Shown piece after piece: positions 1 through 64,000 of a stretch of 64,000 nt of DNA; position 1 is the stretch's first letter; every line of letters starts with the position of its first letter. A program made the translations under genes and the position numbers. Where the stretch lies: contig OZ020586.1 in the NCBI GenBank assembly GCA_963971535.1, positions 71,382,048 through 71,446,047 on the forward strand, written 5' to 3'. The DNA comes from Notolepis coatsorum (lineage: Eukaryota; Chordata; Actinopteri; Aulopiformes; Paralepididae). Below the pieces are notes generated by a model. It worked only from the letters and a program-made list of their open reading frames with translations. It had not been told where the DNA came from and ran no database searches.

Positions 1-171
1 CCATATTGTACGCTGGGTATCTTTGAAATTCAGATCTGATGTATTCTTGACACACCGCGAGCCCCTTGACGACGCTTGGTCGTTTCGCTACTGGGTGATC
101 GGGGCGGGTGGGCAAGTGACTCCGGTCACAAAAGCCACAGGCTTGCAAACCGAAAGTCACGAAAGGGGCTA

Positions 172-465
172 GCAGCTTGCCTGGTGTGTGTGTGCAGCTT
201 GCCTGGTGTGTGTGTGCAGCTTGCCTGGTGTGTGTGTGCAGCTTGCCTGGTGTGTGTGTGCAGCTTGCCTCGTGTGTTGGTGCAGCTTGCCTCGTGTGTT
301 GGTGCAGCTTGCCTCGTGTGTTGGTGCAGCTTGCCTCGTGTGTGTGTGCAGCTTGCCTCGTGTGTTGGTGCAGCTTGCCTCGTGTGTTGGTGCAGCTTGC
401 CTGGTGTGTGTGTGCAGCTTGCCTGGTGTGTGTGTGCAGCTTGCCTCGTGTGTTGGTGCTCTTAC
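172..465. repeat. Minisatellite, about 22-bp unit
   Basis: About 13 tandem copies of a 22-bp unit built on AGCTTGCCTGGTGTGTGTGTGC. Units alternate between GGTGTGTGTG and CGTGTGTTGG variants. The Cys-rich or His-rich reading frames across it are repeat translations, not genes. Bases 1-171 and 466-770 show nothing I recognise. Confidence 0.9.
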
Positions 466-770
466 ACAGGAGAGCTTGTCAACCAGCGGTGCTTGAAGTG
501 GAGCTGGCATTCTCTGGTACACAGTACATGCACTTCTACATTTGGCGTACAGTGACTTTTTCTTGCATAGCGGCAGTTCTCACAGGTGCTGCCAGTGCTC
601 ATGGGTAATGTAGTTTAGTTAGGGCCAGGCAGATTCTGCATTACCCAGGTGGCACTGCATGGCGTCTAGCCTCTAGCAAAGGAGACGCTCTCCCATTCTC
701 ATCGGCGGCTACTAGTCCAAGTTAGTGACGTTAACCTACTGTTAGTGGCTAAACTGAACTGAGAGCCATC

Positions 771-960
771 AGGTTTCATTTGAACCCTTTCACTACCACA
801 CTACAGACGGTTAACCGTCTGTAGTGTGGTAGTGAAAGGGTTAACCTTCTGTATTGTCGCAGTGAATGGGTTAACCCTTTGGTAGTGTGGTAGTGAAAGG
901 GTTAACCTTTTGTATTGTCGCAGTTAAAGGGTTAACCCTTTGGTAGTGTGGTAGTGAAAG
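771..960. repeat. Palindrome plus 31-bp tandem repeat
   Basis: Positions 783-812 and 813-842 are perfect inverted copies with no spacer, making a 60-bp palindrome. Diverged direct copies of the same unit (GTAGTGTGGTAGTGAAAGGG core) follow up to 960. Confidence 0.85.
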
Positions 961-1160
961 GATCTCTGGAGCTTGTCTCAAAACCTCTGGACTCTGTCTA
1001 TCATTCTGCCCTCAGTTGTATTACTGGCGATATATATGATACCCACCACTGTGTCCTTTATGAAAAGGTTGGATGGCCTTCTCTGGTTGAAAGACATAAC
1101 TATCATTGGTATTCGTTTAATTTTAAAACCCTTATTGGTAAGCGTCCTCCTTTTTATTTT
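955..1160 (+). pseudogene. LINE reverse transcriptase C-terminal fragment, 5' part
   Basis: The plus-strand translation resembles the C-terminal region of fish jockey/CR1-type LINE ORF2 (LDSVYHSALSCITGD, then THHCVLYEKVGWPSL). A minus-strand LINE interrupts it near 1160, and the same element appears to resume at about 2235. It is a dead relic with no start codon or upstream domains. The LINE-type call is by recognition only. Confidence 0.55.
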
Positions 1161-1164
1161 AATT

Positions 1165-2235
1165 TTTTTTATCCTTTATTTATCCAGGAATGTCCCATTG
1201 AGATACAAGATCTCTTCTTCCAGGGAGTCCTGACCAACACAGCACACAACAAGTTTCAACATAAAACAGGGCATTAAACAAAAAACATACAATTCAAATA
1301 TAAATACAGAGGGTCATTTGTGCAGTGGCAAGGAGCATAATCACATCAACAATAGCATCAGGTAAAACAGTTACATGTTTCATAAAGGGCCAATCGTAGC
1401 ATACCTTTAAAAGCATTCACAGTAGGAAGTGCCTGTAGACAAAGTTTTACTTGCAACATATTCCATAAAAAGGGAGCATAGTGGGAGAATGCAGCTTTAC
1501 CAAGCTCTGACTGCATCAAAGGAACATTTAACAGCATCCCATTTGCTGCTCGTCTGGTATTAAAAAAGCAAGTATAAAAGGACAGAAGTCTGGAGATATA
1601 TAAGGGCAGCTTACCTAGCAATGACTTAAGGATAAAAATCAACATGTATGATTGTCTTCTTTGGTACAGAGAGGACCATCCTAATGACTGATACAAAGTG
1701 CAGTGGTGGGTGCGAGAGCCTGCACCCGTTACAAAACGTATGGCAGTATGGTACGCAGAATCCAGCTTTTTAAGCAGGGAGGAAGGAGCATGCATATAGA
1801 TCACATCGCCATAGTCTAATACAGGCAGAAAGGAACTCTGCACAATTCTCTTCCTGGCTTCAGACGGGAAACATTTCTTTAACCGGAAGAAAAAGCCCAG
1901 TTTAGGTCTAAGTTTTTTCAGTAGGTTCCCAATATGAACATCAAAGGCCATCTTTTCATCAATTTATAGGATGCTACTTTGTCAAGGCATGTCCCTTCCA
2001 GTGTCAGAATCGGGGGGACAGCTGTATTAGCTCGAGAGCGAGAGAAGGTCATGTACTTGGTCTTTTTTGCATTAAGGAATAAGGACCAGTCTTAGCCTTA
2101 GCAAGGAGTGTTGTAGTGTATTAAAAGCATCCTGTAGATTGCTCTATGGCCTGAGTTAAAGAGGAAGCCACTGTGTAACCAACTGTATCATCGGCGTATA
2201 AATGAAAACGTGCTGGGTTTATCCCATTTCCTAGT
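1165..2235 (-). mobile_element. LINE 3' fragment nested in another LINE
   Basis: A minus-strand frame at 1358-1951 (197 codons) reads as a LINE ORF2 C-terminus, with RKRIVQSSFLPVLDYGDVIY followed later by THHCTLYQSLGWSSLYQRR. It is a paralogue of the plus-strand LINE that it splits. The element's 3' end lies to the left, where 1170-1235 carries the complement of a conserved tail that recurs at 30134-30205. The copy is 5'-truncated and lacks the catalytic reverse transcriptase motifs. Confidence 0.6.
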
Positions 2236-2490
2236 TCATTTACATCACAACACTGTTTGAATGGACTCTTGGAACCTATTCTACACGTTCAAATGACTGT
2301 TTGGTTACTTAGGGTTCCTCGAGTTTGCTCTGAACTTGGAAAAACTGCTTTTTCCCTTGATGCTTCCAACACCTGGAATGCCCTCCAACTGACTCTGAAG
2401 CTGAATGTTCTTCCTTCTCTTGCTGCATTTAAAAGTATGATCTCCAACAACTGTGTGTCTTTGTATTCATTCATATATTTTGGTGGTTAA
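2235..2490 (+). pseudogene. LINE fragment, 3' part
   Basis: The plus-strand frame (SELGKTAFSLDASNTWNALQ) is the expected continuation of the relic at 955-1160, since the same arrangement follows GKLPLYISRLL in the minus-strand paralogue. It ends in a stop at 2488-2490. Confidence 0.5.
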
Positions 2491-2509
2491 GAGGCTGCAT
2501 TATGTACTA

Positions 2510-3525
<1,016 letters not shown>

Positions 3526-3545
3526 CGGTACACTTCGGTGTTTCT

Positions 3546-3714
3546 ATGTGTGTGCATGTGTATGTGTGCAAGGAGTCTTGTAAGAGATGTGTGTGTCTAT
3601 GTGTGTGTGTGTCTATGTGTATCTGTGTGTGTGTGTCTATGTGTGTGTGTGTGTGTCTATGTGTGTCTTACTCTGCAGGCGGTCTGGTAGGAGATGTGTG
3701 TGTATCTGTGTGTG

Positions 3715-3797
<83 letters not shown>

Positions 3798-3818
3798 GTG
3801 TGTGTGTGTCTATGTGTG

Positions 3819-3849
<31 letters not shown>

Positions 3850-3866
3850 CTATGTGTGTGTCTTAC
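3546..3866. repeat. (TG)n microsatellite with a copied exon border
   Basis: TG-rich array with a pure run at 3721-3792. It directly abuts the rims2 splice donor at 3865-3866. Bases 3661-3691 are a near-exact extra copy of the exon border at 3857-3887 with one inserted G. On the transcript the array reads as (CA)n just downstream of the exon. Confidence 0.9.
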
Positions 3867-4020
3867 TCTGCAGGCGTCTGGTAGGACTCTCTCCTTGTAG
3901 CAGGCGTCTCTGCACGAAGGGGGAGGGGTTGGGCAGCGGCAGGGAGGACAGGTCATGTGTCTGTAGCTTGTACCAGTGAGGCTGGTCGTCTAGCAGAGCC
4001 GTCTCCAACTCTATCAGGAT
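3867..4020 (-). CDS. rims2: rims2 exon: end of C2A domain and following linker
   Basis: RIM proteins are presynaptic active-zone scaffolds that tether vesicles and calcium channels. This 154-nt exon begins after an AG acceptor (ATAG) and ends at a GTAAGA donor. It encodes 51 residues plus one base: [20 protein letters not shown] closes the C2A fold, and [12 protein letters not shown] followed by GESPTRRLQ starts the variable linker. That order matches RIMS2 as I know it. It is entered in phase 0, consistent with the exon at 5584-5755. A (GU)n tract lies immediately upstream and a (CA)n tract immediately downstream in the transcript. The next exon must lie beyond the left edge, because I found none in 1-3866. 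Confidence 0.9.
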
Positions 4021-4021
4021 C

Positions 4022-4202
<181 letters not shown>

Positions 4203-4282
4203 TTTAATACTTTATTTGGTTCCACAAATTAAATTACATAAACAGGGAATCAAATGTATCAGGGCCAAGCAGCACTGAACAC

Positions 4283-4740
4283 TTAAGGGTACACATAGCA
4301 CCTCCTTCTCCACGTGGCTAAGCTGCCAATAATAGCTGAGACAGAGCAATATTTGGCAATTTGTTTGGCTTTTCTTTTAGACATTGCAGCAATTCTCAGA
4401 CCGGTCATGGTGCATTTGTATACATGGCCAAGACTTCCGAATACAAGTACACTATATCTACACTTATACCCAAGGTCAGCCATCACACTGAGCAGTGGTT
4501 GGTATTTGATATACTTGTCCCGGAAGGCCTGGTCCATGTACAGATCAAAGGTACAGCCTACTTCTATGACCAGCACCTCCCTGTGGCTGGTGTCAACAAA
4601 AACAACGTCCAGTGTATTTGGTATGTTAGCAAAGACATCGTTGGTAAGGCCAAACCACTCTGGTTTCACTCTGGCATGTTTGTACATTGCTGCACTAGAT
4701 GGTGATATGATATGTTCCGTACAGCATCAGACACAATGTC
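4283..4740 (-). pseudogene. Fragment of a non-LTR retrotransposon with restriction-like endonuclease
   Basis: A 134-codon minus-strand frame contains NTLDVVFVD followed by VLVIEVGCTFDLY, then LLSVMADLGYKCRYSVLVFGSLGH and an RKAKQIAKYCS basic stretch. The acidic D...E-V-G spacing and the C-terminal position fit a restriction-like endonuclease of R2/R4/NeSL-type LINEs. The frame ends at a TGA just before 4283. Upstream reverse transcriptase motifs are missing and (AC)n arrays bound the relic on both sides. The family assignment is an inference. Confidence 0.5.
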
Positions 4741-4758
4741 CACAATACGGTCATGACG

Positions 4759-4881
<123 letters not shown>

Positions 4882-4999
4882 CTATCTTAATATGCTTACA
4901 TTTGTATCTTTGTTACTCTATGTTTATATTATATATAGTCTTATCTATGGCTTTGGTTCTGTAACAACAAAGATAATGTTACTGGGGGCTCCCCTTTCT

Positions 5000-5583
<584 letters not shown>

Positions 5584-5755
5584 CTCTCCCAGGAAGTCGC
5601 TCTCCTCTTCTCTAACCCTGGCCTGGTCCCAGAGGGTCAGCTCCAGCATTCTCTCTCTGAACTCTCGGCGGTGGACAGGAGAGTACATGAAGGTCTGGTT
5701 CCACTTGGGTTCTACTGACTTCTTCACCGTCTTCGTTCTCCTCTTGCTCTTGTCG
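5584..5755 (-). CDS. rims2: rims2 exon: central C2A domain
   Basis: This 172-nt exon lies between a TTCAG acceptor and a GAG/GTGAGA donor. Joined to the upstream exon's trailing AG it reads SDKSKRRTKTVKKSVEPKWN, then MYSPVHRREFRERMLELTLW and ARVREEESDFLGE. This is the middle of the RIM C2A domain, which in this family lacks the usual calcium-binding aspartates. The residues fit RIMS2 better than RIMS1 (VREEES rather than VQDEES, and HRREFRER). It ends in phase 0. Its last 42 nt and donor have been copied four times into the adjacent CTGT array. The intron on its other side is only 179 nt. Confidence 0.93.
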
Positions 5756-5934
5756 CTGAAGGGGTTAAAAGATTTAACCAGCTGTTAGTCTCGTCTCGCG
5801 TGTTTCCAAGCAAACAGAATATTTCATAAAGATCCCCATCCAGATGTATTGTGTATGTGTTTTATCTATATACAATTATACATCTATATGTGTTTTATCT
5901 CTATGTATCTCTATGTGTTTTATCTCTACATTAC

Positions 5935-6065
5935 CTTCTATCGGGCAGGAAGTAGATCTTGACGTATGGGTTGAGGGGTCTCCCGTCCTCTCTAGCAGGG
6001 AGGTCCTTCGCTCCCAGGATGGTGACTATGAGCTGGTGGCCCACCTTGTCATACCACAACTTCAC
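5935..6065 (-). CDS. rims2: rims2 exon: start of C2A domain
   Basis: This 131-nt exon has a CCCCCTGCAG acceptor and an AAG/GTAATG donor. It encodes 43 residues plus two bases: VKLWYDKVGHQLIVTILGAK, then DLPAREDGRPLNPYVKIYFL and PDR. This is the first half of the RIM C2A domain; the ILGAKDLP string is the RIMS2 version. It starts in phase 0 after the 16-codon exon at 6872-6919, or after 8185-8291 if that cassette is skipped. It ends in phase 2, as the next exon needs. Confidence 0.93.
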
Positions 6066-6096
6066 CTGCAGGGGGCAACAGCACACTCACTGTTAC

Positions 6097-6270
6097 TGAC
6101 TGACTGACGACTGACAACTGACTGACTGACTGACTGACTGACTGACTGACTGACTGACTGACTGACTGACTGACTGACTGACTGACTGACTGACTGACTG
6201 ACTGACTGACTGACTGACTGACTGACTGACTGACTGACTGACTGACTGACTGACTGACTGACTGACTGAC
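6097..6270. repeat. (GACT)n microsatellite
   Basis: About 43 GACT units in the intron just upstream (transcript sense) of the C2A exon. Bases 6271-6686 contain no recognised element. Confidence 0.96.
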
Positions 6271-6683
6271 TAGAGTCAGAACAGGTCTGGGAGCAGTTTG
6301 GTTTCAGCTTTCTGAACAGGGTTGTGCTGAAACACCAACTGCTTCTAAACAGGACTGAGGTCAGTTTATCATCCCTCAAGAATAATAAACCTCATATCTC
6401 AGTTCCCTTTCAACTCCACCATCTATCATTAATAAGACTGTATGTAGAAAGTGTAACTTTCTTATTTGCTAATAACAAAGCATTCATTCTCAGATATTTC
6501 CCAATATAGTGGACAGGACAAACTTCTCAGGCCAAACGTTTTTAGATAAATAAATCCATTTGAATCAACTGAATTGAATGTGAGTTTGAACACAGTCCTG
6601 CTGTCCATGAAAACATTTATATGGATTAGTACACACAACACAGCAAAACACAGCAAACTTCTACCATCTACATACTATATCAC

Positions 6684-6828
<145 letters not shown>

Positions 6829-6871
6829 GTTTCTAACAGTAGTACTGTATCTATCTGTTCTACTGTGTTAC

Positions 6872-6919
6872 CTGAACCCTAGGAACAAAAGGCGTGGTTC
6901 TTCTAGTAAGGCACGGACT
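6872..6919 (-). CDS. rims2: rims2 16-codon exon between linker and C2A (probable cassette)
   Basis: A 48-nt exon too short for routine ORF calling. Its acceptor is CCATACAG and its donor CAG/GTAACA. It encodes SPCLTRRTTPFVPRVQ. Mammalian RIM isoforms carry a similar RRTTPFVPRVQ insert just before the (I/V)KLWYDK start of C2A. The length is a multiple of three and both borders are phase 0, so it can be skipped without a frameshift. Its acceptor border has been copied into the adjacent 48-bp minisatellite. I chose this acceptor because the nearer AG (CTTACTAG) would read out of frame. Confidence 0.82.
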
Positions 6920-7400
6920 CTGTATGGGGCCAGCCAACATCATCAAAACATAGAAACAACATCAGAACATATGGATGGATGACTCTGTATGGGACTAGTA
7001 GCCAACAACATTGACACATAGATGGATGACTCTGTATGGGACTAGTAGCCAACAACATTGAAACATATAGATGGATGACTCTGTATGGGACTAGTAGCCA
7101 ACAACATTGAAACATATAGATGGATGACTCTGTATGGGACTAGTAGCCAACAACATTGACACATAGATGGATGACTCTGTATGGGACTAGTAGCCAACAA
7201 CATTGACACATAGATGAATGACACTGTATGGGACTAGTAGCCAACAACATTGAAACATATAGATGGATGACTCTGTATGGGACTAGTAGCCAACAACATT
7301 GAAACATATAGATGGATGACTCTGTATGGGACTAGTAGCCAACAACATTGAAACATATAGATGAATGACTCTGTATGGGGCTAGCCAAAAACACAACATC
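6920..7400. repeat. Minisatellite, 47-49-bp unit carrying copied splice acceptors
   Basis: Nine units, each containing GACTCTGTATGGG at 6981, 7028, 7077, 7126, 7173, 7220 (one substitution), 7269, 7318 and 7367. That string is the acceptor border of the adjacent rims2 exon, whose own copy starts at 6916. Bases 7401-7586 are unclassified. Confidence 0.93.
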
Positions 7401-7586
7401 ATCATAAATACATAGAAACAGTATCAATACATATAAATGAATGAAAACAGAATAACAGAATAGATAACAGGTCTGGGTGGAGCAGCAGCAGCTGTTTCAT
7501 AAGAAATAAGACTTCTACTGTGACTACTCTCTGTAGAGCATATATCTGACTAGTATACCTATAACCACTAACCAGGAAATACTGAT

Positions 7587-7610
7587 AGAGTAGCAGTAGT
7601 AGTAGGTATT

Positions 7611-7683
<73 letters not shown>

Positions 7684-7847
7684 GTGTTGTAGTTGTAGTT
7701 CTATTAGTAGTAGTAGTTGTTGTTGTTGTAGTAGATGTAGTTGTAGTTCTAGTAGATGTAGTTGTAGTTCTAGTAGTAGCAGTAGTAGTAGTTGTAGATG
7801 TAGTAGTAGTTATAGTAGTAGATGTTGTAGTTGTAGTTCTAGTAGTT

Positions 7848-7881
<34 letters not shown>

Positions 7882-7906
7882 CAGCAGTAAAGTAGTAGTT
7901 GTAGTT

Positions 7907-7991
<85 letters not shown>

Positions 7992-8030
7992 CAGTAAGGT
8001 AGTAGTTGTAGTTGTAGTAGATGTAGTTCT
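7587..8030. repeat. (TAG)n microsatellite
   Basis: Long, partly interrupted trinucleotide array with TTG, CAG and GATGTAG variants. The poly-Thr, poly-Leu and poly-Tyr frames across it are artefacts. Confidence 0.95.
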
Positions 8031-8184
8031 CACAACTACTACTTTTAGTTCCTACTGTAGTATTATTATTTCCAGCGTACTGCTTATCATACAATCAAAC
8101 ACAACTGCTTATCAAACTGCTTATTCATACAATCAGAATGTGATTGACTGAGGGGTGGTGTTGCAGTGCATGCTGGGTACTTAC

Positions 8185-8291
8185 AGAGACCTGTCCGGAC
8201 ATGTACTGCGCATCCCTCAGCATCCCAGGGCTCATGGGAGATGTGACTGATATGGCTGGACCCATCTTCTGAGACTCAAAGGAACTGGAGC
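8185..8291 (-). CDS. rims2: rims2 exon: Ser-rich linker between PDZ and C2A
   Basis: This 107-nt exon follows a TGTCTAG acceptor and ends at a TCT/GTAAGT donor. It encodes (G)SSSFESQKMGPAISVTSPMS, then PGMLRDAQYMSGQVS. The SSSFESQKM and SVTSPMSPGMLRD strings are characteristic of RIMS2. Its phase (one base carried in, zero out) matches the exons at 10334-10374 and 6872-6919. Confidence 0.93.
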
Positions 8292-8344
8292 CTAGACACA
8301 GCAGCAAGATGAATTTTAAACCCTTAAAAAGGTTCTATATTTAA

Positions 8345-8825
8345 AGGGTGGTCAGGTGGCGTAGCGGAGGAATGCGCTCGTCACCAATGCAAGAGGCTGC
8401 GGTCTCGACTCCCGGAGTCAGCATTGCCTTGGCTTGGGCTGATCGCTATACTAACCCGTTTGGCTGGGTTAGGGGGAAGGAAGTCAACGGGTGGGAATCT
8501 GGCGTTGTGGACAGCGACGCCTACAGGTCAGGTCTGGGCGCGTGCTCAGCGGAGGCAGGACTTGATGAAGGCAGCGTGACCTCCCACGTGTTACACTTCA
8601 CCAATGAGAGTCCTCGCTGCCAGGTGAAAAAAAGAGTCACTGGCTGTCGCCGCGCGTGTCGGAGGAAGCATGCGGATGACTTCAGGATTCCCTTGTACCG
8701 ACCAGTAGGAGAACATGCGCAGAACAAACAGGTAGGGGAGGGGGGGAATTGGCACAACGACTAAATTGGGCCGTGGAGAAAAACAGAGAAAAATCTGAGA
8801 AAGAGAGGATTAAAAAAATTAAATA
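8345..8825 (+). mobile_element. tRNA-derived SINE
   Basis: The 5' part resembles a tRNA gene with an A-box-like TGGCGTAGCGG at about 8357 and a B-box-like GGTCTCGACTCC at about 8401. It continues into a roughly 400-bp unrelated body and an A-rich end near 8820. The open frame inside it has no protein support. Confidence 0.65.
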
Positions 8826-8854
8826 AAAAGGTTCATTTATATGACAATTTGTTC

Positions 8855-8970
8855 TTGTCTATAACTAAAAGTTTGCCGCAAGGTTCAGTGTTGGGTCCTG
8901 TCCTTTTCACTATTTATATGAATGATATTGTTTCTTCTTTGAATGATTGTCATGACCATCTGTATCATTG
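8855..8970 (+). pseudogene. Short LINE reverse transcriptase fragment
   Basis: The plus-strand translation contains LPQGSVLGPVLFTIYMNDI, the conserved reverse transcriptase block preceding the catalytic YADD region. It is only about 35 codons long and has no neighbouring domains. Confidence 0.6.
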
Positions 8971-9134
8971 ACACTGTTCAGTTGGCCGTTAAGAACTTGA
9001 TAACTGTGTCTTGTTTTGTAAGCTTGTCCTTAAATTAGGGTAACCTCAGCGTTTACTCCAGTGTTTGCAAACAATATAAATGTAAACAAACCTTTTAGAG
9101 CCACAAGAAAATACTATTAAAACCTGTGCGCGTT

Positions 9135-9590
9135 GTCTAGCGTTGGTCCTTGTATCAAGAGCTCAGTCATTTACCTGTTGTCTAGTGGGGATCATCCCTA
9201 TGTTCCCCGGGTCCTATGTTCCCCGGGTCGTATGTTCCCCGGGTCCTATGTTCCCCGCTTGATTGATTAATAGATTGAATTTATTTTTTAGTTTGATTAT
9301 TTTATTAATTATTAATGTCCGCCTTGTTTCGAACTGGTTAAACGTAGGCCCTCTTTCGAAGTTGGTTAAGGTTAGAGTTTGGAATCAGGGCTGGTGGTCT
9401 AAAATGTTCAATCAATCAATCAATCAAGCGGGGAACATAGAACCCGGGGGAACATAGGACCCGGGGAACATAGACATGCTCCCGTCTAGTGTTGGTCCTT
9501 GTATCAAGAGCTCAGTCATATTTACCTGTTGTCTAGTGTTGGTCCTTGTATCAAGATCTCAGTCATATTCACCTGTTGTCTAGTGTTGGT
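9135..9590. repeat. Degenerate minisatellite copies around the foldback element
   Basis: Diverged TCTAGTGTTGGTCCTTGTATCAAGAGCTCAGT units related to the cleaner array at 9949-10300. They flank the inverted-repeat element on both sides. Confidence 0.8.
9193..9478. mobile_element. Foldback MITE with GGGAACATAGGACCC arms
   Basis: The left arm (about 9200-9262) has four tandem TATGTTCCCCGGGTC-type units followed by CTTGATTGATT. The right arm (about 9411-9475) is the inverted form, AATCAATCAAGCGGGGAACATAG and further units. The centre is AT-rich and non-coding. It is inserted into a diverged minisatellite. Confidence 0.7.
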
Positions 9591-9595
9591 CCTTG

Positions 9596-9740
9596 TATGA
9601 ATGAATGAATGAATGAATGAAAACTTTATTTAACAGATTGCAGAATGGGTACAATACAGTACGGCTCAATACATACAATTGTTAAGGGGATGCAGACCTG
9701 AGAAAGACGTTTGTCTTGTTTCCATCAGGGTCCCCCATTT
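9596..9740 (-). mobile_element. Retroelement 3' end with (TTCA)n tail
   Basis: The reverse complement matches 26895-27020, ending in AATAAAGTTTTCATTCATTCA. The tail repeat lies at 9596-9620. It is a truncated SINE or LINE 3' end, otherwise unidentified. Confidence 0.6.
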
Positions 9741-9948
9741 TCAATTCATATAGACATATATGACATACATGACATACAGATAGTCAGTACTATCTGTATG
9801 TAGTAGTATGCAGTAGTATCAAGATCTCAGTCATATACCGGATGTCTAGCGTTAGTCGTTGTATCAAGAGTTAAGTCGTATTTACCGGTTGTTTAGTGTT
9901 AGTCCTTGTATCAAGAGCTCAGTCAGTCAACTAGAGAATGACAACATG

Positions 9949-10310
9949 TTGTCTAGTGTTAGTCATTGTATCAAGAGCTCAGTCAGTCAACTAGAGAATG
10001 ACAACATGTTGTCTAGTGTTAGTCATTGTATCAAGAGCTCAGTCAGTCAACTACTAGAGAATGACAACATGTTGTCTAGTGTTAGTCATTGTATCAAGAG
10101 CTCAGTCAGTCAACTAGAGAATGACAACATGTTGTCTAGTGTTAGTCATTGTATCAAGAGCTCAGTCAGTCAACTAGAGAATGACAACATGTTGTCTAGT
10201 GTTAGTCATTGTATCAAGAGCTCAGTCAGTCAACTAGAGAATGACAACATGTTGTCTAGTGTTAGTCCTTGTATCAAGAGCTCAGTCAGTCAACTAGACA
10301 ATGAACACAC
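9949..10310. repeat. Minisatellite, 60-bp unit
   Basis: Six near-identical 60-bp units (GTTGTCTAGTGTTAGTCATT start), one with a 3-bp CTA insertion. The array reaches within about 25 bp of the rims2 exon at 10334. The 162-codon frame across it is a repeat artefact. Confidence 0.95.
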
Positions 10311-10333
10311 ACATTCTAAAGTTGTGAACTTAC

Positions 10334-10374
10334 CTGATTCCAGCTGAGCACTGTCAGGTATCCTGGAGACGTCA
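10334..10374 (-). CDS. rims2: rims2 41-nt exon after the PDZ domain
   Basis: A micro-exon too short for ORF calling, with a TATTCCTCAG-type acceptor and a CAG/GTAAGT donor. Joined to the GG carried from the PDZ exon it encodes GDVSRIPDSAQLES, matching the GDIPRIPDSTHAQLES segment I know from mammalian RIMS2. Its phases (two in, one out) fit the exons at 27997-28120 and 8185-8291. Confidence 0.9.
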
Positions 10375-10433
10375 CTGAGGAATAAAACCACAGACCAAGA
10401 AGATTAACTGACCGGCTGTATATGTAGTACTGT

Positions 10434-10708
10434 CAGTGGCATGCACAGATAGGGCCGAAGGGGGGCAGGAGCCCCTGCCCTTTTGCCCCAATTTTCTTTT
10501 CAAATATGAAGACGGAAATGTATGCTACTATCCACGGAAAATATGAAAACGGAAATGTATGCTACTACCCACGAAAAATATGAAGACGGAAATGTATGCT
10601 ACTATCCACGAAAAATATGAAGACGGAAATGTATACTATCGATGAAAAATATGAAGACGTAAATGTATACTACTATCCACGGAAAAGAATTGTCTGTGCA
10701 CGCCCCTG
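10434..10708. mobile_element. hAT-type MITE with internal minisatellite
   Basis: The left end is CAGTGGCATGCAC and the right end GTGCACGCCCCTG, in inverted orientation. Flanking 8-mers are AGTACTGT (10426-10433) and AGTACAGT (10709-10716), a 7/8 target duplication. The interior holds about five copies of a 36-bp AATATGAAGACGGAAATGTA-type unit. It shares terminal sequence with the element at 25179-25940. Confidence 0.75.
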
Positions 10709-10794
10709 AGTACAGTATATGTCTATACAATACAGTAAATACCACAGAAAAAAACCTCAAAAAACCTCGCTCAGACCACAGGCAACAGTGCTAA

Positions 10795-12230
10795 TGTTGT
10801 GAAGGGCCAGATTAAACCGAATATATATATTTATTTATATATATATATTTAATTGTATTTGTATATTCTCTAATATTCCCTGATATCCCTTGTATATTCC
10901 TTGTACAATATGCATTGAATATCCATTCTAGCCTACTGAACATCCCATAATAGTCTCCATTCTACTATTGGTCGAGACCTTGGTGCCAGGCTGCCATACC
11001 CCTCAGACCCAGTTCAAACGTACCGCTCCACATGTACGAACAAGTCCTAGTTCCGCGTAGGAATCTGACTACCGCACCACTAATCGGACTATTTGTTCAT
11101 AGTGCGTATATATACTGCGCTACTAAAGTAGGACTTCCTTTTCAGTCCAGTTTCTTACCCTCCAATAGAGTCACAGACGTAAAGCCTCCCCGCGACGCCA
11201 CGTGTGGGAGTAAGGCCAAGTTCGCCTACCATCGGTATTGAGACATCGTGTATATTAATATTTGAATAGTCATATTTGGCACTATATCGTCGAGTTGGAC
11301 GTAGTCTATTAAGCTAATAATAGTCTGTTAATATATAGTGCTTCGTGCGGTGAGAATACTACCGTAGTCAGTACCCCATCGTTTCGGGCAGAGAACTGGC
11401 TGCTTATCCAGGGTGGTTGACCCCACGTGAAGCTGCACCCGAGGAGCCCCAGAGCCGACGAGCGAGTGGACCTGTATACCGGATTATTCTACCGACGACA
11501 GCCCGCCTTCCCAGGCACGGATTATGCTTTGTATACTTTGATTATTCCATGGATAAAGACCCCCGACACTGCCGTGTGTTGGAACCCCCCCCCCCCTGGA
11601 GAGGACGCAAGGTGAGGAGACGCTCTGCAAGACGAGGTCGCTTCACGTCTCTCCTCCGTGGACCGGATGACGCCGGCCCACAAAGAGTCCACCTGCTTTC
11701 ATCTGTGGTCCAAGGATCGCCGGCGCATTGAACGGCACTACAGTGGGTTCACCTGGGATACCCTTGGCCGGATGAGGCAGCCGGATTCTACCCCCCCCCC
11801 CCTCCTACTCCTGTCGGCTTACAAGCGACCGGATTAACCCCCCCTAGTGTGTCCAGTATATAATCATTAAAGTATCATTGCTGTTATTCCTTAAACTATT
11901 CCAGGTCGTATATGTACCACCTGCGCCTTCAGAGATTGGACATTCTCTATTGATATACCGACGAATACTCTTGCCATAAAAGTGCATACTAATTTCCATT
12001 CATAAATGTGATTGATTTGATTAAGTGCTTGCTCTACACACCATCGCTGTGTAGAAATAAAGACCTATTTCTAATTCGTACATTTGTGTTGGATCCGTTT
12101 CATCTACGTGACAGTGTTCATCATAATATATTTATGCCGTGTACTGGGTGGCCGAATATTAAGTACAAAGGTAGTGGTAGTAAGTATCATATCTAGTAAT
12201 ACAGTCAGGGAATTGTACCCCTCAGTTACA
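10795..12230 (+). repeat. BEL/Pao 5' LTR
   Basis: It has TG...CA ends and an upstream GCTAA. A TATA-like GCGTATATATACTGCGC lies near 11103-11119, and AATAAAG near 12056 may serve as a poly(A) signal. Short frames inside it are duplicated in the 3' LTR and have no protein support. Confidence 0.95.
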
Positions 12231-12232
12231 AT

Positions 12233-12249
12233 TGGTCCTTCGAGCCGGA
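12233..12249 (+). promoter_or_regulatory. Primer binding site, tRNA-Tyr type
   Basis: TGGTCCTTCGAGCCGGA begins 2 nt after the LTR. Its reverse complement is the 3' end of vertebrate tRNA-Tyr (acceptor TCGAAGG, discriminator A, CCA) over 17 nt, as I know that tRNA. The first mismatch follows at 12250. Confidence 0.8.
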
Positions 12250-12298
12250 TGGTAATTAGTGTAATATTAATATAGTGTTATTAATATTGAAATGGCCT

Positions 12299-13408
12299 AT
12301 GATGAACACTCCACGAAACGATCCTCCTAACCAACGCCTGCAGCGCGAACGACGGCTCCCTCAGTACTTAGAGGCCTACGCTGTCAGTCAACAACCTAGT
12401 CTTCTACTAACAGTAAACGCGGTAAAACTAGAAAGTAAAAGTATGTCTAACCCCAACGCCCAGACTACCCCGACCATAGAGGCCCCTACGGGCTCTAATG
12501 TAACTGACCAAGTTCACGGTGGGGACCAGTGGGAACCAGACATGACTTCACACCCCGCCAGTACTGAAGAAGTAGTCCCTGATGAGTCCCGGGAGGAATA
12601 CAACGCTACCGAGAGAGAACTCGGCACGGAAGAAGACGGGGAGAGCACCGTGGAGATAGAGCTCCAAGGCTCCGCAAGGAGTACCCCGAGGGAAGGCTCC
12701 CCTATACAACCGCCTTCTCCCAGCGAGGCAGAGAGGACCCTACAGCAGGCCTTCCTCATCAGCCTGAACGCCGCTGCTGAACGCGACCGACTGCAGATCC
12801 AGCAGCGGAGCGAAGAAGAGCATATACGTCTAGAACTAAGACGCATTCAGAGAGAAGAGAATGTGGCCCGAGACCAAGCAGACAGCCAGCGAGCAGCTGC
12901 TGGTGCTCTACGGGACGCAGAGCGCGACAGACAGCAAGCGCAACTAATAGAACAGCTGATCAGACGGACAACACCCTCTCCCTCCGCCAGAGGCTCCAGG
13001 AACTCGTCTAGACACACCTCCAGGGCGGCATCCCCTAGCCGAGTAAACAACCCTGAACTTGACCAACAGACGAGGTCTATACCCCCCACAGACCACCTCC
13101 CCCCACCGGTCCAAGCGAGACCTAGCAACCGGGAAGGAGCAGCATATCCTGTGGAGAGGCTAAACCAGAGACTACAAGCACTGGATGACCTAACTGAAGA
13201 CGAAGAGGAAGAGGAGGAGAACCACGCCCGACGACAGCACAGTACTCTACCGGACCAGGAGGTCCGGTACAGCCCAGGCTATACTCCCGTGGAGCTGCGC
13301 TACAGACCCCCGACTCTATACACGGGTGAGCACGACGCACGACCCGCACCGAGGATCAGCACCTGGACAAGCGGGCCATGGTACACTGCCGGTACCAGCC
13401 CATACTAA
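12299..13408 (+). CDS. BEL/Pao ORF1: N-terminal Gag-like, coiled-coil protein
   Basis: The frame opens at 12275, but the paired ATGs at 12299 and 12302 follow a short hydrophobic leader and are more likely starts; about 370 codons. Residues 40-120 are acidic and Ser/Thr/Pro-rich. A long charged stretch rich in Glu, Arg and Gln (LRRIQREENVARDQADSQRA) looks like a coiled coil. An Arg/Ser segment follows, then an EDEEEEEEN run. No zinc knuckle or enzyme is present. It stops at TAA 13406-13408 in the same reading frame as the downstream polyprotein, with no other stop before that ATG at 13457. It is probably the N-terminal part of a Gag-Pol polyprotein cut by one stop, or a product separated by readthrough or reinitiation. 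Confidence 0.75.
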   Translation: MMNTPRNDPPNQRLQRERRLPQYLEAYAVSQQPSLLLTVNAVKLESKSMSNPNAQTTPTIEAPTGSNVTDQVHGGDQWEPDMTSHPASTEEVVPDESREEYNATERELGTEEDGESTVEIELQGSARSTPREGSPIQPPSPSEAERTLQQAFLISLNAAAERDRLQIQQRSEEEHIRLELRRIQREENVARDQADSQRAAAGALRDAERDRQQAQLIEQLIRRTTPSPSARGSRNSSRHTSRAASPSRVNNPELDQQTRSIPPTDHLPPPVQARPSNREGAAYPVERLNQRLQALDDLTEDEEEEEENHARRQHSTLPDQEVRYSPGYTPVELRYRPPTLYTGEHDARPAPRISTWTSGPWYTAGTSPY

Positions 13409-13456
13409 GGAGCGGGAGGAGACTCGCCTAGGAGGCCTCTCCCCCAACGCTCGCCG

Positions 13457-16400
13457 ATGTATCCACAGTCAGCGTCATACATTGGCACGCCTATGGTACC
13501 CGACTTCACCCAAGAGAACCGGGCCCAGTATACAGAACTCCGCATGTGTCTGGAGACCATGTTGGTGGATGTATTGGATGAACGCCATAAATACGCCATC
13601 CTACTGAAGCACTTAAAGGTACCCCGCGCACATAATATAGCGCTCGCCTACGCGACTTCCACCACCCCATACACAGCAGCGCTGGTAGCATTGGACCAGA
13701 GGTATGGGCGCATATGGGATTACGTGATCCAGGAGATCCGACACATCGACCGCTTACCCCCAGCAATAGACAATCGAGCACTGGACGACCTGTCCATCAG
13801 AGTGCAGTCCCTGGTAGGGATGTTGGGAGCGCAGAGAGAGAAGGGGAGGCATGAACTTTACGCCAACTCAAATGTGGAAAGGATCTTGGAGAAGCTGCCG
13901 CCCGCTCGACAGGAGCGTTTTAGGCGACAGAGGGACCACCGAGACCCGAATGGCCCCGAACCGAACCTCCTCGATCTAGCAGACTTCCTGGCGAGAGAAG
14001 TCAGCAGCCTACGGCTAGATACATTCGGACGGAGCACCCCTGGCTCCAGAGAAGGAACCAGACGACTAAATGATGGAAGAAGATCGGTGACTGTGATGCA
14101 CCAATCGGAGTCAGTACCGAGCAGCAGGAGCCACAGTACCCCCTCCAGAACGGAGAAGTGGAAGATAGTGTGCCCCTACTGTGAGAAAGAACACTGGCTA
14201 GCGCAATGTGACTCCTTCCCCAAGCTGAACGCGGAGGAAGCAAGTCAATGGATAAAGTCCAACAAGCGCTGTTTTCGCTGTGCGCGCTCACACATGGCAG
14301 CCGAATGCCGCTTAAAGAAAAGGTGCACCAAGTGCGATGGAGCCCATCTGGACATACTTCACGACAGTAACAGACGGCGCCCTTCACCCGCACCATCCAG
14401 CCGCAAAGCGAGCGTCATGTACATCGATCCCGCCAGCAGCAGTGGAGCCCGAGTACTCCTAAAAGTAGTGCGTGTGACACTAAGCTACCAGAATAAAGTC
14501 CTGGACACTTACGCCGTCCTCGATGACGGGTCAGAGAAGACCCTTCTGCTCGCCTCCGCTGCGGCCCAGCTAGGGCTGCGGGGAAGCGAAACCCAAATGA
14601 CAATTCGGACAATAAGACGAGATTTGAAGACGATAAAGGGCGAGAATGTCTCATTCTCTATCGCAGCAAGCGGCCAGCCTGAGCGACGGTACCAGATTAC
14701 AGACGCTTTCACCAGCCAAGAAATAGGACTGTCGCGGTACACATACCCCGTCGCCAAGCTGATGGAGAAATATGCACATCTGCGCAAGTTACCGATCCCG
14801 CTCATAGACAATGCTATGCCGACCCTGTTGATAGGCTCCGACCATGCAGACCTCATTGTCCCGATAGACCGGGTTCATACCGGACCCCGAGGCTGTCCTG
14901 CAGCAGTCGAGACCCGTTTGGGATGGACTCTCCAAGGCCCGCTCGCCAAATCTCTCAACCGAAGTACAGCCACTAGATGTCTCCACTCCCGAGTCACAGA
15001 GGGAGAAACCGCACTCCTGCAACACGTAGAGCGGCTATGGACCTTGGAACAAATGCCCTTTAAGAACGGAAAGAAAGACATTCGCTCTAAAGATGACATT
15101 TACGCCATTCACCTCCTCGAGACAGGGACCAAGAGAGTCCCGGTCAACGGCGTGTTGAGATACGCCACGCCACTCCTGCGGCGAGAAGGAATGCCTACTT
15201 TCCACGCCAAGACAGACGCCACAGAATGGTACCTGCTGAACACGGAGCGGCGCTTAGCCAAGAACCCCGCCCAAGAGAGTGTATACCGCGCTGAGATTGA
15301 GAAGCTCATCACAGCGGGACACGTCACAAAGATGGACATTAAAGAGGCTGACCAGACCACTGAATCGTGGTACGTGCCTCACCACAAGGTCCATCACAAC
15401 GGTAAAGACCGCATAGTATTTAACTGCAGCTACCAGATCGGATCCCAAAATCTGAATAAAGAGTTACTGCCCGGTCCCACACTCGGCCCTTCCCTACTCG
15501 GCGTTCTACTCCGCTTCCGCCAGGAAAAGGTGGCCATCAGCGGGGACATTAAAGGAATGTTCCTGCAGGTGAGATTAGTAGAGGCGGACAAGCCCCTGTT
15601 ACGGTTCCTATGGAGAGAGAAGCCAGGAGATGAGCACCCAGCCATCTACCAATGGGAAGTCCTCCCCTTCGGAACGACGTGCAGCCCCTGCTGTGCTACA
15701 TTTGCACTACAGAAACATGTAGCAGAGGACCCAGCAGCGGACGAAGAGGTCCGACACAGCGTAAAGAACAGCTTCTACGTAGACAACTGTCTACAAAGCC
15801 TTTCAACCCAGGAAGAAGCCGAGGCTCTCCTGATTAAACTCCGCGCCTCATTGATCAAAGGCGGCTTTGATCTCAGGCAGTGGGCCAGCAGCGATCCGCA
15901 AGTACTGCGCAGCCTCTCCTCCGAGGACAAGGCAGCCAGCAGAGAGACCTGGATGGCTACAATCCCGGGAGAAGCCCAGGAGATGACCCTGGGATTGGTG
16001 TGGCGATTCAAAACAGATTCGCTTCACTACAGACACAAGCCCCTGACTACAGAGCAGGGAAGGCCGGCGGCGGCGCCGACCACCAGACGGAGTGTGTACA
16101 CAACACTCGCCCGACAATATGACCCGCTAGGATGTATTCTACCGTACACCACCAGGGCAAAAATGATTGTACGAGCATTGTGGGACAAGGACCAGGGCTG
16201 GGACGACCCCATTCCCGCACACCTTGCATCCACCTGGAGAGAGTGGGAGATGGAGCTCCACTCACTCCCAGGCGTTAATATGCGCCGAAGCTACTTCCCA
16301 CCCACGGTGAGGCCAGAGACATGTAAAATGGACTTACACGTCTTCAGTGACGCCTCAGAGGTCGCATACGGATCAGTAGCCTACTTGCGGGCCCAAGAGA

Positions 16401-18385
16401 AGGGGGGAGAGATCTACACAGCATTTGTCCTCGCCCGCTCGAGAATAGCCCCACGCAAGCAACAATCTATCCCACGTCTAGAACTCTGCGCAGCCCTAGC
16501 CGGAGCGCACCTAGCCACGCTCATCCAACGTGAGCTCACCATACCGGTGTCTAGAACAATCCTGTGGTCAGACTCCACGACGGTACTCGCCTGGATCAAA
16601 TCGGACTCATGCAAGTACAAAGTCTTCGTGGGAGTCAGAGTCACCGAGATTCAAGACTTAACCGAAGAGTTAACCGGAGAAACAGAGTGGCGCTACGTTG
16701 ATACAAAACAGAACCCAGCTGACGTCATCACCCGGGGGATGCCCCTGGATGACCTCACCCGTCGCAATGTCTACAGTGACGGCCCCGCATTCCTAAGACT
16801 CCCGGAAGGACAGTGGCCCATGCCTATCCCGAGGGAAGCAAGTCCAGAGGAGGTGGAAAATAAGAAGTCTGTGTTCTGTGGATTGAGCACCGTAGCCTCC
16901 ACCGACCCTAACATAGACGATTGCACGTCCATAGAGAGTGCACAACAAAGAACATTCCTGCGGTACCACCCGGAGTGCAAGTCCCCCGCTGATATGTCAG
17001 CAGCTAACTACGAGGAAGCAGAATTGCTTCTACTGCAGCGAGCCCAGAGAGACTCGTTCCCCGATGAATTGGCCTGTCTACAGGGAGGAAAGCCCGTCCC
17101 ATCCGACAGCAGATTAATTCATCTGGCCCCCGAGAGCGACGCTCATACCCTCATCAGAGTGGGTGGTCGCCTACGCAGAGCCCCCAATCTACCGGATGAC
17201 ATTAAATACCCGATCGTATTGAACAGCCGACACAAGGTCACAGAGCTGATTATAAAGAAATACGATGAGGATGTACATCACGCAGGAGCAGAAAGAGTCT
17301 TCGCGGAAATCAGACGTCGTTACTGGATCCTACAAGGAAGAGAGGCGGTACGACGCTTCCAGCGAACATGTCTAGACTGCCGCAAGTGGCGCGCGCAGCC
17401 CAGCATACCAAGGATGGCTGACCTTCCTCCATGTCGCCTCCGAATCGGTGACAAGCCATTCCACTCAACGGGTATGGACTGCTTTGGCCCGCTGCACATA
17501 AAGAAAGGAAGAGGAACCGAGAAGCGGTGGGGTATTGTATTCAAATGCATGACCACCAGAGCGATACACATCGAGCTTCTCCCGACCATGAGCACAGACT
17601 CATTCCTTATGGCCTTCCGTAGATTCACATCACGGAAAGGAAGACCGTCTACCCTATTGTCCGATCATGGGACAAACTTCAAAGGCGGCGAAAGAGAGCT
17701 GAGAGAGAGCTTCCAAGCTATGGGCCCAGAACTTAAGACCCTCCTCGCTCCAGCACAGGTTGATTTCCAATTCAACCCCCCAAACGCACCCCACTTCGGT
17801 GGCACTTGGGAACGAGAAGTGCGCTCCATAAAGACAGCCCTGTACGCAGTACTTGGGGCCCAGACTGTGGCGGAAGAAGTCCTAATGACAGTCCTCACGG
17901 AGATTGAGGGAGTACTTAACTCGAAGCCCCTCGGATATGTCTCCAGTGATGTGGCGGATATCGACCCAGTTACCCCCAACACACTCCTGATGGGGCGGCT
18001 AGATCCTGCATTACCCCAGACAATGTACCGGCCTGAAGAGGCGAACGGCCGACGAATGTGGAGGTACAGCCAAGTATTAGCCGACAAGTTTTGGCGCAGT
18101 TTCCTACTGCACTACCTACCGTCTCTACAGACCCGCCAGAAGTGGGTAAAGGAGAGAGACAATTTGACAGAAGGAACAGTCGTCATGATTATTGATCAAT
18201 CACTGCCCAGAGCTATGTGGCCGGCCGGCCGCGTAAGCAAAGTGATCACCGGTGCCGACGGCAAGGTCCGAGCAGCTGAAGTGCTCGTCCAGGGTCGCAC
18301 TTACACCCGTCCCGTGGCGAGGCTCATAGAACTGCCTCGACTCCCAGACACAATCGATGATGACCATGACCCTATAACCCTATGA
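13457..18385 (+). CDS. BEL/Pao Gag-Pol polyprotein (1,642 codons)
   Basis: It encodes the retrotransposon's core and replication enzymes. Residues 10-190 resemble the BEL Gag region (DUF1759). Cys/His knuckles lie near 238-300 (CPYCEKEHWLAQC, CFRCARSHMAAEC, CTKC). The aspartic protease has VLDDGSEKTLL near 353-363, where DDGS is the BEL-type active-site variant. Reverse transcriptase spans about 640-860 with YVDN at about 774. RNase H follows from about 955 (HVFSDASEVAYG). The integrase has an HHCC zinc region near 1273-1310 and catalytic Asp1341, Asp1403 and Glu1452. A C-terminal DUF5641-like segment (WRYSQVLADKFWRSFLLHYL) closes it. No frameshift or internal stop is seen. The ATG at 13457 is only the first Met after the ORF1 stop and may not be the natural start. 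Confidence 0.92.
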   Translation: MYPQSASYIGTPMVPDFTQENRAQYTELRMCLETMLVDVLDERHKYAILLKHLKVPRAHNIALAYATSTTPYTAALVALDQRYGRIWDYVIQEIRHIDRLPPAIDNRALDDLSIRVQSLVGMLGAQREKGRHELYANSNVERILEKLPPARQERFRRQRDHRDPNGPEPNLLDLADFLAREVSSLRLDTFGRSTPGSREGTRRLNDGRRSVTVMHQSESVPSSRSHSTPSRTEKWKIVCPYCEKEHWLAQCDSFPKLNAEEASQWIKSNKRCFRCARSHMAAECRLKKRCTKCDGAHLDILHDSNRRRPSPAPSSRKASVMYIDPASSSGARVLLKVVRVTLSYQNKVLDTYAVLDDGSEKTLLLASAAAQLGLRGSETQMTIRTIRRDLKTIKGENVSFSIAASGQPERRYQITDAFTSQEIGLSRYTYPVAKLMEKYAHLRKLPIPLIDNAMPTLLIGSDHADLIVPIDRVHTGPRGCPAAVETRLGWTLQGPLAKSLNRSTATRCLHSRVTEGETALLQHVERLWTLEQMPFKNGKKDIRSKDDIYAIHLLETGTKRVPVNGVLRYATPLLRREGMPTFHAKTDATEWYLLNTERRLAKNPAQESVYRAEIEKLITAGHVTKMDIKEADQTTESWYVPHHKVHHNGKDRIVFNCSYQIGSQNLNKELLPGPTLGPSLLGVLLRFRQEKVAISGDIKGMFLQVRLVEADKPLLRFLWREKPGDEHPAIYQWEVLPFGTTCSPCCATFALQKHVAEDPAADEEVRHSVKNSFYVDNCLQSLSTQEEAEALLIKLRASLIKGGFDLRQWASSDPQVLRSLSSEDKAASRETWMATIPGEAQEMTLGLVWRFKTDSLHYRHKPLTTEQGRPAAAPTTRRSVYTTLARQYDPLGCILPYTTRAKMIVRALWDKDQGWDDPIPAHLASTWREWEMELHSLPGVNMRRSYFPPTVRPETCKMDLHVFSDASEVAYGSVAYLRAQEKGGEIYTAFVLARSRIAPRKQQSIPRLELCAALAGAHLATLIQRELTIPVSRTILWSDSTTVLAWIKSDSCKYKVFVGVRVTEIQDLTEELTGETEWRYVDTKQNPADVITRGMPLDDLTRRNVYSDGPAFLRLPEGQWPMPIPREASPEEVENKKSVFCGLSTVASTDPNIDDCTSIESAQQRTFLRYHPECKSPADMSAANYEEAELLLLQRAQRDSFPDELACLQGGKPVPSDSRLIHLAPESDAHTLIRVGGRLRRAPNLPDDIKYPIVLNSRHKVTELIIKKYDEDVHHAGAERVFAEIRRRYWILQGREAVRRFQRTCLDCRKWRAQPSIPRMADLPPCRLRIGDKPFHSTGMDCFGPLHIKKGRGTEKRWGIVFKCMTTRAIHIELLPTMSTDSFLMAFRRFTSRKGRPSTLLSDHGTNFKGGERELRESFQAMGPELKTLLAPAQVDFQFNPPNAPHFGGTWEREVRSIKTALYAVLGAQTVAEEVLMTVLTEIEGVLNSKPLGYVSSDVADIDPVTPNTLLMGRLDPALPQTMYRPEEANGRRMWRYSQVLADKFWRSFLLHYLPSLQTRQKWVKERDNLTEGTVVMIIDQSLPRAMWPAGRVSKVITGADGKVRAAEVLVQGRTYTRPVARLIELPRLPDTIDDDHDPITL

Positions 18386-18493
18386 CTTTGTGAAGTTGAC
18401 TGACCCCTACAGCAAACCCTTATGTGTAAATAGACAACGCGATTAATCTGTCTCTGTTTAACTGATTAGGTCTGGGACCAATCAGGGGGTGGC
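18386..18493 (+). promoter_or_regulatory. BEL/Pao 3' untranslated strip with polypurine-like tract
   Basis: A 108-bp strip between the polyprotein stop and the 3' LTR. It ends in a purine-rich AATCAGGGGGTGGC just before the LTR's TGTTGTG, the expected site for plus-strand DNA priming. Confidence 0.6.
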
Positions 18494-19930
18494 TGTTGTG
18501 AAGGGCCAGATTAAACCGAATATATATATTTATTTATATATATATATTTAATTGTATTTGTATATTCTCTAATATTCCCTGATATCCCTTGTATATTCCT
18601 TGTACAATATGCATTGAATATCCATTCTAGCCTACTGAACATCCCATAATAGTCTCCATTCTACTATTGGTCGAGACCTTGGTGCCAGGCTGCCATACCC
18701 CTCAGACCCAGTTCAAACGTACCGCTCCACATGTACGAACAAGTCCTAGTTCCGCGTAGGAATCTGACTACCGCACCACTAATGGGACTATTTGTTCATA
18801 GTGCGTATATATACTGCGCTACTAAAGTAGGACTTCCTTTTCAGTCCAGTTTCTTACCCTCCAATAGAGTCACAGACGTAAAGCCTCCCCGCGACGCCAC
18901 GTGTGGGAGTAAGGCCAAGTTCGCCTACCATCGGTATTGAGACATCGTGTATATTAATATTTGAATAGTCATATTTGGCACTATATCGTCGAGTTGGACG
19001 TAGTCTATTAAGCTAATAATAGTCTGTTAATATATAGTGCTTCGTGCGGTGAGAATACTACCGTAGTCAGTACCCCATCGTTTCGGGCAGAGAACTGGCT
19101 GCTTATCCAGGGTGGTTGACCCCACGTGAAGCTGCACCCGAGGAGCCCCAGAGCCGACGAGCGAGTGGACCTGTATACCGGATTATTCTACCGACGACAG
19201 CCCGCCTTCCCAGGCACGGATTATGCTTTGTATACTTTGATTATTCCATGGATAAAGACCCCCGACACTGCCGTGTGTTGGAACCACCCCCCCCCCTGGA
19301 GAGGACGCAAGGTGAGGAGACGCTCTGCAAGACGAGGTCGCTTCACGTCTCTCCTCCGTGGACCGGATGACGCCGGCCCACAAAGAGTCCACCTGCTTTC
19401 ATCTGTTGTCCAAGGATCGCCGGCGCATTGAACGGCACTACAGTGGGTTCACCTGGGATACCCTTGGCCGGATGAGGCAGCCGGATTCTACCCCCCCCCC
19501 CCTCCTACTCCTGTCGGCTTACAAGCGACCGGATTAACCCCCCCTAGTGTGTCCAGTATATAATCATTAAAGTATCATTGCTGTTATTCCTTAAACTATT
19601 CCAGGTCGTATATGTACCACCTGCGCCTTCAGAGATTGGACATTCTCTATTGATATACCGACGAATACTCTTGCCATAAAAGTGCATACTAATTTCCATT
19701 CATAAATGTGATTGATTTGATTAAGTGCTTGCTCTACACACCATCGCTGTGTAGAAATAAAGACCTATTTCTAATTCGTACATTTGTGTTGGATCCGTTT
19801 CATCTACGTGACAGTGTTCATCATAATATATTTATGCCGTGTACTGGGTGGCCGAATATTAAGTACAAAGGTAGTGGTAGTAAGTATCATATCTAGTAAT
19901 ACAGTCAGGGAATTGTACCCCTCAGTTACA
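18494..19930 (+). repeat. BEL/Pao 3' LTR
   Basis: Near-identical to the 5' LTR. The differences I see are G for C at about 18784, a substitution and one extra base in the C-run near 19286, and T for G near 19407. GCTAA follows at 19931-19935. Confidence 0.95.
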
Positions 19931-19935
19931 GCTAA

Positions 19936-20185
19936 CCTTGGAGCGGCTGCACGGATACTAACTAAAACTAGAACATTTGATCATATCACACCCATGCTGT
20001 CCTCCCTACACTGGCTTCCCATCCAGGCCAGATCTTACTTTAAAGTGTTGCTCCTCACTTACAAAATTCTAAATGGGCTCGCACCGCTCTATCTATCCGA
20101 TCTCATCATACGATACACTGCCCGCTCGTGCTCTTCGTTCACAAAATGCGGGGCTCCTATTGATTCCTATGGTAACAAATAAATC
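19936..20185 (+). pseudogene. LINE reverse transcriptase C-terminal fragment
   Basis: The plus-strand frame contains AARILTKTRTFDHITPMLSS, then LHWLPIQARSYFKVLLLTYK and ILNGLAPLYLSDL. This is the classic C-terminus of fish L2/CR1-type LINE ORF2. It ends in a stop at 20180-20182. The BEL element inserted at its left border. Confidence 0.75.
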
Positions 20186-20634
20186 CACTGGCCACAGAGC
20201 CTTTGCCTACTGCACTTCCTACCTGTGGAATAAATCGTAAAATTATAATTAATATCTTGACGCAGTTGAAACGTAAATAATACAAAATAATAAAATTATT
20301 CTGTTACAGCTGCTGATATATATATATTATAGCTAATGTGTCCATTTGTTATTATGTGTTATCTCTCCACTCCACACTATGTTAGTGCTTGTCAGTGATG
20401 GGCAGTAGCTAGCTACAAGTAGCGACGCTACATAGCTTAACTACAATTCTCAGTAGCGTGCTGGTAGCGTTGCTACTTTTTAACCAGGGTACCGGTCTCT
20501 GTAGCGGAGCTATTTATAGAACGAAGTAGTGACGTAGCGACGAGAAACGTTACACGCTACTTTCGGGAGAAACAGTCTAGACTAGAAGATCTGTGAGGAG
20601 AAAAAAAAACTCCCCGTAAAAAACCCACTATGAT

Positions 20635-22063
20635 CCCCAAGCATTAGTATCCTGGAGAAAATTGGAAGAAAACATAGTAGCCCCACATAGACTGAAGGAC
20701 ATAGCACACACTAAACTACCAATCAAGCACTGTGAGCGGAAATTTGGCCCCATAATTACCCATGCGATCCGGATATGGCGTGAAACACAAAAAAAATATC
20801 CTAACCCACAAAAATGGCACAAAAATGGCACAATCACACTCCCTTATTCAATAACAATGCACTCTTAATTGAAAAACGTCCTATAAGATTCCCTATATGG
20901 GAAGAGCAAGGCATACACTCATTAGGGGATGTTTTTAACAACCAGGGTTTTTGTAGTTATAGAGAGATATGCACAAAATTTTATCTCACCGAGTCCACAT
21001 GGCTTTTTTACTTACAGTTACGGCTATGTTTGAAGTCTCACAGTGTTCCATTAGACATACCAGTTGAACACCATATATACCACAAATTCTTCTATGAAAG
21101 AGAGACATCGAGAGGTTTTGTATCAGGTTTTTATTATCAATTACTAACGTCCTCGTATGAAACCCTCCAACTAGACTCTGTCTGGAGGAGGGATATACCA
21201 GACCTGGAAAGTGACTTTGATTGGCAAGGAGCATGGGCAAATGTCCGTCTTACATCAAGGAACCCGGACCATCAACAAATCAATCTTAACTATATTCACA
21301 GGACATACTTGACTCCTATAAGACTGAACAGAATGGGTCTTAAACAAGACTCAAAATGCTCCCAATGTACAAATGGAGACGAAGGGATGTATTGGGACTG
21401 CCCACCAGTTAAGGCATTCTGGAAAGATGTGACCCATCAATTATCAAAACTCGTATCTTGGAATATACCAGTACACCCCTCTGTATTACTATTGAATGAT
21501 GTTTTTGAGTTTGCAGTGAATCCACAGCTAAAGAGATTGGTTTTATCGGGTATCACAGTAGCTAAAAAACTGATCGCATCACGCTGGTTTCAACCGGAAA
21601 AAATGTGCCGGAAGGTTTGGTTTCTTACATATCTCGATGTGATTTATCAAGAAATATCTACAGCAAGAATTCTGGGTCTCAACGAATCCAAAATGTCAAT
21701 GTGGTTAGAAGTGGTGGAGAGAATAAAAGCTAGCTTATAATGGTAGTGTCTGGTTAGGAGTGAGGGATAATGGAGGTACTATCCAAGGAGGGGTCCGGGA
21801 GGGGGGGGTTCGAGCTGGAGCATATGTGTGTAGGGTTTTAGATAATAGGTATTAGGGGTATATCCTGTATAAGACATTGGTATAATTGGTAATTTCGTTG
21901 GATATACACTGTATACGGTAAAATATTATTATATACTTTTTTTTGTTTTCTGTTTCTGTACTTGCATGTCATTTTAGCCACCTTAATTGTTAGTTTCATT
22001 ATGCATTGTGTGTTGAGTACTGACTTTTAATAATTTTGTTTTGCAATAATAAAAAAAAAAAAA
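20635..22063 (+). mobile_element. 5'-truncated L1-clade (Tx1-like) LINE with poly(A) tail
   Basis: A 17-bp duplication AAAAAACCCACTATGAT lies at 20618-20634 and 22064-22080, with a poly(A) tail before the right copy. The frame at 20814-21740 (308 codons) is the C-terminal part of an L1-type ORF2. It carries the Cys motif CSQCTNGDEGMYWDCPPVKA with FW following, as in fish L1 elements. Reverse transcriptase and endonuclease domains are absent because of 5' truncation. The insertion lies inside the hAT element, so it is younger than that element. Confidence 0.88.
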
Positions 22064-22258
22064 AAAAAACCCACTATGATTGGTTGGTTGGTTTAGATAT
22101 GAGTATGACGACTCACGATTGGGTATGGTAGGCCAAAACATTATGGGTAGGCCAATCAGAGGCAGGATAGGGCGGGACTCCAGCCGCAAAGCAGGAAGTG
22201 AAAATCAAAACACAGACGTATTGAATGAATGCAATTTAACGGATTACATGAACCACGT

Positions 22259-23146
22259 CTCTACAATTCGTAGCCGCATTTCTGCAGACCCCTCTCTGAT
22301 TGGTTGAGCTCCATTTCTGCAGACCCCTCTCTGATTGGTTGAGCGAAGCCCCTCTCTGATTGGAAATGTACTACCAGATTCGCTTATAACGTTATTTCGT
22401 GTGACTTCGCGGTTTATTCATAACGTTATGCACATTTCACAACACAGCCAGCTGTCAGAAACTGTACATTGTAACGTTGTTATTTTGCGGCCTGCCCGTT
22501 TGATGTTCCCAAATCATATTCAGAAAGTATCACAGAGACTTCTATTGACCAAGGAATTAGTTATTATTAGTAAGACACATTTCCGTAGCAATTGACCACC
22601 AGACTCTTTCTCTTAAGGCATTAACTGGGTTAATTAATATAAATGTTATATTGTAACTGTCTAGTTACACATTGGTTCCGAAACATGTATGTTCCAGGCT
22701 GCAATTAAAACTTTGAATCTGAGAGAGCTCTGGTCAGCGAAGCCGGCGAGCGATTATTATTGGTTTTTAATGACAAACCAATTACATAATCCTATCCAAC
22801 ATATGTGTAAAGGCACACACAACATATTCCAGTTAACGGTATATTTTTTTAATGATTCGTTATGGCGTAATCAATACTTCCATGCGTATAAATTGCGTTC
22901 GCGACCTCCATGTTTTGGGGCTATTCATCAGAAAACTCGGATCCGGGATTCGGCTCCCATCCGTCGGGCAACAACTTGGGTTTTCAGCCTCTCTCTCTGG
23001 AGCTTAACGGAATTTCGACTCCTGGCTAGAGGAGCTTGTCGCGGCTCATGCGCATGCGCGCGCTCGGCCAATCAGAGAGGGGTCTGCAGAAATGGCCTCA
23101 ACCAATCAGAGAGGGGTCTGCAGAAATGCGGCTACGAATTGTAGAG
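22259..23146. repeat. 50-bp perfect inverted repeat
   Basis: Positions 22259-22308 and 23097-23146 are exact inverted copies. Each arm also carries a second partial copy of CAGACCCCTCTCTGATTGG beside it. The interior has short, unsupported frames. It lies within the hAT element. Confidence 0.9.
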
Positions 23147-23172
23147 ATGCACATGAACCAGTCCGCGCGAAA

Positions 23173-23333
23173 TGGCAGAGGGGTTCGATGGCATTGATGA
23201 AGATGATGATGTCAATAACAACAATGCCTCTCCATGGCCCTATCTGGGACACATTTATGAGTTTGACTGAAAAAACGGCTAAAACATATGCTGCTCTCAA
23301 CACGTCCAGCACTAACTTGAGAACACATTCAGG
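23173..23333 (+). pseudogene. Relic of hAT transposase BED-finger exon
   Basis: An ATG at 23173 starts MAEGFDGIDEDDDVNNNNAS, followed by WPYLGHIYEF and a stop. In another frame KTAKTYAALNTSSTNLRTH follows, which looks like the end of a BED zinc finger, and then a GTGAGT donor at about 23332. One or more frameshifts separate the two pieces. The assignment rests on the hAT termini plus this short motif. Confidence 0.45.
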
Positions 23334-24856
23334 TGAGTTGATGAAAATCAACTGTTCCCAAACAGCACACAAGTCAGTACACTTTTTGTCAACAGCTTTA
23401 ACTAACAGATAGCTGCTATCATGATGATGTTTCACTGTAGGCAGAAAATGAACAATATTATGGGGGTGGAGAAAAGAAAAAAAGAGGGAAAAGCAGTGGT
23501 TCTCAACCTGTGGGACAGGACCCCCAGGGGGGGTCCCCACATGATTTTGGGGCCATGGAATGTTTTGTGAGTTACATATTTAAATACATTTGGTCATTTA
23601 GCTGACACTTTCATTCAAAGCAACTTACAAATTGTGTACAACAAGTCAGCAGGAGTGGTACATATCTAGCAGCCAAGGATAAGTAGTATTGTTTGTCAGT
23701 GTCAAGCTTGAGTGTTATACTCCGAGTACATACTGTAGTAGTATAGACATATTAGCATAGTTGGTAGTAGTATATACATGGTAGCATAATACTAGTAAAA
23801 TGACAATTCAGATATTGAAGAAGTGTGTTTTTGGTTGATAAAGTGGGCAGGTTTCAGAAGATGCAGAGTTTAGGGATAAATAATACATAAAGATAGAATA
23901 GAAAAGAAAAAGACCATTACTGCATCAAAAGTAATCAACAAACTATACTATAAAAACTGATAAAACCAAATGGTCTCTTTCTTTTCTTTTGTAGAGGCTG
24001 CACCCAGCTAAACTTGCCTTCCTGGATTTTGTACATAATACAAGTTCATGTTAAAAGGATGACACAAAAAGCCAGACCGAGGGCTTGTTTCAGTTTTATA
24101 ATAAACAATCAAACTGAGAATTTTTTTTCCTGCCTATTTGTTTGGTGGAAACTTGATCACGAAGTAAAAAAATAAAATAAAAAATAGTGCCGATGTAGCT
24201 AGCTATTTTTGCCATGTTCTTGTAGTGTAGCTTGCTACATTTCTCTGGGGATAGCTTCCATTGTAGTTGAGCTATATTTAATCGAGAGTAACTTGTAGTG
24301 TAGCTTGCTACATTTTCCAAGTAGCTTGCCCATCACTGGTGCTTGTGCCAGCACAGGAGAAACGATTATATTAAAAAAGATGATATATATATGTATATGT
24401 AAATCAATATCTTCCTTTTGAATAAAATAGGTTCAGGAATCAGGATTGTTAGCCTAATTCATGTCATGAGACTCGGCCCCTCCTCTCCGCTCCAGAGACT
24501 CCACTGAGCAGCTCCAGGATTAGTTGTAACTGTTTTGGGACCAGCTTGGTTGACATTAGCAGCTAACGTTAGTTTTAGGTCATCGAACTGTTTAGGTCAT
24601 GTGCTCCTAAATAGTTCGCAAATGCGAATGAAACACTCGCACTGTCAAGTCTTGGTTTTAGGCAGAATCACAATATATTTGTGCACATAGTGTAGCAAAT
24701 GCTGCGGTCACAAAATGGTTAGGAAAAGTTAGACGTACGTAGTACTTACTTACTGGTCACAGTATTCTTCAATAACCTTAGCAATCCGTTTTGTGAATAC
24801 ATTTGTTGAAACAACATCTTTGTTGGCAGACAACTCCTTATAACTGCTATCTAATT

Positions 24857-25049
24857 ATTGGTAATTTCATTGGATATATACTGTATACGGTAAAATATTA
24901 TTATAGACTTTTTTGTTTGTTTTCTGTTTCTGTACTTGCATGTCATTTTAGCCACCTTGATTGTTAGTTTCATTATGCATTGTGTGTTGAGTACTGACTT
25001 TTAATAATTTTTGTTTTGCAATAATACAAAAAAAAAAAAAAAAAAAAAG
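24857..25049 (+). mobile_element. L1-clade LINE 3' end with poly(A)
   Basis: About 190 bp nearly identical to 21885-22063, the 3' untranslated end of the L1 fragment, ending in a poly(A) run. It is a second, extremely 5'-truncated insertion. Bases 24471-24856 hold no recognised element. Confidence 0.8.
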
Positions 25050-25063
25050 CAAGCTAAGTGTGC

Positions 25064-25064
25064 A

Positions 25065-25136
<72 letters not shown>

Positions 25137-25144
25137 TGGTAGTG

Positions 25145-25178
<34 letters not shown>
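25064..25178. repeat. (AGT)n microsatellite, left block
   Basis: Trinucleotide array split by later insertions; it continues at 25941-26103 and 27475-27533. Confidence 0.95.
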
Positions 25179-25938
25179 CAGGGACGTGCACAGGACTTTA
25201 GAGGGGCAGGTGCTCAAAGGCTGAAAAGGGCACTACACTTGTGTGTATATATTAACCGAGTGCGCGTAGCGTGCAAGCGCAATTTTTAAGGGCCCTTTTC
25301 GGGCGGGGGGCCCCCTTTTTATGCTTTTTGGGGGGTTTTGGTGATCAAATATTGAATATTGAACTATAATAATCAGTGCAGGAGCTCACTTATCCTTGAA
25401 AGACACTTTTATCACTGACTTAAAAGGCCCATACATCTCCATAAATGTTCAGGGGGGAGGGAATAAGTGCTTACCCTACAGACCCCAAGAAGTGCTGTAT
25501 ATTCTGTATTGTTTAATATAAATGCATTTTTTATTCCAATCCCGATTTGTATTTGAGATTCCCAAATCCCATCGGACTTGACTTCTTCGTGTCCCTCAAT
25601 GAGTGTAATACCAGCATTCAACTGTATGCGCCACAGCGGTTTCTATCATCATCATCATCACCACCCACGCTATGCATAAAATATATAGGTCCGCGGAGAG
25701 GCACGCTGAGGAGGCCTTGCAAACTGCAATGGAATATGGGGCATCTCTCTCTCTTTACCTAATATTTTGATTCTATCCTGACATTTTTCAGTTGGAAGGG
25801 CAGTCTATATGCGTAACGGTAAAAAAACAAAATAAAAAAAAACGTTATTTTAATTTTTTTTCAAAAAGGGCACTTTTTTGATGAGGCTCAAAAAGGCAGG
25901 TGCTCAAGCACCCCTTGGCCTCTATGTGTGCACGTGCC

Positions 25939-25940
<2 letters not shown>
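25179..25940. mobile_element. hAT-type non-autonomous element inside (AGT)n
   Basis: The left end is CAGGGACGTGCACAGG and the right end GTGCACGTGCCTG, forming inverted termini. AGTAGTAG stands on both sides, compatible with an 8-bp duplication although indistinguishable from the array. It has the same terminal family as 10434-10708. No transposase was seen. Confidence 0.7.
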
Positions 25941-26103
<163 letters not shown>

Positions 26104-27474
26104 CATAGGCGCCCACTTAATGGAGCAGAAGATGCGGGTGCTCTAGGACTATTGAACTTGGGGGAGCAAGCTTGTCTTTTTGCTCCCTCACTTTTTGATC
26201 ATATCATATGATATAAATATCCCCCCCCAATTTATAAATCTTATCGAACCATAACTACGTAATTTCAATCAAATTAATAATACGCAATGACACTTAATAG
26301 CAAGTTTTTAAGTTTCCAAAGATTGTGTGACCCCCCACTTTAATGGTTTGATCCAGTGCCCACGGGCGTTTGTCGGCATGACGTATACGACATGTTGGGG
26401 GAGGCGGCTTTTTCGAACCTTTTTCGAAATTCAGGCTGGATATTGGATAACATTGTGACTCGTGAGGATTATTCTTCGGCGTTTACATTAAAATGGAGCA
26501 AATCATCACGTAAGTCGAACACTGTGACTGTATACTAAATGCGCAAACAGATTGAAACTGAATATTTCTCGTATGGTGAGCCTCGGCGCTGAACCGAGTG
26601 AATCCAGAGATACGGGATGGTGCGCACTGCGCAGGCGCTGTGATCACCCAACGACGGAAATAATGCCGCTTTGAGCAGTTTATAAAAAAAATATAAAAAA
26701 TATTTATTAGCAACGCCGAGCTTTCAAACCATCCCGTATCTCTGTGCGAACCCCTCGTGCAACTCTGAGCACCTTTGTAATGTCTCTGTGATACTTGTAT
26801 AACGAACGGTTCGGCCAGAACCAGTCCTTCATGGTAAATCTAGGTTGGTTTCCCATTGAGGAGCAAGTGACTGTGGATTCACTCGGTGCAGCACAGACCC
26901 TGATGTAAACAAGACAAACGTCTTTCTCTGGTCTGCATCCCCTTAACAATTGTGTGTATTGAGCCGTACTGTATTTTACCCATTCTGCAATCTGTTAAAT
27001 AAAGTTTTCATTCATTCAGCCGCCGCGCTCACTGGGGCTATTGATAGCGTCAATTAGTTGTTGTTGTTACTTGTTGTTGGTGCGGCGGATGTGAACGGGG
27101 CTGGAGGGGCTTTGGGAGGATGGGAAAGTTATTATTATTATTATTATTATAATAGTAATTGGCTATCATACGTGCCTAGCTAGCGTTAGCTAAAAGAGCC
27201 CTCGCAGTGAAGTTATTATAGCTATCATACTGCAATATAAACTGAGTTTTATAGTGAAAAGAGCAGCTTTATTTTGGTCAAGATTGAAGGCTCTATATTG
27301 CAGGAAATTGCACATACAGGTGTTCATTAAATGTAAAAAAATCTGCCGTGGAGGGGGTCGTGCCGGACCCCCTCCAAACCACCCCTTGCAAAAAAATTAA
27401 AATTAAAAATTAAAAAAAAAAAGAATAAAAAAAATACTTGCACCCCCACTTTCAACTATAACTAGGCGGCCATG
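26104..27474. mobile_element. Composite element with CATAGGCGCC-type termini inside (AGT)n
   Basis: The left end CATAGGCGCCCACTTA and the inverted right end CATGGCCGCCTAGTTA match at 12 of 16 positions. Both flanks are AGT repeats. Its outer parts match a second copy at 55316-56454. It contains a retroelement 3' end at about 26895-27020 that matches the reverse complement of 9596-9740. No transposase frame was recognised. Confidence 0.6.
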
Positions 27475-27532
<58 letters not shown>

Positions 27533-27533
27533 C

Positions 27534-27730
27534 GGTAGGGCACTCAAGTGGCGACCCATGTAATGCGCTGCGTCGCGAAGCGGCCGACCCAGACCCGGCG
27601 TCCTTTGCCGAATGTCTTCCCCCCACTCTGTCTCCCGTTCTTCCTCTGTCTCTGTCTCTCTACCGGACTGCCCGGTAGTACAAACAAATAAAAATCCAAA
27701 AACATAATTAAAAAAATAAAATAAAAGCAG
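27534..27730 (+). mobile_element. tRNA-type SINE fragment inside (AGT)n
   Basis: It begins GGGCACTCAAGTGGCGACCC and contains CCTTTGCCGAATGTCTTCCC, a sequence I associate with fish tRNA-derived SINEs. It ends in an A-rich tail. AGT repeats flank it on both sides. Confidence 0.55.
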
Positions 27731-27784
27731 TAGTAGCGGTAATAGTACTAGTAGTATGAATAGTAGTAGATGTAGCAGTAGAAG

Positions 27785-27950
27785 TAGTATGGACTGCATT
27801 TATCCATAGCGCTTTACAACTTATGCCTCACATTCACCCATTCACTCACACATTCACGGTGGAGGGAGGCTACCATGCAAGGTGCCAACCTGTTCACCGG
27901 GGGCAGTTACCAGACGACCGCTCTACCTCCTGAGCCACTGTCACCCCATG
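27785..27950. mobile_element. Common fish repeat fragment
   Basis: ATGGACTGCATTTATCCATA and GGAGGCTACCATGCAAGGTG are hallmarks of a widespread fish interspersed repeat. A related start occurs at 43675-43735. The class is unresolved. Confidence 0.45.
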
Positions 27951-27996
27951 TTTGTTGTAGGCCTAATCCTTTTTTCTGTGGACATTAATAACTCAC

Positions 27997-28120
27997 CCTG
28001 TGGGTCTGGACACGACCAGCTCCACCTGTGGCTCAGGCTTGGACTCCAGGATGATGTTATAAACCTCTTTAAAGGTGGCGCCCTGGAGCATCCTGCCATT
28101 CCACTCTAATACCTGGTCAC
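27997..28120 (-). CDS. rims2: rims2 exon: C-terminal half of PDZ domain
   Basis: This 124-nt exon lies between a CTCTCTCCAG acceptor and a GG/GTGAGT donor. With the preceding exon's single G it encodes GDQVLEWNGRMLQGATFKEV, then YNIILESKPEPQVELVVSRP and TG. This is the second half of the RIM PDZ domain, which binds ELKS/CAST and calcium-channel tails in the family. Its polypyrimidine tract is the end of a roughly 430-bp (CT)n array. Phases are one in and two out, matching neighbours at 31578-31677 and 10334-10374. Confidence 0.95.
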
Positions 28121-28121
28121 C

Positions 28122-28555
<434 letters not shown>

Positions 28556-28930
28556 TCAAAGCCTCTGTGGCCTACAGTATTTCTGACTGAAAATGTATTT
28601 CACATAATCAAAGATTCAACCCATGTCACAAGTTCAAACCCTTCATGAGCCAAATGGCAAACAGTTCAAACCGGGCACTACATTAGGGCAGTGGGCAGTG
28701 TTTGTTTGTGTCCTTGGTATGACACACAGGGGAATACTTCTGATAGGCTTGTTTAATCTGAAGAGTTACTGTATTTCAGGTAACTACCCTAGCCAAACAC
28801 CAAGTAGTACCTAACCCTACCTACTTTTTATCCGAGCATAAGTACTATTTCAGACTACAAAAGCCCCACCATAGCAAAACCCATCTACTACAATATGAGA
28901 CCTTCACTTATATGTGAATCACCAACAATA

Positions 28931-29710
28931 TGAGACGGCAGGTTGCTAGGTGAGACGGCAGGTTGCTAGGTGAGACGGCAGGTTGCTAGGTGAGACGGCA
29001 GGTTGCTAGGTGAGACGGCAGGTTGCTAGGTGAGACGGCAGGTTGCTAGGTGAGACGGCAGGTTGCTAGGTGAGACGGCAGGTTGCTAGGTGAGACGGCA
29101 GGTTGCTATGTGAGACGGCAGGTTGCTAGGTGAGATGGCAGGTTGCTAGGTGAGACGGCAGGTTGCTAGGTGAGACGGCAGGTTGCTATGTGAGACGGCA
29201 GGTTGCTAGGTGAGATGGCAGGTTGCTAGGTGAGACGGCAGGTTGCTAGGTGAGACGGCAGGTTGCTAGGTGAGACGGCAGGTTGCTAGGTGAGATGGCA
29301 GGTTGCTAGGTGAGACGGCAGGTTGCTAGGTGAGATGGCAGGTTGCTAGGTGAGACGGCAGGTTGCTAGGTGAGACGGCAGGTTGCTAGGTGAGACGGCA
29401 GGTTGCTAGGTGAGATGGCAGGTTGCTAGGTGAGACGGCAGGTTGCTAGGTGAGACGGCAGGTTGCTAGGTGAGACGGCAGGTTGCTAGGTGAGATGGCA
29501 GGTTGCTAGGTGAGACGGCAGGTTGCTAGGTGAGATGGCAGGTTGCTAGGTGAGACGGCAGGTTGCTATGTGAGATGGTAGGTTGCTAGGTGAGACGGTA
29601 GGTTGCTAGGTGAGATGGCAGGTTGCTAGGTGAGATGGCAGGTTGCTAGGTGAGACGGCAGGTTGCTAGGTGAGACGGCAGTTTGCTAGGTGAGACAGCA
29701 GGTTGCTAGG
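28931..29710. repeat. Minisatellite, 20-bp unit, about 39 copies
   Basis: Highly regular GAGACGGCAGGTTGCTAGGT units. The variants are mainly C/T at the CG (GAGATGG), plus a few TATG units. The uniform length and absence of spacers exclude a CRISPR array. Bases 28555-28930 hold nothing recognised. Confidence 0.97.
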
Positions 29711-29889
29711 TCAGCTTTAGAGGACAGGTCAGGTCAGTCAAGGATGAGAAGAGAGAGGCTAAAAAGCTTGTTACATCATCAATATGAGCCAGCCAGCTAG
29801 CCGAGCTAGATTACATCATCGACTGACACATGTGTGGCTGTGCGTGCTAGTTCTTAGTTCTTTATTTTTGTGCTGGTGTGTTTTGTCTG

Positions 29890-30055
<166 letters not shown>

Positions 30056-30133
30056 TATCATTTTTATTAAATGTTTTATCCAAGAGCATAAAAACACTCT
30101 ACTCACTCAATTACTTTAGTGCAGAAACACTGC

Positions 30134-30205
30134 TTTTATTTAGCCTTTATTTAGCCAGAAAGGTCCCGTTGAGATACAAGATATCTTCTTCCAGGAAGTC
30201 CCTGT
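30134..30205 (+). mobile_element. LINE 3' tail fragment
   Basis: TTTATTTAGCCAGAAAGGTC followed by GTTGAGATACAAGATATCTT matches the tail at 1175-1235 of the LINE at 1165-2235. Confidence 0.6.
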
Positions 30206-30224
30206 CACATGCTGCACCGTGCTT

Positions 30225-31360
30225 CATATGTGGGAGCTGCCCAGTACAACCACAGTCTGACACTGTTGACCACTAATAGCTGCCCAGTACAACCACAGTC
30301 TGACACTGGCTTCCCACCCTCCAGAACATTTACAGCAAGCGGTGCAGGGGTAAGGCTAAGAGAATCATCAAGGACTCCAGCCACCCAAACAACTGCTTCT
30401 TTGAACTGCTGCGGTCAGGCAAGCGATACCGGAGTCTCAAGGCGAGCACAGAAAGACTCAGAAGAAGCTTCTATCCCCAGGCCATCAGGCTGCTCAACGA
30501 ACAATAAACACTATGCAACAACCATCAAATGCACACAGCACACACATCCACATGCACACACTCACTTTAAACAAACAACACACTGCAGCACCCACTCTCC
30601 ACACTTTAGATCACCTAAACACACTTTATATTTATTGGTAAAGGATTTGCACTACAACTCGTACACCTTACTGTAAATTGTACCTAAATTGTACCTCATC
30701 CCATTTCTGCTTTGCACTATATAGTATTGTATATTAGTACATTGCATAGTATATTGTATATTGTATGGTAACTCAGTTACTTCTATTCTGCATCGAACAT
30801 TGTACATATGTCTATACTGAACACTGTGACCTCTATTTTTACTTCTATTTTACATGCTATACTATTTTATTTCATACTTATCTTGTCTAGCACAGTCTCT
30901 GGAGCGTAACAGTAAGAAGCATTTTGTATAATAAAAGTATTCTGTACTTCTGTATGATAACTATTAAAGAAACTTGAAACTTGAAACTAGTAGCTGCCCA
31001 GTACAACCACAGTCTGACACTGTTGACCAATAGTAGCTGCCCAGTACAACCACAGTCTGATACTGTTGACCACTAGTAGCTGCCCATTATAACCACAGTC
31101 TGACACTGTTGACCACCAGAAGCTGCCCAGTACAACCAGTCTGACACTGTTGACCACTAGTAGCTGTCCAGTACAACCACAGTCTGACACTGTTGACCAC
31201 TAGGAGCTGCCCAGTACAACCAGTCTGACACTGTTGACCACTAGGAGCTGCCCAGTACAACCACAGTCTGACACTGTTGCCCACTAGGAGCTGCCCAGTA
31301 CAACCAGTCTGACACCGTTGACCACTAGGAGCTGCCCAGTACAACCACAGTCTGACACAA
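30225..31360. repeat. Minisatellite, about 42-bp unit, split by a LINE
   Basis: GCTGCCCAGTACAACCACAG units, with TCTGACACTGTTGACCACTA following, occur at 30236-30308 and 30990-31355. The LINE fragment at 30309-30989 interrupts them. A separate 53-bp repeat (three units, TCTATGGTCTGGGCATGGTA) follows at 31355-31510. Confidence 0.9.
30309..30989 (+). mobile_element. LINE (Rex1/CR1-like) 3' end
   Basis: The plus-strand translation LPTLQNIYSKRCRGKAKRII, then KDSSHPNNCFFELLRSGKRY and SFYPQAIRLLNEQ is the extreme C-terminus of the ORF2 family also present at 61362-63744. A roughly 480-bp 3' untranslated region follows and ends in tandem ACTTGAA. It is 5'-truncated and inserted into a minisatellite. 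Confidence 0.75.
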
Positions 31361-31577
31361 CTCTATGGTCTGGGCATGGTACTAACACTACCAGGGTTAG
31401 GTGTTCAGTGTAGCTCTATGGTCTGAGCATGCTACTAATACTACCAGGGTTAGGTATTCAGTGTAACTCCATGGTCTGCTCATGGTACTAACACTACCAG
31501 GGTTAGGGGTTTGATTCCCACTGGGGACACATGTAGTCATTCCACTGTGAAGGGCTTTGAGTAGAATAGCAGCTTAC

Positions 31578-31677
31578 CTGGCCGTAGGTGTCCCACAGTG
31601 TCTGCTAGACTGCCCCTCTTCACCTTGGTGATGAAGGCACACAACCGACCAGATTCTGTCATCTTCCCCCCTACCAC
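31578..31677 (-). CDS. rims2: rims2 exon: middle of PDZ domain
   Basis: This 100-nt exon lies between a GTTTCAG acceptor and a CCAG/GTAAGC donor. It encodes VVGGKMTESGRLCAFITKVK, then RGSLADTVGHLRP plus one base. The TESGRLCAFITKV string distinguishes RIMS2 from the TDLGRLGAF form of RIMS1 as I know them. It enters in phase 0 from 45235-45354 and exits with one base that completes Gly with the next exon. Confidence 0.95.
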
Positions 31678-31799
31678 CTGAAACAGACATACAAACAGTC
31701 AGTAAACAGTCACAACTGGCCTTGTTCGCTGTTGTTGTTCTTCCTTGGCTTAGTAGCTGGCTGTAATATAGCACCTGTGGAAGTTATCCCAATAGCTGA

Positions 31800-32590
31800 G
31801 TTCTAGGGAAATGGCCCTGAGCCATCATCTTGTATTCCGTCCTGTATACCAGCTCTTGGATTCCCATGCTTCTTTGTTCTAGTTCTATTTATTACTTTAA
31901 CTTTAAATGTTCTTCTAAACTTTGATACTATTGCTACTACAGTATGTATGCATACAGATATACTTATATTACATTTATTGCTCCTATTACTGCCTATTGT
32001 GAACACGGGAACTCTCTAACCCCTGTCCCTGTCTCTCTGTGAGTGGATGTGTGATGTACATGGGTTGGTCATTATCATTATTATCGTATATGTAACACCA
32101 TGTAAACATCAGGTTAGTATAGGTATATAGTATAGTATGTTTGTTATTTGTATTTGATGTGTGTTACTTTTGTATTGATCCCTTGTTTCTCCCTCCCAGG
32201 TGCTGCCTATCTCTCCTCTAGACTAGAGAGTGCTGATTGCCTGTTGAGTGGCAGCTGTCGGCAGTCAGCTGGGGGTTAAAGCTTGGCATGTGACAGACAT
32301 CCGGGCGCCTCTGTAACAGAGTTTATTGTGATTCCACTTGTCAAGGTAACTAAGGGTGTTTTCACACCTGTAGTTCGTTTGCTTTGTTCCGATTCAGGGA
32401 GACACAGGGACTATAATGATACAATGTTGCACTTGTCCTTTAGTTCGTTTGTGTTAATAGCGGACCAAAACAAATGCACGCGCGAGCAAACTGTCACTCA
32501 TTGGTCAGAGATGATGAATTAGAGTCCATTTACAAGAGTGTGTGTAGTGAAATGAGAACAGTGACTGAAATGACATCCCTGACAAAGTGG
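31800..32590. other. Unclassified intronic sequence with repeat-like pieces
   Basis: Bases 32000-32050 resemble 38072-38130, so an interspersed repeat is shared. From about 32347, CTAAGGGTGTTTTCACACCT followed by TAGTTCGTTTG looks like a common fish MITE end, but no matching right terminus was found. No exon is visible. Confidence 0.4.
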
Positions 32591-32594
32591 GGAC

Positions 32595-35500
32595 GTGAAA
32601 ATAAAAAGAGCCGTGACTCTAGAGCCCTTCAGTGAACATTTCGTATGGGGCAGGTTACAGAGTGTGAATAACATCTCAGCTGGTAGTGCTGTCATTCTGG
32701 AGCCCAGCTGTGTGAAGTCAAGACCGGGATCAGTCCTGATTGGGAAGACAGTGGCCCTGCTGAGGAATGATGGATGGCTGCCAATGAAGGTGATAAATCC
32801 CTCTGGTAGATCAGTGACCCTCAGATGAAATGCCAAGCTTGCTGACGTTTATCCATGCATGGCCTTGGAGGATTTTGACTGCTCTGAGGTGGATGACGAT
32901 TCACCACCCCTTTTGCAGCAACAGGTGCAGAGGGCAGATGATAACCACCGTGATGAATCGAGTCTGACTGATGATACATCCACCTTATCGGACAGATGTG
33001 ACAGAGAAGAGGAACCTGGTGGATGTGATGGCAGTCCTGATTCAGTCTTACATGGTTTAGGGTTGTCTGACATAGATCTTGATTCCTGTGATGTGTCCTC
33101 TTCGGGTAAAGAAAAACTTGTGCATCTGATAGCTCAGTACCAGTCTATATTTTCCAGGCATAAGTTAGACTGTGGAAGGGCTACAGGCTGTCTTCACCGG
33201 ATTCGACTCAGTGATGAGAAACCCTTTCGCTTGCCATACAGACGAGTTCCACCTAATCAGTATGAGAAGCTCAGGCTGGCGTTGAGTGAGATGGAAGAAC
33301 AAGAGATCATAAGGAAGTAAAATAGTGAGTTTGCTTCACCTTTGGTCATTGTTTGGAAGAAGTCGGGAGACCTGAGACTCTGTAATGACTTCCGATGGAT
33401 TAACGCACGCACCATCAAAGACACCCATCCTCTTCCACACCAGGCTGATGCTCTAGCAGCATTGGGTGGCAACGCCTACTTCTCCACCATGGACCTCACC
33501 TCCGGCTACTACAATGTTGAGATGCACGAGGATGACCGGAAGTATACAGCCTTTACATCGCCATTCGGACTATACGAATACAACCGCATGCCACAGGGTC
33601 TGTGCAACAGCCCTGCCACCTTCATGCGGATGATGCTTAACATCTTTGGGGATCAGAACTTCCTCAGTCTACTGTGCTATCTGGATGATGTCCTGGTGTT
33701 CGCGCCTACAGAAGACCTGGCCTTGGAGCGCCTGGAAATGGTCTTCGAACGATTTAAGGCTCACAACATTAAATTGGCTCCGAAGAAATGTCATTTCTTG
33801 CAGAGCTCTGTGAGGTTCCTGGGACATGTCGTTAGTTCTGATGGCATCGCTACGGACTCTGACAAGGTAAAAGCCATCACTGCGCTGACAGAAGCTGACC
33901 TCATGGAAGAATGTACAGAGATTCCATCACAGCGGAAGATCCGGTCATTTCTGGGAATGGTGGTATACTACCAGCAATTCATTGAGGGCTGTTCCGCCAT
34001 AGCCAAACCGCTGTTTGGACTTACGACTGGGAACAAGGCTCCTCGTTGGAAAGGGAAGAAACGCCGGCCTCCTCGACGGACAATGACTGCGGCAGATTGG
34101 ACAGATGAGTGCCGGGATGCTTTCCATCAGCTGAAGCAGGCCTTACTGGACCGGGTCGTTTTGGCCCATCCTGATTTCAGTGAATCTTTCCTGCTCTCAG
34201 TGGATGCCTCCAGTAATGGCCTTGGTGCAGTTTTGTCACAGGTGCCTGCGGGTGGGACAACAGCAAGACCAATTGCTTTCGCAAGCAAGTCGCTCACCTA
34301 TACACAGTCGAAGTATCCTGCGCATAGACTGGAATTTTTTGCTATGAAATGGGCAGTCTGTGACAAGTTCCACCATTGGTTGAGGGGACACCAGTTCACA
34401 GTATGGACTGACAACAACCCGTTAACGTACATCTTGTCCAAGGCAAAACTGGATGCGTGTGAACAGAGATGGGTTGCTAAGCTAGCCCCATACCAGTTTG
34501 ACATCAAATACATCCCTGGTCCCAAAAATATTGTTGCAGATGCCCTGAGCAGAGAGCCTTTCATCCGGCCTAGTGCACTCCATCGTCTGACGAGGGTTGC
34601 GTATAAGGCATTGCTGGGTGAAGCTGACGCTGTGCGCACAGAACAGGTTCAGGATGTGTTCCGTTGGTCTAATCATCCATTCGACGTGACCTCCGATGTT
34701 GAGCCTGCGGTGGCATGCCAGTGTGTGACTGTTTCCCAACCTGGTGCCCTTTCGAGACAGGAAGTAGCAGCTGTTTTTGAGTCACACAAGCTGCAAAACA
34801 GTGATATGGGGCCCCATGCGCTGCTGCTGCCACAGCTTCCTCAGATAGTCATGCCATCAGAAGAGATTGGTGGAGAGGTGCTGTCACATGATCAACTCAT
34901 GAATAAGCAAAAAGATGACCATGTGTTAAACAAAGTGATTTCCTTTGTGGAGAGAGGACAAAGACCTTCAAGAAGAGAGCGTGCTCAGGAGTCTGTTGAT
35001 GTCCTTCGGTCACTGAGGGGCTGGGATAAGCTAACAATGAGGAGGGGTGTGCTGTATCGCCTGTCAAGGAACACAGTTACAAAGAAGAAGATGTATCTGT
35101 ATGTGGTCCCCGCTTCGCTGCAAGCCATGGTGCTGAAAGGTGTCCATGACGAGGCTGGTCACCAGGGCCAACAGCGGATTTTGTACCTTACCAGACAGCG
35201 GTTCTACTGGCAAGGCCTGGAGAAAGATGTGAGGGAGTATGTGAGGTGCTGTCGGCGATGCGTGATGAGCAAGACTCCTGAGCCTGAAGCCAGAGCACCA
35301 TTGGAGAACATCATAACGACTGAGCCCCTTGAACTTGTGAGCATAGACTTCTGGTGTGCTGAGGATTCTGCAAACAAGTCCTTGGATGTGCTTGTCGCTA
35401 CGGACCACTTCACCAAGATGGCACACGCCTTTTTGTGCCCAAATCAAACTGCTAAGGCTGTGGCTCATCAGTTGTGGCATAACTATTTCTGCGTGTATGG

Positions 35501-36404
35501 TTTTCCGAGACGCATTCACTCCGATAGGGGAGCCAATTTTGAGAGTGCTTTGATCACTGAGCTCTTGAATGTTGCTGGTGTTCAAAAGTCCCACACCACA
35601 CCTTATCATCCAATGGGCAATGGATCATGTGAGAGGATGAATAGGACTCTGGGAAACATGATAAGGGCTCTGCCTCCAAAGGCAAAGCACAGATGGCCGC
35701 AGGCACTCAAGTCTCTCACATTCGCCTACAATTGCACTATCCATGAGACCACCGGATATGCACCATTCTTGCTAATGTTTGGCAGAATACCGAGACTGCC
35801 TGTTGACATGGTCTTCAGTACGGTTCTGGACAACCCTGAGGTTGTGAACTATGATAAGTACATCCAGCTCTTGCGGAAGGATCTGAAGGAAGCTATGGGA
35901 ATAGCACAAGCCACGGCAGTCAAGCAGTTGAGGAGGCATGGTGACATATACAACCGAAAAGTTCGGGGAGCACCTGTCGAAGTTGGTGACCGGGTATTGT
36001 TGGCCAACAAGGGAGAGCGTGGTAAACGAAAGCTTGCTGATCGGTGGGAGAACACCATCTACCATGTTGTTGGGATGAATGTTGACAGTCACACTTTCAA
36101 GATTCAGCATGGCTCCACTGGCCAAGTGAAAACAGTGCATAGGAATCTGATAACACCAGTCAACTTCCTCCCGATCTCAGATGCTGCTTCTGAGGAGGAG
36201 ATGGACATGTCTGACATGTCTGAGTCTGAAGATCTCAGTGAGCGGCGTAACCATGAAGATGAGGATGGAGTTTCATCGGTTTCTGCTGAGTACAGAACCA
36301 GTGTTAACCAGTGTTATCCAAAGCGACTTACAAGTTCTGTACGACAAGCCATCAGGAAGGGCACAACTCTATCAGCTGAGCAACAATGTTCATCAAAGTG
36401 TTGA
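32595..36404 (+). pseudogene. Ty3/gypsy retrotransposon pol, 5'-truncated, two stops
   Basis: One reading frame runs 32595-36404, broken only by TGA at 32826-32828 and TAA at 33318-33320. The first piece is the region between protease and reverse transcriptase (EPFSEHFVWGRL). From 33342 (1,020 codons) it has reverse transcriptase (RLCNDFRWINARTI, YLDD near residue 112), RNase H (SVDASSNGLGAVLS near 285), an HHCC zinc region near 601-645, integrase Asp669/Asp728/Glu764 (DD35E) and a GPY/F-like module. Gag, the protease core and a 5' LTR are missing. The position within rims2 intron 2 is antisense to the host gene. Confidence 0.9.
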
Positions 36405-36469
36405 GTGCTACAGTGTAGGTTAGTTTATTAGGACAAGTGCATGACAGTACGGTTAGTTAGGGTTAGATT

Positions 36470-37011
36470 TTTTTTTATTTTTTTTTTATTATTATTTTTT
36501 TTTTAAATTCAGATAATGGTTGAAGAAGTGCGTCTTTAGTCGACGGCGAAAGATTGGACGTGATTCGGCTGTCCTAACTGGGGTGGGTAGTTCATTCCAC
36601 CATTGTGGGGCAAGGACTGAGAATAGGCGACTTCTCTTTGATGACCCTCCCGGAGCTTGGATAGGAGTAGGTCTGAGGCGGCCAGAATATGCAGAGCGTA
36701 GGGGTCTTGAGGGTGTGTAGTTAGAGACCATTGACCGGAGGTAGGGGGGAGCGGTTCCCTTTGCCGCACGGTATGCTAGGTCAAGGGCCTTGAAGCGGAT
36801 TCGTGCAGCAATGGGGAGCCAGTGCAGGTCCCTAAGAAATGGGGTGACATGGGCCGACTTCGGTAGGTTTGAGATCAGGCGGGCCGCTGTGTTCTGAATG
36901 AGTTGAAGAGGCTTAGTGGCAGTGGCCGGGAGGCCAGCGAGCAGTGCATTGCAGTAGTCGAGGCGGGAGATGACTGTTGATTGGACGAGGAGTTGGGTGG
37001 CTTCTTTTGTA
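36470..37011 (-). mobile_element. LINE (L2/CR1-type) ORF2 C-terminal fragment
   Basis: The minus-strand frame contains STVISRLDYCNALLAGLPAT, then HVTPFLRDLHWLPIAARIRF and APQWWNELPTPVRTAESRP. This is a standard C-terminus for fish L2/CR1 LINEs. The 3' end is at the left, beside an A/T-rich run at 36470-36510. The right edge falls in the LTR-like sequence, indicating insertion into it. Confidence 0.8.
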
Positions 37012-37868
37012 CAGAGTGATTTCAACACAGTCTGGACTTCTGCTTTTAAACAGGGCAGGCTCTTAATGGCTCACTTAGCAAATCAGTTGCTACTAGTAAA
37101 CAGGAAACAAAATGGCCGTTTTAAACACGCCCCTTTAATCAAGTCAGCTGGTTCCTCACTTTTAAGATTCACTAATAAACTTAAAATGGCTTACCCTAGT
37201 TTTCAGTATAAAGCAATGTTTCTCAGTGAGTGTGTCCTGTCCTTCCTTAACAGAGCTCAGTACAGAGTGATTTCAACACAGTCTGGACTTCTGCTTTTAA
37301 ACAGGGCAGGCTCTTAATGGCTCACTTAGCAAATCAGTTGCTACTAGTAAACAGGAAACAGTCCCTTAATGGGGGCACTTAACTAAACAAAATGGCCGTT
37401 TTAAACACGCCCCTTTAATCAAGTCAGCTGGTTCCTCACTTTTAAGATTCACTAATAAACTTAAAATGGCTTACCCTAGTTTTCAGTATAAAGCAATGTT
37501 TCTCAGTGAGTGTGTCCTGTCCTTCCTTAACAGAGCTCAGTACAGAGTGTTGGCCTACGGCTACTTGCCACTTTGTGTGGATTCTGCCTTGTGTTGGCCT
37601 TATTACCACTTCGTGGGGATTGCAGTGTTGTATTGGTTGTTTGAACCAGTGTGCCATGTAAGTGGCTTGTGTGCTGTGACACATTGATCATTTGTGTTTA
37701 CCTTGTTTGTTCTCCTCTATCCCCTTTTCCTTGTTAAATATCGTGGTGGGTTTTCATTCCCCTTCGGTTGTAATAAATACCATTTAACTTTTGGAAAACA
37801 TCTCTATTATTTCGTACATACCGGGACCTGTGCTTAAAGCACGCACTGGACGGGCTGGCTTCACAACA
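37012..37868 (+). repeat. Probable gypsy 3' LTR remnant with internal duplication
   Basis: A block starting TACAGAGTGATTTCAACACA is present twice (about 37012-37258 and 37260-37546), with a 32-bp length difference between copies, and a third partial start lies at 37547. Downstream there is AATAAATACC near 37771 and a possible LTR end at GGCTTCACA near 37868. The position just after the pol pseudogene suggests its 3' LTR, but no 5' partner is in the window to confirm it. Confidence 0.45.
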
Positions 37869-37904
37869 GCCCGCTCCAGGTATAATTTGTTTGGTCATCA
37901 GACC

Positions 37905-38285
37905 TTTTGTTGTGACAGGATGTCTCGAGTGTTAGTGTGTTGATATACAGATTGCAGTGACTGTTCTACCCCATACTGGATATGAGCATGACTGACGCCA
38001 TGGATCCGCTTCATGCGGTCTTCTGTCTGACCTACAACGTCTAACCATGCCCGCTCTACTTCAACCTGTTCTGGGAACACAGGAGCTCTCTAACCCGGTC
38101 CCGGTCTCCCTGTCTCTCTGTGAGTGGATGTCTCGAGGTGATGGTCAAGGTGGTGTGATCTTCCCTGCACCGTCCTTGATGTGGCTAACAGCGTCAACTG
38201 CAGCGGCTATTCTTCCTCAAACCAGTTCTGATTCCATGTGATCTTGGGCTCTACAAATACATTTGATTTGATTTGATTCACACTT
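37905..38285 (+). mobile_element. Interspersed repeat with (TGATT)n tail
   Basis: It shares sequence with about 32000-32050. It ends in GATCTTGGGCTCTACAAATA followed by repeated TTTGATTTGATT, the same tail type as 2846-2890. It is a SINE/LINE 3' end of unknown family. Bases 38286-38993 hold nothing I recognise. Confidence 0.5.
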
Positions 38286-39009
38286 AACTGGTATTAACTG
38301 TTTTTACTATTAAACCAATTTTGATCAGAAGATCCGTCTATGATATACACCACAATATATCCTAATAAAAAAAGTTATTCGAATAATATAAGCCGACTGT
38401 TCATTCATTACGCACATAGGCTATACAGTGTGCGTGCGTGTGTGTGTGCACTGAGGCAGGTGGCCAGGAGCGTGCAACAAGATGGTATAAATATGGAATA
38501 TTAATAGTCTATTCCACTAATAGCTATATCCATGCGATTGGGTTTAGTTCTTATTTATTTATCCACTGTCATTTGCAGTGTTGGTTTAGTGCTTGTATTT
38601 ATTTTCAGACATCACGACGCCTCTTGAAGCATGACTGTAAATGGAAAACGTAATTTTTTCTCATACAAATATTGTCGTAATTTTTATTATTATTATGATT
38701 ATTTAATTCCAAGGATGTCTGTAGAATCGACGTGAACGCAATGATTCCTCCCAAAAAAAGCCCTTAAGAACACGGCGCACACCAGTCTGTCCGACTTACG
38801 ACTACTCTTCAGCACTCCTAAATCTTGCTCTTAGCTACGAGCGAATCCCCGTTCGTGAATCCCAAAATCGTCCCGAAAAGGTCTTAAGTGGAGCTACGAC
38901 AAAAAAAATCTTAACTTTTGTCTTAAGTCCATTGGTGAATAAGACCCATTATCTATGCTGTGGTATTGTTACGGTTCCACCTACAATCCTCTCTGCCTCC
39001 GTCACACAC

Positions 39010-40377
39010 CTCTGTGTCTGTCTCTAACCCTGTGTCTGTCTCTAACCCCGTGTCTGTCTCTAACCCTGTGTCTGTCTCTAACCCTGTGTCTGTCTCTAAC
39101 CCTGTGTCTGTCTCTAACCCTGTGTCTGTCTCTAACCCCGTGTCTGTCTCTAACCCTGTGTCTGTCTCTAACCCTGTGTCTGTCTCTAACCCCGTGTCTG
39201 TCTCTAACCCTGTGTCTGTCTCTAACCCTGTGTCTGTCTCTAACCCTGTGTCTGTCTCTAACCCTGTGTCTGTCTCTAACCCTGTGTCTGTCTGTCTCTA
39301 ACCCTGTGTCTGTCTCTAACCCTGTGTCTGTCTCTAACCCTGTGTCTGTCTCTAACCCTGTGTCTGTCTCTAACCCTGTGTCTGTCTCTAACCCTGTGTC
39401 TGTCTCTAACCCTGTGTCTGTCTCTAACCCCGTGTCTGTCTCTAACCCCGTGTCTGTCTCTAACCCTGTGTCTGTCTCTAACCCTGTGTCTGTCTCTAAC
39501 CCGTGTCTGTCTCTAACCCCGTGTCTGTCTCTAACCCTGTGTCTGTCTCTAACCCTGTGTCTGTCTCTAACCCTGTGTCTGTCTCTAACCCTGTGTCTGT
39601 CTCTAACCCTGTGTCTGTCTCTAACCCCGTGTCTGTCTCTAACCCCGTGTCTGTCTCTAACCCCGTGTCTGTCTCTAACCCCGTGTCTGTCTCTAACTCT
39701 GTGTCTGTCTCTAACCCTGTGTCTGTCTCTAACCCCGTGTCTGTCTCTAACCCCGTGTCTGTCTCTAACCCCGTGTCTGTCTCTAACCCTGTGTCTGTCT
39801 CTAACCCTGTGTCTGTCTCTAACCCCGTGTCTGTCTCTAACCCTGTGTCTGTCTCTAACCCTATGTCTGTCTCTAACCCCGTGTCTGTCTCTAACTCTGT
39901 GTCTGTCTCTAACCCTGTGTCTGTCTCTAACCTGTGTCTGTCTCTAACCCTGTGTCTGTCTCTAACCCTGTGTCTGTCTCTAACCCCGTGTCTGTCTCTA
40001 ACCCTGTGTCTGTCTCTAACCCCGTGTCTGTCTCTAACCCTGTGTCTGTCTCTAACCCTGTGTCTGTCTCTAACCCCGTGTCTGTCTCTAACCCCGTGTC
40101 TGTCTCTAACCCCGTGTCTGTCTCTAACCCTGTGTCTGTCTCTAACCCTGTGTCTGTCTCTAACCCTGTGTCTGTCTCTAACCCTGTGTCTGTCTCTAAC
40201 CCCGTGTCTGTCTCTAACCCCGTGTCTGTCTCTAACCCTGTGTCTGTCTCTAACCCCTGTGTCTGTCTCTAACCCCGTGTCTGTCTCTAACCCTGTGTCT
40301 GTCTCTAACCCCTGTGTCTGTCTCTAACCCCGTGTCTGTCTCTAACCCCGTGTCTGTCTCTAACCCCGTGTCTGTCC
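39010..40377. repeat. Minisatellite, 18-bp unit, about 76 copies
   Basis: TGTGTCTGTCTCTAACCC units with frequent T/C variation and occasional 1-bp or 4-bp length changes. The long frames across it are repeat translations. The TAACCC inside the unit is not telomeric because the spacing is 18 bp. Confidence 0.97.
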
Positions 40378-40849
40378 CATTCATGATGTCCCATGAAAGT
40401 CATCACGGTGATGGATGGAGACTCTGCACCTGCCTGCTAATCACCACACCACCCTACAAGATACCAGGATCTCCATGCATCAGCTTCAGATCTTCGTTTC
40501 TATGTTAACCCTATTCCCGTTGTGTTTTCGTGTATCCACCCGTTCCGTGAATTTTTTTTTACGTCTCATGTTTTCGTGTTTTTTTTTCGTGTTTTTTCGT
40601 GTGTGCCTGCCTTCGTTCTGCTGTGAAGACTTATTTTTGTTTTTCTCCTCTGTTGTCTTCACAGCTTCACTCCCGTGCTCCCCACCGGTCACGGGCATCC
40701 ACCCGCCAGGCTCAAGACGCACACACACACACACACACACACACACCGCATTGATTTTTGCAACGTATTATTAAATGCCCTACGGGGTTGAACATTCTCC
40801 TGTCTCCCGTGTTGTGCATTTGAGCCTACCGGTTACCAGTTCCTAACAG
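40378..40849. other. Intronic sequence without recognised genes
   Basis: T-rich sequence at 40550-40640 and a short (CA)n at 40718-40746. No exon or complete element was identified. Confidence 0.5.
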
Positions 40850-41114
40850 TTATATAATGTTAGCACACATTATATATGGTGTGGTATATAACGTTAGCAC
40901 ACATTATCTATGGTGTGGTATATATGGGTCATTCCAGAATTGGAGGACAATTAGGCATCAATACTTTTGAAAAATGGACCCTTTATTTGATCATTTTCTG
41001 TTATGTATTTCATAAAAACAGGTATTAAACCATCAAATAATTGGATTCGTCCAGCTCAGGCATCAAAGGTACACTTTTTATGATACGTTTTATTTGTTGT
41101 GTGCTATGTTTGCC

Positions 41115-41482
41115 GCAACCCTGTTACAAATACTCAGGAAGCTGAAAAAAGTACATTTAAAAATATTTTCAATAAATCCTTTACAATTAAGTAAAGAAAG
41201 TCACATGCTTACTGAATACTGATTTAATTTCAGATAAGACTTCACTTATATTAATTTAAGCAACTTTGAAATCGATCTTGCCCAACTTTTCAATAGTCAC
41301 ATCTTTCTTTTTACTAATTTCAGTATTTAATTTCAAATATTTGTTCAAATACATTATGCATTTAATCATGCAAACTATTACATTTACAATAGGTTAAACC
41401 ACTGTGAGCTGAGAAAATCATGTATGATTATTTGAATAAAAATGATATGGCAACAGCCTTCAAATTAGAGTAACAGGGTTGC
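41115..41482. promoter_or_regulatory. Subterminal 13-bp motifs, left side
   Basis: Two copies of GTAACAGGGTTGC: inverted at 41115-41127 and direct at 41470-41482. They are possible transposase-binding sites. Confidence 0.6.
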
Positions 41483-41886
41483 GCTAAGTAACAGTTACTT
41501 TACTTTTGATTGTAGATCATGACATATGTGACAAATACATACTCAGGACCACAGGAATGTTGTTTAATAATATTATTTTATTTTGGGACTCAACAGGATG
41601 AGTAGGAATGATACAAAATAAACATGTCAACAAAACCACAAACTGGATCAGAATAGGCCAACAACCTGGCATTCTTGCTGCATTCCTCACCTGAATAAGC
41701 ATATCAACAATAGTAATGAACTGATATATTGGGAATAATACAAAATAAACATGTCAACAAAACCACAAACTGGATCAGAACAGGCCAACAACCTGGCATT
41801 CTTGCTGCATTCCTCACCTGAATGAGCATATCAAAAATAGTAATGAACTGATCAATCTTTTAGAAAGCTGATTTTATGTTCAGATT

Positions 41887-44655
41887 TCATTTTTCGTGGC
41901 TGGCCAGAGTATCCCATACCTCTCTTGCTATAGCCATGTGGCGCAAGGTAACATTCTCTAGGGGAGGAATGAGGGTCAGCATATCCTCTGAGGGATACCA
42001 GTGGAGATCATCCCTCAATGGCCAGAAAAAAACGGTTTGCCCCCACTCTATGCATACATTTCACTTGGCAGTGAGTCTCATTCACCTCCTGGATGATCCC
42101 AGGGTAGATGGTGTGGTCGTACAGCAGGGCACACCATTTCCCCACAACGCCTGGACTGAGCCACTGCACTTCTTCACATACACATGTGCTGTGTATGGGG
42201 TCTTCTGTGTGGTCATCTGTGGGATTAAAGCTGAAGATTTTTGGCAATCACACTCCAGATTCCCTGTTGCAGAACATATGCAGCTGACATCGTGGTAGAG
42301 CATTTTCCCAGGTGAAAGAGTGACCACCTGGTGGAGCCTCATAGTGGACGGTACGGCTGGAAGGTCAGCTGGCATTTCTTTCACTGCATTATCCACAGCT
42401 TGCTCCTGAATGTAAAACAATTTCACTTTTGATTGTTCCTTACTCTGAGCTTGGTACAATGGTACAGGGACAGTGCCGTAGGGATATCAACTCCTTGGGC
42501 GACAAGCCTGTCGGCCCTCCTCTGCAATGTGCCACCCACACCATCTCGGACACCTTTTCCATGGCTGGCTTCAAAGTAGTTCCATGATCGTCTTGTAAAC
42601 CCCCTTTTGAAGATTTCAGTACAAAACAGGTAAAAATTGCCACGCTGCTTGTACTGTGTGCAGGGTCCGTCGCTAAGAAAATGGATGGTTTTCACATCTG
42701 GGAGTTTCTCTCTGATTTCCCTCAGGATGGGCTGCAGGTGTTGCCATATGGCAGGTGGTCCCTTCAGTCTGGATGCTGATACAGTGCAGAAGGAGGTAGG
42801 GGCAGATGCCTCCCCCACATAGTAAACCCCAGTGTGCAAAGTGGCCTGTTGGTGTGATGCACCAAAATGGACAGCCTGTACTTCAGTGCTGTACTTGCAG
42901 CTGTAGTTCTCTGAGAAGTCGATATGGACTGCACATTCATTTGCAGGGAGGTCCAGCTTCAGGGCCCGTGAGAAAGCATATTGCTGCCTGATGTTGTAGA
43001 GATGGCGCCTGAACTTCTGGAGCAAAATCTGAAACGTTTCCACCAGCTCTTCTTGGGAGTATTCAAATTCTTTTTTCAAAGTGACCTTTGAGGCTGCTCC
43101 AGGATAATTTTTGTGCTCTTTGTCCACAGTGGCCCACTGAAGGTAGGAGACAGATCGGTGGCTCTGTAGTGGCTTGTGAGTGTATAGGTATTGTTGCTGC
43201 AGTTCTCACATTCCCCATACATACATTGCTTGCTTGTGGTGTCACACATGATGGCTTGTGTCAGGCTCTCCAAGTCACGTACTTCCTCAGCTACAGCTGT
43301 GTGGAACAACAGGGTTCTCCTTAGGGTTGTGACCGAGATGTGTCGAATCAACTTGTTGACTTTGGATCTTGGAGATGGATTGTTCTTTTTCAAACATTGG
43401 AGTCGCTTTCTGTATTTTGCTGCCCTCTGTTCAGCTTTCCTCAACGTATCCTGTACTTTCTGGAACTCCCTGTTTAACTTTGCTTTGGTAGCCCTCAATG
43501 TTCTTCTCCCAGCATCACGTTGCCTAAAAGAAAGATATAAACATAAATGCATTGTCACATAATCATTTCACTTGCATGGACTTTTTCCCAATTGTAGTTT
43601 TGCACCAAACAAAGTAATTACCAGGATTAGATGGGCCTAATAATTACTGAGTACATATATCAAGTAAATTAAATGGTAAATGGTGCATTTACTGTATAGC
43701 ACTTTTATCCAAAGCACTTTACAATGTTTTGTAAAAGATTTAATGATATCTTTTTAAATTAAATTACCTTGAAGTCCCAGTTTGAGAGCTGGTATTCTGG
43801 CCTGACTGGAACGTCTGGACTGACTGGGGCATCAGGGCTGACTGGAGGGGTGTTCAATCCTTCAAGTACACTTTTCCTGGCATCACTCCTCTTATGAGCC
43901 TTCCATTTTTTACATTGGGCACGCTGCTCTCTCATACTGCAGTCTTTTAGCCTTTTCTTCTTCCCTGTTTCTACATCTTTTCTCCACTTATCTTTCTCTT
44001 TTTCTAAGTACTGCTGTCTCCTCTGTTCATCAGCATCACGCCTGGCACGGTAGCGCCTCTGATTTTCAGCAGTGCTCAATGGTGTGGAAGAACTCTGTAG
44101 AAATCAATTACATTTCAAACAAAATGTCTATTAACCTTTGATAAAATAATGATTTGGGTAACACCTTACATTAAGTCTGCATTCACTACTATTAGGCACT
44201 AATAACATAGTTGTTATTAGTACACGTAAGTACAGTTAGTTACAGATGGAACAAGACATCTAATAATTACAAAGAAATGTGTGTAATTACACATGTTCAT
44301 GTTCTACTTCTGTAAAGACATACTGCTGAACTGAAGGAGATGCAACCCTGTTACTGTACTGCAACCCTGTTACTCTAATTATAGTAACAGGGTTGCAAGT
44401 AACAGGGTTGCAAATCAATGCTAATGTTAGCTTTTACTTCAGGAAAAGATGCTAGCTGAGGAATGTAAGTTACTGTCAATGTCGAGGTTAAACATAGTTA
44501 TATGAATAAAGAAAGATACATTTGAAATAAATGTGTCTTATTGTGATAATATGAGTAACAGGGTTGTGTTGGCTAGAGTGACACAGTCAATCAAGGCTGA
44601 AAAGATTAGAAAAATATAAAAAGTAGAAGAGAGGACTTACCTTTGGTCTAGCCAT
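41887..44655 (-). pseudogene. DDE-like transposase gene of the transposon, frameshifted
   Basis: Exon 1 is 44641-44655 (MARPK) with a GTAAGT donor. Exon 2 is 43768-44094, basic and Arg/Lys-rich (SSSTPLSTAENQRRYRARRD). A third coding block runs from about 43523 to a stop at 41887-41889. That block has a coiled-coil-like basic stretch, a Cys cluster (CDTTSKQCMYGECENC), then AVHIDFSENYSCKY, IHFLSDGPCTQYKQRGNFYL and YFEASHGKGVRDGVGG. The two Asp and later Glu/His-rich motifs look like a DDE nuclease core, which is inference. The reading frame shifts near 43145, at 42452-42467 (8-bp duplication), in an A/T run near 42238 and in a T run near 42030. The exon 2 to 3 junction is also out of phase. It is not functional as it stands. 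Confidence 0.75.
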
Positions 44656-44759
44656 TTTGTTAGCAGATGGCTTGATGATGTCATTTCCTGTGTCATGTGA
44701 CTCACTGTTTTTATTTTTTCCCCTCTATCAGGTGAAATAGGTTTCGGTAACAGGGTTGC
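44342..44759. promoter_or_regulatory. Cluster of six 13-bp motifs near the transposase start
   Basis: GTAACAGGGTTGC occurs inverted at 44342-44354 and 44361-44373, and direct at 44384-44396, 44399-44411, 44555-44567 (last base T) and 44747-44759. The cluster surrounds exon 1 of the transposase pseudogene, so it may combine binding and promoter roles. Confidence 0.6.
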
Positions 44760-45234
44760 ACACATGTTGTGGGACACAACTTCAGTGCATAATTACTATT
44801 ATTTAAAATATGTTGATGAATAAACAAATTGTTTTTATAATTACAAGAGACATATATCAACAATCTAATACCAAAAAAGTATATTTAAAACATATATTTA
44901 AATGTTATATTGGACATGCAAGTTGGTCATCAAGAAGGTGGGACAAGAGAAAAGTGCCATTTTAGGGGGTGTTCAAGAGCTATTTGGTATTTTAAATAAT
45001 ATTTTGGAACCACTTTTTCCACAACCATATTTACATTTAGTCTCAGGACAAGTACAATTTACATAACAAGTGCATGTTTTAGTATTTTGTGCATGGATTG
45101 TTTGGAATTTCATGGGTGGGACTGAAAATGTCCTCCAATTCTGGAATGTCCCATATAACGTTAGCGTACATTATCTATGGTGTGGTATACGTTAGCGTAC
45201 ATTATCTATGGTGTGGTATATAACGTTAGCATAC

Positions 45235-45354
45235 CTTGAGCCCCAGCAGTGCCCCTGTATCCGCGGGAACAGTCCCGTCCTTCATTCTCTTGTTGAGAAG
45301 GATCCGACCAATCAGACGCTCCCCATCTTTGGACGGTTGCCAGGTTACCGGGTG
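45235..45354 (-). CDS. rims2: rims2 exon: start of PDZ domain
   Basis: This 120-nt exon has a CTACACAG acceptor and a CTCAAG/GTATGC donor. It encodes 40 residues: HPVTWQPSKDGERLIGRILL, then NKRMKDGTVPADTGALLGLK. This is the N-terminal part of the RIM PDZ domain including the LGLK carboxylate-binding loop, and NKR(L/M)KDG(S/T)VP is the RIMS2 version. Both ends are phase 0. The donor is immediately followed by the 34-bp tandem repeat and then, 81 bp away, by the 4.2-kb transposon. Confidence 0.95.
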
Positions 45355-45721
45355 CTGTGTAGGTCAGGGTGATAAATACACAAAGGTCTCTTCACAGTAA
45401 CAACAATAATAACATCCCATAATATGGACAGAACAACATGCCAGAGCATGGGTTAGAGTCTGTTCACTTTCCATTCGATTAATTCAAAGTGTAAATGGGA
45501 AAGGTCAATTGATTTGCTACTTGATAGCACATTTATTTTCAATAATTCCTCAAGAGGAAAACCTCTGCTGCTCAAATATTTTCAATATTAGAATTTTGGA
45601 GAAAGTATTCCATAGATTGTTCCATAGATAGTTTCTTGCTCAACAATATTTAAAGGTGCCAGCAGACAATAAACAGAAGCAGCTAATTCAGGTTTGTAAT
45701 TAGTGAGAGCAAATCTTTTTA

Positions 45722-45925
45722 CTTGGTTGTCTAATGTCCGCATTAGCTGTCTGTCTCCTGGTTGTCTAATGTCCACTTTAGCTGTTTGTCTCCTGGGTGT
45801 CTAATGTCCGCCTTAGCTGTCTGTCTCCTGGTTATCTAATGTCCGCCTTAGCTGTCTGTCTCCTGGTTATCTAATGTCCGCCTTAGCTGTTTGTCTCCTG
45901 GTTGTCTAATGTCCACCTTAGCTTG
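45722..45925. repeat. Minisatellite, about 35-bp unit
   Basis: About six units of TGTCTAATGTCCGCCTTAGC followed by TGTCTGTCTCCTGGT. Confidence 0.92.
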
Positions 45926-46045
45926 CACACATCTCTTTTGTGATGTTGCAGAAAAACCCATCTGTTGATTGAATTGAAGGTGATGGACTAAACCCAGCTC
46001 TACTTCAGAGAGGACAAATGGACATATAGGGGATAAGAGAGGTGT

Positions 46046-46076
<31 letters not shown>

Positions 46077-46134
46077 GAGAGAGAAGGAGGTGGAGACAGA
46101 AGAAAGTGGGACTCTTCTCTTCACATACAGTAGG

Positions 46135-47003
46135 TGCCCATCCCAGAGAGGTAATGTACACCTCACTCATAGTTCATACCAGCCCAGAAAGGTAATGTAC
46201 ACCTCACTCATAGTTCATACCAGCCCAGAAAGGTAATGTACACCTCACTCATAGTTCATACCAGCCCAGAGAGGTAATGTACACCTCACTCATAGTTCAT
46301 ACCAGCCCAGAAAGGTAATGTACACCTCACTCATAGTTCATACCAGCTCAGAAAGGTAATGTACACCTCACTCACAGTTTATACCAGCCCATAAAGGTAA
46401 TGTACACCTCACTCGCAGTTTATACCAGCCCATAAAGGTAATGTACACCTCACTCACAGTTTATACCAGCCCAGAAAGGTAATGTACACCTCACTCACAG
46501 TTTATACCAGCCCAGAAAGGTAATGTACACCTCACTCACAGTTTATACCAGCCCAGAAAGGTAATGTACACCTCACTCACAGTTTATACCAGCCCATAAA
46601 GGTAATGTACACCTCACTCGCAGTTTATACCAGCCCAGAAAGGTAATGTACACCTCACTCGCAGTTTATACCAGCCCATAAAGGTAATGTACACCTCACT
46701 CACAGTTTATACCAGCCCATAAAGGTAATGTACACCTCACTCATAGTTCATACCAGCTCAGAAAGGTAATGTACACCTCACTCACAGTTTATACCAGCCC
46801 AGAAAGGTACTGTACACCTCACTCATAGTTCATACCAGCCCAGAAAGGTAATATACACCTCACTCTCAGTTTATACCAGCCCAGAAAGGTAATGTACACC
46901 TCACTCATAGTTCATACCAGCCCATAAAGGTAATGTACACCTCACTCTCAGTTTACACCAGCCCAGAGAGGTACAGTAATGTACACCTCACTCATAGTTC
47001 ATC
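46135..47003. repeat. Minisatellite, 41-bp unit, about 21 copies
   Basis: AAGGTAATGTACACCTCACT units, each continuing CATAGTTCATACCAGCCCAG, with two main subtypes (CATAGTTCAT and CACAGTTTAT). Confidence 0.95.
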
Positions 47004-48740
47004 AATAATTTCACCCAGTGGTATGTTCTAATGATTGTTTGTTTATTTGTTTGTTTCAGTAGTTTTACACCTTATCAGGTTGGGTCCTGTTTGTGAAGAG
47101 AAGAGCATACGACACAGTACAACTCTTTGATTCAAAGATATTTACGAGACAGAACGCATACGATAACAAACTAAGTCTATGTCTCACATTTGCACAAACT
47201 GCTACTTTATAAATAAAGAGTTTGAAGGACAGGTGCCAGAAAGAGGGGGAAGAGGTGTTGAAAGCATGAAGGAATATAAAACAGTCAGATCCCAAGTCAT
47301 TAGTATATTTTGCCATACTGAAAGTATATTTCTACTTATAATGTATTTGTGGTACTTCTTATGTGCTTTAATGTATTGACTCAAAGCACATTTTTAACTA
47401 GTATGATAGTTATTAATATGATGCAAGTTTAAAAACGAATTATATTTTACAAGTAAACGTATTAAAAGTGTAGTATTTTGATAATAAAAGGTAACAATGG
47501 TTACTTAACTCTACTTATATGATTGCTGGCGTGGTGTCTTGCTTTGCCTATAGACCTGTTCACTGTCCACGTCAGACTCAGTGTGCGAGCGCATCAGGGG
47601 GCAAAAGGAATGTAATCCTGGTCAGAACAACGGGGCAGACTACAATATATTTGCATTTGTTAGCCATGCTAGCGATCTAAACAACCAATCCATGCCAAAG
47701 CTAGATATGTAAAAGGTGAAAGATTCAGCATACAGCCATGCTGATTTGGCTAAATGACATCCAGCCGTTTTAGTTTGAAACAACTTTTAGTCAGGAGAGT
47801 GTCAAGGTTTCTCTATAGAGCTCTGTCATACTTCTTTAGCGCAGCAACTCGCGCAGGTAGGGGGCAACTTAGTCACGTGACACAGTTGGTATTGCTGATT
47901 GGCTTGAACACAGTATGTTTATATACAGCGAACAGGTCTATTGTACGACTCCTTGCGTCAACTGGCGCACACTGAAATAATTTTACTCAATGCACCAATC
48001 ACTGACCAGGTGATCAGCAGGTGTGTGCTCTACAATCTTCCTTCCTAGCCTCTTTCACGCAATCATATAACTAGGGTTATGAATAAATAACCATCATTAT
48101 ATTTCATGCTGCCTTAGTGTCTTGCTTCACCTATTAGACTATAGGGCAAAGTGAGCGCATAGCCCTGATCAATGTACCCCCTGATGCTCTGGAAGACCTC
48201 ATCTGCACCTTAGATTACACTGTTTACTTTCTGCTCATATTCTTATATTCAGAGTTAATTGTATTGTTCACACTGCAAATGGTTATCTTTACTATAATTG
48301 TATTGCCTATATTTATGTCTTCTACTGTTACCCTGCCCATACCTGTACCTCCCCTCCCCCTCCCCCATGCTGCTATGAGGCCCGTATAATTTCAATAAAT
48401 TCAAGTACATCTTAAATACAACCTTTAACACACAAATACAAAATAAGTTATTTAAATTTAACACAACCATAGTATACTTTCTGAATACATAAAAAGTATA
48501 CTAAAGTATATAAAGTATACTTTCAGAAAATATACTAAAGTATATATTTGTTTGTCAGAACAGGCAGAGGAGTGGGGACACAGAGAGAGGCTGGACCAGA
48601 GAGGTGCATGCTGGGAAGTGTTTAGTGGCAGGAGAACCGTACCAGAGTTGGCAGTAAAAAAGGGAAAAAGGAAAAAACACAACTTGCTCAGTGAGTCAGA
48701 ACCAAACTAACCCCAGGTTTATACACCTCTGTGACTTAGA
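47004..48740. other. Intronic sequence, no recognised genes
   Basis: AT-rich sequence with short unsupported frames on both strands. No transposon termini or exon-like segments were found. Confidence 0.5.
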
Positions 48741-48743
48741 GAA

Positions 48744-48755
48744 GAGAGAGAGAGA

Positions 48756-48803
<48 letters not shown>
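48744..48803. repeat. (AG)n microsatellite
   Basis: About 30 AG units. Bases 48804-49140 are unclassified. Confidence 0.95.
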
Positions 48804-48804
<1 letters not shown>

Positions 48805-49144
48805 GATGTGACAAGAAAAAAAGAATGACAACAGAAGAGAGAAGAGGAGAAAACATAGAGGTTGTGAGAGGCAGGTGTCATTTAGTGACAGACAGACATA
48901 GGGACCAGTGACATGGAGTGACTCCGGACATTTGGTCCCGCCCCTGTGAGAAGGTGATAGGCCGGGGTTGCTAGGCCACATGCAGCGGTAGGTTCCCTGG
49001 CTACCGCGTGAACTGTGATTTCATCATTCCTCGTCTCAATTCCTCAGAAACCAGTAGTACCAGAAACACCAAACAGCAAAGCAAGCAGGAGGGAAGAGTG
49101 ACGACACAATAACCTCTTCAGAATTATCATTATCTGAGGTAATC

Positions 49145-50360
49145 CAACAGACAAAGAAAAAGAGAAAAGAGAAGACAAGAAGAGAACAGAGAAAAGGAGA
49201 GAAGAGAATAACAGAAGATGAGAGAATAGCAGAGAAGAGGAGAGAAGAGAAGTGAATAGAGAAGAAGAGAAGAGAAGAGGAGAGCAGAGATTAGGAGAGA
49301 AGAGCAGAGAAGAGGAGATACAAGGAGAGAAGAGCAAAGAAGAAAAGATCAGAGAATAAAAAAGAAGAGAAGAGAAGAGGGGAGAAGAGCAGATAAGAAG
49401 AGAAGAGAAGAGAAGATAAAGGAGAAAAGAGAAGATAAGGGAGATGAGAGAATGAGAGAAGAGAAGAGGAGAGAAGAGAAAAGAAGAGAGGAACAGAGAA
49501 GAGAGGAGAAGAAGAGAAGAAGGGAGATAAGAGGAGAGCAGAAAAGGGGAGGGGAGAGAAGATCAGATAAGAGGGGAGAAGAGAAGAAGAGAAGAGGGAG
49601 GAAGAGAAGAGGGGAAAAGAGCAGAGAAGAAGAGGAGGGCAGAGAATGGGAGAGGAGAGAAGAGAAGATCAGATAAGAGGGGGGAAGAAGAGGCGAGAAG
49701 AGAAGAGGGAGGAAGAAGAGGCGAGAAGAGAAGAGGGAGGAAGAGAAAAGGAGAGAAGAGCAGCGAAGAGGCGATAAGAGAAACTATAAGAAGATGAGAG
49801 CAGAGGAGAGAAGAGAAGGGCAGAGAATAGGAGAAGAGAGAAGAGAAGAGGAGAGGGGGCGAGAAGAAGAGGAGAGGAGAGAAGACAAGAAGAAGAGAAG
49901 AGGGAGAAGAGAAGAGAGGGGAAGAGGAGTGAAGGGAAGAGAAGAGGAGAGAAGAGCAGAGAAGATGAGGGAAGAGGCAATAAGAGAAGGGAAGAAGAAA
50001 ATAGGAGAGAAGAAGAGGAGAGAAGAGAAGGGAAGAGAAGATAAGACCAAAGAAGAGAAGAGCAGAGAAGATGAGATAAGAGAAGAGAAGAGAGGAGAAG
50101 TGGAGAAGTGAATAGAGAAGAGGAGAGAAGAGCAAAGAAGAGAAGGGCAGAGCAGATAAAAGAAGAGAAGAATAGATGAGAAGAGGAGAGAAGAGCAGAG
50201 AAAAGAAGAGGAGAAGAGGGGAGAAGAAGAGGAGAGAGAAGGAAAGAGGGAAGAGAAGAGAGAGGAAGAGAACAGCAGAGAAGAGGATAGAAGAGGATAG
50301 AAGAGAAGAGACGATAAAAGGAGAGAAATGGAGAAGAGATGAGAAGAGAAGGGAGAAGGC
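49145..50360. repeat. 1.2-kb polypurine tract, AGAGAAG-rich
   Basis: Plus strand almost entirely A and G in AGAAGAGAAGAGG-type degenerate repeats. On the rims2 transcript it is a CU-rich tract beginning about 50 nt downstream of the exon donor. Confidence 0.97.
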
Positions 50361-50408
50361 CAGTATCTTCCTCCTCACTACCACCAGTATCCCCTTCCTC
50401 CTCAGTAC

Positions 50409-50623
50409 CTTGTCACTAGCCTGCTCTTCGTTCAGCGTGGTGCTACTGCAGGTATCCACGCCGGAGTCTTTAACCTGCGGCTCCAACCACTCAGCATCCT
50501 CCTCTGAACCGCCCCCGAACCCGCCTACCAGACGCTTTAGCCTCTCTGATAGGGCCACTGAGGCGTCAAGAAAAAACGTTGTCTGCTCATTGGCTGTTTT
50601 CCTTTTTCCCCTTTGACTGTCGC
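50409..50623 (-). CDS. rims2: rims2 exon: linker before the PDZ domain
   Basis: This 215-nt exon has a CCCTATAG acceptor and an AAG/GTACTG donor. It encodes (G)DSQRGKRKTANEQTTFFLD, then ASVALSERLKRLVGGFGGGS and KDSGVDTCSSTTLNEEQASD. The DSQ(R/K)GKRKT start and KDSGVDTCSSTTLNEE end match the RIMS2 alternative linker that joins HPVTWQPS; the middle is more diverged and Gly-rich. It ends in phase 0 before 45235-45354 and needs two bases from an upstream exon that I could not locate. Purine-rich arrays flank it on both sides. Confidence 0.9.
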
Positions 50624-50804
50624 CTATAGGGAGGTCGGTGGGGATGGGGGGGGGGGGCAATAACAACAACAAACACAAAGATGAAGGGAAGTTAGAACTG
50701 AAGATGGGGGGGGGAGGTTAGGAGAACTACTGCACTCCCATTGGTCATACCATAGACATGGGCGTGTTCTCGCCATGCCAAGAAGTATGGTCCCACCAAT
50801 CCAT

Positions 50805-52660
50805 GTCTCCTAGAGAGGAGGAGCCAGAACAGAGGAGAGAAGAGTCAGAACAGAAGAGGAGTCAGAACAGAGAGGAGGAGTCAGAACAGAGGAGAGAAGA
50901 GTCAGAACAGAAGAGGAGTCAGAACAGAGAGGAGGAGTCAGAACAGAGGAGAGAAGCGTCAGAACAGAAGAGGAGTCAGAACAGAGAGGAGGAGTCAGAA
51001 CAGAGGAGAGAAGAGTCAGAACAGAGGAGTCAGAACAGAGGAGTCAGAACAGAGGAGGAGTCAGAACAGAGGAGAGAAGAGTCAGAACAGAGGAGTCAGA
51101 ACAGAGGAGTCAGAACAGAGGAGGAGTCAGAACAGAGGAGAGAAGAGTCAGAACAGAGGAGTCAGAACAGAGGAGTCAGAACAGAAGAGGAGTCAGAACA
51201 GAGGAGAGAAGAGTCAGAACAGAAGAGGAGTCAGAACAGAAGAGGAGTCAGAACAGAGAGGAGCCAGAACAGAGGAGTCAGAACAGAGGAGAGAAGAGTC
51301 AGAACAGAAGAGGAGTCAGAACAGAAGAGGAGTCAGAACAGAGGAGTCAGAACAGAGGAGAGAAGGGTCAGAACAGAAGAGGAGTCAGAATAGAAGAGGA
51401 GTCAGAACAGAAGAGAAGCCAGAACAGAGGAGTCAGAACAGAGGAGTCAGAATAGAGGAGGAGTCAGAACAGAGAGGAGCCAGAACAGAGAGGAGCCAGA
51501 GCAGAGGAGAGAAGAGTCAGAACAGAGAGGAGTCAGAACAGAAGAGGCGTCAGAATAGAGGAGGAGTCAGAACAGAGGAGGAGTCAGAACAGAGGAGTCA
51601 GAACAGAGGAGTCAGAACAGAGGAGAGAAGAGTCAGAACAGAAGAGGCGTCAGAATAGAGGAGGAGTCAGAACAGAAGAGGAGTCAGAACAGAGGAGGAG
51701 TCAGAACAGAGGAGGAGTCAGAACAGAGGAGGAGTCAGAACAGAGGAGAGAAGAGTCAGAACAGAGAGGAGTCAGAACAGAAGAGGCGTCAGAATAGAGG
51801 AGGAGTCAGAACAGAGGAGGAGTCAGAACAGAGGAGGAGTCAGAACAGAGGAGAGAAGAGTCAGAACAGAGGAGGAGTCAGAACAGAGGAGGAGTCAGAA
51901 CAGAGGAGAGAAGAGTCAGAACAGAGGAGGAGTCAGAACAGAGAGGAGTCAGAACAGAGGAGGCGTCAGAACAGAGGAGTCAGAACAGAGGAGTCAGAAT
52001 AGAGGAGGAGTCAGAATAGAGGAGGAGTCAGAACAGAGGAGGAGTCAGAACAGAGGATGAGTCAGAATAGAGGAGGAGTCAGAATAGAGGAGGAGTCAAA
52101 ACAGAGGAGTCAGAACATAGGAGTCAGAACAGAGGAGTCAGAACAGAGGAGGAGTCAGAACAGAGGAGGAGTCAGAACAGAAGAGGAGTCAGAACAGAGA
52201 AGAGAAGAGTCAGAACAGAGGAGTCAGAACAGAGGAGGAGTCAGAACAGAAGAGGAGTCAGAACAGAGAAGAGAAGAGTCAGAACAGAGGAGGAGTCAGA
52301 ACAGAGGAGGAGTCAAAATAGAGGAGTCAGAATAGAGGAGGAGTCAGAACAGAGGAGGAGCCAGAACAGAGAGGAGGAGTCAGAGGAGGAGTCAGAACAG
52401 AGGAGGAGTCAGAATAGAGGAGGAGGAGTCAGAATAAAGGAGGAGCCAAAACAGAGGAGTCAGAATAGAGGAGGAGTCAGAACAGAGGAGGAGTCAGAAT
52501 AGAGGAGGAGTCAGAACAGAGGAGTCAGAACACAGAGGAGGAGTCAGAACAGAGGAGGAGTCAGAATAGAGGAGGAGTCAGAACAGAGGAGGAGTCAGAA
52601 GAGAGAGGAGTCAAAAACGAGAGAAGTCCGAAATTAGGAGTCGAAACAGAGAGGAGTCAG
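50805..52660. repeat. 1.85-kb purine-rich minisatellite
   Basis: Units of 12-18 bp on the theme GAGGAGTCAGAACAGA, often alternating with GAGAAGAGTCAGAACAGA. It is less regular beyond 52370. The Ser/Gln/Arg/Glu frames are artefacts. Confidence 0.96.
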
Positions 52661-52679
52661 AAAAGAGGCAGAGAGACGA

Positions 52680-52830
52680 GGACAGACATACAATACACAC
52701 TATACACACGCACACACACTGTAGGTACCCACAGATACCTACAGTAGATACACACAAACACACCTACACCAACACACACACACACACACAATCAAGACTT
52801 GGAACACAGACACACAGACACACAGAGACA
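52680..52830. repeat. CA-rich low-complexity sequence
   Basis: Scattered ACACAC tracts between two minisatellites. Confidence 0.8.
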
Positions 52831-52920
52831 CATGGAATAACAGCTCCATCAGGTCATCCACACAGTACATTAGAATAAGACATGAAAACACAACTTCAAC
52901 GTGGCATAAAGATACTGTCA

Positions 52921-53577
52921 GCAAACATAATATCAGACAGACCCACCATAATATCAGACAGACCCACCATAATATCAGACACAACCACCATAATATCAGA
53001 CACACCCACCACAATATCAGACACAACCACCATAATATCAGACACACCCACCACAATATCAGACACACCCACCACAATATCAGACACACCCACCATAATA
53101 TCAGATACACCCACACACCCACCATAATATCAGACACACCCACACACCCACCATAATATCAGACACACCCACACACCCACCATAATATCAGACACACCCA
53201 CACACCCACCATAATATCAGACACACCCACACACCCACCATAATATCAGACACACCCACACACCCACCATAATATCAGACACACCCACCACAATATCAGA
53301 CACACCCACCATAATATCAGACACACCCACCACAATATCAGACACACCCACCATAATATCAGACACACCCACCACAATATCAGACACACCCACACACCCA
53401 CCATAATATCAGACACACCCACCACAATATCAGACACACCCACCACAATATCAGACACACCCACCATAATATCAGACACACCCACCATAATATCAGACAC
53501 ACCCACCACAATATCAGACACACCCACCACAATATCAGACACACCCACCATAATATCAGACAGACCCACCACAATGA
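52921..53577. repeat. Minisatellite, 21-bp unit
   Basis: CACCCACCATAATATCAGACA units, some extended by CACCCACA, about 29 copies in all. Confidence 0.96.
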
Positions 53578-53727
53578 GATTTCCCAAACTAACAATTAAC
53601 TGCACTTCTTCACATTACATTCACGTACATTCACATTATAAATCGCTGTTTGATTCCATCTCCTTGTCTGTCACCACTACAAGCCTTGGAACCTGTGTGA
53701 AAGAATAATACCATGTGCCCCTGTTAC

Positions 53728-53826
53728 CAGGCCCGGACTGGCCATCGGGAGCACCGGGAGTTTTCCCGGTGGCCTGGCCTGCACAGATAAAAAAAAAAAA
53801 AAATTATATAAAAAAAATATATATAT

Positions 53827-53866
<40 letters not shown>

Positions 53867-54620
53867 CAGGCCATTGTTTCTAGTTGTGGCGGCGGCGCGG
53901 CGCGATAGTTATATAACCTAGGTGGGTGGGGAACAACCAGGATTTCACTGTCTGCGACAGAGTTGGAGAACTATCTGACTCTCTCTCCCTCACGCGGACA
54001 CACACACACACAATGGAGCCGTGCTGCCGCTTGTGATTGGTGGAGGCGGGACCAGGCGATACAACTGATTGACAGCGGTGGCGGCGAATGGAATGGCAGA
54101 CGGCACTCAGATGCAGAATAACAGCCAGGCAGTGAGCCAGGTAGTGAGGGACTCGGGAGAGATACAGTAGAGCGAAAGTCAATTAACGTTGATGTCAAGA
54201 TGGACAGTGGAAGAAAAAGAAAGGGTGGAGGAGAGAGGGATAAAACAAAGAAAAAGAAAGGCCCTTACAGGAGAGAGTGGTTAACTGTATTATAATAGTA
54301 AATAGAAAAATATGTTGTGTATGCCTTATCTTGCTTTTTTCTTTTTGAAGGTGGAGAGAGTAGCATTGCTAGTGCCACAACAGTTTTATTTGAGGTCCAT
54401 AACAGTACATTGTACTAAGCAATTGTTGGCTCATTAGTTTGTGATTCACATGCACTAAAATTCACCAGAATGCAGGAAATTAAGTCTTTGTAACAAAAAA
54501 GACCCCCAGACCCCCCGCTTAAAAAGTGGCCCCCAGACCCCCCGCTTAAAAAGTGGCCTGATTGGGGCTATATTTCGCGCTATATCTCCCGGTATGAATT
54601 ATTTCCCCAGTCCGGCCCTG
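53728..54620. mobile_element. hAT-type non-autonomous element with 8-bp duplication
   Basis: The left end is CAGGCCCGGACTGG and the inverted right end CAGGGCCGGACTGG. CCTGTTAC stands at 53720-53727 and 54621-54628. The interior has A/T runs and unsupported frames only. It is inserted into a 29-bp minisatellite. Confidence 0.85.
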
Positions 54621-54760
54621 CCTGTTACCGAGGTTACATGTGCCCCGCCCCTGTTACCGAGGTTACATGTGCCCCGCCCCTGTTACTGAGGTTACATGTG
54701 CCCCGCCCATTACTGAGGTTACATGTGCCCCGCCCCTGTTACTGAGGTTACAGCAACCCA
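54621..54760. repeat. Minisatellite, about 29-bp unit
   Basis: About four copies of CCCCTGTTACCGAGGTTACA followed by TGTGCCCCG. A partial unit lies left of the hAT element at 53711-53727. Bases 54761-55021 are unclassified. Confidence 0.9.
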
Positions 54761-55021
54761 TCTGATGTCATGAATGGAGACACATTTCAAGTGAGTCTAG
54801 ATAATAAAAAGAAAACTCTAAAATTTTGACTTTTTTTGTAATAAAAGGTATTGCTCCCCCCCCCCCCCCAAAAAGATAATTATCATTTTTTTTTTATGTC
54901 ACAGGTCCAAAATTAATATTGTTGTTTACACGTTGCGTGAATGTATCCCCTCCCTACTTCCCATTTCCCCACATGGAATGCACCTGATTGGATAAATTAC
55001 ATGCTGGTGGCTGAATGTTAA

Positions 55022-55315
55022 AGTATGTATGTATGTATGTATGTATGTATGTATGTATGTATGTATGTATGTATGTATGTATGTATGTATGTATGTGTAT
55101 GTATGTATGTATGTATGTATGTATGTATGTATGTATGTATGTATGTATGTATGTATGTATGTATGTATGTATGTATGTATGTATGTATGTACCGGTATGT
55201 ATGTATGTATGTATGTATGTATGTATGTATGTATGTATGTATGTATGTATGTATGTATGTATGTATGTATGTATGTATGTATGTATGTATGTATGTATGT
55301 ATGTATGTATGTATG
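55022..55315. repeat. (ATGT)n microsatellite, left block
   Basis: Long tetranucleotide array with one TGTGTATG slip and one ACCGGT interruption. It continues at 56455-56476 and 57048-57062. Confidence 0.97.
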
Positions 55316-56454
55316 CATAGACGCCTACGTAATAGAGCAGACGATGCACGTGCTCTAGGACTATTGAACTTGGGGGAGCAAGTTTATGATCTTGCTCCAC
55401 CACTTTTTGATCATATGAAAAATATGATATACCCCCCCCCCCCCAATATATAAATCTAACCATAACTACGTAATTGCAATCAAATTAATAATACGCAATG
55501 ACACTTAATAACAAGTTTTTAAGTTTCCAAAGATTGCGAACCCCCCCCCCCCTGCCCCATTATGGTTTGATCCAGTACCTCCCATCTCCAGCGCGTAGAC
55601 CTTCAGCACACAGCGCTGCAGTCTGGCTGCACGGCTGCAGCGGGTAGGCTGAGTGTAAATCAAAGCCCACAGAGTGTGTCATAATATTGGTGGCAGGCAG
55701 GCTTTTCCAGTAAGTTGTTCAAATAAAAGGATTATGTTAGACATAAGTTACTATTGAGTGGTAGTAGAACTTCTACGGTTCTACCACGCAATACAATAAA
55801 AGTGTTTCACGGTCCCGAATTGCGATCTGGTCATACGGTTTCCTCGAATAAATAATAATAACGTTTCCCTCTCTGGTTGGCGTTAGCTTTAGTGCTAGCC
55901 GCTAGCTAACGTTATCTAGATATGTGGTGTGAGGCACTGTGAGCTGGATGACGTTGACTTCATTTGCAAACGTTAACGCTATCTATATGGCAGACGAGCA
56001 GGGCCGTATTAACGAGATCGATGTCATGATTGTGCACTGCAGACTCAGGGAGGAGGCAGAGAAGGAGAGAAAGAGACACAAGATTTACAGGTAATGGAAA
56101 TATATCTTTTTTCTCTTTCTTATTAAAAACTTGGCCTATTTGAAAGGAGATTGATTTAATAAAAATGAATGAGCGAAAAATCAATATACAGTGTATATAC
56201 AGTATATATATATATTAATATATTATTATTATTATAGTAATTGGCTATCATACTGCAATATAAACTGAGTTTTATAGTGAAAAGAGCAGCTTTATTGGTC
56301 AAGATTGAAGGCTCTATATTGCAGGAAATTGCACGTACAGGTTCATTAAATAAAAAAAAAAATCGGCCACGGAGGGGGTCGTAAATTATAAATACAAAAA
56401 AAAAAAAAAAAAAAAATTGCACCCCCACTTTCAACTATAACTAGGCGGCCATGT
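55316..56454. mobile_element. Second copy of the CATAGGCGCC-type element, in (ATGT)n
   Basis: The outer sequences match 26104-27474: AGGACTATTGAACTTGGGGG at the left, and CCCCCACTTTCAACTATAAC with TAGGCGGCCATG at the right. ATGT repeats flank it on both sides. The interior between about 55570 and 56240 differs from the first copy. No transposase was identified. Confidence 0.6.
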
Positions 56455-56476
56455 ATGTATGTATGTATGTATGTAT

Positions 56477-57047
56477 TGTGGCAGATATCAACCCCCCTCT
56501 CATGGATATGTGAAGGACGGGAGATATTACTGCCACGGAAGGAGTGGAAACAATTAGGTAGCTGATTAGTACTGATAGAACACACCTGTGCATCATTAGT
56601 TCACCCACACACCCCAGACACACACTACAAATACACTTGGATAGAGATAGTTGAGTGGAGTGGAGGTGAGGTTGGAGTTACTGTATTGAGAGAGAGATTG
56701 TTGTGTACGGAGTTTTGCGAGAGGAGAGGTACTGTAGTGAGAGGAGAGGTGAAGGTGAGAAGGTGTTCATTGTGTACTGGACCCTAAACTGGCTGAGAAA
56801 CCCCCTTGTGTACTGACCCTGGACCAGACGACTACTCTGAGTATCGAACAATCCCTTTTTTGTACGAGAGCCTGTTTTTGTGTTTTGACCATCGGACTGT
56901 ATTACGACCATTCTATTTGCCCATTGTACTATTATTCTGCCTGTAAATAAAATAATATTCGTATTGATTGATATTGCACTTGTGTGGACATTTGAATTTG
57001 TTTGTTTTTGAACCGTGACGAGTCTGAACACAACCAGGCTCGTCACA
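56477..57047 (+). mobile_element. Probable solo LTR inside (ATGT)n
   Basis: 571 bp starting TGTGGCAGATAT and ending GGCTCGTCACA, with TG...CA ends and short inverted TGTG/CACA termini. AATAAAATAAT near 56948 may be a poly(A) signal. GTAT flanks both sides but cannot be distinguished from the microsatellite. No internal domains or second LTR are present. Confidence 0.65.
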
Positions 57048-57062
57048 GTATGTATGTATATA

Positions 57063-57475
57063 TGCATTCATATGCCTGCCAGTATAGTCTTAAATTTGCA
57101 TTTTGTTGTATTTGTCTGTCTTCAATACCTTTTTTATATTATATTATTACAACCTTGTCAGATGCTAAACACATGGCCTGATGAATTAGCATGTCAAAGC
57201 TAGACTAGTTTCCAATTTTATAAGATGACGTCTTGATGACATGCAGGTCAATTCTGTGATTGTCCAGTCTGTCTTTCCAGGAATTTATCTTAGGCTTCCT
57301 GACCTCAAGTCCCTCCTGTGTCCAAGGAGTTATTCCAGGTCTCCTCACAGGAAACATCATGACCTGTCTGTTTGGAGACATCTACAAAATGTACAAAAAT
57401 GTGATATATCACCAGAAACTACTCAACCTCTACTGTCTTTGACTATGAATGAACACAACACTAACTTAGAACTTG
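57063..57475. other. Unclassified sequence
   Basis: Short frames only. No recognisable protein, splice-site pair or transposon end. Confidence 0.4.
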
Positions 57476-57479
57476 TGTC

Positions 57480-58690
57480 ACTGTGCTGGTTGTTGTGCTG
57501 CCCTACTGTCGGTCTGGGGAGGGTGTAAACTACCACATGCCTCCTCTGAGAGTCTGAGGAGGGTGTAGACTACCATATGTCTCCTCTGTTGGTCTGGGGA
57601 GGGTGTAGACTACCACATGCCTCTTTTGAGGGTCTGAGGAGGGTATAGACTACCACATGCCTCCTCTTGTCAGTCTGGAGTGAGTGTAGACTACCACATG
57701 TCTCCTCTGTCAGTCTGGGGAGGGTGTAGACTACCACATGTCTCCTCTGTCGGTCTGGGGAGGGTGTAGACTACCACATGCCTCCTCTGTATGTCTGAGG
57801 GGGGTGTAGACTACCACATGCCTCCTCTGTTGGTCTGGAGAGGGTATAGACTACCACATGCCTCCTCTGTCAGTCTGGAGTGAGTGTAGACTACCACATG
57901 TCTCCTCTGTCGGTCTGGGGAGGGTGTAGACTATCACATGTCTCCTCTGTTGGTCTGGGGAGGGTGTAGACTACCACGTGTCTCATCTGTGGGTTTGGGG
58001 AGAGTGTAGACTACCACATGTCGCCCCTGAGGGTCTGGGGAGGGTATAGACTAAAACAAAGCGGGGCTCGCAACTCATTAGTAGTTCCAAGGTGTTTAAT
58101 TGACAAAAAGGCAGATGCAACGTTTCGACCCTTCTGGTCTTCTTCAAGCATGAAGTATAGACTACCACATGCCTCCTCTGTCAGTCTGGAGTGAGTGTAG
58201 ACTACCACATGTCTCCTCTGTCGGTCTGGGGAGGGTGTAGACTATCACATGTTTCCTCTGATTGTCTGAGGAGGGTGTAAACTACCACATGTCTCCTCTG
58301 AGGGTCTGATGAGGGTGTAGACTACCACATGTCTCCTCTGAGGGTGTAGACTACCACATGTCTCCTCTAAGGGTCTGGGGAGGGTATAGACTACCACATG
58401 TCTCCTCTGAGGGTCTGATGAGGGTGTAGACTACCACATGTCTCCTCTGAGGGTCTGAGGAGGGTGTAGACTACCACATGTCTCCTCTGAGGGTCTGAAG
58501 AGGGTGTAGACTACCACGTGTCTCATCTGAGGGTCTGAAGAGGGTGTAGACTATCACGTGTCTCATCTGAGGGTCTGAGGAGGGTGTAGACTACCACATG
58601 TCTCATCTGAGGGTCTGAGGAGGGTGTAGACTACCACGTGTCTCATCTGAGGGTCTGAGGAGGGTGTAGACTACCACATGTCTCCTCTAA
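57480..58690. repeat. Minisatellite, about 40-bp unit, with an embedded fragment
   Basis: About 28 units of GGTCTGGGGAGGGTGTAGAC followed by TACCACATGTCTCCTCTG. Around 58052-58156 a non-unit segment (CAACGTTTCGACCCTTCTGG core) is inserted. That core looks like a dispersed fish repeat. Confidence 0.93.
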
Positions 58691-59054
58691 ATCTGAACTT
58701 GGTAGGTCTGCCTTTTGTTTTGATGCACCTTCCTGGAATGTTCTTCAACTCTCAAAATCAATACCCCACTATCCTATGGACAATTTAAGAACATGATCAC
58801 AATCCTCTCTACCTCAGTGTGTAACTGTTTATAATTTAAGAACATGGTCACAAACCTTCCTACCTCAGTGTGTAACTGTTTTTAATTTGATCTCTTTTCT
58901 TCTCTTTTCATCTGTGTTTCTGTCCTATTTATGCAAATGTGTTCTGAACGGCATTGCAAATGAGGGAAAAACCTCAATGTACCTTTTAGAGAATAAATAA
59001 AGGATTCAAATCATAGTCATTCACAAATTCAAGAGGAGGGACGCACACGCAAAC

Positions 59055-59075
59055 AAACACACACACACACACGCG

Positions 59076-59162
<87 letters not shown>
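59055..59162. repeat. (CA)n microsatellite
   Basis: About 50 CA units with a few interruptions. Bases 58691-59054 carry a short LINE-like 3' segment around 58700-59010 (CCTTCCTGGAATGTTCTTCA, later GAATAAATAAAGGATTCAAA), not firmly identified. Confidence 0.9.
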
Positions 59163-59163
<1 letters not shown>

Positions 59164-59283
59164 CCATGTGGTCCAAACATAATGTCTATAATCCCTTTTT
59201 GCTACAGTACCACGTGCAGCGTTACCAAGTCACACACCACTGTCACCACACACACGCACACTCCCCTGAGCCCCCATACTCAC

Positions 59284-59393
59284 AAGAGTGGAGGTACCCC
59301 ATGGAGGACGGGGAGGAGGGCAAGTGTCAGTAGTAGTGGAAGAGGAGGAAGGTTGGTGTCTGGTCTGAGGAGGCTGGTGGAGCTCAGCTGAGG
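59284..59393 (-). other. Exon-like segment, unproven
   Basis: The minus strand shows a GCTCTGCCCTGCAG acceptor and a CTT/GTGAGT donor around 110 nt. Two of its frames are open; one reads SAELHQPPQTRHQPSSSSTT. I do not recognise it as RIM sequence. It could be a rims2 alternative exon, or chance. Confidence 0.25.
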
Positions 59394-59444
59394 CTGCAGG
59401 GCAGAGCATGCCTCACTGTAATGAGCTTAACTCCGCATGGTAAG

Positions 59445-59640
<196 letters not shown>

Positions 59641-59711
59641 AGATAAGCCTGGGCCACACACCAACAACACAACAGTCTGGCTGGTTAGCTAGTTATAGTT
59701 ATCAGTTAGCA

Positions 59712-59915
59712 TGGTGTTTCTAATGCATGGTAAATGGTCAGGAGGCTTGCTGAAGTGTTAGCTTGCAGGTGGCTGTACTTGGTGGTTTGGTGAATGGTCA
59801 GGAGGCTTGCTGAAGGGTTAGCTAGCAGGTGGCTGTAGGTGGTGGTTTGGTGAATGGTCAACAGGCTTGCTGAAGTGTTAGCTTGCAGGTGGCTGTAGGT
59901 GGTGGTTGGCTCGCT
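59712..59915. repeat. Minisatellite, 60-bp unit
   Basis: Three copies of GAATGGTCAGGAGGCTTGCT, each continuing GAAGTGTTAGCTTGCAGGTG. Confidence 0.9.
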
Positions 59916-59919
59916 TGTT

Positions 59920-60540
59920 GGATAGAAGACCAGCAGCGTCTCCTGTAGACTGCCCACTCTCAACTTGCTAGAGATCCCAGAAGATCCCAGTAGGTCCAAC
60001 AGATCCCAAGAGAACAGGAACAATCAGCAGGGCAACAATATTAAATATCCATATTATATGAATAATCCAAACGTTGCTCTCCCTGCAACACTCCTCTCTT
60101 AATCCAACTGGAACGACGGGAATTTAAGTGAGCCCAACGGTACCACAGCGGCTTCCTGTATTCTCCCCTAATCTGGATTAGATTATATCCTGGACTGTTC
60201 CCGTTCCCACACAGAGCAGGGCCACCATTTCTCCCAGGTTATGACCAGTTGAAGTGCAGACCTAAGACATCCGTCGTCAGTCCGTCCACCTCTACCTCCC
60301 AGACGGGTTCCTGTGAGGCACCTGTCCCCATCTCCACATCCAGGGGGAGGGAGGTAGGAGCTCTCTGAGCCAATCAGGACCTGTAATCTCTGATGACGTG
60401 GCTTTTGGCCTTATGACGTGCCAGGCAGAGTTAAGCTGGTCAAAGGCTGTGACTTTAGCGCTGTTGGCAGACAGAACGCTACAGAGACACACTATAGGAG
60501 GAACATCTGATCGTATTCACATACTACATTCTAGAAGAGT
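59920..60540. other. Non-repetitive sequence of unknown role
   Basis: One of the few stretches right of 50623 without evident repeats. It has an open minus-strand frame at 60292-60492 that I cannot assign. It might hold regulatory sequence or an alternative first exon of rims2, but nothing specific supports that. Confidence 0.3.
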
Positions 60541-60544
60541 TTGA

Positions 60545-61045
60545 TATATTGAGATGGACAGTAAAGAAGATGCTTCTTTGAAACAAAGTGAGTGAACATT
60601 GCTTTTAGAAGATGCTTCTTTGAAACAAAGTGAACCAACATTGCTCTTAGAGCAGCGGTTCTCAAACTACGGGTTGCGACCCAAAGTGGGGTCATGGGTA
60701 CAGTAGGTGACAGTGGGGTGCATTGGCAAGTAAAAAAATTCAGATAATAATCAATACTTATTTTTTTCTTTTTATGTTCTGGCAACATATTTTGGCTAAA
60801 TATGCCTCGTTTTATAAATGTGTATTGATAACATAGTGCTGTAATAAAATGTTCTAATAAATATGCATGATCAAGTTCAACAACGTGTGCTTTTATTTTT
60901 ATATTCCTTAATTCCACATTGAAATTACACGATACATTAAGAGTGGGGTCGCCAAAAAAATCCTAAAGAAAATGGGGTCATGGTATAAAAAAGTTTGAGA
61001 ACCCCTGTCTTAGAGGATGCTTCTTTGAAACAAAGTGCTCTTAGA
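60545..61045. repeat. GATGCTTCTTTGAAACAAAGTG tandem repeat, split by a MITE
   Basis: Two units at about 60569-60650 and a third at about 61015-61040. The hAT MITE interrupts them. Confidence 0.85.
60653..61007. mobile_element. hAT-type MITE, 355 bp, with 8-bp duplication
   Basis: The left end is CAGCGGTTCTCAAACT and the inverted right end CAGGGGTTCTCAAACT. TCTTAGAG flanks it at 60645-60652 and 61008-61015. It is non-coding. Confidence 0.9.
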
Positions 61046-61360
61046 TACAACACAAATGGGAAGAACTTGTTGATGTACCACTTCCTTGGCATTTGATATG
61101 TAATAATATATATGAAATAACTATAGACACCTATATGCGAGCCTTCCAGCTGAAAATACTGTACAGAACTTTGGCAACAAGGAGGATGTTAAGGCTCTGG
61201 GGCATTGAGCGGACAGATGAGTGTAGATTCTGTGTGGAAGAGACAGAAGATTTGCCACACCTTTTTTGGTACTGTCCTTATGTAGTCTGTTTTTGGAATG
61301 GTGTGCAAAACTGGTTATCGAATTGCAATATCAGTTGTTATATTGATATACTGACGCTGT
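61045..61360 (+). pseudogene. L1-clade LINE C-terminal fragment
   Basis: The plus-strand frame includes YMRAFQLKILYRTLATRRML, then CRFCVEETEDLPHLFWYCPY and VCFWNGVQNW. The CxxC...HLFWxCP pattern is the C-terminal Cys motif of fish L1-type ORF2. No reverse transcriptase is attached. Confidence 0.7.
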
Positions 61361-61361
61361 C

Positions 61362-63744
61362 ATGTCACGTGAGGTAAAGAAGTGGTCCGACCTATCAGAG
61401 GCAACGCTACAGGACGCACTCGATGACGTCGACTGGGGAATGCTTCAGGCGAGCTCCAGTGGCGTCAGTGAGTTTGCGGATGTTGTTGTTCGTTTTATAA
61501 CAACACTAGCGGATAGCATTGTCCCCACAAAAAAAGTCTGGGTCTTCCCGAACCAGAAACCGTGGGTCGACTCGACAGTACTATCCGAGTGGCTCTGAAA
61601 ACTCGCATCACTGCTTATAACCTGGGCAGAGCGTCAGGAAACATGGAAGAGTATAAGGCTACAGTCTATACACTGCGCAAGGCTGTAAAACTTGCTAAGA
61701 GGACATACACTGACAAGATGGAGGCACAAATGGCCCAGAATGACACAAGAGGTTTATGGCGAGGACTATGGACGATAACTGACTACAAAGTCAGCGCCCC
61801 CTCAATGGGGAGTGCAGACGCCTCTCTCGTGGACCAGCTCAACTCCTTTTACGCACGGTTTGGGGCAAATAGTAGCGACGCTAGCTCACCAGCTAACGAC
61901 GTCACTGACGCACCGGCCGTGGTGGAAGGGGGGGGGGGGGGCACTCTCTCATTGACGGAACACAGTGTGAGAAGAGCATTTATGAGGGTGAACACCAGAA
62001 AGGCAGCTGGCCCAGATGGGATAACAGCAGTGTTGCGTTCGTCATATCAACACTGGTTGCATGCACGCTAATGACACTAATGACGCCACGTGCATGCATG
62101 CGCATAAATGTTCCCTCGCTTAAGCACAGACTAAAGACAATGCCTAATTGCCTCTATGAATGGAATGTAACACATTTCATTCACAAGTCTGTGTGAATGT
62201 ATCTGAGAACGTATTTAACACACCTGACGACCGGCGCTATTGATATGCAAAGTAGCCCAGGTGGGTACTTATAGCGAGTTGGCGAGTGCAGCGCATTCCT
62301 GTGTGCACGCGCGTGCCGCGCACATCCGTGCGTGTGCGTGCACGCGCTTCTGCTCACAAAACTTTGGCTGCACTGCGTGCAACCCCATCCCATGAAGAAC
62401 GCATCACTGGATAACAGGACGTATACTTAAGTCCTGTGCTAACCAGCTAGCCCCAGTGTTCACCACCATATTTAATCTATCCCTGGCTGAATCCGTGGTC
62501 CCTGCCTGTTTCAAGGTGTCCACTATAATACCGGTACCAAATAAATCCTCCCCAACAGGTCTTAATGACTACAGACCGGTGGCACTCACCCTCTGTGGTC
62601 ATGAAATGTTTTGAGAGGCTGGTTAAGGATTACATTTGTGCCTCCCTCCCCAGTGATATGGACCCTATGCAATTTGCATACAGGCCAAACAGGTCCACTG
62701 ACGATGCGGTCTCCCAAGTACTGCACAGCACCCTCTCTCACCTGGACCGTCAGAAGGGGGTCTATGTGAGACTGTTGTTCATTGACTATAGCTCAGCGTT
62801 CAACACCATAGTCCCCACCAGACTGGTGGACAAGCTGACCGAGCTGGGTCTGAGCTCCGCTCTGAGCGCCTGGATACTGGACTTTCTGAGTGAAAGGCCC
62901 CAGGCGGTCAGGGTGGGGGGTCAGACCTCCAACACCATCACCCTGAGTATCGGGTCCCCCCAGGGCTGTGTTCTGAGCCCCCTGCTGTATTCACTATACA
63001 CACATGATTGTGTGGCCAAATTCAGCTCCAACTCCATAGTGAAGTTTGCGGACGACACAGTGGTGGTGGGGCTGATCTCTGATAACGACGAGAAGGCCTA
63101 CAGGAGGAGGTTGAGGTACTGGAACGCTGGTGCCAGGACAACAGCCTGCTCCTGAACATTGGTAAAACCAAGGAGCTGATCGTGGATTTTAGGAGAACAC
63201 AGCAGGGGACACACACACCACTGAGGATAAACAGGGCTACCGTGGACAGGGTGAGCAGCTTCAAGTACCTGGGGGTCCACATCTCAGAGGACCTGACATG
63301 GACAACACACATAGACTCAGTCGTAAAGAAGGCGAAGCAGCGCCTCTACCACCTGAGACAGTTAGGAAGTTCAGAGTATCGGGGAAGATACTCCAGTCCT
63401 TCTACTCCGGAGCTGTAGAGAGCATCTTGACTGGAAACATCACTGCCTGGTATGGAAACAGCACAGCACAGGACAAGGAGGCCCTACAGAGAGTGGTGCG
63501 CTCAGCTGAGCGTACTACCGGTATTGCACTACCACCCCTGCAGGTCTTATACAAGAGGTGCAAATCCAGAGCCTGCAGAATAATGAAAGACCCTCACCAC
63601 CCCAACAACAGAATGTTTAAGCTACTGCGGTCAGGCAAACGCCTGCGAACACCAGCAACTAGGACAGAGAGACTTCGGCTCAGCTTCTCCCGCCAGGCCA
63701 TCAGAGTCTTGAACACTGAACTCTCCACACACGAGCACACATGA
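61362..63744 (+). pseudogene. Rex1/CR1-like LINE ORF2, frameshifted and split
   Basis: The linker between endonuclease and reverse transcriptase is at 61362-62027 (e.g. RKAAGPDGI). A hAT MITE interrupts it at 62028-62409. Reverse transcriptase continues with [65 protein letters not shown] and FADDTVV. The thumb and C-terminus run to 63744. The reading frame shifts near 61590, 62588, 63110 and 63360. The endonuclease domain is missing upstream. The same family left the 3' fragment at 30309-30989. Confidence 0.85.
62028..62409. mobile_element. hAT-type MITE inserted in a LINE
   Basis: The left end is CAGTGTTGCGTTC and the inverted right end CAGTGATGCGTTC. GATAACAG is duplicated at 62020-62027 and 62410-62417. 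Removing one target copy and the element rejoins the LINE reading frame at the conserved GPDGI motif. It is non-coding. Confidence 0.9.
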
Positions 63745-64000
63745 GCACACACACAACACACACACTGTATATGCTCACACACTAGCAGTCACTTTAGCAT
63801 GAACACACACACACATGCTGCACACACTCACACTCAACGGTCACTTTACACAATGAAAGGTCACTTTAAAAACAAGAACGGGAGTGGTTCTTGTATAGTA
63901 AACAGATGGATATAGCAAGCTAGCATAAGGACACATAGTATAACTGTAGATTGTATAGTATAGCATTGTATAGTAGTGTACATAAGACCCAGTGCCTCAT
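63745..64000 (+). mobile_element. LINE 3' untranslated region, continuing off the window
   Basis: CA-rich sequence followed by TATAGTATAGCATTGTATAG. It resembles the untranslated tail after the related fragment at 30520-30780. Confidence 0.5.

Follow-up and report, generated by a model that had tools for sequence, protein, structure and literature searches.

An apparently young family of cut-and-paste elements with a probable DDD transposase, Sola-like features and a recurring internal four-site array

The window, meaning the whole stretch of 64,000 nucleotides analysed, raises the question of what kind of mobile element occupies its positions 41-45 kb, and which type of transposase serves it. 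The original prediction placed a cut-and-paste element at 40925..45153, with clean 24-bp inverted termini, a TATA flank duplication and a DDE-like transposase that could not be assigned to a superfamily by motif. The boundaries supported here are as follows.

40926..45152, whole element, GGGTCATT...AATGTCCC, 4227 bp
40926..40949, plus strand, left terminal inverted repeat, 24 bp
45129..45152, minus strand, right terminal inverted repeat, 24 bp, one mismatch relative to the left
40922..40925, left target-site duplication ATAT, from the sequence, register from other copies
45153..45156, right target-site duplication ATAT, from the sequence, register from other copies
41605..41852, 127-bp tandem duplication inside the element, two copies

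The predicted span was correct to within one base, the true ends lying one base inside it, and the 24-bp termini are confirmed with a single mismatch between them. They form the longest inverted repeat listed within 40500-45600, and the end sequence, allowing up to two mismatches, has no sites in the 64-kb window other than the two termini. The flank duplication is also present, but in the register set by other copies it reads ATAT, not TATA; a fixed TATA duplication is contradicted by its varying sequence among copies. The element sits in a host tandem repeat of 31-34 bp units (40851-40924 and 45158-45220), and the adjoining units read GGTGTGGTATATAACG, the site without the insertion and with one ATAT, so that the host repeat provides a built-in empty-site comparison. 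An Rfam search of 40500-45600 returned nothing. Tandem repeats are very dense across the window (88 Tandem Repeats Finder rows for 1-64000), and include an 18-bp unit repeated about 76 times at 39012-40376. Elsewhere in the window, two copies of a direct repeat about 1437 bp long (10795-12230 and 18494-19930), which agree at 99.8% of positions, flank open reading frames of 382 and 1658 codons, and the segment 10795-19930 looks like a young LTR retroelement. A 1027-codon open frame lies at 33321-36401, and its start resembles a Gypsy-type reverse transcriptase.

The element belongs to a copy family in its own 3.42-Gb genome. A first look with the left 201 bp gave 90 candidates, and all 40 that were scored, the window included, match at 98-100% identity. 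Among these 40 copies (the window and 39 other fetched copies), both ends fall inside the fetched stretch in 24 and do not in 16; the GGG...CCC ends are kept in 18 of the 24, and are eroded in six. Two copies on contig C8, L015 and L016, lie about 277 kb apart with identical flanks and are probably a duplicated segment carrying the element; L016 was dropped from the duplication count for this reason, leaving 17 copies. Of the 17, 14 show an exact 4-bp duplication and L022, L031 and L039 do not; when the flanks were shuffled 2000 times, the count averaged 2.1 and never exceeded 7. The 14 duplications are ATAT (five), ATGT, TTAT, TTGT, AACT, TTTT, AGCT, AGGT, CTAT and AAAA; CTAT belongs to L035, an internally deleted copy of 1192 bp. 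The base preceding the duplication is T in 13/17 copies and the base following it is A in 14/17, which together with the varied 4-mers gives a target of roughly T-ANNT-A. Collection of copies thus yielded the duplication consensus that the original prediction had called for, and with it a target consensus for this copy family. The 14 copies that were aligned are 97.8-99.8% identical to their own majority sequence (99.74% for the window copy), which suggests, on sequence divergence, that the family spread in a recent burst.

The gene inside the element is best understood through a longer relative, L058, whose exon 3 protein is designated P0007. The corresponding exons in the window are predicted as follows.

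44641..44655, minus strand, predicted exon 1 (MARPK), from the sequence and the exon model in L058
43768..44094, minus strand, predicted exon 2, basic N-terminal region, from the L058 model
41887..43523, minus strand, predicted exon 3, broken, from tblastn of P0007 and open reading frames
42462..43151, minus strand, RNase-H-type catalytic core with D, D, D (and E) motifs

The ends of L058 are eroded; its three-exon model is open over 832-838 codons, the length varying with the exon 2 donor chosen, and this backs the predicted multi-exon gene. The HIDFSENY, FLSDGPCTQYK and ASHGKGVRDGVGG motifs, from which the gene had been recognised, all lie in one open reading frame of the window (42426-43205, minus strand). 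The window copy itself is damaged: exon 2 is altered near its end relative to L017 and L058, and exon 3 lacks about 170 codons near 43275 and contains at least four frame changes. Measured against P0007 by tblastn and open reading frames, residues 98-267 are missing and the frame shifts near 43152, 42462, 42245 and 42030. A probe placed in this gap has no match in the window or in 18 of the 39 fetched copies, some of which are cut short by the fetched stretch; the other 21 contain at least part of it. The frame break after ...SHYRATD is common to the window, L017, L022 and L009, of which L009 keeps the probe stretch. The missing stretch and the common frame break therefore place the window copy in a non-autonomous subfamily. 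Judged from its sequence, the window copy is a young, broken, non-autonomous element, and such copies are presumably mobilised in trans by intact relatives.

Related transposases are widespread in the same genome. Searching with P0001, with 147 of 950 candidates scored, gave 150 matches whose identity ranges from 100% down to about 42%, and searching with P0010 gave 81 matches, including an extra group at 32-36%. The matches were sorted into the following families.

Family A, the window family
Family B, L049 (other B loci L048, L050-L052)
Family C, L053 (also L054)
Family D, L056
Family E, L055
Family F, L057
Family G, L065-L068

Over the aligned length, B and F each agree with A at about 50-52% of residues. 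The lineage as a whole is diverse, with at least seven groups in this genome, and part of it is young. The family C locus L053 is bounded at 196-3912 (gene orientation) by a 62-nt perfect inverted repeat, which may represent either the family C termini or a nested element; this repeat is not shown for L054. A 4650-codon open frame near C21:37869911 was rejected as an assembly gap read as open.

Sequence searches of the scanned proteins against Pfam, NCBIfam, PHROGs and PDB gave weak, chance-level matches only. The first full-length structural model was poor (pLDDT 54), and a core-only model was used instead. Fold comparison of this predicted core gave integrases as the best matches, and Foldseek against a viral library gave phage RNase H-like proteins and a BLV integrase fragment, suggesting an RNase-H fold. 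D387, D470 and D512 of P0007 are conserved, and in the predicted core they are placed as in RNase-H transposases. The cut-and-paste assignment is thus supported, with an RNase-H-type transposase that lacks a Pfam match; from 'DDE-like' the RNase-H-type core is retained, while the acids are probably DDD, E503 not being kept in family G. A classical DDE transposase with E503 as third acid, belonging to some other known superfamily whose duplications are short (Ginger, for example), is very unlikely. In its favour, all seven rows of alignment A1 keep E503, the best fold matches of the modelled core are integrases, and the Ginger protein is Gypsy-integrase-like (PMC10741241); against this, no integrase model matched in Pfam, family G has R or P in place of E503, and the predicted core puts E503 in the loop after strand 5 and D512 in the last core helix. 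On the predicted structure, the catalytic acids are most likely the three aspartates D387, D470 and D512. This places a transposase without a Pfam match on the RNase-H map, and uses natural variation among families to propose the third catalytic residue.

An undescribed RNase-H-fold superfamily, resembling Sola only in duplication length and third aspartate, is a fairly unlikely reading. It draws on the absence of above-chance Pfam matches for the scanned proteins, on searches of IMG/VR, GTDB genomes and phage and plasmid records that found no relative, and on targets nearer ANNT than AWWT. To our knowledge there is no Pfam model for Sola, so the silence of Pfam does not separate Sola from an undescribed superfamily; and the Sola features open to testing, as given in the portions of the published descriptions used, are present here or not contradicted, which favours the Sola reading.

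The element also contains an internal array of short sites.

44342..44411, inverted four-site array of GTAACAGGGTTGC, two minus then two plus, in predicted intron 1
41115..41127, minus strand, further GTAACAGGGTTGC site, 189 bp from the left end
41470..41482, plus strand, further GTAACAGGGTTGC site
44555..44567, plus strand, further site, one mismatch to GTAACAGGGTTGC
44747..44759, plus strand, further GTAACAGGGTTGC site, about 400 bp from the right end

The window element has eight occurrences of TAACAGGG, where 0.2 would be expected and where none of 300 first-order Markov sequences had more than 2; matches at 54.6-54.8 kb were set aside as part of a minisatellite. Start spacings within the array are 15/20/19 in L058 and 15/20/20 in L049 and L057, the array being located upstream of one B locus (L049) and one F locus (L057), while the DNA around it aligns weakly between families. 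Other B loci contain two separate TAACAGGG sites (L048) or one each (L050-L052), and no TAACAGGG was found in the fetched stretches of L053 and L054 (family C), of families D and E, or of L059. A genome search for the central inverted pair CCCTGTTA-12-TAACAGGG found 163 places, compared with 0 for the backwards-read pattern. Among the 50 of these 163 places that were listed, 29 fall within 5 kb of a P0001 transposase match, stretches that account for under 0.1% of the contigs concerned. By centre type, again for these 50, proximity to a match was found for 21/23 of the A type (neighbours 88-100% identical to P0001), 7/19 of the B type (54-61%), 1/3 of the F type (59%) and 0/5 of a fourth type. 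The latter (e.g. G000:C1:171695201, C1:208662223, C6:119073931, C6:119713112 and C7:51515617) may mark another family or non-autonomous copies. The proximity of central pairs to transposase matches shows that the array is a genuine, repeated part of these elements. A literature text search with five element strings matched 65 papers, and the ten of these that were listed each contain the 10-mer GGGTCATTCC only.

The array may bind a protein, and this need not be the transposase. A site for a host protein, acting as promoter or enhancer for the element's gene, is a substantial possibility to which we give somewhat less than even weight. In family A the array lies within predicted intron 1, about 740-810 bp in from the right terminus, and the core 8-mer is identical in all groups having it, as a shared host factor would demand. 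By contrast, the extension 3' of TAACAGGG is family-specific and alike at all or most of a family's own sites (TTGC at 8/8 sites of L058 and 7/8 in the window, CTGA at 3/4 array sites of L049, TGGACA at 4/4 sites of L057), which fits an element-linked partner protein, and family A has more sites near both ends. The two plus-strand array sites are a perfect 15-bp tandem repeat, so part of the array may be a local duplication. A bolder proposal, that these elements are a distinct unnamed RNase-H-fold DDD lineage (at least seven groups in one genome) whose transposase recognises both the ends and the inverted array in its own first intron, is unlikely; if true, the same DNA module could take part in assembly on DNA and also in controlling the gene. 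The array provides a lead, open to experiment, on self-recognition or self-regulation in such elements.

The explanation that we favour, with reasonable confidence, is a recently spread non-autonomous cut-and-paste copy, whose relatives would supply an RNase-H-fold DDD transposase making 4-bp T-ANNT-A cuts, and for which Sola appears to be the best-fitting kind. Its observed basis is the ends, duplications, copy family, broken reading frame and motif conservation. In the proposed mechanism, the gene of the longer relatives has several exons and specifies a transposase of about 830 residues whose core has a predicted RNase-H fold. This enzyme probably binds the 24-bp ends and perhaps also the internal TAACAGGG sites. 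It would then excise the element and join it to a T-ANNT-A target, and target cuts four bases apart would leave the 4-bp duplication.

Comparison with known systems, made for the superfamilies through the portions of the cited papers used here, narrows the placement. Retroviral integrase and IS21 IstA cores have no sequence match to the element, in which the third acid is probably D, separated from the second D by 41 residues. Tc1/mariner (Mos1) has a TA duplication, whereas here it is a varied 4 bp, and there is no Pfam match. The duplication of piggyBac and Kolobok is TTAA (PMC9587614), sharing the length of 4 bp with the element but matching 0/14 duplications here. In hAT, P, MuDR, Kolobok and Dada, a C/DxxH motif lies between the second D and the last acid (PMC9587614), in contrast to ExxH in families A-F or R/PxxH in G. 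Ginger differs in that no integrase model is among the Pfam matches here. Sola elements are described as having DDD acids, 4-bp duplications, lengths of mostly 2-9 kb and terminal inverted repeats of 11-1124 bp (PMC10741241), and a listing of Sola consensus sequences includes fish genomes (PMC6404401). The element has in common with them the 4-bp duplication (14/17 copies) and a 24-bp repeat and 4227-bp length inside the published ranges, and its acids in the predicted model are probably DDD as well, so that the suggestion of 'Sola and similar' stands as the best available fit in a comparison by published features alone. Sola2 has AT-rich 4-bp duplications, AWWT or similar (PMC3627910), and here 5/14 fit AWWT and 9/14 fit ANNT; the group is perhaps Sola2. 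The internal four-site array, and a target nearer to ANNT than to strict AWWT, set the element apart from Sola; compared with that superfamily by published features, it is a probable new family of Sola with an unusual conserved array.
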